Shown here: one piece after another, positions 1 to 38,182 of the stretch
How the letters are laid out: the number at the start of each line of letters is the position of its first letter
Numbering within the stretch: position 1 is the first letter of the stretch
NCBI GenBank assembly: GCA_031272775.1
Contig: JAISTB010000013.1
Coordinates: 1-38,182, forward strand
Reading direction: 5' to 3'
Source: Fusobacteriaceae bacterium
GTDB lineage: Bacteria; Fusobacteriota; Fusobacteriia; Fusobacteriales; Fusobacteriaceae
Length of the DNA stretch: 38,182 bases
Made by a program: the position numbers and the translations under genes
The notes under the pieces: generated by a model
Database searches by the model: none
What the model saw: the letters and a program-made list of their open reading frames with translations, nothing else
Told to the model about the DNA's origin: nothing

Positions 1-16
1 GCGTGGATGATCCTAC

Positions 17-45
17 TTGACAATTCCTTGATTCCTTGATATAAT
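17..45 (+). promoter_or_regulatory. Consensus sigma70 promoter of the toxin-antitoxin pair
   Basis: A perfect -35 TTGACA (17-22) and a perfect -10 TATAAT (40-45) are separated by 17 bp. The spacer contains a tandem direct repeat of ATTCCTTG (23-30 and 31-38), which could be an operator half-site for antitoxin autoregulation. That role is inferred. The start codon of the antitoxin follows at 93 with AGAGGT as ribosome binding site. Confidence 0.75.
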
Positions 46-92
46 ATGAAAAAGATAATCATAATATCCTTGAAAAAAAGAAGAGGTAAGTC

Positions 93-452
93 ATGAACGA
101 AATCGTGAAAAATGTAGCAGACAGAAAGATCATCAATATCACTGGAAAAAGGCAAATTACAATACCTTTGAAGTTTTATGAAAAATTACAGCTGGGCAAG
201 GAAGTGGAGTGTGTTCTTACGGATGATTCCCTTGTGATTCGTCCACTGACTGGACAGGACGATAATTTTTCCGTGGAAATTCTGAAGGATTTGATCTCGC
301 AGGGTTATTCAGGGACTGAGCTTGTCGAGAAATTCGCGGAAATGCGCAAGCAAATCCGAAAAGCAGTCGGAACCTTGATCGCGGAAGCAGATGAGATCGC
401 GGCAGGAAAAATAGAAAGCGAGACCACTGCAGATATTTTCGGTGAGGTCTAG
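93..452 (+). CDS. AbrB/MazE/SpoVT-type antitoxin
   Basis: A 119-residue protein with an N-terminal swapped-hairpin AbrB DNA-binding domain (about residues 14-52: ITGKRQITIPLKFYEKL then a basic/acidic beta segment ending SLVIRPL), followed by a helical, charged C-terminal half that would wrap the partner toxin. Antitoxins of this family neutralise the toxin by direct binding and repress their own promoter. The toxin gene begins one base after this stop codon, which supports the assignment, and the promoter at 17-45 is close and strong. The start was chosen from the AGAGGT ribosome binding site 7-8 bases upstream. The exact partner subfamily is unknown. Confidence 0.85.
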   Translation: MNEIVKNVADRKIINITGKRQITIPLKFYEKLQLGKEVECVLTDDSLVIRPLTGQDDNFSVEILKDLISQGYSGTELVEKFAEMRKQIRKAVGTLIAEADEIAAGKIESETTADIFGEV

Positions 453-453
453 A

Positions 454-747
454 ATGTATGAAATCCGATATCATCAAGCTGCCATAAAGTATCTGAAAAA
501 AATCAAGGATAAAAAGCTGAAAGCGGAATTTATAAAAGCAATCGGGCAACTTAAATCCAATCCCTATGTGGGGTCTCCAAAAGTTGGAGATTTGAACGGA
601 ATCTACGGATATGATGTCCGGTATAAAGCGGTCAATTATGAGATTGCTTATCGGATCTATGAAACGGAGAGCAAACTGGTAGTTGTAATTCTTGCCGGTA
701 CGAGAGAAAACTTTTATGAAGAACTGAAGCGATTGTTGAGGAGTTAG
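454..747 (+). CDS. RelE/ParE superfamily toxin
   Basis: A 97-residue basic protein with the compact RelE/ParE fold pattern: an N-terminal strand (YEIRYHQAAIKYL), a Lys-rich helical hairpin (residues 13-38), a middle segment with YDVRYK and the characteristic C-terminal strand-helix ILAGTRENFYEELKR. Family members are either ribosome-dependent mRNA interferases or gyrase poisons, and the sequence alone does not decide which. ATG 454 lies one base after the antitoxin stop (TAG 450-452), so translation is probably coupled. A GTG at 442 in the same frame is a less likely start because it overlaps the GGTGAGG that would serve as ribosome binding site for 454. Confidence 0.85.
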   Translation: MYEIRYHQAAIKYLKKIKDKKLKAEFIKAIGQLKSNPYVGSPKVGDLNGIYGYDVRYKAVNYEIAYRIYETESKLVVVILAGTRENFYEELKRLLRS

Positions 748-763
748 CGGTCGTATGAAAGCC

Positions 764-787
764 GTGCACCCCTGCGTGGATGAGGGT
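764..787 (+). repeat. Degenerate type I-E CRISPR-repeat-like sequence
   Basis: GTGCACCCCTGCGTGG followed by ATGAGGGT resembles the CRISPR repeat at 1491-1519 (GTATTCCCCGCGTGG then GCGGGGGT) with one inserted T and several substitutions. A shorter fragment of the same kind, GCGTGGATGA, stands at bases 1-10. The similarity is seen by eye and may be partly chance, so this is a weak call. Confidence 0.3.
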
Positions 788-796
788 TTCGCTGAT

Positions 797-978
797 GAAG
801 CGAGGTGGGTGGACAAGTATTGAAAAAATTGAGGAGATCTTGCTAAGGAGCAAGAAAAGAGAAAAACTTGATGAGATGGCAACTGAGGGGTTGTCGTCAT
901 TCGTAAATCATTCCCGAAAGGCGAATCCTTCAAGCAAATCGAGTTTTTTACGAACCGAAAGACAACGAGGAGTGGTGA
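797..978 (+). pseudogene. Frameshifted gene remnant upstream of the cupin gene
   Basis: Three protein-like segments lie in successive frames: MKRGGWTSIEKIEEILLRSK with a following KREKLDEMATEG, then VVIRKSFPKGESFKQIEFF, then YEPKDNEEW and a TGA at 976-978. The last shift falls in a run of six T (953-958 region), where gain or loss of one base would restore the frame. The end lies nine bases before the cupin start, as in an operon. I do not recognise the family. The call rests only on the protein-like look of the three pieces, and chance is possible. Confidence 0.3.
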
Positions 979-987
979 TCGTAACTC

Positions 988-1368
988 ATGGATAAAGTAA
1001 ACATTTTCAAAGATATCGAAGGGATGGAATTTCCGGCAGGTCGCAGGACACGGGTCATCATCGGGGAAAACGGCGCCATCAACGGCGAATATTTTTGCCA
1101 GGGGTATGTGGTCATTTATCCCGGCGGCTCAATCCCCGAGCATTCCCATGAAACGGTGGAAACCTACACGATCCTCAAGGGGAGCGGCAAAATGACTGTC
1201 GGAAGCGAGTCCGAGCCCATCACGGAAGGGGAGACGGTCTACATCCCGCGGAATCTTCCCCATGCCCTCGAGAACACAGGATCGGCGGATATGCACATGA
1301 TGTTCGTGTACGCGCCCAAGATGATCGTGGATCACTGGGCCGAAGAAATGTCCGGCGAGCTGAAGTGA
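988..1368 (+). CDS. Small single-domain cupin protein
   Basis: A 126-residue cupin-2 protein. Motif 1 is GGSIPEHSHETVETYTILKG with metal ligands H52, H54 and E58. Motif 2 is GETVYIPRNLPHALENTG with the fourth ligand H92, so the complete 3-His/1-Glu metal site is present. Such stand-alone cupins serve as isomerases, dioxygenases or small-molecule sensors, and the substrate cannot be read from the sequence. The start at 988 has a GAGGAG about 15 bases upstream, which is rather far. Both flanks hold what look like broken genes (797-978 and 1399 onward), so this may be the survivor of a decayed operon. Confidence 0.85.
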   Translation: MDKVNIFKDIEGMEFPAGRRTRVIIGENGAINGEYFCQGYVVIYPGGSIPEHSHETVETYTILKGSGKMTVGSESEPITEGETVYIPRNLPHALENTGSADMHMMFVYAPKMIVDHWAEEMSGELK

Positions 1369-1398
1369 CGAATCCAATAAATAAAGGAGATGCATATC

Positions 1399-1515
1399 AT
1401 GCGCCTCCAGATTAAATCCGGCAGCCTTGATTTCCTTCGCGCGGGCGGGGGTGATCCCAATCTTTACAACAATGATAGACTTCAACACCCGTATTCCCCG
1501 CGTGGGCGGGGGTGA
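1399..1515 (+). pseudogene. 5' stub of a gene cut by the CRISPR fragment
   Basis: A good ribosome binding site (AAAGGAG at 1384-1390) precedes ATG 1399. The reading frame begins MRLQIKSGSLDFL and then runs into CRISPR repeat sequence, giving low-complexity translation (RAGGGDP..., SPRGRG) to a TGA at 1513-1515. The simplest reading is that only about the first 13 codons of a gene downstream of the cupin remain, joined to a piece of CRISPR array around 1435-1441. I do not recognise the original product. Confidence 0.4.
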
Positions 1516-1568
1516 TCCTGAGGTAAAGTCTATCAAGTTTGAACAGTTTGTGTGCTCCCCGCGTGGGC
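1430..1568 (+). CRISPR. Type I-E-like CRISPR fragment, three repeats and two spacers
   Basis: The middle repeat, 1491-1519, is 29 nt with the I-E-type inverted core CCCCGCGTGGGCGGGG and the GTGATCCT end. The first repeat (1430-1458) matches well only over its last 20 bases, and the third (1552-1568) matches only over its first 17 before diverging. Both spacers are exactly 32 nt (1459-1490 and 1520-1551), giving the 61-bp period of type I-E systems. The fragment sits between the cupin and the Fic gene with no cas genes in the window. It looks like a broken-off piece of an array rather than an active locus. The period and repeat are read directly; the subtype comes from repeat similarity to known I-E repeats. 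Confidence 0.8.
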
Positions 1569-1569
1569 A

Positions 1570-1797
1570 TCCACTTCCGGAAAAAACACGGATAAGGGCT
1601 TTCCGAGGCATTTCCCGCTGTCTTTCTTCAAAATTTTTCTTTTTGCTCAACTGCGCGACGTTTTCCACAAGGACTTGCGATCTCGGGGAAATCATACATA
1701 TGAAGGGAACTTTTTCGGGAATGTGGGGCAGGTCAATCATCGGAATCCACGCTCCATTTTCATTTATAATTCTGTAATCATGCCTTTCAGTCTTGTA
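1570..1797 (-). pseudogene. Possible minus-strand gene remnant beside the CRISPR fragment
   Basis: An open minus-strand frame follows an in-frame stop at 1798-1800 and reads in a protein-like way (YRIINENGAWIPMIDLPHIP, then KVPFICMISPRSQVLVENVA) before running into the truncated third CRISPR repeat. No convincing start or ribosome binding site is visible and no family is recognised. It may be what remains of a gene broken by the event that brought in the repeat fragment. The rest of 1569-1849 shows nothing else that I recognise. Confidence 0.2.
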
Positions 1798-1849
1798 TCA
1801 CATATTTTTTTTCATGTCCATGATTTCATTGAAAATGGGTAAATTCCCC

Positions 1850-1878
1850 TTGACATTTCCACCCCGACCCCTTACAAT
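1850..1878 (+). promoter_or_regulatory. Sigma70 promoter of the Fic gene
   Basis: TTGACA at 1850-1855 and TACAAT at 1873-1878 are separated by 17 bp, placing transcription start near 1885. The nested operator-like boxes begin about seven bases beyond that start, and the Fic ATG is at 1981 with AGGAGGG (1970-1976) as ribosome binding site. Confidence 0.75.
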
Positions 1879-1891
1879 ATAGAAAACCATT

Positions 1892-1963
1892 CGGCTCATT
1901 TCAAAACAAAATACGGCTCATTTTTTGTAAAATTTGAGCCGAAAAGGAAGTTCCCGTGAGCCG
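1892..1963 (+). promoter_or_regulatory. Nested dyad of four 7-bp boxes, putative operator
   Basis: CGGCTCA occurs at 1892-1898 and 1914-1920, and its complement TGAGCCG at 1935-1941 and 1957-1963. Start-to-start spacing within each pair is 22 bp, two helical turns, and both inverted pairs share one dyad centre at 1927.5. This lies just downstream of the Fic promoter. The arrangement suggests two dimers binding co-operatively on the same DNA face. The obvious candidate ligand is the winged-helix domain of the Fic protein itself. Geometry is observed; the binding partner is inferred. Confidence 0.65.
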
Positions 1964-1980
1964 AAAGACAGGAGGGACCC

Positions 1981-3024
1981 ATGCTGTCGGAACGTGAAAA
2001 AGACATTTTGGAATTGATTCGAGAAAAGAAATCCTGCGCTACCGGCGAGCTTTATAACGCGATGAATAGCAGCAACCCGGTCAGCCTCGCAACCGTAAAA
2101 CGGGATTTGAAAAAACTCGCGGACAACCGCCTGATCTTACCGGTTGGAAAAGGAAAGACTTCACGTTACATTCTGTCGCCGGAATATCAAATTCTCTATC
2201 CGATCAATATTCAGGAATACTTTTCAAAAGAAATTGACGCCCGAAGCATAAAGGAAAACTTCAATCGGGAACTGTTGCGGACAATTTTGCCGGAAATCCG
2301 GATTCTTTCAACGGAAGAACAGGTTAAACTCCGCAATCTGCAAAGCATTTTCAGAGATCATGTCGCTGAGCTCGGCTCTTGCGGTTATCGCAAAGAAATG
2401 GAAAGACTGGCTATCGATCTCAGTTGGAAATCTTCACAGATTGAAGGCAATACCTATACCCTCCTGGAAACGGAACGGTTGTTGAAAGAAAAAAAGACCG
2501 CATCCGGAAAAACGAAGGAAGAAGCGATTATGCTCCTCAACCACAAAGAAGCGATGGATTTTATCCTGGAAAACCCCGATGTTCTGATACAACCCACGAT
2601 CTCCGCCGTTGAAGATATCCACAGCATTTTGATCAAAGAATTGGATGTGGATCGGAATATCCGCTCACGCCGCATGGGAATCACCGGTACGAACTACAGA
2701 CCTTTGGATAATGAATTTCAGATCCTGGAAGCCATGAGAGACATGTGCAAGATTCTGAAAGACCGGGATGTATTTGAGCAGGCCATGCTCTCACTTCTTT
2801 TGATTTCCTACATTCAGCCCTTTATGGACGGGAACAAGCGTACGTCCAGGATTGTCAGCAACGCGATCCTGATCGGGAACGGATACTGCCCCCTTTCTTA
2901 CCGGACAGTGGACTCTTCCGATTTTAAAATGGCTGTTCTATTATTCTATGAACAAAACAATCTTTCTGCGTTTAAAGAAATATTTATTGACCAGTACGAA
3001 TTTGCGGTGAAATCGTATTTTTGA
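1981..3024 (+). CDS. wHTH-Fic domain protein with substituted catalytic motif
   Basis: A 347-residue protein. Residues 1-65 form a winged helix-turn-helix (SEREKDILELI, then SLATVKRDLKKLADNRLI and the wing GKGKTSRYIL). A Fic N-terminal region follows with an intact class II inhibitory motif S151-S-Q-I-E-G-N157. The Fic core is at 279-290: Q-P-F-M-D-G-N-K-R-T-S-R. The usual motif is HxFx(D/E)GN(G/K)RxxR. The His that deprotonates the target hydroxyl for AMP transfer is Gln279 here, while Asp283, Gly284, Asn285, Arg287 and Arg290 are kept. Nucleotide binding may thus survive without normal AMPylation. A DNA-binding, nucleotide-sensing repressor role is an inference, supported by the operator-like boxes upstream. 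The start is fixed by AGGAGGG at 1970-1976. Confidence 0.85.
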   Translation: MLSEREKDILELIREKKSCATGELYNAMNSSNPVSLATVKRDLKKLADNRLILPVGKGKTSRYILSPEYQILYPINIQEYFSKEIDARSIKENFNRELLRTILPEIRILSTEEQVKLRNLQSIFRDHVAELGSCGYRKEMERLAIDLSWKSSQIEGNTYTLLETERLLKEKKTASGKTKEEAIMLLNHKEAMDFILENPDVLIQPTISAVEDIHSILIKELDVDRNIRSRRMGITGTNYRPLDNEFQILEAMRDMCKILKDRDVFEQAMLSLLLISYIQPFMDGNKRTSRIVSNAILIGNGYCPLSYRTVDSSDFKMAVLLFYEQNNLSAFKEIFIDQYEFAVKSYF

Positions 3025-3056
3025 TAACCGCCATTCTTTACAAATTGTTATATTGA

Positions 3057-3085
3057 TTGCTCCCCGCGTGGGCGGGGGTGATCCC
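3057..3085 (+). repeat. Solitary type I-E-like CRISPR repeat
   Basis: This 29-nt sequence differs from the repeat at 1491-1519 only in its first few bases and its last base, and it contains the same CCCCGCGTGGGCGGGGGTGA core. One period downstream (about 3118-3146) only a vague C-rich resemblance is seen, so it stands alone. It begins 32 bases after the Fic stop codon. With the fragment at 1430-1568 it brackets the Fic gene. Confidence 0.7.
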
Positions 3086-3194
3086 TGACAACGATTCTGA
3101 AAAAAGCCATCAAGGAACGCCGCCCCCCCATCCTCCGGGAAGAATCCCCCACAAAATTTCTCATACTAAATCCCTGCATTTAAGCGTGAAGGAA

Positions 3195-3224
3195 CCGGAA
3201 ATACAAAAATCCGGCTCTTTTTTT
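3195..3224 (+). terminator. Weak candidate terminator after the Fic gene
   Basis: A 5-bp stem CCGGA/TCCGG (3195-3199 with 3210-3214) with a 10-nt loop is followed two bases on by a run of seven T and more T-rich sequence. The short stem makes this uncertain. The rest of 3086-3345 holds no open frame or structure that I can support. Confidence 0.35.
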
Positions 3225-3345
3225 CTTTTTTTTGGTACTTCCACTCTACAGCCTTGAGCCTTGATAATTGCGGGATTTTGAAATTTTTCTGTAAGAATTC
3301 GAACTGTTTTGAACAAAAAATAATCAAAATTTGCTTAAAAACTAC

Positions 3346-3373
3346 TTGAAATTTTTTCATGATGGGGTATAAT
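3346..3373 (+). promoter_or_regulatory. Promoter of the lactate operon
   Basis: TTGAAA (3346-3351) and TATAAT (3368-3373) are 16 bp apart. Transcription would start near 3380, leaving a leader of about 200 nt before the permease ATG at 3578. Confidence 0.65.
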
Positions 3374-3387
3374 ATAGGTATATAACA

Positions 3388-3396
3388 GGTAGTACC
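3388..3396 (+). promoter_or_regulatory. GGT-AGT-ACC element, candidate GntR/FadR-type operator
   Basis: GGTAGTACC, just past the predicted start of transcription, fits the GGT-N3-ACC core bound by FadR-subfamily GntR regulators such as LldR on lactate genes. The window encodes two GntR proteins, but neither adjoins this operon. The site is short and the assignment is tentative. Confidence 0.3.
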
Positions 3397-3532
3397 AGTA
3401 TCGGCTTGTCCTTTCCTGGGTCCGTTTTCAATGAAACACACAGCTTCACGCAAGCGCGTCGAAAGGTTTGTCCGGCGCGATTGCCCAAACACCGTTTGTC
3501 TTGCGGTATAAGAATTGTATCGGCCGTATGAA

Positions 3533-3552
3533 CCGGATCCCGCGGGATCCGG
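3533..3552 (+). promoter_or_regulatory. Perfect 20-bp palindrome in the lactate permease leader
   Basis: CCGGATCC-CGCG-GGATCCGG is fully self-complementary. As DNA it could be a protein-binding site; as RNA it gives an 8-bp hairpin with a four-base loop ending about 10 bases before the ribosome binding site (GAAGGAGG, 3562-3569). No T run follows, so it is not an intrinsic terminator. It is well placed to affect translation or mRNA stability. Confidence 0.5.
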
Positions 3553-3577
3553 ACAAAAATTGAAGGAGGTATTTGTT

Positions 3578-5320
3578 ATGTCTACTGGATTTTTAGCACT
3601 CTTGGCTTTTATCCCGATTCTTGTCGCACTTGTCCTCATGGTCTGGGTCCGCCTCGGCGCCATGAAAGCCATGCCGGTCGCCTGGTTCACCTGCGCCGTC
3701 ATCGCCGTGGCCGCCTGGAAGCTGCCGGTGTCCTATGTGGCCGCCCTCAGTATTCAGGGGATCATCAACGCCTTCAGCGTTCTGATCATCGTATTCGGCG
3801 CGCTCCTGATCCTGCACACGCTCCAGTACTCGGGCGGTATGGAAACCATCCAGTACGGGATGCAGAAGATCAGTAAGGATATGCGCGTACAGGCCATTAT
3901 CGTCGGCTATCTCTACGCCGCCTTTATCGAAGGAGCCGCGGGCTTCGGAACGCCGGCCGCGCTTGCCGCGCCGCTTTTGCTCTCTCTGGGCTTCCCGCCT
4001 TTGGCTTCCGCCATCCTCTGTCTCGCGTTCAACTCGTTCCCCGTGACCTTCGGAGCGGTAGGAACGCCCATTATCACCGGATTCGGCACATCCATCGCCA
4101 ATGTTATGGATAAAGCCGTGGCCGCCGGGTTCTTCGCCGACCGCGTCGGCGTCATGAAAGCCATCGGCGAAACCGTTACGCTGATGCATGTCCCCATGGC
4201 CTTTATCCTTCCGATCTTTATGCTGGGCTTCATCACCCGCCTGTTCGGGCCCAACCGGAAATGGTCGGACGGCTTCAAAGCTTGGAAATTCTGCGTATTC
4301 GCGGCGATTTCCTTTTCGGTTCCCTATATGTTCCTCGCCTGGGTCGTAGGGCCTGAGACGCCCTCTGTCGTAGGCGGCCTCGTCGGTCTCGGCATCGTCA
4401 TGTACGGCGCCAGCAAAGGCGTCTGCGTGCCCAAAGAAGTCTGGACATTCGGCGACGATTCCAAATGGGACAAGAGCTGGACAGGCAACGTGGCCTTTGA
4501 CAAAAAGGCCGAGCTCAAACCCCAGATGAGCCAGATCATGGCGTGGCTCCCCTATATTCTCATCGGCGGCATTCTCATTCTCACCAGAATCCGCTCGCTG
4601 CCCTTCATGAAATTCCTCCAGAGCAATATCGTGCTCCGGGTGACCGATATCCTCGGCTGGGCAGGCGTCAGCGACAGCAGCATCCAGTTCCTGTATCTGC
4701 CGGGTACCGTGCCCTTCGTGCTCGTATCGATTCTGACCATCGTGCTGCACAAGATGCCCGGGGACAAGGCCGCCAAAGCCTGGCGCGACACGTTCAAAAA
4801 GATCATCCCCGCCACGATTTCCCTGTGCGCGGCCGTGGCCCTCGTCAAGATCTTCCAGGGCTCCGGAAACTTCTCCAACGCCAAATTGATCGAGCAGTTG
4901 CAGGCTTCGGGCGTGGATACGGCGATCCGCTCCATGCCGCGAACCATGGCTGAAGCTATTGCCAGCACCGTAGGCGGCGCGTGGCCCGCCATCGCTTCCT
5001 ATGTGGGCGGCTTGGGCGCTTTCATCACGGGGTCCAACACGGTTTCCGATGTATTGTTCGGCCAGTTCCAGTGGGATATGGCGACGATCAACCAGCTGCC
5101 TCAGATCACCATCGTGGCCGCCCAGGCCGCGGGAGGCGCAATGGGCAATATGATCTGCGTGCACAATGTCGTGGCCGTTTGTACCGTTGTGGGTCTCTTG
5201 AATCGTGAGGGCGAGATTATCCGCAAGACCTTCATCCCCTTCATTATTTACGGCGTGGTCGTGGGCATCATCGCCTTTGCGCTGATCGGGACGGGTCTCC
5301 GGCCCTTCATGGCATTATAA
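3578..5320 (+). CDS. lctP: L-lactate permease, LctP/LldP family
   Basis: A 580-residue inner-membrane protein with 12 or more hydrophobic segments and hallmark stretches of the lactate permease family, including [20 protein letters not shown] and [14 protein letters not shown] (about residues 125-165) and a C-terminal [15 protein letters not shown]. The family takes up lactate, often also glycolate, with protons. It is the first gene of an operon with a FAD-linked lactate dehydrogenase and EtfAB, which fits lactate import for oxidation. The start is ATG 3578 behind GAAGGAGG. An upstream in-frame ATG at 3515 would run the coding region through the palindrome and has no ribosome binding site. 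Confidence 0.92.
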
Positions 5321-5343
5321 CAAAAAGGTAGGACCAATTGATC

Positions 5344-5384
5344 CCGGCGGATTCAGCCCTGAAATTCATGGATCTATCCGCCGG
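5344..5384 (+). promoter_or_regulatory. Intercistronic hairpin after the lactate permease gene
   Basis: CCGGCGGAT (5344-5352) and ATCCGCCGG (5376-5384) form a 9-bp stem with a 23-nt loop, followed by A-rich rather than T-rich sequence. It is unlikely to be a strong terminator on this strand. It could protect the upstream mRNA or cause partial termination between permease and dehydrogenase. Confidence 0.45.
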
Positions 5385-5393
5385 ATGAAAAAA

Positions 5394-5427
5394 ATCCGTT
5401 ACCAAAAGTCAACGGATGTGATATCAT
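5394..5427 (+). promoter_or_regulatory. Possible internal promoter with an inverted repeat
   Basis: TTACCA (5399-5404) and TATCAT (5422-5427) with 17-bp spacing form a weak promoter candidate. It is overlapped by the inverted repeat ATCCGTT (5394-5400) / AACGGAT (5411-5417). If real, it would let the dehydrogenase-Etf genes be expressed and controlled apart from the permease. Confidence 0.3.
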
Positions 5428-5464
5428 ATTGTATGGGAAAATTTTCAGGTAAAGGAGGAACACT

Positions 5465-6886
5465 ATGGCAACCTATAACAAAGTAAGCCCCGAACTGGTC
5501 GAAGAATTGAAAAAAGCGATTCCCGGCCGGGTATTTACCGGGGAAGACGTCAACGAAGACTATACTCATGACGAAATGCCCATCTACGGGTCGGCCAAAC
5601 CCGAGGTGGTCGTGGAAGCCCAGACGACAGAGGAAATCGCCGAAGTCGTCAAGCTCGCCAACAAATATCTCGTTCCCCTGACGCCCAGAGGCGCGGGAAC
5701 AGGGCTCGTGGGAGGGGCCGTGGCCATCCACGGCGGCATCCTTTTGAGCACGACAAAAATGAACAAGATCCTCGATTATGACCTCGACAACTTCACGGTA
5801 ACCGTGGAGCCCGGCGTACTCCTCAACGATTTGCAGGAAGACGTCGCCAAAAAGGGTCTGCTCTATCCGCCCGATCCCGGGGAAAAATTCGCGACTTTGG
5901 GCGGCAACGTGGCCACAAACGCGGGCGGCATGCGGGCCGTAAAATACGGCGCCACAAGAGACTATGTGGAGGCCATGACCGTGGTACTCCCCACGGGGGA
6001 AATCGTCAAGCTTGGGGCCAAAGTCTCCAAGACCAGCACGGGCTACAGCCTCATCGACCTCATGGTGGGCTCCGAAGGGACCCTAGGCATCATTACGGAA
6101 CTGACGCTGAAGTTGATCCCCCAGCCCAAAGAAGTCATGAGCATGATCATCCCCTATGTCAACCTCAACGAATGTATCGCGACGGTGCCGAAATTCTTCC
6201 AGAATCATTTCGCGCCCCAGGCGCTGGAATTTATGGAAAGGGCCATCGTCATTTCGTCCGAGGCCTACGTAGGCAAGGAAGTTTTCCCCAAGACCTTCAA
6301 CGGTCAGGATGTGGGCGCTTACCTGCTCGTGACCTTTGACGGCGACACGGAGGAAGCGGTTATGGACGTCGTGGAAAAAGCCTCGGAGCTCGTGCTCGAA
6401 AACGGGGCCATGGACGTCATGCTGGCCGATACGCCGGCCCTCAAACGGGACGCCTGGGCGGCCAGAGGATCCTTCCTCGAAGCCATCGAGGCCGATTCCA
6501 AGCTGCTGGATGAATGCGACGTGGTCGTTCCAGTCAGCGAAATCGCCAATTATCTCGGCTTCGTCAACGGTCTCGAGGACAAATACGGCTTCAAGATCAA
6601 GAGCTTCGGCCACGCGGGAGACGGCAATCTCCATATTTACGCCGTCAGCAACGAAATGGAACTCGACGAATTCAAAAAGAAAGTCGATGAATTTATGAAA
6701 GAGATCTATGCCAAGGCCTATGAAACAGGCGGACTCCTGTCGGGTGAACACGGGATCGGCCACGGAAAGATCGGCTATCTGGAAACCGCGGTGGGACCGG
6801 TCACCTTCAAACTCATGGAAGGCATCAAGAAAGTTTTTGATCCCAACCTGATCCTGAACCCGGGGAAGGTTTGCTACAAAGTATAA
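5465..6886 (+). CDS. lctD: FAD-dependent lactate dehydrogenase, GlcD/LctD type
   Basis: A 473-residue FAD-binding PCMH oxidoreductase with FAD-linked oxidase C-terminal domain. The flavin-binding loop PRGAGTGLVGGAV is near residues 77-89, followed by LGGNVATNAGG. The C-terminal domain has GHAGDGNLH (about 382-390) and GEHGIG (427-432), which carry conserved active-site residues. The length matches LctD, the lactate dehydrogenase subunit that works with EtfAB in Acetobacterium woodii to oxidise lactate with NAD+ while consuming reduced ferredoxin. Neighbouring permease, etfBA and larA match that system. Glycolate or another 2-hydroxy acid is the main alternative substrate. AAAGGAGG precedes the start. 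Confidence 0.85.
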   Translation: MATYNKVSPELVEELKKAIPGRVFTGEDVNEDYTHDEMPIYGSAKPEVVVEAQTTEEIAEVVKLANKYLVPLTPRGAGTGLVGGAVAIHGGILLSTTKMNKILDYDLDNFTVTVEPGVLLNDLQEDVAKKGLLYPPDPGEKFATLGGNVATNAGGMRAVKYGATRDYVEAMTVVLPTGEIVKLGAKVSKTSTGYSLIDLMVGSEGTLGIITELTLKLIPQPKEVMSMIIPYVNLNECIATVPKFFQNHFAPQALEFMERAIVISSEAYVGKEVFPKTFNGQDVGAYLLVTFDGDTEEAVMDVVEKASELVLENGAMDVMLADTPALKRDAWAARGSFLEAIEADSKLLDECDVVVPVSEIANYLGFVNGLEDKYGFKIKSFGHAGDGNLHIYAVSNEMELDEFKKKVDEFMKEIYAKAYETGGLLSGEHGIGHGKIGYLETAVGPVTFKLMEGIKKVFDPNLILNPGKVCYKV

Positions 6887-6904
6887 CAAAGGAGGCATGA
6901 ACAA

Positions 6905-8041
6905 ATGGCATATATCATTCAGGAAGAAGGAAAAGAGCTTCTTGCGGAAGTGAAAAATTTTTGCGAAAAAGAAGTCAAGGAACAGTGCAAGGAATACGAC
7001 AGGACGGGGGAATGGCCCAAAGAGATCTACGACAAGGCCATTGAGATGCAGCTGCATTCCCTCGAGGTCCCCGAGGAGTACGGCGGACCGGGGCTCGACC
7101 GGGTGACGGTGGCGGCCCTCATGGAACAGATGGCCATGGCCGACGCGGGCTTCGCGACGACGATCTCCGCCAGCGGTCTGGGATTGAAGCCCGTTTTGAT
7201 CGCGGGGACGGAGGAACAGAAAAAACGCGCCGCCGAACTGATCATTAACGGCGGATTCGCGGCCTTTTGTCTCACGGAACCCTCGGCGGGCTCAGACGCC
7301 GCGGCCGGAAAGACAACGGCGGTCAGAGACGGAGACGAGTATGTATTAAACGGTCGCAAGTGCTTTATTACCAACGGCGGCGTGGCTGCCTTTTACTGCA
7401 TCACGGCCATGACGGACAAATCCCAGGGCACAAAGGGCATCTCGATGTTTTATGTGGAAGCGGGGACGCCGGGACTCTCCACGGGTCACCACGAAGACAA
7501 GCTGGGCATCCGGACCTCAAACACCTGCGACGTGGTCCTCGAAGACTGCCGGATTCCGGCGGCCAATCTCTTGGGCGCCGAAGGGAAGGGCTTTTCCATC
7601 GCCATGAAGACTCTGGACCAGGCCCGGGCCTGGATGGGCTGCATCGCCACGGGCATCGCCCAGCGCGGCATCAACGAGGCCGTGGCCTACGGCAAGGAAA
7701 GAATCCAGTTCGGGAAACCCATCATCAAGAATCAGGCCTTGCAGTTCAAAATCGCCGATATGACCATCAAAACCGAAACCGCGAGACAAATGGTGGCCCA
7801 CGCGCTGACGCTGATGGACCAGGGACTCCCCTACGGGACGGAATCGGCCATCGCCAAGTGCTATGCGGGCGATATCGCCATGGAAGTCGCCTCCGAGGCC
7901 ATCCAGATCTTCGGCGGATACGGCTACAGCCGGGAATACCCGGTGGAAAAATTGCTCCGAGACGCGAAGATTTTCCAGATCTTTGAAGGTTCCAACGAAA
8001 TCCAGCGGATCGTCATCTCGGGCAGCGTCATCGGCAGATAG
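6905..8041 (+). CDS. Acyl-CoA dehydrogenase, short-chain/butyryl-CoA type
   Basis: A 378-residue flavoprotein with the family signatures CLTEPSAGSD (about residues 120-129) and QIFGGYGYSREYPVEKLLRD near the C-terminus. The catalytic base is E361 in IFEGSNEIQ, the position used by short-chain acyl-CoA and butyryl-CoA dehydrogenases. It lies 18 bases after the lactate dehydrogenase gene and 29 bases before etfB, with AAAGGAGG as ribosome binding site, so it belongs to the same operon. In anaerobes such an enzyme with EtfAB reduces crotonyl-CoA to butyryl-CoA by electron bifurcation. Chain-length specificity is inferred, and acrylyl-CoA reduction (lactate to propionate) is a further possibility. 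Confidence 0.88.
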   Translation: MAYIIQEEGKELLAEVKNFCEKEVKEQCKEYDRTGEWPKEIYDKAIEMQLHSLEVPEEYGGPGLDRVTVAALMEQMAMADAGFATTISASGLGLKPVLIAGTEEQKKRAAELIINGGFAAFCLTEPSAGSDAAAGKTTAVRDGDEYVLNGRKCFITNGGVAAFYCITAMTDKSQGTKGISMFYVEAGTPGLSTGHHEDKLGIRTSNTCDVVLEDCRIPAANLLGAEGKGFSIAMKTLDQARAWMGCIATGIAQRGINEAVAYGKERIQFGKPIIKNQALQFKIADMTIKTETARQMVAHALTLMDQGLPYGTESAIAKCYAGDIAMEVASEAIQIFGGYGYSREYPVEKLLRDAKIFQIFEGSNEIQRIVISGSVIGR

Positions 8042-8070
8042 GATTAGACCAGTATCAGGAGGAAAAAGCA

Positions 8071-8877
8071 ATGGAAATTTTAGTATGTATCAAACAGGTA
8101 CCCGATGATTCCGTGGAAGTCAGAGTCGACAAGGGGACAGGTTTGCCGGCCATCGACGGGATAGAGAAAGTCGTCAACGCCTTTGACACTTACGCCTTGG
8201 AAATGGCCGCGAGATATGTGGAAGCCAACGGAGGGGCCGTCACGGCCCTCTCCATCGGGCCCGAAAGCGCCAAAGACGCTCTGCGGAGCTGCCTTGCGGT
8301 CGGCGCGTCCAAGGCCTTTGTCGTCAGGGACGACGCCTTTGAAGGCTCGGACAGCCTCGGAACCAGTTGTATCCTGGCGGCTGCCATCGGGCGTCTTGAG
8401 GAACAAAACGGCAAGCCCTTCGATCTGATTTTCTGCGGAAAAGAGACAACGGACAGCGCCTCGGGACAGGTGGGCTGTCAACTGGCCGAGCAGCTGGGCC
8501 GGGGGCTTATCACGAACATCATCGCCCTTGAACCCAAAGGAGACGGCATCGCGGCGAAGCACGAGACCGAAGAGGGCTATGTGCTGATGGAGACGGCGGT
8601 TCCCGCCGTGGTCACGGTCACAAAACCCAACTACGATCCGCGTTATCCCACGATCAAGAGCAAAATGGCCGCCCGGAAGATGACCATAGAGGAAATCAAG
8701 GGAGCGGATCTGTCGGGTCTCGACGCCGCCAAGACCGGCGTCGGCGGTTCCCACGTAAAGACAGTCAACTATTACGCCCCGCCCAAACGGCAGGCCGGCG
8801 TAAAAATCAAGGAAAAGACGGTGGAAGAGGCTGTGGCCAAAGCGATCGGCATCATGACGGAAGCGAAAGTAATCTGA
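8071..8877 (+). CDS. etfB: Electron transfer flavoprotein beta subunit
   Basis: A 268-residue EtfB with the N-terminal MEILVCIKQVPDDS, the VNAFDTYALEMA segment and the nucleotide-binding stretch CGKETTDSASGQVG (about residues 124-137). It pairs with the alpha subunit encoded 51 bases downstream. In electron-bifurcating Etf the beta subunit holds a second FAD where respiratory Etf holds AMP. The dehydrogenase partners and anaerobic context suggest the bifurcating type, but I cannot decide this from sequence alone. It probably serves both the lactate dehydrogenase and the acyl-CoA dehydrogenase encoded upstream. Confidence 0.93.
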   Translation: MEILVCIKQVPDDSVEVRVDKGTGLPAIDGIEKVVNAFDTYALEMAARYVEANGGAVTALSIGPESAKDALRSCLAVGASKAFVVRDDAFEGSDSLGTSCILAAAIGRLEEQNGKPFDLIFCGKETTDSASGQVGCQLAEQLGRGLITNIIALEPKGDGIAAKHETEEGYVLMETAVPAVVTVTKPNYDPRYPTIKSKMAARKMTIEEIKGADLSGLDAAKTGVGGSHVKTVNYYAPPKRQAGVKIKEKTVEEAVAKAIGIMTEAKVI

Positions 8878-8928
8878 TTTTCCAAAATGAAACACGTGAA
8901 ATTCAATAAAGCAAGGAGGACCTGAAAA

Positions 8929-9933
8929 ATGGACTTTTCAACATACAAAAATATTTTGGTTTATATCGAGCTCGCCGACGCCAAAATCGCCAAGATCAGC
9001 CTCGAAGTACTGGGCGCGGCGAAAAAGATCGCTTCCAAAACCAATGAAGAACTGACCGCGGTCATTACGGGATCGGGCGTCGCCGACGGGGCGGCGGAAG
9101 CGCTGGTCTACGGCGCGGACAAAGTCATTGTCGTCGACAGCGCCGATTACGCCGTGTTCAACCTTGACGTACAGACGGAGATTCTCGCGCAAATCGCCGC
9201 CGAATGCAAGCCCTCGACGATACTTTTGGGGGCGACCCAGAACGGAAAGGACCTCGCGGGCAGACTGGCCTCGAGGCTCGACACGGGTTGCGTCACCGAC
9301 GCCTTCGGCGTGGACGTCGACGGGGCCGGCAATATTGTCTGGACCTGCGCGGCCTACGGCGGGACCGTCTATTGCGATATGGTCATCGATAACGCAAGGC
9401 CCCAGATCGGGAGCCTGCGCTCGGCGGCCTTCAAGAAGAACGAGCCCGTGGCCGGAAAGACCGGCGAAATCATAGCAAAAGACATCAAAGTCTCTCCGGA
9501 GGCCGTAAAAGTCAAAGTTGTGGAAGCGGTCAAAGAAATTTCCGAGACCGTCAACCTCGAAGAGGCGGAAGTCATCGTGACCGGCGGCCGCGGCATGGGC
9601 AGCGCCGAAAATTACGAATTGATCAAGGAACTGGCCAAACTTTTGGGCGGCGAAGTGGGGGCCACAAGACCCGTGACCGAAGCGGGCTGGGTGCCCAAGA
9701 TCCACCAGGTGGGCCAGTCGGGAAAGATCGTCTCGCCCAAGCTCTATATCGCCTGCGGCGTCTCCGGCGCCGTGCAGCACACCTCGGGCATGACGGGTTC
9801 CGACTACATCGTCGCCGTCAACAAAGACGAGGAAGCGCCCATATTTGAGGTTTCCGACATCGGGATCGTCGCCAACGCCATGGACGCCTTACCGCTGATG
9901 ATCAATGAAATCCGGAAAATAAAAGAAAGCTAA
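8929..9933 (+). CDS. etfA: Electron transfer flavoprotein alpha subunit
   Basis: A 334-residue EtfA. The N-terminal domain resembles the beta subunit fold. The C-terminal FAD domain has VTGGRGMGSAENYELIKELA (about residues 217-236), the TRPVTEAGWVP segment and GQSGKIVSPKLYIACGVSGA with the following QH. There is no extra N-terminal ferredoxin domain, unlike the longer EtfA of A. woodii LctC. GCAAGGAGG stands upstream of ATG 8929. This is the last gene of the first lactate transcript, since a terminator follows at 9948. Confidence 0.93.
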   Translation: MDFSTYKNILVYIELADAKIAKISLEVLGAAKKIASKTNEELTAVITGSGVADGAAEALVYGADKVIVVDSADYAVFNLDVQTEILAQIAAECKPSTILLGATQNGKDLAGRLASRLDTGCVTDAFGVDVDGAGNIVWTCAAYGGTVYCDMVIDNARPQIGSLRSAAFKKNEPVAGKTGEIIAKDIKVSPEAVKVKVVEAVKEISETVNLEEAEVIVTGGRGMGSAENYELIKELAKLLGGEVGATRPVTEAGWVPKIHQVGQSGKIVSPKLYIACGVSGAVQHTSGMTGSDYIVAVNKDEEAPIFEVSDIGIVANAMDALPLMINEIRKIKES

Positions 9934-9947
9934 GCGCTCATTTACGG

Positions 9948-9984
9948 AAAAATGGCGGAGTTTGCAGAAATGACGCCATTTTTT
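9948..9984 (+). terminator. Intrinsic terminator after etfA
   Basis: A 10-bp stem (9948-9957 AAAAATGGCG with 9974-9983 CGCCATTTTT) with a 16-nt loop ends in a run of T. It separates the permease-Etf operon from the alcohol dehydrogenase/larA operon. Confidence 0.6.
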
Positions 9985-9993
9985 CGACTCCCA

Positions 9994-10054
9994 TTGCGCT
10001 TTTCCGGAAAATGTGGTATACTGAAATCAGTGAAAAACACGGGAACGCGTTCCC
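9994..10054 (+). promoter_or_regulatory. Promoter and palindromic site of the dehydrogenase-larA operon
   Basis: TTGCGC (9994-9999) and TATACT (10017-10022) with 17-bp spacing place transcription start near 10029. A perfect 14-bp palindrome, GGGAACGCGTTCCC, covers 10041-10054, between that start and the ribosome binding site AAAGGGAGG. It is a candidate operator; no regulator is assigned. Confidence 0.5.
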
Positions 10055-10073
10055 AAAGGGAGGACAAGAGCAA

Positions 10074-11159
10074 ATGACAAGAAGCTTTTACTGGCCCGAT
10101 TATACGATCGGTCCCGACGCCTACAAAAAAGTGGCGGAATTATGCGGCAAATTCGGAAAAAAAGTGGTATTTATCGGCGGAAAGACAGCCCTTTCCAAGG
10201 CGGCCCATCTCGTGCGGGAAGCCATCGCGGGAAGCGGCCTCACGGTCGTCGATGAAGTCTGGTACGGCGGCGAGGCGGCCTATGAGAATGTGGATAAACT
10301 GGAACAGGTGAAATCCATTCGGGAAGCGGATATGGTCTTTGCCTTCGGCGGCGGAAAAGCCCTCGACACGAGTAAGCTTCTGACCCACAGGCTGAAAAAA
10401 CCGCTGTTTACGTTCCCGACCATCGCCTCCACCTGCGCCTGCGTCACGACGGTCTGCGTCATGTATGAGCTGAACCATGAGTTTAAAGAGCTCTGCTGGC
10501 GGGACGCTCCGGCGGACCATGTGTTCATCAACACCCAGGTCATCGCCGAAGCGCCCGACAAATACCTGTGGGCGGGAATCGGCGACACACTGGCCAAGGG
10601 CTATGAGCCGGAATTTTCCGCGAGAGGAAAGGACCTCGACCACTACGACCAATTCGGGATCACGCTTTCGGTCCTGTGCCAGGAGCCCCTCGTCAAATAC
10701 GGGGCCAGGGCTCTCGCCGAATGTCGTGAAAAAAAGGCCGGAAACGCCCTTGACGAAGCGGTGCAGGCCATCATTGTCAATACGGGTCTCGTGTCCAATT
10801 CCGTCATCAACGACTACAATACCTCCATCGCCCACGCGATCACCTACGGGTTTTCCCTGATCCCCGCCGTGGAAGAAAACCACCTGCACGGGGAAATGGT
10901 GGCCTATGGCGTGCTGGTTTTGCTGATGATCGACGGAAAGACCGCCGAAATCGACAAGCTGCTTAAATTTTACAAAGAAATCGATCTGCCCGACTCCTGC
11001 TACCGCTGTTTCCATGTGACGGCGGACGAGGTCGAGCAAAAAATTCTCCAAAAGGCTTCTGAGGTAAACGACATCGTCGTTTCCGCGTTTCCCATCAACA
11101 AGGATATTCTGAGAAAGGGACTGGCCGATCTCGAGGCCTATGTCGCTTCGAAAAACTGA
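10074..11159 (+). CDS. Iron-type alcohol dehydrogenase, glycerol dehydrogenase-like
   Basis: A 361-residue family III (group III metal-dependent) dehydrogenase. The NAD-binding region includes VVFIGGKTAL and the dinucleotide loop AFGGGKALDTSK (about residues 87-98). The PTIASTCA segment and the metal ligands, an Asp plus His in SIAHAITYGF and His in ENHLHGEM, are in the order seen in glycerol dehydrogenases. It would reversibly oxidise a vicinal diol or 2-hydroxy acid with NAD(H). Position just before larA suggests a role in 2-hydroxy acid or propanediol metabolism. The start at 10074 follows AAAGGGAGG; an upstream in-frame ATG at 10011 overlaps the promoter and is rejected. Confidence 0.85.
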   Translation: MTRSFYWPDYTIGPDAYKKVAELCGKFGKKVVFIGGKTALSKAAHLVREAIAGSGLTVVDEVWYGGEAAYENVDKLEQVKSIREADMVFAFGGGKALDTSKLLTHRLKKPLFTFPTIASTCACVTTVCVMYELNHEFKELCWRDAPADHVFINTQVIAEAPDKYLWAGIGDTLAKGYEPEFSARGKDLDHYDQFGITLSVLCQEPLVKYGARALAECREKKAGNALDEAVQAIIVNTGLVSNSVINDYNTSIAHAITYGFSLIPAVEENHLHGEMVAYGVLVLLMIDGKTAEIDKLLKFYKEIDLPDSCYRCFHVTADEVEQKILQKASEVNDIVVSAFPINKDILRKGLADLEAYVASKN

Positions 11160-11197
11160 ACCCTGCAGCAATTCATTCCAAAGTGAGGTGATTCAAC

Positions 11198-12469
11198 GTG
11201 TCAAAAATCGCATTTCCCTACGGCAAAGAAACTCTGAGTTACGATTTTCCCGATGACAGACTGCTGGGCGTCCTGGAGTCCGAGCTCGAACACTACGCGC
11301 CTGAGGCCGGACAGGCGGAGCTCGTGCAAAAAGCCCTCGCAAACCCCATCGGAACGCCGAAGCTGAGCGTAATCGCCGAAGACAAGAAAAAAGTCATCGT
11401 GATCTGCAGCGATCATACGCGGCCGGTGCCGAGTAAATACATCATCCCCTATATGCTGGCCGAAATCCGCAAAGGGAGCCCCGACGCCGACATTACGCTT
11501 TTGATCGCGACGGGATTCCATCGGGCCACGACAAAAGCCGAGCTCGAAAACAAGTTCGGCGCGGATATCGTCGCCAAAGAAAAAATCGTGCTGCATGACA
11601 GCGAGAACTCCGAGACCGTCTATCTGGGGAAACTCCCCTCGGGCGGCGACATCATCATCAACAAGCTCATCGTCGAAGCGGATCTCGTCGTTTCCGAAGG
11701 CTTTATCGAACCGCATTTCTTCGCGGGCTTCTCGGGCGGGCGCAAGAGCATACTCCCCGGCGTCGTCAGCAAGACCACGGTCATGTACAACCACAACGCC
11801 GAATTTATCGACAGCCCCTACGCGAGGACCGGCATCGTGGACGGCAACCCCATTCACATCGATATGCTCTACGCCGCGCGAAAGGCGAGACTGGACTTCA
11901 TCTGCAACGTCGTGATTAACGCGAAGAAGGAAGTCATCTACGCCGTGGCCGGAGACTGCGATCTGGCCCACCGGGTCGGCCGGGAATTTCTCGCCAGCAA
12001 GTGCGCCGTAAAGGCCAAGCCCGCCGATATCGTCATCTCCACAAACGGCGGCTACCCTCTTGACCAGAACATCTATCAGTCCGTAAAGGGCATGACGGCC
12101 GCCGAGGCCACGGTCAAGAAGGGGGGCGTCATCGTAATGCTGTCCTATTCCAACGACGGACACGGCGGCGATTCCTTCTACAATACGTTCAAGGCCGAAA
12201 AGGACCTCGCCAAAATGACCAAGGGCTTCCTCGACACGCCCAAGGACAAGACCATAGCGGACCAGTGGGAGTCCCAGATCCTGGCCCGGGTGCTTATGCA
12301 CGCGAAAGTCATTTATATTTCGAGCCAACCCGACGAAATGGTCAAGGATTTCCAGATGATTCCCGCCCATTCGCTGGATGAGGCCATCCAACTGGCGGAA
12401 AAACTCGTCGGCAATCCCAAGGCGACCTTTACGGCTATTCCCGACGGCATCGCCGTCATGGTCGTATAA
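11198..12469 (+). CDS. larA: Nickel-dependent lactate racemase family protein LarA
   Basis: A 423-residue LarA homologue. Residues known from Lactiplantibacillus plantarum LarA align almost number for number: D72 and R75 in SDHTRP, H108 in ATGFHR, H173 in EPHFF, K183 in SGGRKSILPG (the lysine joined to the nickel-pincer cofactor) and H199 in YNHN. The enzyme interconverts D- and L-lactate, letting one stereospecific dehydrogenase use both. The family also contains racemases for other 2-hydroxy acids, so the substrate rests on the operon context. The cofactor-building larB, larC and larE are not in the window. Translation starts at GTG 11198 behind GTGAGGTG. Confidence 0.88.
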   Translation: MSKIAFPYGKETLSYDFPDDRLLGVLESELEHYAPEAGQAELVQKALANPIGTPKLSVIAEDKKKVIVICSDHTRPVPSKYIIPYMLAEIRKGSPDADITLLIATGFHRATTKAELENKFGADIVAKEKIVLHDSENSETVYLGKLPSGGDIIINKLIVEADLVVSEGFIEPHFFAGFSGGRKSILPGVVSKTTVMYNHNAEFIDSPYARTGIVDGNPIHIDMLYAARKARLDFICNVVINAKKEVIYAVAGDCDLAHRVGREFLASKCAVKAKPADIVISTNGGYPLDQNIYQSVKGMTAAEATVKKGGVIVMLSYSNDGHGGDSFYNTFKAEKDLAKMTKGFLDTPKDKTIADQWESQILARVLMHAKVIYISSQPDEMVKDFQMIPAHSLDEAIQLAEKLVGNPKATFTAIPDGIAVMVV

Positions 12470-12519
12470 GCCGGGAAAATAATATTGTACTTAATTAGTA
12501 TATAATATGCGAGATATTA

Positions 12520-12550
12520 AAAACCCGCGCAAATCAGCGCGGGTTTTTTT
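12520..12550 (+). terminator. Bidirectional terminator between larA and the DUF6941 gene
   Basis: ACCCGCGC (12523-12530), a six-base AAATCA loop and GCGCGGGT (12537-12544) form an 8-bp GC-rich stem. Five A precede it (with a T in front) and seven T follow, so it can serve both the plus-strand larA and the convergent minus-strand gene. Confidence 0.85.
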
Positions 12551-12561
12551 ATGCTCAAAAT

Positions 12562-13278
12562 CTACACGAGGGGCGGCAAATCCTCAGGTTCTTCGGCAGG
12601 CTTGGCCGCTTCGGGCTTCGCTTCCCCGGGCTTTTGTCTCGGGGTCCCGAACATCCACTCAAATTGTCTGCGAACGCCGGTCATGTCGTATTCGGTCCCG
12701 TCCACGATCAATTTGTCATTTTCGGGGATGGCCAGATAGCCGCTTTCCACAGGCTCATTCCGATCCAGACTGACCTGGACGTTCAGATCCCGCATAGCGC
12801 CGTAGGGCCTGAAGGTCACCTTGACCGTCCTGACCAGGCTGTCGTCGGCGAAGATCTTCGCTTTTTCCTCGTCGCTGAAGCGGCGCTGGGGCGGATAATC
12901 GGCGATAAAGAGGTCCACGGTCTTAACGAAGAGCAGCTTGTCCTCGCTTTTCTCAAAGACGTCCAGCGTGTATTTGCCGCGCTTGGCCACGAGGAATTTT
13001 TCAAGGTTCAGCACGGTCTTCCCGATGCCGAAGGGGTCTCGGATCACCATAACGACGCCTTTATTGATCAGGTCATCCTCGGGGGAATTGATGCGCAGTT
13101 CAAATTCCATGTTCTTTTCCATTTCCTCGAAAGTCAGGACAATGGAGAGATTCATCATCGGATAGGGGAAAATCGGCTGGATCAGATTGTCAAAAACGCC
13201 TACAATATTGAAGGTCCCCTGGAACTCCTTGTTTTTTTCTACCTGGTACGCGCAGACTACGGATTTGATTTTTGCCAT
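12562..13278 (-). CDS. Conserved protein of unknown function, DUF6941-like
   Basis: A 238-residue soluble protein. It begins MAKIKSVVCAYQVEKN and continues with a beta-rich domain (FNIVGVFDNLIQPIFPYPMM, then LSIVLTFEEMEKN) to about residue 120. A charged middle follows, and the tail is rich in Pro, Glu and Ala (KPGEAKPEAAKPAEEPEDL) and probably disordered. The pattern resembles DUF6941 proteins of Firmicutes and Fusobacteria, whose function is unknown to me. The start at 13278 has AAAGAGGTAG upstream. It lies 71 bases after the amidohydrolase gene and has its own promoter candidate. Confidence 0.65.
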   Translation of the reverse strand: MAKIKSVVCAYQVEKNKEFQGTFNIVGVFDNLIQPIFPYPMMNLSIVLTFEEMEKNMEFELRINSPEDDLINKGVVMVIRDPFGIGKTVLNLEKFLVAKRGKYTLDVFEKSEDKLLFVKTVDLFIADYPPQRRFSDEEKAKIFADDSLVRTVKVTFRPYGAMRDLNVQVSLDRNEPVESGYLAIPENDKLIVDGTEYDMTGVRRQFEWMFGTPRQKPGEAKPEAAKPAEEPEDLPPLV

Positions 13279-13314
13279 TCTATCTACCTCTTTTTTGAAA
13301 TTTTTCGATACCAT

Positions 13315-13343
13315 AGTATAGCATTTTTCCGTGAAATTTGAAA
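13315..13343 (-). promoter_or_regulatory. Promoter candidate for the DUF6941-like gene
   Basis: Read on the minus strand, TTTCAA (13343-13338) and TATACT (13320-13315) are 17 bp apart. The -10 is good and the -35 weak. Confidence 0.45.
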
Positions 13344-13349
13344 CATTTT

Positions 13350-14429
13350 TTACAGGGAAATCACGTCAAGGAACAGGCGGACCACAGGGGCGATCAACCG
13401 GTCATTGAAATCGAAGTCCTTCGTATGGGCCGGCGTCCAGTCTTCGCCCTCGCCGACGCCGAAATAAAAGCCTTTGGTCTGCCTCGGATAATAGCCGAAA
13501 TCCTCCGACCAGCGGAAGGGTTCGGGCAAAATTTCGTAATCGTAGCCTTTGGCGTCCAGCATGGCTTTGATTTTTTGGTAAAGCGCGCTGTCGTTGACCG
13601 TATCGGGAAAGACGTCGGCATAGGAAAAGGCGCAGTCCATCCCCGCCGCCTCCGCTTTTTCCGAGATGTATTTCTCAAGCGAGCGCTGCAATTTGTCGAG
13701 GTCACGCTCGTAATGGGCCCGGATCGTCATGGAGAGCTCCCCGGTTCCCGGGGAAACGCCGAAATTCCGCTCCCCGACTTTGACGCAGACAATCGTCGCG
13801 AGGACCATGGATTCGTATTTCCCGTCGTCGAGAAAATCCCCCAGCTTCGTGATGACGTCGGCGATCAGAAAGGCCGGATTGATCCCGTGCTCGGGATAAC
13901 CCGCGTGGGACTGCCTGCCGTGAAGCGACGCGGTCATGCCCTTGGAAGCGCAGGCATAGGCCCTGTCCCTGAGGAGCAGGCGGTTTTCCTTGAAGCCCGG
14001 CGTATTATGGAAGCCGTAGATCTCGTCGATTTTTTCGTCGCCCACAAAGTCTTTGCAGATCAGCCCTCCCTGTCCGGTTTCTTCGGCCGGCTGAAACAAA
14101 AGAAAGATATTCTTCCCGAATTTTTTCCCCGAAATCTCCAGGGCCAGTCCGCAGAGCGTGGCCATGTGGCCGTCGTGACCGCAGCCGTGGTAGGGCGTCC
14201 CGTCTTCATTGGGGATGCCGTCCGTATCGCAGCGGAAGGCTATATTTTGCCCGGCCCCCGCCTCCCGGTGGGCCGCGTAGAACCAAGCCCCCCTGTCGAC
14301 GATTTCGAGATCGGTATTTTCCCGCAGGAATTCTTTCAGAATACCGGCGGTTTCGGCTTCATTGAGGGAGAGGTTCGGGTGTTCATGCAGGGTTTTCCGT
14401 AAGTTCAAAATTTTTTCCAGATCAGTCAT
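13350..14429 (-). CDS. M20-family amidohydrolase
   Basis: A 359-residue M20 metallohydrolase of the amino-acid amidase/deacetylase group. Residues 81-88 are HGCGHDGH, giving metal ligands C83 and H85. The catalytic Glu and ligand are E116-E117 in QPAEETGQGG, and H141 is in GFHNTPG. A lid or dimerisation domain occupies about 160-270. The family removes acyl groups from N-acyl amino acids or splits small amides; YkuR-type N-acetyldiaminopimelate deacetylase and indole-acetyl-amino acid hydrolase types are candidates. Its start overlaps the end of the Crp/Fnr gene by eight bases, so the two are translationally coupled. Confidence 0.88.
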   Translation of the reverse strand: MTDLEKILNLRKTLHEHPNLSLNEAETAGILKEFLRENTDLEIVDRGAWFYAAHREAGAGQNIAFRCDTDGIPNEDGTPYHGCGHDGHMATLCGLALEISGKKFGKNIFLLFQPAEETGQGGLICKDFVGDEKIDEIYGFHNTPGFKENRLLLRDRAYACASKGMTASLHGRQSHAGYPEHGINPAFLIADVITKLGDFLDDGKYESMVLATIVCVKVGERNFGVSPGTGELSMTIRAHYERDLDKLQRSLEKYISEKAEAAGMDCAFSYADVFPDTVNDSALYQKIKAMLDAKGYDYEILPEPFRWSEDFGYYPRQTKGFYFGVGEGEDWTPAHTKDFDFNDRLIAPVVRLFLDVISL

Positions 14430-15123
14430 CTTGCTCCTCCGTGTTTATCTTTGAGATCCGTCCTTTCGGATAGATCGTGAATCCGTTTTTATGGAAATCA
14501 AGGACCTTTTCGGCCCGGAGCTTACCCAACTGGACGGAAAGGGCGCTTCGCTCCACCGAGAGATAATCGGCCAATTCCTGCCTGTTGAAGGGGATTACAA
14601 ATGTGGGGGAATTCTGTTTCTGGGCCTCTCTGGTCAAGAAAGAGAGGATTTTCTCACGGATTGTCCGTTTGGCTAAAAAATGGTTTTTTTCATTGAGATA
14701 GATGTTTTTTTGGGCCATAAGAAAAGCGAGATTTTTGGAAACCCTTCCAATGACAACATCCGCCGGGTAAGCTTTGGAAAATTTGTCGTAGTCAAAGAAC
14801 AGAATCTCCGTCTTTTCTTTCGCGGATACGTTGACGGGAAATGTTTTCACGCCCGCGCAGACAAAGGCTTCCGCAAAAGTGTCTCCCGGACACAGTTCCG
14901 CGAGGATTGCCCGGTTCCCCATGAAATCGTCCCGGTAGATTCTGATTTTTCCGCTGACGACGACTCCGATGGCCCGGACGGGATCGCCGACCGTAAAGAT
15001 GTCGCTTCCTTTCGGGTATTTTTTGCCCGATAAAAATTTGCTCTGCGCGAGTTTTTGCAGATCATAGGGAAATACATCGGCAAAAAGGTCCAATTGGGCC
15101 AATAATTCTTCGGTAATTTTCAT
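14422..15123 (-). CDS. Crp/Fnr-family transcriptional regulator
   Basis: A 233-residue regulator with a cyclic-nucleotide-binding-type beta-roll (about residues 20-115), a long dimer helix (about 120-150) and a C-terminal winged helix, recognition region FNRQELADYLSVERSALSVQ (180-199). It has only two cysteines (C78, C89) in the sensor part, so it is not an oxygen-sensing FNR-type iron-sulfur protein. The divergent neighbour is a 4Fe-4S protein of the kind often found with hybrid-cluster proteins, which suggests an HcpR-like nitrosative-stress regulator; this is inference. The palindrome at 15138-15153 may be its site. The start at 15123 has AAAGGA upstream. Confidence 0.88.
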   Translation of the reverse strand: MKITEELLAQLDLFADVFPYDLQKLAQSKFLSGKKYPKGSDIFTVGDPVRAIGVVVSGKIRIYRDDFMGNRAILAELCPGDTFAEAFVCAGVKTFPVNVSAKEKTEILFFDYDKFSKAYPADVVIGRVSKNLAFLMAQKNIYLNEKNHFLAKRTIREKILSFLTREAQKQNSPTFVIPFNRQELADYLSVERSALSVQLGKLRAEKVLDFHKNGFTIYPKGRISKINTEEQDD

Positions 15124-15137
15124 GAAATTTTTCCTTT

Positions 15138-15180
15138 TGTTGGAAATCCAACAGATTTTCTGCAAAAATTATACTATAAT
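15138..15180 (+). promoter_or_regulatory. Crp/Fnr-type palindrome at -41.5 of a -10-only promoter
   Basis: TGTTGGA-AA-TCCAACA (15138-15153) is a perfect 16-bp inverted repeat centred at 15145.5. A perfect -10 TATAAT lies at 15175-15180, giving transcription start near 15187, while the -35 region (CAGATT, 15152-15157) is poor. The palindrome centre is thus at about -41.5, the classical class II activator position of Crp/Fnr proteins. The divergent regulator gene begins 15 bases away, so it may also be autoregulated here. Confidence 0.6.
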
Positions 15181-15219
15181 ACGGGAAGAAAAGCAAGAAA
15201 CATTTTAAAGGAGGTTGAC

Positions 15220-15915
15220 ATGAAAAGACAAATCATCAAAATCAATGAAGAACTGTGCAACGGTTGCGGCGCCTGCGCCGCGGCCTGTCATGAGGGGGCC
15301 ATCGCCATGGTTGACGGAAAGGCGCGGCTCATCCGGGACGATTACTGTGACGGGCTGGGAAACTGCCTGCCTGTCTGCCCCACGGGCGCCATTACTTTTG
15401 AGGAAAGAGAGGCGGCGGCCTTCGACGAAAAAGCGGTACGGGAAAAGTCCGCTCCGCTTGCTTGCGGCTGCCCCGGGACCATGGCCCGGGTTGTGGCGGG
15501 TCCCGAGCCCGGAGAAGCCTGCGGGATCGGTGCGGAAGCGGATATTCCGAGCGAGCTTCGCCAGTGGCCCGTGCAGATTCGGCTCGTCCCGGCGAAAGCT
15601 CCTTATTTTGAACATGCGGATCTCTTGGTCGCGGCCGATTGCACCGCTTTTGCCTTCGGGAATTTTCACAGAGAGTTCCTGCGCGGTCGCCGATTGGTGA
15701 TCGGTTGTCCAAAACTGGATCCCGTGGATTACGCCGAAAAACTGACGGAAATCTTCAAGGCCAACGAGATCCGCAGCGTCACGGTCCTCCGGATGGAAGT
15801 TCCCTGCTGCCGGGGCATCGAGGCCGCGGTCCGGGAAGCAATCCAGCGGAGCGGAAAAATCCTTCCCGCAGCCGTCGGCGTCGTCTCCATAGAAGGCGAG
15901 ATTACGCAATCCTGA
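15220..15915 (+). CDS. 4Fe-4S ferredoxin-like protein with C-terminal domain
   Basis: A 231-residue cytoplasmic protein. The first cluster motif is C13-x2-C16-x2-C19-x3-C23. The second is C43-x5-C49-x3-C53-P, which has three cysteines in a spacing unlike the usual CxxCxxCxxxCP; the same CDGLGxC pattern is, as I recall, typical of the ferredoxin-like proteins beside hybrid-cluster protein genes. The remaining 170 residues form a separate domain with further cysteines (in ACGCPG and PCCRG) and VIGCPKLDPVDYAEKL. A role in electron transfer or nitrosative-stress response is inferred. It follows a strong AAAGGAGG and a putative Crp/Fnr-activated promoter. Confidence 0.8.
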   Translation: MKRQIIKINEELCNGCGACAAACHEGAIAMVDGKARLIRDDYCDGLGNCLPVCPTGAITFEEREAAAFDEKAVREKSAPLACGCPGTMARVVAGPEPGEACGIGAEADIPSELRQWPVQIRLVPAKAPYFEHADLLVAADCTAFAFGNFHREFLRGRRLVIGCPKLDPVDYAEKLTEIFKANEIRSVTVLRMEVPCCRGIEAAVREAIQRSGKILPAAVGVVSIEGEITQS

Positions 15916-15951
15916 CGCATAACTCGCCGGCAATATTTTCAAAAAAAATAT

Positions 15952-16015
15952 ATTTGATTGACAAAATTTTATTTTTACGATATAATTGGCATGGAAATAG
16001 GTTGATCAATCAAAT
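15952..16015 (+). promoter_or_regulatory. Consensus promoter of the porin-feo operon with inverted repeats
   Basis: TTGACA (15958-15963) and TATAAT (15981-15986) with 17-bp spacing form a perfect sigma70 promoter. A 9-bp inverted repeat brackets it: ATTTGATTG (15952-15960) and CAATCAAAT (16007-16015). The downstream arm is part of a second palindrome, TTGAT-CA-ATCAA (16002-16013). These could be operator sites giving repression, perhaps by iron or by a Crp/Fnr-type protein. I see no convincing Fur box. Confidence 0.75.
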
Positions 16016-16048
16016 TATCATAACGACAATTCAGAGGAGGAGTAAACC

Positions 16049-17116
16049 ATGAAAAAAACTTTACTTTTGCTGGGCTGCGTACTTGCCGCCTCGGCTGCCC
16101 TGGCGGGCGGGAAGGAAGCCCTGCCGGAGGCCCCGGAGGTCGTCGTAAAGCAGGTCGTGGAAACGACCGTAAAAAAGAGCGGACCGACGGGCTACGTGGA
16201 TATCTATTATGAATGGCGCGGAAAATCCGGACGCCACACGAAGCAGGGAACAGGCGACTACCTGACGTCCAATTACGGGACGCTGCACGCCGAGGGAGAA
16301 TTGCAGATCGACGAGCGGAATCTCCTGTACCTCGAAGTGGAAAACTTCCACGCGACGAGCAAACCCGGGGCCAATGACGAATGGGTATCGGAAGACGCCC
16401 ATACGGACTTTACGCTGGAATTCACCCATCAGCACGATTTCTTGGGCGGCGTGGCCTGTAAATTCATCTTCAACAACAACGACGGCTTCCTGGAAAGCAA
16501 CCGCGTCGAGTATCAGGCCCGCTGGAATTTCGCCGAAAAACTGTTCCAGAACGACTATGTGAAAGTGACGGATTTTACGATCGCGCCCAAGATCGGATAC
16601 AATTGGGATCAGGATTACGTGTATGATCCGACGCCCCTGACCGGGCTCACGAAGGATTTCTACTACGGCCTCGATCTCTACTCCTACTTTGAGCTGCCGC
16701 TGAATTTCGAACTGGAGCTGAACGTCTACCTGACGCAGCACAGCTTCAACCGCCCTCTCACCGAAGGGAAAAAGAAAAACTTCACGGCCGATGTGGAGCT
16801 CTACCTGTACAACACGACGAAACTCGTCGATCTCAGCGACAAGGCTAGTCTGAGCTTCTACTTTGAAGGCGGCTTCGATCCGTATACCCATTCCCGGCGG
16901 AAGATTTTCGCCAGCGATTTTGGCGGCAATGACCGGACAGACGGCTATACGCTGTACGCCCTTCCCGCTTTGAGACTGGATTATCAAGCGACCGACAACA
17001 TCGGTCTTTACCTCGTGGCGGGCGCCCGCACGGAAAACATCCATTCGACGGCCAGCGAAGCCCAGGGATGGGTATGGCAGCCCGTAGCGCAACTGGGATT
17101 CAAAGTGGAATTTTAG
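16049..17116 (+). CDS. Outer-membrane beta-barrel protein, porin-like
   Basis: A 355-residue exported protein. Residues 1-19 are a Sec signal peptide (MKKTLLLLGC, then LAASAALA before GGKEALPEA). A short Pro/Val-rich linker (EAPEVVVKQVVETT) follows, then about 320 residues of alternating, aromatic-rich strands with the C-terminal Phe (QLGFKVEF) recognised by the outer-membrane assembly machinery. The N-terminus resembles major outer-membrane proteins of Fusobacterium. The feoA genes start 13 bases after its stop, so it is probably transcribed with the ferrous-iron system and may admit iron or a small complex through the outer membrane. That job is inferred. GAGGAGG precedes the start. Confidence 0.82.
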   Translation: MKKTLLLLGCVLAASAALAGGKEALPEAPEVVVKQVVETTVKKSGPTGYVDIYYEWRGKSGRHTKQGTGDYLTSNYGTLHAEGELQIDERNLLYLEVENFHATSKPGANDEWVSEDAHTDFTLEFTHQHDFLGGVACKFIFNNNDGFLESNRVEYQARWNFAEKLFQNDYVKVTDFTIAPKIGYNWDQDYVYDPTPLTGLTKDFYYGLDLYSYFELPLNFELELNVYLTQHSFNRPLTEGKKKNFTADVELYLYNTTKLVDLSDKASLSFYFEGGFDPYTHSRRKIFASDFGGNDRTDGYTLYALPALRLDYQATDNIGLYLVAGARTENIHSTASEAQGWVWQPVAQLGFKVEF

Positions 17117-17129
17117 AGGTGCATATTTC

Positions 17130-17363
17130 ATGATGCCGTTATCCTTTGCCGATGTAGGCGCGGTGGTCGCCATCAAAAAAATCGGGGGTCTCGACGAAAC
17201 CAGGCGGTTTTTGAACAACCTGGGCTTCGTCGAGGGGTCCCGTGTTTCTGTGATCTCCAAAACAAGCGGCAATGTCATTGTCAATGTGAAGGAGTCGCGG
17301 GTTGCCCTCGGTAAGCAGACGGCAAACAAAATCATCGTAGATGAGGAGAATATGAGAGAATGA
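17130..17363 (+). CDS. feoA: FeoA-domain protein 1
   Basis: A 77-residue SH3-like FeoA protein with FLNNLGFVEGSRVSVISKTS and GNVIVNVKESRVALGKQTAN, the typical small-barrel pattern with a conserved RVALG turn. FeoA is cytoplasmic and supports FeoB. A second feoA overlaps its stop codon (ATGA at 17360-17363), so the two are coupled. GAGGTG stands upstream. ATG 17133 could also be the start, since ATG codons are adjacent. Confidence 0.9.
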   Translation: MMPLSFADVGAVVAIKKIGGLDETRRFLNNLGFVEGSRVSVISKTSGNVIVNVKESRVALGKQTANKIIVDEENMRE

Positions 17364-17581
17364 AAACATTACGGGATGTCAAAATCGGAGAATCAACGGT
17401 AATCAAAAAACTGCACGGAGAAGGCGGCGTCAAAAAACGGATCATGGACATGGGCCTCACCAAGGGGACAAGCGTCACTGTGCGGAAAGTGGCCCCTCTG
17501 GGCGACCCCGTGGAAATCACGGTCCGGGGCTATGAGCTCTCGATCCGGAAGGCCGACGCGGAAACCGTCGAAGTCGAATAG
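17360..17581 (+). CDS. feoA: FeoA-domain protein 2
   Basis: A 73-residue FeoA protein (KRIMDMGLTKGTSVTVRKVA, then DPVEITVRGYELSIRKADAE). It differs in detail from the copy just upstream, so this is a tandem pair of distinct family members rather than a recent duplication. Its start overlaps the previous stop. FeoB follows after a 50-bp gap that contains a hairpin. Confidence 0.92.
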   Translation: MKTLRDVKIGESTVIKKLHGEGGVKKRIMDMGLTKGTSVTVRKVAPLGDPVEITVRGYELSIRKADAETVEVE

Positions 17582-17592
17582 GAAAATTTGAT

Positions 17593-17610
17593 CGTAACGG
17601 CAGCGTTACG
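17593..17610 (+). promoter_or_regulatory. Hairpin between feoA and feoB
   Basis: CGTAACG-GCAG-CGTTACG forms a 7-bp stem with a four-base loop in the 50-bp gap before feoB. No T run follows. It may set the feoA:feoB ratio by mRNA processing, or it may be an operator. Confidence 0.4.
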
Positions 17611-17631
17611 GAAAGGGAACGGAGAGGAAAA

Positions 17632-19803
17632 ATGAATCTGAAAATCGCGCTGGCGGGAAATCCCAACAGCGGTAAAACGACGCTCTTCAACGCGTTGACG
17701 GGATCGAGCCAGTTTGTCGGGAACTGGCCGGGCGTGACCGTTGAAAAAAAAGAAGGAAAGATCAGGGGCTACGCCCACGGCGAAGGGGATCTCGTTCTCG
17801 TGGATCTGCCGGGGATCTACTCCCTGTCCCCCTATACCCTCGAGGAAGTCATCTCGAGAAATTATCTGATTGACGCGAAACCCGACGCCATTATCAACAT
17901 CATCGATGGCAGCAATCTGGAGCGGAATCTCTATCTGACGACCCAGCTGGCGGAATTGGGCCTGCCGATGGTTGTGGCCATCAATATGATCGATGTGATC
18001 AGGAAAAACGGGGACGTCCTCGACGCCGACGCGCTGTCGCGGGAATTGGGCTGTCCCGTGGTAAAGATCTCGGCCCTCAAAAATGAGGGAATCGCGGAGC
18101 TGACCGAAACGGCCGTCCGGATCGCCGCCGAAAAAAAGCCCATGCGTCACCGCCACGAATTCAACGGCAGCGTCGAGCACGCCGTGGCCCATATCGAGGA
18201 AGCGGTCTTGCACGACATGCCCGAGGAGGAGCAGCGTTGGTTCGCCATCAAGCTCTTTGAGCGGGACGCCAAGATCATCGAAAAATTGAAAATTCCCCGG
18301 GACACGCTGGACCATATCGAAAAAGATATCGTCCACTGCGAGAAAGAGCTGGACGACGACGCCGAGAGCATCATTACCAACGAGCGCTACATCTATATCG
18401 CCTCGATCATCGGAAGCTGCTTTACCAGCAAAAACCGGGGCAAGCTGACGAATACCGACAAGATCGACCGGATCGTGACCAACAGGCTTTTGGCCATGCC
18501 GATCTTTCTCCTTGTGATGTTTGTGATCTACTACGTGTCGGTGACGACCGTGGGGGCCTGGGCCACCGATTGGGCAAACGACGGGGTCTTCGGCGAGGGC
18601 TTTTCGCTCTTCGGCAAAGAAATTCCGGGCGTACCGGTATTGGCGGAGCGTCTGCTCTCGGCCATCAACTGCGCCGAATGGCTGCAAAGCCTGATCCTCG
18701 ACGGGATCATCGCGGGCGTAGGCGCGGTACTGGGTTTTGTGCCCCAGATGCTTGTGCTGTTCTTCCTGCTGGCCATCCTTGAGGACTGCGGCTATATGGC
18801 CCGCATCGCCTTTATCATGGACAGGATCTTCAGAAAATTCGGCCTCTCGGGCAAGTCCTTCATCCCGATCCTGATCGGGACAGGTTGCGGCGTCCCCGGC
18901 GTCATGGCTTCGCGGACCATCGAGAATGAACGGGACCGGCGCATGACGATTATGACGACGACGTTCATCCCCTGCGGCGCAAAGCTGCCGGTCATCGCCC
19001 TGATCTCGGGCGCTCTTTTCGGCGGCGTCTGGTGGGTCGCCCCCAGCGCGTATTTTCTGGGGATCTTCTCGATCATCGGCTCGGGCATTATTTTGAAAAA
19101 AACCGCTCCCTTCGCGGGAGACCCGGCGCCCTTTGTCATGGAGCTTCCCGCCTATCATGTCCCGGCCCTCAGAAATGTGCTCCACAGCATGTGGGAGCGG
19201 GGCTGGTCCTTCATCAAAAAAGCGGGGACCATTATCCTTCTCGCGACGATCTTTGTGTGGCTCGCCTCCAACTACGGCTGGGGCGAAGAAGGCTTCGGCA
19301 AAGTGGATATGGAAAACAGCATTTTAGCCGCGGTCGGAAACCGGGTGGCCTGGATCTTCCGACCTCTGGGATGGGGACAGTGGAAGGCCGCGGTGGCCTC
19401 CATCACGGGTCTTATCGCCAAGGAAAATATCGTCGGCACCATCGGGATCCTCTACGGCGGTCTTGAGGAAGTCAGCGAAGACGGCGTCGAGATCTGGAGC
19501 GCGCTGCAGGCGGTCTTTACGCCCGCGGCGGCCTATTCGTTCCTCGTGTTCAATCTCTTGTGCGTCCCCTGCTTCGCGGCCGTGGGCGCCATCAAGCGCG
19601 AAATGAATAACGCCAAATGGACGCTCTTCGCGGTGATCTACGAATGCGGCTTTGCCTATGTGATGGCGCTGATCATTTACCAGGCCAGCCTCTTTGCGAC
19701 ATCGGGCGCATTTACGATTCCGACGGGAGCGGCGCTGGTACTGGCGGCGATTCTGCTGCGGCTGTTATTCCGCAGCGGCCGGAAAGCGGTCAAGGTGGGA
19801 TAA
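17632..19803 (+). CDS. feoB: Ferrous iron transport protein B
   Basis: A 723-residue inner-membrane protein with an N-terminal GTPase domain: G1 GNPNSGKT (9-16), the switch region FVGNWPGVTVEKKEG, G3 DLPGIYSL (about 60-67) and G4 INMID. A helical domain to about residue 270 follows, then the membrane part with the Gate motifs GTGCGVPGVMASR and GLIAKENIVGT and the conserved cysteines around FIPCGAKLPV and VPCFAAVGAI. It imports Fe2+, as expected for an anaerobe. It follows two feoA genes and is followed at once by a Cys-rich accessory peptide. GGAGAGG precedes the start. Confidence 0.96.
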   Translation: MNLKIALAGNPNSGKTTLFNALTGSSQFVGNWPGVTVEKKEGKIRGYAHGEGDLVLVDLPGIYSLSPYTLEEVISRNYLIDAKPDAIINIIDGSNLERNLYLTTQLAELGLPMVVAINMIDVIRKNGDVLDADALSRELGCPVVKISALKNEGIAELTETAVRIAAEKKPMRHRHEFNGSVEHAVAHIEEAVLHDMPEEEQRWFAIKLFERDAKIIEKLKIPRDTLDHIEKDIVHCEKELDDDAESIITNERYIYIASIIGSCFTSKNRGKLTNTDKIDRIVTNRLLAMPIFLLVMFVIYYVSVTTVGAWATDWANDGVFGEGFSLFGKEIPGVPVLAERLLSAINCAEWLQSLILDGIIAGVGAVLGFVPQMLVLFFLLAILEDCGYMARIAFIMDRIFRKFGLSGKSFIPILIGTGCGVPGVMASRTIENERDRRMTIMTTTFIPCGAKLPVIALISGALFGGVWWVAPSAYFLGIFSIIGSGIILKKTAPFAGDPAPFVMELPAYHVPALRNVLHSMWERGWSFIKKAGTIILLATIFVWLASNYGWGEEGFGKVDMENSILAAVGNRVAWIFRPLGWGQWKAAVASITGLIAKENIVGTIGILYGGLEEVSEDGVEIWSALQAVFTPAAAYSFLVFNLLCVPCFAAVGAIKREMNNAKWTLFAVIYECGFAYVMALIIYQASLFATSGAFTIPTGAALVLAAILLRLLFRSGRKAVKVG

Positions 19804-19805
19804 GC

Positions 19806-19976
19806 ATGAGATTTCTTCAAGCGAACGGGGGCACCATTGCCGTGGCGCTGATTTTGGCGGCGGCGGTGGCGCTCATTGTCCGGAAACTGATCCGGGACAA
19901 AAAAGCCGGAAAGACCTGCTCCTCCTGCGGCGGCGGTTGTGACTGCGGATGCGAAGCGGGCAAAATAGAAAAGTGA
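19806..19976 (+). CDS. FeoB-associated Cys-rich membrane protein
   Basis: A 56-residue protein with one N-terminal membrane helix (about residues 9-26, TIAVALILAAAVALIV), a basic stretch (RKLIRDKKAGK) and a Cys-rich tail (CSSCGGGCDCGC, six Cys). This is the layout of the small FeoB-associated Cys-rich proteins at the ends of feo operons, sometimes treated as FeoC substitutes. It starts two bases after the feoB stop. The Cys tail probably binds metal in the cytoplasm; its exact role is not established. Confidence 0.85.
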   Translation: MRFLQANGGTIAVALILAAAVALIVRKLIRDKKAGKTCSSCGGGCDCGCEAGKIEK

Positions 19977-19985
19977 GCAAAAAAG

Positions 19986-20013
19986 GCTGCCGCGAAACGC
20001 GGCGGCTTTTTTT
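19986..20013 (+). terminator. Intrinsic terminator of the feo operon
   Basis: A 9-bp stem GCTGCCGCG/CGCGGCGGC (one G-T pair) with an AAA loop, followed by seven T. It lies 9 bases after the last gene of the operon. Confidence 0.85.
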
Positions 20014-20123
20014 ATTGTGGCCCTGTCGTCCAAAAAAATCCCCCGCCTTCATCTTTTTTCTTTTCATTTTGCCCGTTCTGTGGTATAAATTAGTATAAAA
20101 GAAAAACAAACGGAGGATCAGAC

Positions 20124-20831
20124 ATGGACATCATCACGCTGAAGCGCGCGGAAAAAGAAAAATCCGGCGCTTTCATCTACCGCACGCTGAAAGAGAGCAT
20201 CATCAAGGCCTCGATCCGCCCCGGCGAAACCATCAGCGAGCCACAATTACAACAGATCTTTAACGTCAGCCGCAGCCCCATCCGGGAGGCCATTTCCATC
20301 TTGCACTTCGAGGGCCTCGTGGATGTGCAACCCCGCAAACGGACCCGGGTCGTCCTGATCGACTGCCAGCAGATCATGGCGAGCCGATATTTGCGCTATA
20401 TTTCCGAACGGGAAGTGTTCCGGAAGCTCTGTCGGCCGGAAAACGACATCCGCCCTTTGGCCGATCACCTGAACGCCATGATGGTCGAGCTCGAATCCCA
20501 CAAAAAAAATGTCAGGGATCTCAATTACATGATCCTTGACTATCACAACAAGTTTCACTCCGCGATCTTCGAGTACAACGGCTTTCATTACATGTGGGAG
20601 ATCGTCAAATTCAGCAATATCCAATACAACCGCTTCATCAACCTCTATCTCCGGAACCGACTGAACGGCGAAGACTTCCTTGAAGACCACCGGAACCTGC
20701 TCCGCTATATCGAGACGAAGTCCGAGTCCGATCTCCTTGAGTACAACCGCTACAATTACGAGCGGATCGCCGTCTATCTGCGGGAATTGTCGGGCCAGCA
20801 CCCCGATATCTTCCACAACATGCCCCAATAA
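20124..20831 (+). CDS. GntR-family regulator, FCD/VanR type
   Basis: A 235-residue repressor or activator. Residues 15-75 form the GntR winged helix (AFIYRTLKESIIKASIRPGE, then SEPQLQQIFNVSRSPIREAI, and the wing QPRKRTRVVLI). The C-terminal helical domain carries the FCD-like metal/ligand pocket, with D and H residues in NYMILDYHNKFHSAIFEY. Family members sense sugar acids or other organic acids. It points toward the TRAP/uronate locus on the other strand and may control it. A tandem GTATAAA-rich stretch at 20083-20099 may be its -10 region. GGAGG precedes the start. Confidence 0.88.
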   Translation: MDIITLKRAEKEKSGAFIYRTLKESIIKASIRPGETISEPQLQQIFNVSRSPIREAISILHFEGLVDVQPRKRTRVVLIDCQQIMASRYLRYISEREVFRKLCRPENDIRPLADHLNAMMVELESHKKNVRDLNYMILDYHNKFHSAIFEYNGFHYMWEIVKFSNIQYNRFINLYLRNRLNGEDFLEDHRNLLRYIETKSESDLLEYNRYNYERIAVYLRELSGQHPDIFHNMPQ

Positions 20832-20843
20832 CCGTAAACAGAA

Positions 20844-20871
20844 CAGGCGCCTTTTGGCGCCTGGCTTTTTT
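20844..20871 (+). terminator. Terminator between the GntR gene and the convergent TRAP operon
   Basis: CAGGCGCC-TTTT-GGCGCCTG is a perfect 8-bp stem with a T4 loop, followed by GC and six T. It ends the plus-strand GntR gene. The minus-strand operon ends 28 bases further on. Confidence 0.8.
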
Positions 20872-20898
20872 AATAGTCTGATTTTCCGGCGCTTTGCC

Positions 20899-21408
20899 CT
20901 ATTCTTTCGATGCCCGGAATTTCCCCAGCGCCACGACGAGATCCCGGAAGAGATACAAAAACATCAGGATCGAATTGAAAAAGATGCTGGCATAGGGTAC
21001 CCGCTGGCTGATCTTGAGGATGGACGTCGTCCAGGTGGCCTCGATGAAAAGCTTATATGAATAGCGGATCAGCGCCCCGAAGAATACGACCCCCATCAGG
21101 GCGATGAGGACGTTCAAAACGTTGATGACCGCTTTGTTTTTGACTTTCATTTCGATCAGATCCACTCGGAAATGCGCGTTATCCCGCATGATGATGGAGG
21201 ACGTCGTAAAGATCGTCCAGGCGATCAGCATCTCCACGATTTCGTCGGACCAGCCCGTGGACGCGAAAAGCGGAATCACATTGCCCAAGGGAACATAGCG
21301 GATGATGACCCTGAGCAAAAGCAGCAGTCCCAGGGCTGAAAACAGCGTAAAGACAAATATTTTGAGGGCTTTCGCCAAAAGGGCGTCGATTTTTTTCAAA
21401 AGTTCCAT
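20899..21408 (-). CDS. TRAP transporter small permease (DctQ), system A
   Basis: A 169-residue membrane protein with four hydrophobic helices (about residues 17-37, 55-75, 92-115 and 138-160) and the family pattern with WSDEIVEMLIAWTIF and DNAHFRVDLIEMKV. DctQ joins the large permease DctM in sodium-driven uptake of the acid delivered by DctP. Here it is the last gene, after dctM, an uncommon order. Its weak GAGG ribosome binding site overlaps the dctM stop codon, so translation is probably coupled. Confidence 0.88.
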   Translation of the reverse strand: MELLKKIDALLAKALKIFVFTLFSALGLLLLLRVIIRYVPLGNVIPLFASTGWSDEIVEMLIAWTIFTTSSIIMRDNAHFRVDLIEMKVKNKAVINVLNVLIALMGVVFFGALIRYSYKLFIEATWTTSILKISQRVPYASIFFNSILMFLYLFRDLVVALGKFRASKE

Positions 21409-21414
21409 AGGGCC

Positions 21415-22704
21415 TCAACTCCCGAGAACCAGTCTCGGCACGAAGGTCGAGAGCGGCGGCCAGAAGGCGCAGAGGAGCAGCACGATAAAAATGCCGGCCA
21501 CATAGGGCAACACCTCTTTGGAGAGATCCACGAGGTTGACCCCGGTGATGGCGCTCACGGCGTAGAGGGACATGCCCACGGGAGGCGTCAAAAGCCCGAT
21601 CATGGATGACAGCACCATGACAACCCCGAACTGCGTCAGATCCATGCCGATCTGGTTGACGATCGGAAGGAATATCGGCGTACAGATCAGGATGATGGCC
21701 GTCCCCTCAATAAAGCAGCCCAGGAGAATCAATACAAATATAATCAATAATATCAGAACGACACGATTTGACGTAATGTTCAAGAGACTTGTGATGATTT
21801 TGTTGGGGATCCGCTGGTGCATGAGAAAATACCCGAGGAAATTGGCGATCGCGATGATAAAGAGCGTCTTGCAACTCTGGATCAGGCTGTCGTAGATGAT
21901 GTTGACCAGACCCTTCAAGGTAATTTCGCGGTAAATGACGGTCCCCAAAAGGAGCGCGTAAAAACTGGCCACAACGGCCGCTTCAGTCGCCGTGAAAAAG
22001 CCGATCCAAATCCCCGCCAGGATAATGACCACGGTCATCAGCGAGGGGATGGCCTCCCAGAAATATTTGAGCCGCAGGCTCCAGGGCATTTTCGGCTCCA
22101 CCGGAAATTTCTTTTTCTTGGAGATCACATAGACGGCCAGAGCCATGGCCCCTGCCATCATAAAGCCCGGGACGAAGCCCGCCATAAAGAGTCTGAAGAC
22201 CGAGACGGTCCCCACGGCGGAGCTGTAAACCACGAAGGGAATCGACGGAGGCACCACGGGTCCGATGGTCGACGAGGCCGCCGTAATGCCGGCGGAAAAT
22301 TTGTGATCAAACCCCGCGTCGTCCATGGCCTTCATTTCAATGACGCCCAAACCCGCGGCGTCGGCCACGGCCGCTCCCGACATGCCCGAAAAGATCAGGC
22401 TTGAGAGAATATTCACCTGTCCGAGACCTCCGGGCCAGTGGCCGCAGATGGCCTTGGCAAAGCGGAAGATCCTGTCGGTGATGCCGCCGGTATTCATGAG
22501 ATTTCCGGCCAAGATGAAAAAGGGGATGGCCAGCAGCGTGAAGCCCGTCGTCCCCGTATAGATTTTCTGCGCCATGACGGCCATGATGCCGCCCTGCCCG
22601 AGGTAATAGAACACCCCGGCGGCCGTCGCCCCCATGACGACGCAGACAGGCGCGCCCAGGATCATGAGTCCGATCAGGAGCACGCATACGACCAATGCGA
22701 GCAT
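21415..22704 (-). CDS. TRAP transporter large permease (DctM), system A
   Basis: A 429-residue protein with 11-12 membrane helices and DctM signatures GNLMNTGGITDRIFRFAKAI, SGMSGAAVADAAGLG and TAASSTIGPVVPPSIPFVVY. It forms the sodium-coupled transport channel. The start is taken as ATG 22704, five bases after GGAGG; the in-frame GTG six bases upstream overlaps that site. A GC-rich hairpin separates it from dctP. Confidence 0.92.
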   Translation of the reverse strand: MLALVVCVLLIGLMILGAPVCVVMGATAAGVFYYLGQGGIMAVMAQKIYTGTTGFTLLAIPFFILAGNLMNTGGITDRIFRFAKAICGHWPGGLGQVNILSSLIFSGMSGAAVADAAGLGVIEMKAMDDAGFDHKFSAGITAASSTIGPVVPPSIPFVVYSSAVGTVSVFRLFMAGFVPGFMMAGAMALAVYVISKKKKFPVEPKMPWSLRLKYFWEAIPSLMTVVIILAGIWIGFFTATEAAVVASFYALLLGTVIYREITLKGLVNIIYDSLIQSCKTLFIIAIANFLGYFLMHQRIPNKIITSLLNITSNRVVLILLIIFVLILLGCFIEGTAIILICTPIFLPIVNQIGMDLTQFGVVMVLSSMIGLLTPPVGMSLYAVSAITGVNLVDLSKEVLPYVAGIFIVLLLCAFWPPLSTFVPRLVLGS

Positions 22705-22740
22705 AGTCACCTCCGAAGAATAAATGTTTCCCGGGAGGAA

Positions 22741-22762
22741 GGGGCGGCCGGGATGCCGCCCC
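22741..22762 (-). promoter_or_regulatory. GC-rich hairpin between dctP and dctM, system A
   Basis: On the transcript strand GGGGCGGC-ATCCCG-GCCGCCCC makes an 8-bp all-GC stem with a six-base loop and no T run. Such hairpins after binding-protein genes usually stabilise the upstream mRNA or attenuate permease expression, keeping the binding protein in excess. Confidence 0.5.
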
Positions 22763-22800
22763 CGCCCCTCCGGAGTATTACAGGATTTCAGATTCGGAGA

Positions 22801-23793
22801 TTATTTGGCGTCTTCGACCATTTTCAAAAATTCGTCAAGCAGCGCCTGGGATCCTACGTATTCCGCCATTTTCTTATAAGCGGGGCCCATTCTCTTGGCA
22901 AATTCCTCGATATCCGGATATTCGGTCTGGATGCCCTTTTCCTCGAGCAATTTGATGTATTTGGCTTCGGCGTTTTTCACGACGTCCCGCATACCCTGAC
23001 CGGCGTTCTTGCTGGCCGTCTCGATGATGGCCTTGTGTTCCGGGGACAATTTGTCCCAGGTCGCCTTGGAGAATACGAGATTCAGCGACTGGTATACGTG
23101 GTGGGTGATCGAAAGATATTTCTGGTCAACTTCCCAGAGTTTATTGGTATAGATCGTCGTCAGCGGGTTTTCCTGCCCGTCGACGGTGTGCTGCTTCAGC
23201 GCGGGTACAAGTTCCGTAAAGGAAATCTGCTGCACGTTGGCGCCCAGGGCTTCCATGGCCGCCAATTGCTGGATTTCCGGAGGCGTTCGGATCTTCAGAC
23301 CCTTTACGTCGTCGGGAACCTTTACGGGCCGTTTGGAGTTCGTGAGATTCCGGAACCCGTAGTCCCAGCTGCCGACGAGGTGCATGTTCTGCGCTTCGAG
23401 GTCATTTTTCGTCCATTCGTAGAAGGGGCCGTCCTGTACCTTGTAGGCGTGCTCATAGGAGCGGAAGGCGAAGGGAGTCACCAAAAGGGCGAATTTCTTG
23501 GAGTATTTGTCCAGGGAACCCTGGGTCACGAGACTCGCGTCAATGGCGCCCAGCTTTGTCTGCTCGATGATTTCCGGGGGATTCCCCAGCTCATTGTTCG
23601 GATAAATCTGGATCGTGATCGCGCCGCCCGATTTTTCCTCCACTTCCTTCTTGAAGGCTTCGGCGGCGTCATAGCCCGGATCTCCCTGCATCCCGAAATG
23701 GGCGAGTCTCAGGGCGACTTTTCCACTACCGAACATTGTGACTGATAATAATACAGTCAATGCCAGCACTGTTGCGAATACTTTCTTCAGCAT
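22801..23793 (-). CDS. TRAP transporter substrate-binding protein (DctP), system A
   Basis: A 330-residue exported protein with a signal peptide (MLKKVFATVLALTVLLSVTM) and the DctP fold. The conserved substrate-carboxylate Arg lies in DVKGLKIRTPPEIQQ (about residues 164-178), and DGQENPLT carries the second ligand region. It captures an organic acid in the periplasm for DctQM. It is placed 33 bases after system B within the uronate locus, so a uronate, aldonate or keto acid is the likely ligand. The sequence does not settle it. Confidence 0.9.
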   Translation of the reverse strand: MLKKVFATVLALTVLLSVTMFGSGKVALRLAHFGMQGDPGYDAAEAFKKEVEEKSGGAITIQIYPNNELGNPPEIIEQTKLGAIDASLVTQGSLDKYSKKFALLVTPFAFRSYEHAYKVQDGPFYEWTKNDLEAQNMHLVGSWDYGFRNLTNSKRPVKVPDDVKGLKIRTPPEIQQLAAMEALGANVQQISFTELVPALKQHTVDGQENPLTTIYTNKLWEVDQKYLSITHHVYQSLNLVFSKATWDKLSPEHKAIIETASKNAGQGMRDVVKNAEAKYIKLLEEKGIQTEYPDIEEFAKRMGPAYKKMAEYVGSQALLDEFLKMVEDAK

Positions 23794-23826
23794 AGTTTCC
23801 TCCTCTGTATAAAAATTAAATTGCGT

Positions 23827-25116
23827 TTATATCGAATATCCCATACGCAGCGGGATCCAGGTCGTCAGGACCGGAAACAGGCTGATCGCGATGAGAACGA
23901 GCACATTGCAGACGATATAGGGGGCGGCGCCCCGGAAAATGTCCACAATGGGCATTTTATTGATTTTGTGGCAGGCGTTGAGGCACATGCCCACAGGCGG
24001 CGTCACCAGGCCGATGGCGAGCCCCGTGATCATCATGGCGCCGAATTGCAGCGCCGAAAAGCCGTACATTTTCATGATCGGCAGCAGGATCGGCGTCAGC
24101 AGCATGATGGCGGGACTTACATCCACAAAGGCGCCGATCACGAGGATCAGGACCACAAACAGCATGGCGATGGCCGAGCGCGGCAGATTCATGGCGAGGA
24201 AGAAATTCCCGATGACAACGGGCACTTTCTTCATGGTCAGAACCCAGGTGAAAACATTGGTAAAGCCGATGATGATGAGAATCGACGAAGACGTAACCAG
24301 GGTTTTTTTCACGGCCGCCCACACATCCCGCCACGTCAGCTCCCGGTAGACGAAAAAGCCGATGACGACGGAATAAAGTACCGCCACTCCCGCGCTTTCG
24401 GAAGCCGTGCAGACCCCGAAGGACACGCAGACAATGATGAAAAGCGGCATGAGCAGAGCCGGAATACCCGCGAAAATGGCCCGGGTAAATTCCCCTCCGT
24501 CAAATTTCGCCTTGGCCGGATGCCAGCCCTTTCTTCGGCTCACGAACCAGACGAGAATCAGCTGCGTGACGCCGATCATGATCCCGGGGACCGCCCCCGC
24601 CATAAAGAGACCTCCGACCGATTCCCCCGAAATCATGGCGTAGACGATCATCGGCGTCGACGGCGGGATGATCATCCCCATGGTCGAAGAAGCCACGGTG
24701 ATGCCCGCCGAGGCGTCGGGCGGATAGCCGTTTTCCTCCATGGCGGGGATCAGGATGGACCCCAGGGCCGAAGTATCGGCGACCGATGAGCCCGAGATCC
24801 CGCCGAAGATCATGGAGGCCACGACGTTGACCTCGCCGAGGCCGCCCCGGATGGGACGCAGGATCTGCATACAGAAGTTGATGATGCGCTTCGTGATCCC
24901 GCCGACGTTCATGAGTTCCCCGGCCAGGATAAAGAGCGGCATGGCGATCATCAGCTCGCTGTAGGCGCCCGTCCAGACCTTTTGCGGAAACATCGGCAAA
25001 AGATTCCTTGAAAAAATCAGCAGATAGGTCACGGCCGAGGCCCCGATGGAAAAGGCCAGCGGCACGCCCAGAAAGGCGAAGACCAGCAAAAATATCAATA
25101 ACACAAGCATGGCCAT
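23827..25116 (-). CDS. TRAP transporter large permease (DctM), system B
   Basis: A 429-residue membrane protein with the DctM motifs LAGELMNVGGITKRIINF, GGISGSSVADTSALGSILIP and TVASSTMGMIIPPSTPMIVY. It has the same length as the system A permease but clearly different sequence. The start is taken at ATG 25116, 10 bases after AGGAG; an in-frame TTG at 25122 directly after the dctQ stop is the alternative. It follows dctQ without a gap. Confidence 0.92.
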   Translation of the reverse strand: MAMLVLLIFLLVFAFLGVPLAFSIGASAVTYLLIFSRNLLPMFPQKVWTGAYSELMIAMPLFILAGELMNVGGITKRIINFCMQILRPIRGGLGEVNVVASMIFGGISGSSVADTSALGSILIPAMEENGYPPDASAGITVASSTMGMIIPPSTPMIVYAMISGESVGGLFMAGAVPGIMIGVTQLILVWFVSRRKGWHPAKAKFDGGEFTRAIFAGIPALLMPLFIIVCVSFGVCTASESAGVAVLYSVVIGFFVYRELTWRDVWAAVKKTLVTSSSILIIIGFTNVFTWVLTMKKVPVVIGNFFLAMNLPRSAIAMLFVVLILVIGAFVDVSPAIMLLTPILLPIMKMYGFSALQFGAMMITGLAIGLVTPPVGMCLNACHKINKMPIVDIFRGAAPYIVCNVLVLIAISLFPVLTTWIPLRMGYSI

Positions 25117-25122
25117 GGACAA

Positions 25123-25641
25123 TCAGCTCCTCTGTTCCGCGGGGCTTTCCGTCTTTTCCCGGGGTTCAAAAAACGAGAGCGGCGCCCGGATGAATTCCGC
25201 GATCCGGATCACGATGCAGCCCGCGGCGATCAGCGCGCAAAGCGGCATGATCCCATACATGAAGATCATCGGAACTTCCATGCCCTGGCTGATCTGTACG
25301 CCGGCCTTTTTCGCGTAAGCCCAGGAATAGCGCATAAAAATCAGATCCACGGCCAGTACGATCCCGTAGTCGAGGACGCTCATCCAGCGCTTGACCCGGG
25401 GACTCAACTTGTTGTAGAGCATATCGATGACGACATGTTCGTTCCGCAAAATGCAGATTCCCATGCCCCAGAACGTCGTAAAGGCAAAGAGCGTGATATT
25501 GAATTCCGATACTTCTTTCCAGCTCAGGGAAAAGCAGTAGCGCATGATCACCGTGAAAATCACCGAAAGGGCCAGAAGACCCATGGCCACCGTTCCGATT
25601 CCCACATAGACGGCAAATAAAATCTTCCCTATTCTTTTGAT
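25123..25641 (-). CDS. TRAP transporter small permease (DctQ), system B, probable ATC start
   Basis: A four-helix DctQ of about 172 residues (WKEVSEFNITLFAFTTFWGM, ILRNEHVVIDMLYNKLSPRV). The first ordinary start codon in frame is GTG 25605, which has no ribosome binding site at a usable distance and would cut into the first helix. Upstream the frame stays open and reads IKRIGKILFAVYVGIGTVAM, a typical DctQ N-terminus. AAAGGGGG (25657-25650) stands eight bases before an ATC codon at 25641-25639. I therefore propose ATC as a rare start; GTG 25605 (160 residues) is the conservative alternative. Confidence 0.7.
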   Translation of the reverse strand: MKRIGKILFAVYVGIGTVAMGLLALSVIFTVIMRYCFSLSWKEVSEFNITLFAFTTFWGMGICILRNEHVVIDMLYNKLSPRVKRWMSVLDYGIVLAVDLIFMRYSWAYAKKAGVQISQGMEVPMIFMYGIMPLCALIAAGCIVIRIAEFIRAPLSFFEPREKTESPAEQRS

Positions 25642-25692
25642 GGCTATCGCCCCCTTTGAACCCGTACGGATTTGATTTTGACCCTTCGGGCC

Positions 25693-26691
25693 TTATTTCT
25701 TCGCGGAAGCGACGATCTTCAGGATTTCGTCGAGCTCGGCCTGGGTCAGGATGCCTTCTTTGACGCACTGCTGGTAAACGGGCATGCTGGCGTCCTGGAA
25801 AGCCTTCAATTCTTCGGGCGTGGGATCATAGACTTCGCTTCCCGCCTTGCGGATGGCTTCTTTGGCGGCGTTAGAATTTTCGTCGATCAGCTGGTCGTTG
25901 TATTTGCCCATTTCATCGGCGGCGGCCAGGATAATGTCCTGATATTCCTTCGGCAATTCCTTCCACCAGGCCGCGTTCACGTAGAAGGGATCGGGATGGA
26001 ATTGATAGTTGACGGCGGTAAAGTATTTCTGCACTTCATAGAACTTCATGCCCTGCACGTTGACCCAGGGGTTCTCCTGTCCGTCGCAGACGCCGGTCTT
26101 AAGCGCCATATAGAGGTCGGCGTAGGGGATGGCTACCGTCGTCGCGCCCATAGCCTGGAACGTCATGTCGATGGTCTTCATGCCGTTTGTCCGCATTTTG
26201 AGGCCCACGAGGTCCGCGGGTTTCGCGATCCGGCGTTTGCCGTTGGAAAACTGCCGGTATCCGCCGGCGTCACAGAGGTTGATCATGACGGTGCCCGTCT
26301 TTTCCTCGGCCTCGGCGGAAACTTTTTTCGCCAAGTCAGAACTCAGAAGGGCGGTCACTTCCGCCCGGGTGTTGGTCAAAAAGGGCAGCGTAAACATCAG
26401 AAGCCGGGGGCTGAAATCAAACTGTCCGCCCCGCATGCCCTGGATCGTTCCCGCCACGACCTGCTCCAGCATCTCTTTTTCCGTGCCCAATTGTCCCTCG
26501 CCGAAGACCTCCACGGTCACGGCGCCCTTTGTCCGCTCGTTGACGTCCTTCGCGAATTTCTCCAGCGACACGTAACGCGGATTTCCCACAGGCTGGGCGT
26601 GCCCCACGGTCATCGTAAACTTTTTCCCGTAAGCGGCCATACTCAACACCAGCATCAACAAACCGACGATCCATAAAACTCTTTTTTTCAT
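25693..26691 (-). CDS. TRAP transporter substrate-binding protein (DctP), system B
   Basis: A 332-residue exported binding protein with signal peptide MKKRVLWIVGLLMLVLSMAA, then KKFTMTVGHAQPVGNPRYVS. The conserved Arg is in LVGLKMRTNGMKT and the second ligand region is CDGQENPWV. It resembles uronate/aldonate-type DctP proteins in layout. It directly follows the gluconate dehydrogenase/KduD gene, which strengthens a sugar-acid ligand. The start at 26691 has GGAGG upstream; an earlier in-frame start at 26745 lacks a signal-peptide N-terminus and a ribosome binding site. Confidence 0.9.
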   Translation of the reverse strand: MKKRVLWIVGLLMLVLSMAAYGKKFTMTVGHAQPVGNPRYVSLEKFAKDVNERTKGAVTVEVFGEGQLGTEKEMLEQVVAGTIQGMRGGQFDFSPRLLMFTLPFLTNTRAEVTALLSSDLAKKVSAEAEEKTGTVMINLCDAGGYRQFSNGKRRIAKPADLVGLKMRTNGMKTIDMTFQAMGATTVAIPYADLYMALKTGVCDGQENPWVNVQGMKFYEVQKYFTAVNYQFHPDPFYVNAAWWKELPKEYQDIILAAADEMGKYNDQLIDENSNAAKEAIRKAGSEVYDPTPEELKAFQDASMPVYQQCVKEGILTQAELDEILKIVASAKK

Positions 26692-26794
26692 AAGTATTTT
26701 CCTCCAAAATAATGTAATGTAACAAACTATGCTGTAAATCGCCAAAATTCTTTAAAATCATATCATCATTTGTAATCCGTGTAATCCCAGTCAG

Positions 26795-27601
26795 TCAAGG
26801 TTGCTTCCCGATATACGCCAGTATTCCCCCGTCTACGTACAGGATATGTCCGTTGACGAAATCGCTGGCCTCACTGGCGAGAAATACCGCGGGCCCCATG
26901 AGGTCTTCGCTTGTCCCCCAACGGGCCGCCGGAGTCTTCGCCACGATAAAGCTGTCAAAGGGATGCCGGCTGCCGTCGGGTTGCTTTTCCCGGAGCGGCG
27001 CGGTCTGCGGCGTCGCGATATAGCCGGGACCTATGCCGTTGCATTGGATATTGTGCTCGCCGAACTCGCTGCAAATATTGCGGGTCAGCATTTTGAGGCC
27101 GCCCTTGGCGGCGGCGTAGGCCGAGACCGTCTCCCTGCCCAGTTCCGACATCATGGAGCACATGTTGATGATTTTGCCGCGGCCTTTTTTGATCATGCCG
27201 GGAATGACGGCCTTTGATACGATAAAGGGCGCGTTCAGGTCCACGTCGATGACTTTCCGGAAATCCTCCGCGGACATATCCAGCATGGGAATTCTCTTGA
27301 TGATGCCGGCGTTGTTGACGAGGATATCGATGATCCCGACGTCTTTTTCGATGGCGGCGACCAGCTCCCGCACCTGCGCTTCGTCGGTGACGTCACAGAC
27401 GTAGCCTTTGGCGTCAACGCCGATTTCTTTGTAAGCGGCCAGCCCCTTGTCGACCAGTTCCCTGTTGATGTCGTTGAAAACGATCTTCGCCCCGGCGGCC
27501 GCAAAGGCCGTGGCAACGGCAAAACCGATGCCATACGACGCGCCCGTCACAAGGGCCGTCTTCCCCTTCAGGGAAAAGGCGTCCATGGTAAACTTGTTCA
27601 T
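26795..27601 (-). CDS. SDR dehydrogenase, gluconate 5-dehydrogenase/KduD type
   Basis: A 268-residue short-chain dehydrogenase. The cofactor motif is T19-G-A-S-Y-G-I-G26, then NNAG (96-99); the catalytic residues are a Ser near 149-152, Y162 and K166. The C-terminal PAARWGTSEDLMGPAVFLAS and YVDGG are typical of gluconate 5-dehydrogenases and of KduD (2-keto-3-deoxygluconate 5-dehydrogenase). With kduI in the same locus, reduction of 2,5-diketo-3-deoxygluconate to 2-keto-3-deoxygluconate is the more coherent role. The start follows AGAAGGAG. Confidence 0.85.
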   Translation of the reverse strand: MNKFTMDAFSLKGKTALVTGASYGIGFAVATAFAAAGAKIVFNDINRELVDKGLAAYKEIGVDAKGYVCDVTDEAQVRELVAAIEKDVGIIDILVNNAGIIKRIPMLDMSAEDFRKVIDVDLNAPFIVSKAVIPGMIKKGRGKIINMCSMMSELGRETVSAYAAAKGGLKMLTRNICSEFGEHNIQCNGIGPGYIATPQTAPLREKQPDGSRHPFDSFIVAKTPAARWGTSEDLMGPAVFLASEASDFVNGHILYVDGGILAYIGKQP

Positions 27602-27623
27602 TCATCCACTCCTTCTGATTTTC

Positions 27624-28391
27624 TTAGATATCAAATTTTCCTTCGTCGGGCTCTTCCTCAAAGTAGTCGCGGTAATCTTCGTCGATGACCTTGCGCATCC
27701 GCTTCATGCAGTAAAAAATGTGCTCCCGCAGGACCTGACGCATTTTCCGCGCGTCTTTTTTGGCGATACAGCCCTCGATGGTCTTGTGTTCCCGAATGAT
27801 TCGGGTAAAATCCATTTCCGTCAGGAAGTCGAGCATCTTGAAGCGGGTATAGTGCAGGCTTTCCGCCTGCAGCATATCCCAGAGCACCGAGCGGTTCATG
27901 GCCTCAAACCAGAGGCTGTGCACCTGCATGTCGAGCTTGTAAAACAGCTCGGGCTTGAAATTTTTCGTGACGATCAGCGCCTCCTGCTTGCGGATCATGT
28001 ACTGGATATCCTCCATCACCAGCTTGTTGTCGCTGTTCATAAAATCCTCCAGGACCATGGATTCCACGGCATAGCGCATATAGAGCATCTGCTTGACGTT
28101 TTTCAAATCCAGCAGCCGGATATAGATCCCGCGATAGGGGATAATATCGACCCAGCCGTTTTCCGCGAGGATCCGCAGGGAATTCCGGACCGGAGTCCGG
28201 GAGACGCCGAACATCTTGCAAATTTCCGCTTCGCTGACGACCTGGCCCGGTTTTACCGTCAGCTCAAGAATATTCTTCTTGAGGGCCTCGTACACCATGT
28301 CTTCCCGGTTGCGAAACTTGAAGTCATCGATCAGCACGATGCCCGTGTTCACTTTTTCGCTTTTCATTTTTTTGCTTACTGCCTCACTCAT
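27624..28391 (-). CDS. GntR-family regulator within the uronate locus
   Basis: A 255-residue FadR-type GntR protein. After a 27-residue basic lead comes the winged helix (REDMVYEALKKNILELTVKP, then VSEAEICKMFGVSRTPVRNS and the wing PYRGIYIRLLD), followed by an all-helical ligand domain with a probable metal site (LDMQVHSLWFEAMNR and a distal REHKTIEG). It is encoded inside the operon between tctA and the dehydrogenase, so it probably senses a uronate intermediate and controls the locus. The 15-bp near-palindrome at 33256-33270 is a candidate operator. Its ribosome binding site (AGGGTG) is weak, which would keep the regulator scarce. Confidence 0.88.
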   Translation of the reverse strand: MSEAVSKKMKSEKVNTGIVLIDDFKFRNREDMVYEALKKNILELTVKPGQVVSEAEICKMFGVSRTPVRNSLRILAENGWVDIIPYRGIYIRLLDLKNVKQMLYMRYAVESMVLEDFMNSDNKLVMEDIQYMIRKQEALIVTKNFKPELFYKLDMQVHSLWFEAMNRSVLWDMLQAESLHYTRFKMLDFLTEMDFTRIIREHKTIEGCIAKKDARKMRQVLREHIFYCMKRMRKVIDEDYRDYFEEEPDEGKFDI

Positions 28392-28411
28392 AGCAACACA
28401 CCCTTTTTTCT

Positions 28412-29914
28412 TTATTTCGTAGTACTGCCCGCCGTCCGTCGCTCAATCTTTTTCTGATTGATCACGGAGCTGACGAGGGATGCGACCGCGAGGATGATCA
28501 GGACGACGCAGATGGGCCGCGTAAAAAGAAGCCAGAACTTGCTGTCGTGGATCTGCATAAAGCGCCGCAGATTGCTCTCGGACATGGGCCCGAGGATCAG
28601 CGCCAGGAGAATCGGCGACAGCGGAAATTCGTATTTTTGCAGGAGATAGCCCACAAGCCCCATGACGATGGCAAGGCTCGCGTCAAAGAGATTGCCGTTG
28701 ATGGAATAGGCCCCCACGAGGGAGAGCACGAGAATCACCGGCAGCAATTTCTTCTTGTCGATGGAAATGACCTTGGCGAATAATTTCACGCCGCAGCCGC
28801 CTACGATGAGCATGGCGATATTGGCCGTGATCATCGCCGCGAAGATGGAATACACGAGGTCCAGATGCTCCACGTACATCATGGGCCCCGGCTGGATGCC
28901 CTTCATGATAAAGGCCCCCAGCATAACGGCCGTATTGGAATCCCCGGGCACGCCCAGAGAGAGCAGCGGAATCATGGCGCCGCCGGAACAGCCGTTGTTG
29001 GCCGATTCGGCCGCCGCTATCCCCTCGGGAACGCCGGTTCCGAATAGTTCCGGATGATCCGAGGCGCGCTTGGTCTCGCCGTAGGAGACAAATGCCGCGA
29101 TATCGCCCCCGGCCCCCGGGATGGCCCCGATAAAGGTCCCGATGAGCCCGCCCCTGATAACCGGAACCATGATGGTTTTCACGTCGTCCAGGTCCGGCAG
29201 CGCCCTCGTGATCGTGGCCTTGATCCTTTCGGCCACCGTGATCTTCTCGACGCCGGCGAAGACTTCCGACAGCGCGAAAAGCCCGATCAGCGTGGGGATA
29301 AAGGGCATCCCGTCATAGAGCCCCGGCGCTTTCGTGAAGCGCAGGTAGGCGCAGACCTTGTCCATGCCCACCGTTGCCAGCAAAAGCCCGAAAAAGGCGC
29401 TGATGAGTCCCTTCACGATGGATTTTCCGGAGATCGAAATGATGACCGAAAGCCCGAAGACCGCCAGCGTAAAGAACTCGCCGGGGCCGAATTTGAGCGC
29501 CATTTTGGAGATCAGCGGCGAAAGAAAGGTCATGAGGACGGCGCCGATCATCCCGCCCACAAAGGACGAGTAGAGCGCGATGGAAAGAGCTCTTCCCGCC
29601 TCGCCCTTCTGCCCCATGGGATAGCCGTCCATGACGGTTGCGGCCGCCGCCGGCGTTCCCGGCGTATGGATCAGGATAGCCGAAATGGAGCCTCCGTACA
29701 TGCCGCCGCAGAAGATCCCCAAAAGGAGTCCGATGGACGGGATCAAATCCATGCCGTAGGTAAAGGGGATCAAGAGCGCTATCCCCATGGTTGCCGTAAG
29801 ACCGGGGATGGATCCGATCAGGACGCCTCCCGTGGCCCCCAGAAAGATCATGCCCATGACCTGGAGATTCAAGAGCACATTGGCGTAGCTTCCGAATAAA
29901 AGTGACCAGTTCAT
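28412..29914 (-). CDS. tctA: Tripartite tricarboxylate transporter large permease TctA
   Basis: A 500-residue membrane protein with about 12 helices and the TctA hallmarks GVLIGSIPGLTATMGIALLI, PGTPAAAATVMDGYPM and GIAAAESANNGCSGGAMIPL (about residues 297-316). It is the transport channel for the acid bound by TctC. TctA is known for citrate, but relatives take up many acids including uronates and terephthalate. The ribosome binding site AGGGGGG overlaps the end of tctB. The tctCBA order is the usual one. Confidence 0.93.
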   Translation of the reverse strand: MNWSLLFGSYANVLLNLQVMGMIFLGATGGVLIGSIPGLTATMGIALLIPFTYGMDLIPSIGLLLGIFCGGMYGGSISAILIHTPGTPAAAATVMDGYPMGQKGEAGRALSIALYSSFVGGMIGAVLMTFLSPLISKMALKFGPGEFFTLAVFGLSVIISISGKSIVKGLISAFFGLLLATVGMDKVCAYLRFTKAPGLYDGMPFIPTLIGLFALSEVFAGVEKITVAERIKATITRALPDLDDVKTIMVPVIRGGLIGTFIGAIPGAGGDIAAFVSYGETKRASDHPELFGTGVPEGIAAAESANNGCSGGAMIPLLSLGVPGDSNTAVMLGAFIMKGIQPGPMMYVEHLDLVYSIFAAMITANIAMLIVGGCGVKLFAKVISIDKKKLLPVILVLSLVGAYSINGNLFDASLAIVMGLVGYLLQKYEFPLSPILLALILGPMSESNLRRFMQIHDSKFWLLFTRPICVVLIILAVASLVSSVINQKKIERRTAGSTTK

Positions 29915-29923
29915 CGCGCCCCC

Positions 29924-30394
29924 CTAAAAGTCCATGACGCCGGACAGAAAACCCAGCGGCATTTCAATACCGAGGATCAGCTTGAAGGCGAGGAATATGC
30001 CGACGGAGGTCAAGAGCGAGATCAGGATCATGACCTTGTAGTCGCGGACCTCCAGCAAAAACATCAGCGCGAAGAGCAGTAGCGGCGTCATGACGAGAAA
30101 GCCCAGGCTTTTCCACAGAAAAACATAGGCGATCACGACGGCGACCCCGATCAAAAGCCGCTGCATTCCCTTGTCCCGGAGACTCAGGGTCGGCGCTTCC
30201 CGTTTGTCGTAGTGTTTCACGGACTGGTACAGGAGAACCAGGGCGCAAATCCCCAGTCCCAGGGCGAGCCAGCGCGGGAAGAATTCCGGTCCGATGGGCA
30301 CGTTTTTGAATTTTTTAAAGGTAAACGTCACCGCGACCACATAGAGCGTCAGAGCCAAAAACAGAAGGGCGGCGACAAAGTTCGCTTTTCTCAC
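29924..30394 (-). CDS. tctB: Tripartite tricarboxylate transporter small permease TctB
   Basis: A 156-residue protein with four membrane helices (about residues 7-26, 40-58, 80-115 in two parts, and 120-142), including GPEFFPRWLALGLGICALVL near the first loop, typical of TctB. It supports TctA and has low sequence conservation. It starts at GTG 30394, seven bases after AAGGAGAT. Confidence 0.88.
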   Translation of the reverse strand: MRKANFVAALLFLALTLYVVAVTFTFKKFKNVPIGPEFFPRWLALGLGICALVLLYQSVKHYDKREAPTLSLRDKGMQRLLIGVAVVIAYVFLWKSLGFLVMTPLLLFALMFLLEVRDYKVMILISLLTSVGIFLAFKLILGIEMPLGFLSGVMDF

Positions 30395-30417
30395 CCGATA
30401 TCTCCTTATCCGTAATG

Positions 30418-31392
30418 CTACTTCGTTTCATCCAGAAGATGAGTCTCTTCGAGAGTTTTCGTTACCGCTTCAAAATTATCCTTTAAAAACGCCGCGAATT
30501 CATCGGGCCCCAGATAGCGCACGTTGAGATTCATATTTTTGGCGAATTTGAGAAAATCTTCGTCTTTGATGCCTTTGGCGAAGGCGTCCACAAGGGTCTT
30601 CACGATGGCGGCATCGACGCCTTTGGGAAGCGCCATGCCTCTCCAGGTGTAATAAGTGATGTCATAGCCCTGCTCGATAAATGTCGGTACATTGGGGAAG
30701 GCGTCGGCCCGTTTTTCATCCATAACGCCCAATACCTTGAGATTTCCGGCTTCTACTTGGCTCTTTACTTCGGCCAGGGAAACGGAAACGGCCTGGATAT
30801 GTCCGCCGGCAAGGGCGGTCACGGCGGGAGCGGCCCCTTCAAAGGGAACGTGCTTTACCTGAATGCCCGTGGCGTTGGCCAAAAGTCCCGCGCCGATATG
30901 CCATACGGAGCCGGGGGCGGAATTTCCGATGGAGATCTCGCCGGGGTGCGCCTTGGCGTATTCCACAAATTCCTTCACGCTGTTGTAGGGGGCGTCGGCC
31001 TTGACGGTCAGCGCCGCCGCGTCGGCGTTTACGAGGCAGAGGGGAATGTAGTCGGCGTAAGTAAAATCGATCAGACCTTGCTGGGGCAGCGAATTCAGCT
31101 CAAAGGTCACCATGCCCAGCGTATAGCCGTCGGGTTTCGCGTCTTTGATGGCCGCGTGTCCGATGGCGCCCGCGCCGCCCGTCTTGTTTTCCACGGCCAG
31201 CGTCACCTTGAGTTCTTTTTCAACGGCGGCCGAGAGCGCCCGCAGGATGGCGTCCGTACCGCCTCCGGCAGCCCAGGGACAGATGACTTTGATCGTCTTC
31301 GTCGGATATTTGTCCGCGGCGGCGACCGACAGGGAAAGCAGGGTAGTCAGTGCGAGCAACCCAAAAATGATGTTCCGGAATACCTTTTTCAT
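30418..31392 (-). CDS. tctC: Tripartite tricarboxylate transporter binding protein TctC
   Basis: A 324-residue exported protein of the Bug/TctC family. A signal peptide covers about residues 1-25 (LLALTTLLSLSVAAA). It is followed by YPTKTIKVICPWAAGGGTDA, whose loop wraps the ligand carboxylate, and by VENKTGGAGAIGHAAIKDAK, both hallmark stretches. It feeds TctAB. The ligand is unknown; the locus suggests a sugar acid. The start was chosen at 31392 behind AAAAGGAGG. Confidence 0.92.
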   Translation of the reverse strand: MKKVFRNIIFGLLALTTLLSLSVAAADKYPTKTIKVICPWAAGGGTDAILRALSAAVEKELKVTLAVENKTGGAGAIGHAAIKDAKPDGYTLGMVTFELNSLPQQGLIDFTYADYIPLCLVNADAAALTVKADAPYNSVKEFVEYAKAHPGEISIGNSAPGSVWHIGAGLLANATGIQVKHVPFEGAAPAVTALAGGHIQAVSVSLAEVKSQVEAGNLKVLGVMDEKRADAFPNVPTFIEQGYDITYYTWRGMALPKGVDAAIVKTLVDAFAKGIKDEDFLKFAKNMNLNVRYLGPDEFAAFLKDNFEAVTKTLEETHLLDETK

Positions 31393-31465
31393 AAATCCTC
31401 CTTTTTTCGTGTATTTATCTGAGCGAATAGATCTATCGCCCATATTGTATATTTATTTTCTTTTT

Positions 31466-32347
31466 TCAGACGACAATATTGGCGTCCCAAATGCCGTCCA
31501 CATAGGCCTTCTGCTCATCGGTCAACTGCGAGAAAGGCTTCCGCGCGGGTCCCGCGTCGATCCCCTGCCTCGTGAGGATATACTTTGTGGCGGAGATCAG
31601 CCCAACGTTGACGAGAGCCTCCATGATGTTGTTGGCCTTGCGCTGCAATTCCCTGGCCTCCGTGAGTTTCCCCGCCCGGAAGGCGTCGAAGAGTTTTTGG
31701 TAATGGGGCAGCATAATATTGAAGGTCGTGCCGATTGCGCCCGTGCAGCCGTAAGCCATGCAGGCGATCATGGTCTCGTCAAAGCCGTCCCAGATCTTGA
31801 GCTTCGGGTTGTGGGCCATGATCCGCTCCATTTGATAAACAACTTGATTGGTATGTTTTATGCCCTCTACGGCTTCGCTCTTGAGCAAGGCCGCCCAGTC
31901 TTTGTCCCGGAGGTCGATCTCCCTTTTGGTATTTCCGGGAAAATTATAGATGATGACCGGCATATCCACGGCCCGGGAGATATCGTAAAAGTAGTCGCAG
32001 ATTTCTCTGGTCGTGAAGCCGTAATAAATCGGCGGGATGGCCGCGATATGGTTGTATCCGCATTTTTTGGCGGCTTTGGCGTAGCCGACGGCTTTTTTCG
32101 TCGCGAGGGCCCCCACGTGGGCGATCATGTCGCATTTGCCCACAAAGGCCGAGGCGATCTCATATTCGAGTACCCGTTCCTGAAAGGTCATCAGCAGAAA
32201 CTCGGCGCTGGATCCGCCGATAAAAAAGCCCGCGGTCCCCTCTTTGAGATTCCGCTCCATAAGCTTCAGCAGGGCCTCCGCGTTGATGTTGTCCTCCCGG
32301 TCAAAGGGCGTCACCGACGCCGCGTAAATTCCCAGATAATCGGCCAT
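31466..32347 (-). CDS. DapA/NanA-superfamily aldolase, possible keto-deoxy-sugar-acid aldolase
   Basis: A 293-residue class I aldolase-fold protein. GGSSAEF (44-50) is the pyruvate-carboxylate loop, Y134 in IIYNFPGNT the catalytic Tyr, and K164 in EGIKHTNQV the Schiff-base Lys. IWDGFDETMIACMAYGCTGA resembles N-acetylneuraminate lyase. The YNFP motif also resembles the YagE/YjhH 2-keto-3-deoxy acid aldolases. Since kduI and a KduD-type enzyme are its neighbours and no KDG kinase is in the window, direct cleavage of 2-keto-3-deoxygluconate to pyruvate and glyceraldehyde is attractive. Sialic acid lyase is the main alternative. A good GGAGGGG precedes the start. Confidence 0.8.
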   Translation of the reverse strand: MADYLGIYAASVTPFDREDNINAEALLKLMERNLKEGTAGFFIGGSSAEFLLMTFQERVLEYEIASAFVGKCDMIAHVGALATKKAVGYAKAAKKCGYNHIAAIPPIYYGFTTREICDYFYDISRAVDMPVIIYNFPGNTKREIDLRDKDWAALLKSEAVEGIKHTNQVVYQMERIMAHNPKLKIWDGFDETMIACMAYGCTGAIGTTFNIMLPHYQKLFDAFRAGKLTEARELQRKANNIMEALVNVGLISATKYILTRQGIDAGPARKPFSQLTDEQKAYVDGIWDANIVV

Positions 32348-32355
32348 TTCCCCTC

Positions 32356-33198
32356 CTACCGCAAGTCCGTCGTGAGGATGTTGTCCATGTCGTCAAAGGC
32401 CTGATTTTCTCCGCCCATGGCCCAGATAAACGTATAGTTGGTCGTGCCTGCGCCCGCGTGGATGCTCCAGGAGGGGCTGATGACGGCCTGTTCGTTTTGC
32501 ATGACGATGGTCCGGAGTTCCGTGGGTTCCCCCATAAAATGAAAGACGACGTTGTCTTTGGGCACTTCGAAATACATGTAGATCTCCATGCGCCGCTCGT
32601 GGGTATGGCAGGGCATGGAATTCCAGACGCTGCCGGGCTCGAGGACCGTCATGCCCATGGAGAGCTGGCAGGTGGGGAGCACATCGGGATGGATAAACTG
32701 GTTGATGGTCCTTTTGTTGGCGGATTCCACAGAGCCCAGGTTACGCTTGGCCGCGTCCTTGATCGAGAGAAACGTCGTCTTGAAGGCCGTGTGGGCCGGG
32801 GCGCTGACCATATAAAATTTGGCGGGTTTTTCTGTGTCGTCGCTCGTAAAATGGACGTCCTTTGTGCCCTTTGTGATGTAGAGGCAGTCCTTGTATCCGA
32901 GGGCGAAGGTCTCTCCGTCGGCCGTGATTTTTCCGGCCCCTCCGATATTGAATATCCCGATTTCCCGTCTTTCCAGGAAATAATGGGTCCCGAAATTCTT
33001 CCAGCAGTCTATCCCCTTTTCGAGGGAGACTTTCTCTTTGACCGGCATGCAGCCCACGGTCACCATGCGGTCCACATGGGAATAGACCGCCGTCACTTCG
33101 TCGGCCTTGTAGAGGTCCCCGATCAGGAATTCCCCGCGCAATTCCGCCGTCGTATAGCGTTTGACATCTTTTTGATTTGCCGAATACCGGATATCCAT
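32356..33198 (-). CDS. kduI: 5-keto-4-deoxyuronate isomerase
   Basis: A 280-residue two-domain cupin. The zinc ligands H198 and H200 (CHTHERR), E205 and H247 (SIHAGAG) match E. coli KduI H196, H198, E203 and H245 with a constant offset of two. It converts 5-keto-4-deoxyuronate, formed from unsaturated uronates of pectin or glycosaminoglycans, to 2,5-diketo-3-deoxygluconate, the substrate of KduD. It is the first gene of the minus-strand locus. The start is ATG 33198 behind AGGAGG; an upstream in-frame start at 33318 would overlap the promoter. Confidence 0.95.
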   Translation of the reverse strand: MDIRYSANQKDVKRYTTAELRGEFLIGDLYKADEVTAVYSHVDRMVTVGCMPVKEKVSLEKGIDCWKNFGTHYFLERREIGIFNIGGAGKITADGETFALGYKDCLYITKGTKDVHFTSDDTEKPAKFYMVSAPAHTAFKTTFLSIKDAAKRNLGSVESANKRTINQFIHPDVLPTCQLSMGMTVLEPGSVWNSMPCHTHERRMEIYMYFEVPKDNVVFHFMGEPTELRTIVMQNEQAVISPSWSIHAGAGTTNYTFIWAMGGENQAFDDMDNILTTDLR

Positions 33199-33255
33199 GG
33201 CTTTTTTCCTCCTGAACACGATATTTTCACCTTTTTCGGGCTTTCCCGACAGAAG

Positions 33256-33270
33256 GTATTCACTGTATAC
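33256..33270 (-). promoter_or_regulatory. Near-palindrome in the kduI leader, candidate GntR operator
   Basis: GTATACAGTGAATAC (minus strand) is a 15-bp inverted repeat with one mismatched pair and a single central base. It lies about 13 bases after the predicted start of transcription. GTATAC-centred sites are common for GntR proteins of the FadR/VanR group, and one is encoded in this operon. Confidence 0.4.
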
Positions 33271-33289
33271 AAATTCTCGTTCTGCTATA

Positions 33290-33318
33290 GTATTACCATT
33301 TTTGGAAGATCTTGTCAA
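33290..33318 (-). promoter_or_regulatory. Promoter of the uronate locus
   Basis: On the minus strand, TTGACA (33318-33313) and TAATAC (33295-33290) are 17 bp apart. It heads the run of closely spaced same-strand genes from kduI to the system A dctQ. No equally good promoter was seen in the gaps further down. Confidence 0.65.
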
Positions 33319-33434
33319 GAGATTTCATAAGAATTTTTTCGCCCATTATATCCGAAATCAGCACAAATAGTTCAAATTTACTTCAGTTTTTGGATGTTAT
33401 TCCGGTGTAAATCAAGTGTTCCCGCCATTTCTCA

Positions 33435-33463
33435 TTGACACCGGCGGCGCTTCGTGCTATGAT
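33435..33463 (+). promoter_or_regulatory. Promoter of the heptose-kinase-like gene
   Basis: TTGACA (33435-33440) and TATGAT (33458-33463) with 17-bp spacing. Transcription would begin near 33470, 37 bases before the start codon. Confidence 0.7.
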
Positions 33464-33506
33464 AGGGGGTGAAAAAGATTACAGATCGTTCAGGGCGGGA
33501 GGGCTT

Positions 33507-34508
33507 ATGACAGCGCGTCAAAGACTGGCGGAAATCGTCCGGTCGGAGTTTCCAAAAAAAACCATACTCGTTTTGGGAGATATCATGGTGGATAAATACA
33601 CCCGGGGCAAAGTCAGCCGGATTTCCCCCGAAGCGCCGATCCAGATCCTCGAGTTTGAGGAATCGAAGCTGACGGCGGGGGGCGCCTCCAACGTCACGGC
33701 AAACCTTGTGGCCCTCGGGGCCCGGGTCGAGCTGGCGGGGACGGCCGCCGAAGACGAATACGGCCTCTGGCTGCGTTCCGCCATGCAAAGGGCGGGCGTG
33801 GGGACCGAGTGCATTCTCGCCGAGGCGGGCAGGCCCACGACGCTCAAGGAGCGCTTCGCCACCAAAAGCCAGCAGCTGCTTCGGGTGGACAGGGAGAAAA
33901 GCGGGGACATCACGGCCGAAACCCAAAAGGCCGTTCTCGATTGGCTCAAAGAGCGTATCGGCCGCATCGACGCCGTTCTTTTGTCCGACTACCGCAAGGG
34001 CGTCCTTTCGTCTCCTGAGTTTGTGAAACGCATCATCGCCCTCTGCAAAAGCCATGGGGTCATCGTCGCCATAGATTCCAAGAGTCCCTCCATTTCGGCC
34101 TTCGCGGGAGCGACTTTCGTTAAGCCCAACAACCTTGAGCTGGAGCAGGCCGTCAACATCAGGATCACGGACGACGAAAGCCTCGACCGGGCGGGAAATC
34201 TCTATCTCAAGACCTGCGGGGCGCGGTATCTGATCGTGACCCGGGGCGCCCGGGGGATTTCCGTCTTCAGTCCCGACAAAGCCCGTCAGGATTTTTCCTC
34301 CAAGGCCCTTCAGGTCTATGACGTGACCGGAGCGGGGGATACGGTCATCAGCACGATCACCCTGGGCATCGTCTCGGGCCTTTCCATAGAGGAAGCCACG
34401 GTCTTGGGCAATCTCGCCGCAAGCGTCGTCGTCAGCAAGATCGGGACTGCCGTTGCGAGCCTTGACGAACTGGTCGCGCGGATCGGGGAAAGTCTTGAAA
34501 ATTCGTAA
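33507..34508 (+). CDS. D-glycero-beta-D-manno-heptose-7-phosphate kinase-like, HldE1/RfaE1 domain
   Basis: A 333-residue PfkB-family sugar kinase. The N-terminus has the RfaE signature VLGDIMVDKYTRGKVSRISP (22-41) then EAPIQIL, the central AGGASNVTANLVALG (57-71), and the C-terminus the ATP-site DVTGAGDT with catalytic Asp278. It would phosphorylate heptose-7-phosphate at C1 for LPS inner-core heptose. The cytidylyltransferase domain of fused HldE is absent, so it is the stand-alone kinase type. This supports an LPS-bearing cell. Cytoplasmic. It lies between two transport loci and has its own promoter. GGGAGGG is close before ATG 33507. Confidence 0.85.
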   Translation: MTARQRLAEIVRSEFPKKTILVLGDIMVDKYTRGKVSRISPEAPIQILEFEESKLTAGGASNVTANLVALGARVELAGTAAEDEYGLWLRSAMQRAGVGTECILAEAGRPTTLKERFATKSQQLLRVDREKSGDITAETQKAVLDWLKERIGRIDAVLLSDYRKGVLSSPEFVKRIIALCKSHGVIVAIDSKSPSISAFAGATFVKPNNLELEQAVNIRITDDESLDRAGNLYLKTCGARYLIVTRGARGISVFSPDKARQDFSSKALQVYDVTGAGDTVISTITLGIVSGLSIEEATVLGNLAASVVVSKIGTAVASLDELVARIGESLENS

Positions 34509-34517
34509 TAATTTTTG

Positions 34518-34546
34518 TTGACAGGACCCGCTAAACTTGCTACAAT
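34518..34546 (+). promoter_or_regulatory. Promoter of the TAXI-TRAP operon
   Basis: TTGACA (34518-34523) and TACAAT (34541-34546) are 17 bp apart. Transcription would begin near 34553, inside the first copy of the 15-bp tandem repeat. Confidence 0.75.
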
Positions 34547-34550
34547 CTTT

Positions 34551-34595
34551 TTAATATTTTGCTTTTTAATATTTTGCTTTTTCATATTTTGCTTT
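34551..34595 (+). repeat. Three tandem 15-bp repeats in the TAXI-TRAP leader
   Basis: The unit TTAATATTTTGCTTT occurs at 34551-34565 and 34566-34580, and a third copy with one change (C for A at its third base) at 34581-34595. The array starts five bases after the -10 box, so it covers the predicted transcription start and the first 40 bases of the leader. It is very A+T-rich compared with its surroundings. Confidence 0.9.
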
Positions 34596-34674
34596 CGCGT
34601 AAATGACGCTTTGATTATTGCGCTTCACAATTTCCGATACCAATTTATCCCACGAAACAGAAAGGAACGGTCCG

Positions 34675-35151
34675 ATGAGGGGAAGAAAAAAAGCGATGTG
34701 GCTTTGTCTTGCGGCAATCACCGTGATAAGCGCGATTTTTCCGCTCGTGAAGCGTCCCGCTCGGGTTCTCGTGATGGAAGACAGAGACACCGGAAGAAAA
34801 TGGGAATACAAACTTCCCGGCAACGCCTTTTCTCTGGGGTATGTGCATTCAGTCATGAAAACCACCGCCGAGGAATATTTCAAGGCGGGGAAAGACGGCA
34901 GGATCGTGCTTACGGAAACCGTATACCAATCTTATGGCGTCGGACTTCCTTTCTTGCCCGAAGAGGGGGAACTGACCGTCAGGGACGGTCTCTTCATCCT
35001 GAAGATGCACCGGGAATTTCCGGAGATCTCCATGGTGATCTCGCCTCTGGCCAGGCATTATCTGAGGATCGGAGGGACGAAGCTCAACCTGAGTGAGATT
35101 TTGGGCGACAAATCGGCCAAAATCAAGCTTTCGATCAAAAGAAATTCATAA
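34675..35151 (+). CDS. DUF1850 protein of a TAXI-TRAP transporter
   Basis: A 158-residue protein with one N-terminal signal or membrane helix (about residues 8-24) and a DUF1850 domain: RVLVMEDRDTGRKWEYKLP, FSLGYVHSVMKTTAEEYFKA and TETVYQSYGVGLPF. DUF1850 genes are found beside TAXI-type TRAP permeases; the domain is extracytoplasmic and of unknown role. The permease follows after 17 bases. The start was chosen at 34675, behind AAAGGAA. Confidence 0.85.
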   Translation: MRGRKKAMWLCLAAITVISAIFPLVKRPARVLVMEDRDTGRKWEYKLPGNAFSLGYVHSVMKTTAEEYFKAGKDGRIVLTETVYQSYGVGLPFLPEEGELTVRDGLFILKMHREFPEISMVISPLARHYLRIGGTKLNLSEILGDKSAKIKLSIKRNS

Positions 35152-35168
35152 TACGATGAGGTGTAAGC

Positions 35169-37154
35169 ATGACAGAAGAACTGAGCAAAAAAGTTGAACA
35201 GACCGCGGCGGAAGCGGCGGTTAACGTAGATGAGATTCTCGCGAAATATGACAAAGGCTCCACGTTCCGGGTGCTTTCCGGCATACAGGCCAAGGCGGTC
35301 TCTCTGTTGCTATTTTGTTTTACGGTATTTCAATTGTATTATTCCTTCAAACCCATAGACGCCCAGGTCGCCCGCTGTATCCATCTGGCCTTCGGCCTTT
35401 CGGCGGTATTTATTCTCTATCCCTTTTCGACGAAAATGGACAAGCATCGCCTGAACGTCTTTGACTGCCTGCTTGGCGTCATTGCGGCCGCCGTCTGTCT
35501 CTACGAAGTCGTATTCTACAAAGACATCGTGACCAGAGCCGGCCTCGCCAATACGACCGACATGATCATCGGAACCATCGCGGTGATCCTGGTCCTCGAG
35601 GCGGCCAGACGCGTGATCGGGCTGCCCATGGTGGTCGTCTCCCTGCTCTTTATCGTTTACGCCCTGTACGGCCGGCGGATTCCCGGGCTTTTGAGCCACC
35701 GGGGGGTCTCGGTCAACGCCATGATCCAGCACCTCTTCTACACGACCGAGGGAATTCTGGGGCTGCCCATCGGCGTATCCTCGACATTTATCTTTCTCTT
35801 CATCCTCTTCGGCGCTTATCTCGAAAAAACCGGCATGGGCGAATTCTTCATCGACCTTGCCAACTCCATATCCGGCAGTTCCCCCGGCGGTCCCGCCAAA
35901 GTCGCGGTCATTTCCTCGGCCTGTATGGGAACGCTTTCGGGTTCTTCCGTGGCAAATGTGGTGGGAACCGGCAGTTTCACGATTCCCATGATGAAAAAAC
36001 TGGGTTACCAGCCTGAATTCGCGGGCGCAGTGGAAGCCACGGCCTCCACGGGCGGGCAGTTGATGCCGCCGATCATGGGCGCGGCCGCCTTCCTTCTGGC
36101 CGAGATTACCGGCAATCCCTATTCCAAGGTCGTCATCGCCGCCATCATTCCCGCGGCCCTCTATTATCTGGGCGTATTCGCGGGCGTCCATTACGAAGCC
36201 AAACGATTGGGCCTCATGGGCCTTCCCAAAAGTGAGATCCCGAGACTCAGAGATGTGCTGAGGACCCGGGGACAGCTGATCATTCCCATTTTCGTCGTCC
36301 TCTACCTCCTGACCAAGGGCTACAGCCCCATCCGGGCGGCCCTGGGCGCCATCGTCTCGACGATCCTCTGCGCGGCCATCCGGAAAGAAACGCGGCTCAC
36401 GCCGAAAGATCTCATCGACGGCATGATCGCCGGGGCCAAGGGGTCCCTGACCGTGGTCGCCGCCTGCGCCTGCGCGGGAATCATCACCGGCATCGTCACC
36501 AAGACCGGGCTCGGCCTCAAGGTGGGCTCCGTCCTCGTGGGGATCGCCAACGGCAATCTTTTGCTCACGCTTTTCTTTACGATGATTACGTCGCTGATTT
36601 TGGGAATCGGCGTTCCCACGACGGCCAACTATGTCATTACCTCGACGATCGCGGCGCCGGCCATCCTTATGCTGAAAGACGCCAACGGCGCGCAGCTGGT
36701 GCCCGTCATGGCCGCTCATCTCTTCGTGTTCTATTTCGGGATTATCGCCGACGTTACGCCCCCGGTGGCCCTCGCTGCCGTGGCGGCCTCGGGCGTCGCC
36801 AAATCCGAACCCATGAAAACTGGATTGCAGGCCACGAGACTTGCCATCGCGGCCTTCCTCGTGCCCTATATCTTTGTGATGGAGCCCCAGCTCGTCATGA
36901 TCAATCCCGATGGATGGGTCATCCTCAAGATCCTCACGGCCTTTATCGGCGTTGTCTGCGTCGCCGTCGGGCTCACCGGATACTTCAAAGCCCCGATGAA
37001 TCCCGTGGAACGGATCTTCATTATCGGCGCGGGACTGCTCTCGGTACATCCGGGGTATACGACCGACGCCATCGGGCTTGCGATCATCGTCGCGATCTTC
37101 CTCCTGCAAATGAAAAAAGCCCGGGATATCCGGGCCAAAACCCTTGTCCGTTAG
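35169..37154 (+). CDS. TRAP transporter fused permease, TAXI type (4TM/12TM)
   Basis: A 661-residue membrane protein in which the small (4-helix, about residues 40-190) and large permease parts are fused, as usual for TAXI systems. Hallmarks are GVSSTFIFLFILFGAYLEKT, SACMGTLSGSSVANVVGTGS, and VEATASTGGQLMPPIMGAAA (about 288-307). The C-terminal extension adds further helices. It imports an organic acid or amino acid supplied by the TAXI binding protein encoded next. The ligand is unknown; glutamate and related dicarboxylates are known for some members. Confidence 0.93.
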   Translation: MTEELSKKVEQTAAEAAVNVDEILAKYDKGSTFRVLSGIQAKAVSLLLFCFTVFQLYYSFKPIDAQVARCIHLAFGLSAVFILYPFSTKMDKHRLNVFDCLLGVIAAAVCLYEVVFYKDIVTRAGLANTTDMIIGTIAVILVLEAARRVIGLPMVVVSLLFIVYALYGRRIPGLLSHRGVSVNAMIQHLFYTTEGILGLPIGVSSTFIFLFILFGAYLEKTGMGEFFIDLANSISGSSPGGPAKVAVISSACMGTLSGSSVANVVGTGSFTIPMMKKLGYQPEFAGAVEATASTGGQLMPPIMGAAAFLLAEITGNPYSKVVIAAIIPAALYYLGVFAGVHYEAKRLGLMGLPKSEIPRLRDVLRTRGQLIIPIFVVLYLLTKGYSPIRAALGAIVSTILCAAIRKETRLTPKDLIDGMIAGAKGSLTVVAACACAGIITGIVTKTGLGLKVGSVLVGIANGNLLLTLFFTMITSLILGIGVPTTANYVITSTIAAPAILMLKDANGAQLVPVMAAHLFVFYFGIIADVTPPVALAAVAASGVAKSEPMKTGLQATRLAIAAFLVPYIFVMEPQLVMINPDGWVILKILTAFIGVVCVAVGLTGYFKAPMNPVERIFIIGAGLLSVHPGYTTDAIGLAIIVAIFLLQMKKARDIRAKTLVR

Positions 37155-37200
37155 TGTTACACCGGGAATATAATCAAATTTTAATCATGGAGGTATCTGT

Positions 37201-38133
37201 ATGAAAAAACTTGTTTCTCTGCTCGCTGTACTGGTTACAACCGCGCTGCTTGCCGATACGACGTACATCAACATCGGAACCGGCGGGACCGCGGGGACCT
37301 ATTATCCGCTCGGGGGCGCTTTCGCCGAAATCTGGAATTCCAAATTGAAGGATGTCAACGCCACCGCCGAATCCACCGGCGCTTCCGTGGCCAATGTCAA
37401 CATGCTGCAGAAAGGGGACATCGACGTGGCCCTGATTCAGAACGACATTGCCTACTATGCCGAAAACGGCGTGGAACTCTTCAAAGAAAAACAGACAGCC
37501 GTGAAAGGGCTCGCGATCCTGTATCCCGAACCGATTCAGTGTATCACCCTTGATCCCAACGTGAAATCCGTCGCCGACCTCAAAGGGAAAAGCGTGGCGG
37601 TAGGCGCCATCGGATCCGGTACGGCCGTAAACGCCACCCAGATCATGGAAGCCGCCGGTCTCAAAGAAGGGGACGTCAAAGTACTGTATCTCTCCTTCGC
37701 CGAAGCCGTAAACGCCATGCGTGACGGACAGGCCGACGCCGCGTTCCAGGTTGCCGGTATTCCCACGGCGGCCATCGTCGATCTCGCGACCCAGAAGCCC
37801 GTAAGACTCGTTGAAATCGGCGCCGACACGCTGAAGAAACTCAACGAGAAATACTCCTATTACACGGCCCTGACGATCCCCGGCGGGAGCTACAGCACCG
37901 TGAAAGACGACGTCAAGACCGTTACCGTGCAGTCCATGCTCGTTGTAAGCGCCAAATTCTCCGAAGATCTCGTCTACAACATGCTGAAGGCTCTGTACGA
38001 GAACCAGGACAGAATCGCGGCCGCTCACAAAATGGGCGCTCTGATCAAACCCGAATCCGCTCTGACCGGTATGAGTATCGAGCTCCATCCCGGCGCCGTG
38101 AAGTATTACAAGGAAAAGGGACTTTTGAAGTAA
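37201..38133 (+). CDS. TAXI-family TRAP substrate-binding protein
   Basis: A 310-residue exported protein. A signal peptide covers about residues 1-18 (MKKLVSLLAVLVTTALLA). It is followed by INIGTGGTAGTYYPLGGAFA and TESTGASVANVNMLQKGDID-like sequence, the TAXI family core, and later VGAIGSGTAVNATQIMEAAG. It binds the substrate in the periplasm for the fused permease upstream. A possible extra promoter (TTGTCC, 19 bp, TATAAT at 37169-37174) could raise its level above the permease. GGAGG precedes ATG 37201. Confidence 0.93.
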   Translation: MKKLVSLLAVLVTTALLADTTYINIGTGGTAGTYYPLGGAFAEIWNSKLKDVNATAESTGASVANVNMLQKGDIDVALIQNDIAYYAENGVELFKEKQTAVKGLAILYPEPIQCITLDPNVKSVADLKGKSVAVGAIGSGTAVNATQIMEAAGLKEGDVKVLYLSFAEAVNAMRDGQADAAFQVAGIPTAAIVDLATQKPVRLVEIGADTLKKLNEKYSYYTALTIPGGSYSTVKDDVKTVTVQSMLVVSAKFSEDLVYNMLKALYENQDRIAAAHKMGALIKPESALTGMSIELHPGAVKYYKEKGLLK

Positions 38134-38151
38134 AATCTGTAAAAGCAAATC

Positions 38152-38182
38152 AAAAACCCGTGCGGTTTCGCGCGGGTTTTTT
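38152..38182 (+). terminator. Intrinsic terminator of the TAXI-TRAP operon
   Basis: ACCCGTGCG (38156-38164), loop GTTT and CGCGCGGGT (38169-38177) form a 9-bp stem with one G-T pair. Four A precede it and it ends in a T run at the window edge. It resembles the larA terminator. Confidence 0.85.

Follow-up and report, generated by a model that had tools for sequence, protein, structure and literature searches.

Fic proteins have been studied as AMP-transferring enzymes and toxins. The closest known system is CccR of Yersinia pseudotuberculosis, a Fic-HTH protein that binds inverted boxes at its own promoter and represses itself (PMC9755527). Its operator comprises two 10-bp boxes with a 26-bp spacer; the protein itself is a secreted effector, catalytically active, with His192 in its FIC motif and its HTH at the C-terminus (PMC9755527). 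Sofic, CbFic2, and SoFic are dimeric active AMPylases with a catalytic His, in which the Fic domain is joined to a C-terminal domain (a winged helix-turn-helix, or wHTH, in CbFic2 and SoFic); CbFic2 and SoFic also carry an N-terminal DUF4172 (PMC12249575, PMC10628234). The passages of these papers considered here report no operator array, and CbFic2 was assayed on random DNA (PMC12249575, PMC10628234). The nearest solved structures, by sequence and by fold, are those of FICD/HYPE (PDB 4u0u, 6i7g), a eukaryotic AMPylase/deAMPylase with a catalytic His.

We describe a related locus in a 38,182-nucleotide stretch of Fusobacteriaceae DNA (the window). Its wHTH-Fic protein, P0001, shares with CccR the combination of an HTH and a Fic domain with a class II inhibitory motif (PMC9755527), and here too inverted boxes lie at the gene's own promoter, as expected of a Fic-HTH autorepressor. 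In contrast to CccR, the wHTH is N-terminal, the boxes number four in ++-- order (two direct, then two inverted), and Gln stands in place of the catalytic His. The PADLOC SoFic model matches the Fic part of P0001 (E 5e-16), whereas the architecture differs from that of SoFic, CccR, and CbFic2: the wHTH occupies residues 1-65, and a domain profile search of P0001 gave no match to DUF4172. The inhibitory-helix layout is shared with FICD/HYPE, whose match lacks a DNA-binding domain. Among the CC-licensed literature, we found no paper on an N-terminal wHTH-Fic(Gln) family. We regard the locus as a variant among Fic-HTH autorepressors, set apart by its unusual operator and by a Fic domain that is probably non-catalytic.

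The four-box array and the protein encoded behind it

All four boxes are exact copies of CGGCTCA, and all are conserved in homologues. Box 1 (1892-1898) and box 2 (1914-1920) lie on the forward strand 22 bp apart; box 3 (1935-1941) and box 4 (1957-1963) lie inverted, on the reverse strand, again 22 bp apart. The box centres are therefore spaced 22/21/22 bp, each step close to two helical turns, and both pairs of boxes share a single dyad at 1927.5, with 21 bp separating the inner starts. The array is unusual by the arrangement of its boxes, not by the word: CGGCTCA occurs 10 times in the window versus 6.1 expected, while the window contains one exact nested ++-- quartet of equally stepped 7-mers and 200 Markov-simulated windows contain none.

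A consensus promoter precedes the array, and the gene at 1981-3024 follows it. The -35 hexamer TTGACA (1850-1855) and the -10 hexamer TACAAT (1873-1878), both on the forward strand, jointly match 11 of 12 consensus positions across a 17-bp spacer. Transcription would start near 1885, and the array would then span approximately +7 to +79. On the same strand, a Shine-Dalgarno sequence, AGGAGG (1970-1975), precedes the ATG at 1981. A preliminary description of this DNA had claimed a symmetric layout with 22-bp steps, a regularity far above chance, and a position just past a consensus promoter, all of which are borne out. One correction concerns the Fic protein as the sole nearby regulator: a weak candidate for a MazE/AbrB-like antitoxin, also a possible DNA-binding protein, is encoded upstream (93-452).

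P0001 (347 aa; 1981-3024, forward strand) is the proposed binder of the boxes. It belongs to the Fic fold (PF02661, E 3.2e-12; 47.5 bits, cut-off 24), and its N-terminus matches HTH_DeoR (E 4.4e-5). An AlphaFold2 model built with 36 relatives reaches a pLDDT of 87 and matches FICD, the nearest solved fold, with a TM of about 0.6. On the HTH_DeoR match and this model, the wHTH is assigned to 1981-2175. Its third helix, LATVKRDLKKLAD (residues 36-48; 2086-2124), a helix in the AlphaFold2 model, is the presumed recognition helix, and box class associates with its residues 37-41. Further along the same strand, SSQIEGN (residues 151-157; 2431-2451) fits the class II inhibitory motif (S/T)xxxE(G/N) and lies N-terminal to the Fic motif QPFMDGNKRTSR (2815-2850), where alignment to FICD places Gln279 at the position of the catalytic His. 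The consensus HPFxDGN(G/K)R accordingly reads QPFMDGNKR, and P0001 lacks the catalytic His that marks AMPylating Fic proteins in HxFx(D/E)GN(G/K)R.

These features extend to the family: Gln occupies the catalytic position in 46 of 46 readable homologues, and (S)(S/A)(Q/E)IEGN is likewise invariant among them. Loss of the catalytic His argues against ordinary AMP transfer, and conservation of the pocket residues argues that something is still bound. The pattern suggests a family of transcription factors rather than AMPylases, with a Fic domain that is probably non-catalytic; motif conservation, our sole ground on this point, would be consistent with nucleotide sensing.

Conservation of the array and its pairing with one gene

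Homologues were drawn from a genome-contig search, a sample of the phylum Bacteroidota, and a sample of 395 genomes of one class, 38 of which carry the gene. The expectation that homologous wHTH-Fic genes would be preceded by the same boxes, raised in the preliminary description, was confirmed. In the first homologue set, all nine upstream regions (9/9) contain four GCTC(A) boxes in ++-- order, spaced 22/20/22 except for one at 21/20/22. Across a set of 48 Clostridia and Bacteroidota homologues, window included, an 8-mer direct repeat at lag 22 precedes the gene in 42/48 loci where shuffles give 2.5, and no other lag between 12 and 60 comes close. The spacing is strictest where all four GCTCA boxes are perfect (30 loci): the step from box 3 to box 4 is 22 bp in 30/30 and that from box 1 to box 2 in 28/30, and the inner gap, which varies by 1 bp, is 14 in 27/30. 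L064 has one degenerate box, and L090, whose gene contains an internal stop, misfits the pattern. The upstream regions of L039 and L043 hold more than four boxes, apparently as duplicated arrays.

A more distant wHTH-Fic group (30-36% identical, 430-480 aa, motif LQ(P/A)FxD(V/I)NKR) is often preceded by direct repeats spaced 20-21 bp and built of different box words; 7 of 15 show them at lag 21, with 0.7 expected. This group consists of L003, L004, L045-L054, and L059-L061, and every readable Fic motif in it has Gln.

Could the boxes act in RNA, with the 5' leader forming a nested hairpin through which translation or termination is controlled? They lie downstream of the predicted transcription start, and the window's leader does adopt such a fold (-28.8 kcal/mol, z -2.9), but such folding is expected of any palindromic operator, and a hairpin does not require box 1 to equal box 2. 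Variation among the boxes ignores pairing: the variable purine of box 2 agrees with box 3, its pairing partner, in 19/30 loci, and with the non-pairing boxes 1 and 4 in 21/30 and 20/30. In addition, roughly half of the Bacteroidota loci have TAnnTTTG, which we take to be the Bacteroidetes -7 box, immediately before box 4; promoters so placed would leave boxes 1-3 upstream and untranscribed. Despite the stable fold, we rejected a leader structure as barely credible.

The array pairs almost exclusively with the wHTH-Fic gene. A perfect four-box array was found in 27/395 genomes of the class sample, and a reversed control pattern in 0/395. In 21 of these 27 genomes it lies beside an intact gene, in 3 beside the gene's wreckage (L102, L103, and L106, where degraded pieces adjoin it), and in 3 alone (L104:1553, L105:2544, and L107:2526, with no detectable wHTH-Fic remnant). 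In 28 further carrier genomes, a three-box pattern gave a single match away from the gene (G664:C99). A second array, spaced 20/20/22, lies at L055:2815-2880, some 200 bp ahead of a DUF2200 gene and on the same contig as a wHTH-Fic gene; it is possibly a second target or a relic. L056 is a relic whose first two boxes are fused by an apparent 22-bp deletion. The orphan arrays and the array beside DUF2200 indicate that other targets or relics exist; usually, however, a family member's own gene is its sole detected target. A wider regulon was also sought and rejected as a reading: the window's own genome holds this single array and no second site, and relatives hold almost none. No conserved partner gene was found beside the homologues.

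Paired change of helix and boxes, and a proposed mechanism

The common third helix, (Y/L/I)AT(V/I/L)KR, accompanies (G/A)GCTCA boxes. Where the helix differs, the boxes usually differ as well: AKTTKR with GGACA (L042), STTLKL with CGGTC (L086), ESTIRK with TTCTGCT (L091), and PTLNR with TCCTATC (L089, L092, and L093). These loci retain the 22-bp step, and the quartet scores of L042, L086, L089, L091, and L092 were reached by shuffles only 0-1 times in 500. Box registers in the divergent loci were assigned partly by eye; in L093 the automatic search chose other words, and the TCCTATCA boxes were read by eye. The boxes are altered in 5/5 loci with altered K40-R41; among 42 loci that keep these residues, GCTCA is kept in 40/42 and the boxes are changed in 2/42 (Fisher p 1.4e-5, ignoring kinship between loci). 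Since these two, L042 and L090, combine the ordinary K40-R41 with changed boxes, K40-R41 alone do not set specificity. On a tree built from the Fic domain with the wHTH left out, box class changed at least five times. A Bacteroides finegoldii plasmid copy (L058:3362-4273) has a truncated winged helix and no boxes.

This paired change is the best evidence that the wHTH-Fic protein would read the boxes; the helix-box association, the gene pairing, and the conservation together make the encoded protein very probably the binder. They weigh against a different host regulator, for instance the MazE/AbrB-like antitoxin or some global factor. One weak candidate, MazE-like, is indeed encoded 1.5 kb upstream, but the array accompanies the Fic gene in different phyla where no neighbouring gene is conserved, is found almost solely at that gene, and alters together with the recognition helix of the Fic protein; we judge binding by another regulator highly improbable.

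Our main reading, to which we assign a probability of about 0.78, is that the boxes are an operator dedicated to autoregulation: the wHTH-Fic protein encoded downstream would bind them and repress its own promoter. The operator proposed in the preliminary description, and autoregulation through it, gain indirect support from homologues that carry the boxes and from boxes that change along with the helix. As many as four winged helices would line one face of the DNA at intervals of two helical turns, arranged as two direct-repeat pairs that face the central dyad. In the window, the bound array (approximately +7 to +79) would keep RNA polymerase from escaping the promoter or elongating; among Bacteroidota relatives the array often overlaps the promoter, and with TAnnTTTG directly before box 4, bound protein would cover it. 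Both positions fit negative autoregulation, and promoter occlusion is the likely mechanism. The Fic domain, whose nucleotide-pocket and inhibitory motifs are otherwise conserved, probably serves as an oligomerisation and sensing module, with a ligand, putatively ATP or a related nucleotide, setting the level of repression. Binding, repression, cooperativity, and ligand sensing are all inferred.

The same protein might instead activate its gene, or both activate and repress it. Phased direct repeats can serve activators, and sequence does not reveal the sign of regulation; yet an array over or just downstream of the promoter occupies the usual place of a repressor, and CccR, a characterised relative of the Fic-HTH type, is an autorepressor (PMC9755527). 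Activation is therefore unlikely, and repression is preferred.

As to geometry, the earlier proposal of two dimers on one face of the helix stands in part: the single face gains indirect support, but nested dimers are only one way of pairing the boxes. In the TCCTATC branch the inner gap is shorter by about one helical turn, if the boxes are read in the same register. Together with the constant direct 22-bp step, this favours neighbouring direct boxes as a rigid unit, and direct-repeat pairs placed head to head would fit at least as well as nested dimers.

More broadly, and with rather less than even confidence, we propose a widespread Fic-fold family that has given up the catalytic His for Gln and now comprises autoregulated, possibly nucleotide-sensing transcription factors that assemble serially on boxes two helical turns apart. 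Helix and boxes would change together to yield new specificities. Each such gene would be a self-contained, mobile switch with the Fic domain as its sensor, and might serve in defence or stress. Retention of the fold and inhibitory motif, loss of the His, and a strict, co-evolving operator offer a direct test of the Fic domain as a transcription-factor sensor. Repeated changes of box and helix at fixed spacing are natural experiments on winged-helix retargeting, and the operator provides a DNA signature for finding family members and decayed relics.

Origin and surroundings of the window gene

Among 98 genomes of the window's own phylum, no homologue was found beyond the window itself. The window copy groups with L005, from a Clostridiales MAG, inside a mostly Bacteroidota clade, and this grouping suggests gene transfer. 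IMG/VR yielded no close viral homologue; phages gave one distant match, and plasmids one close copy, with the wHTH truncated.

Upstream, 93-747 holds a probable toxin-antitoxin pair, in which the MazE/AbrB-like antitoxin candidate (93-452, a weak match) is followed by a ParE-like toxin gene (PF15781, E 1.1e-22). The Fic gene is also flanked by a CRISPR type I-E-like repeat, TCCCCGCGTGGGCGGGGGTGATCC, at 1495-1518 and 3061-3084, with partial copies at approximately 1438-1457 and 1552-1567. The partial repeat at 1552 stops short and is followed by a full one at 3061, as would be expected had a degenerate array received the Fic segment by insertion. Elsewhere in the genome, the repeat occurs as one further, solitary copy (C18:3241).
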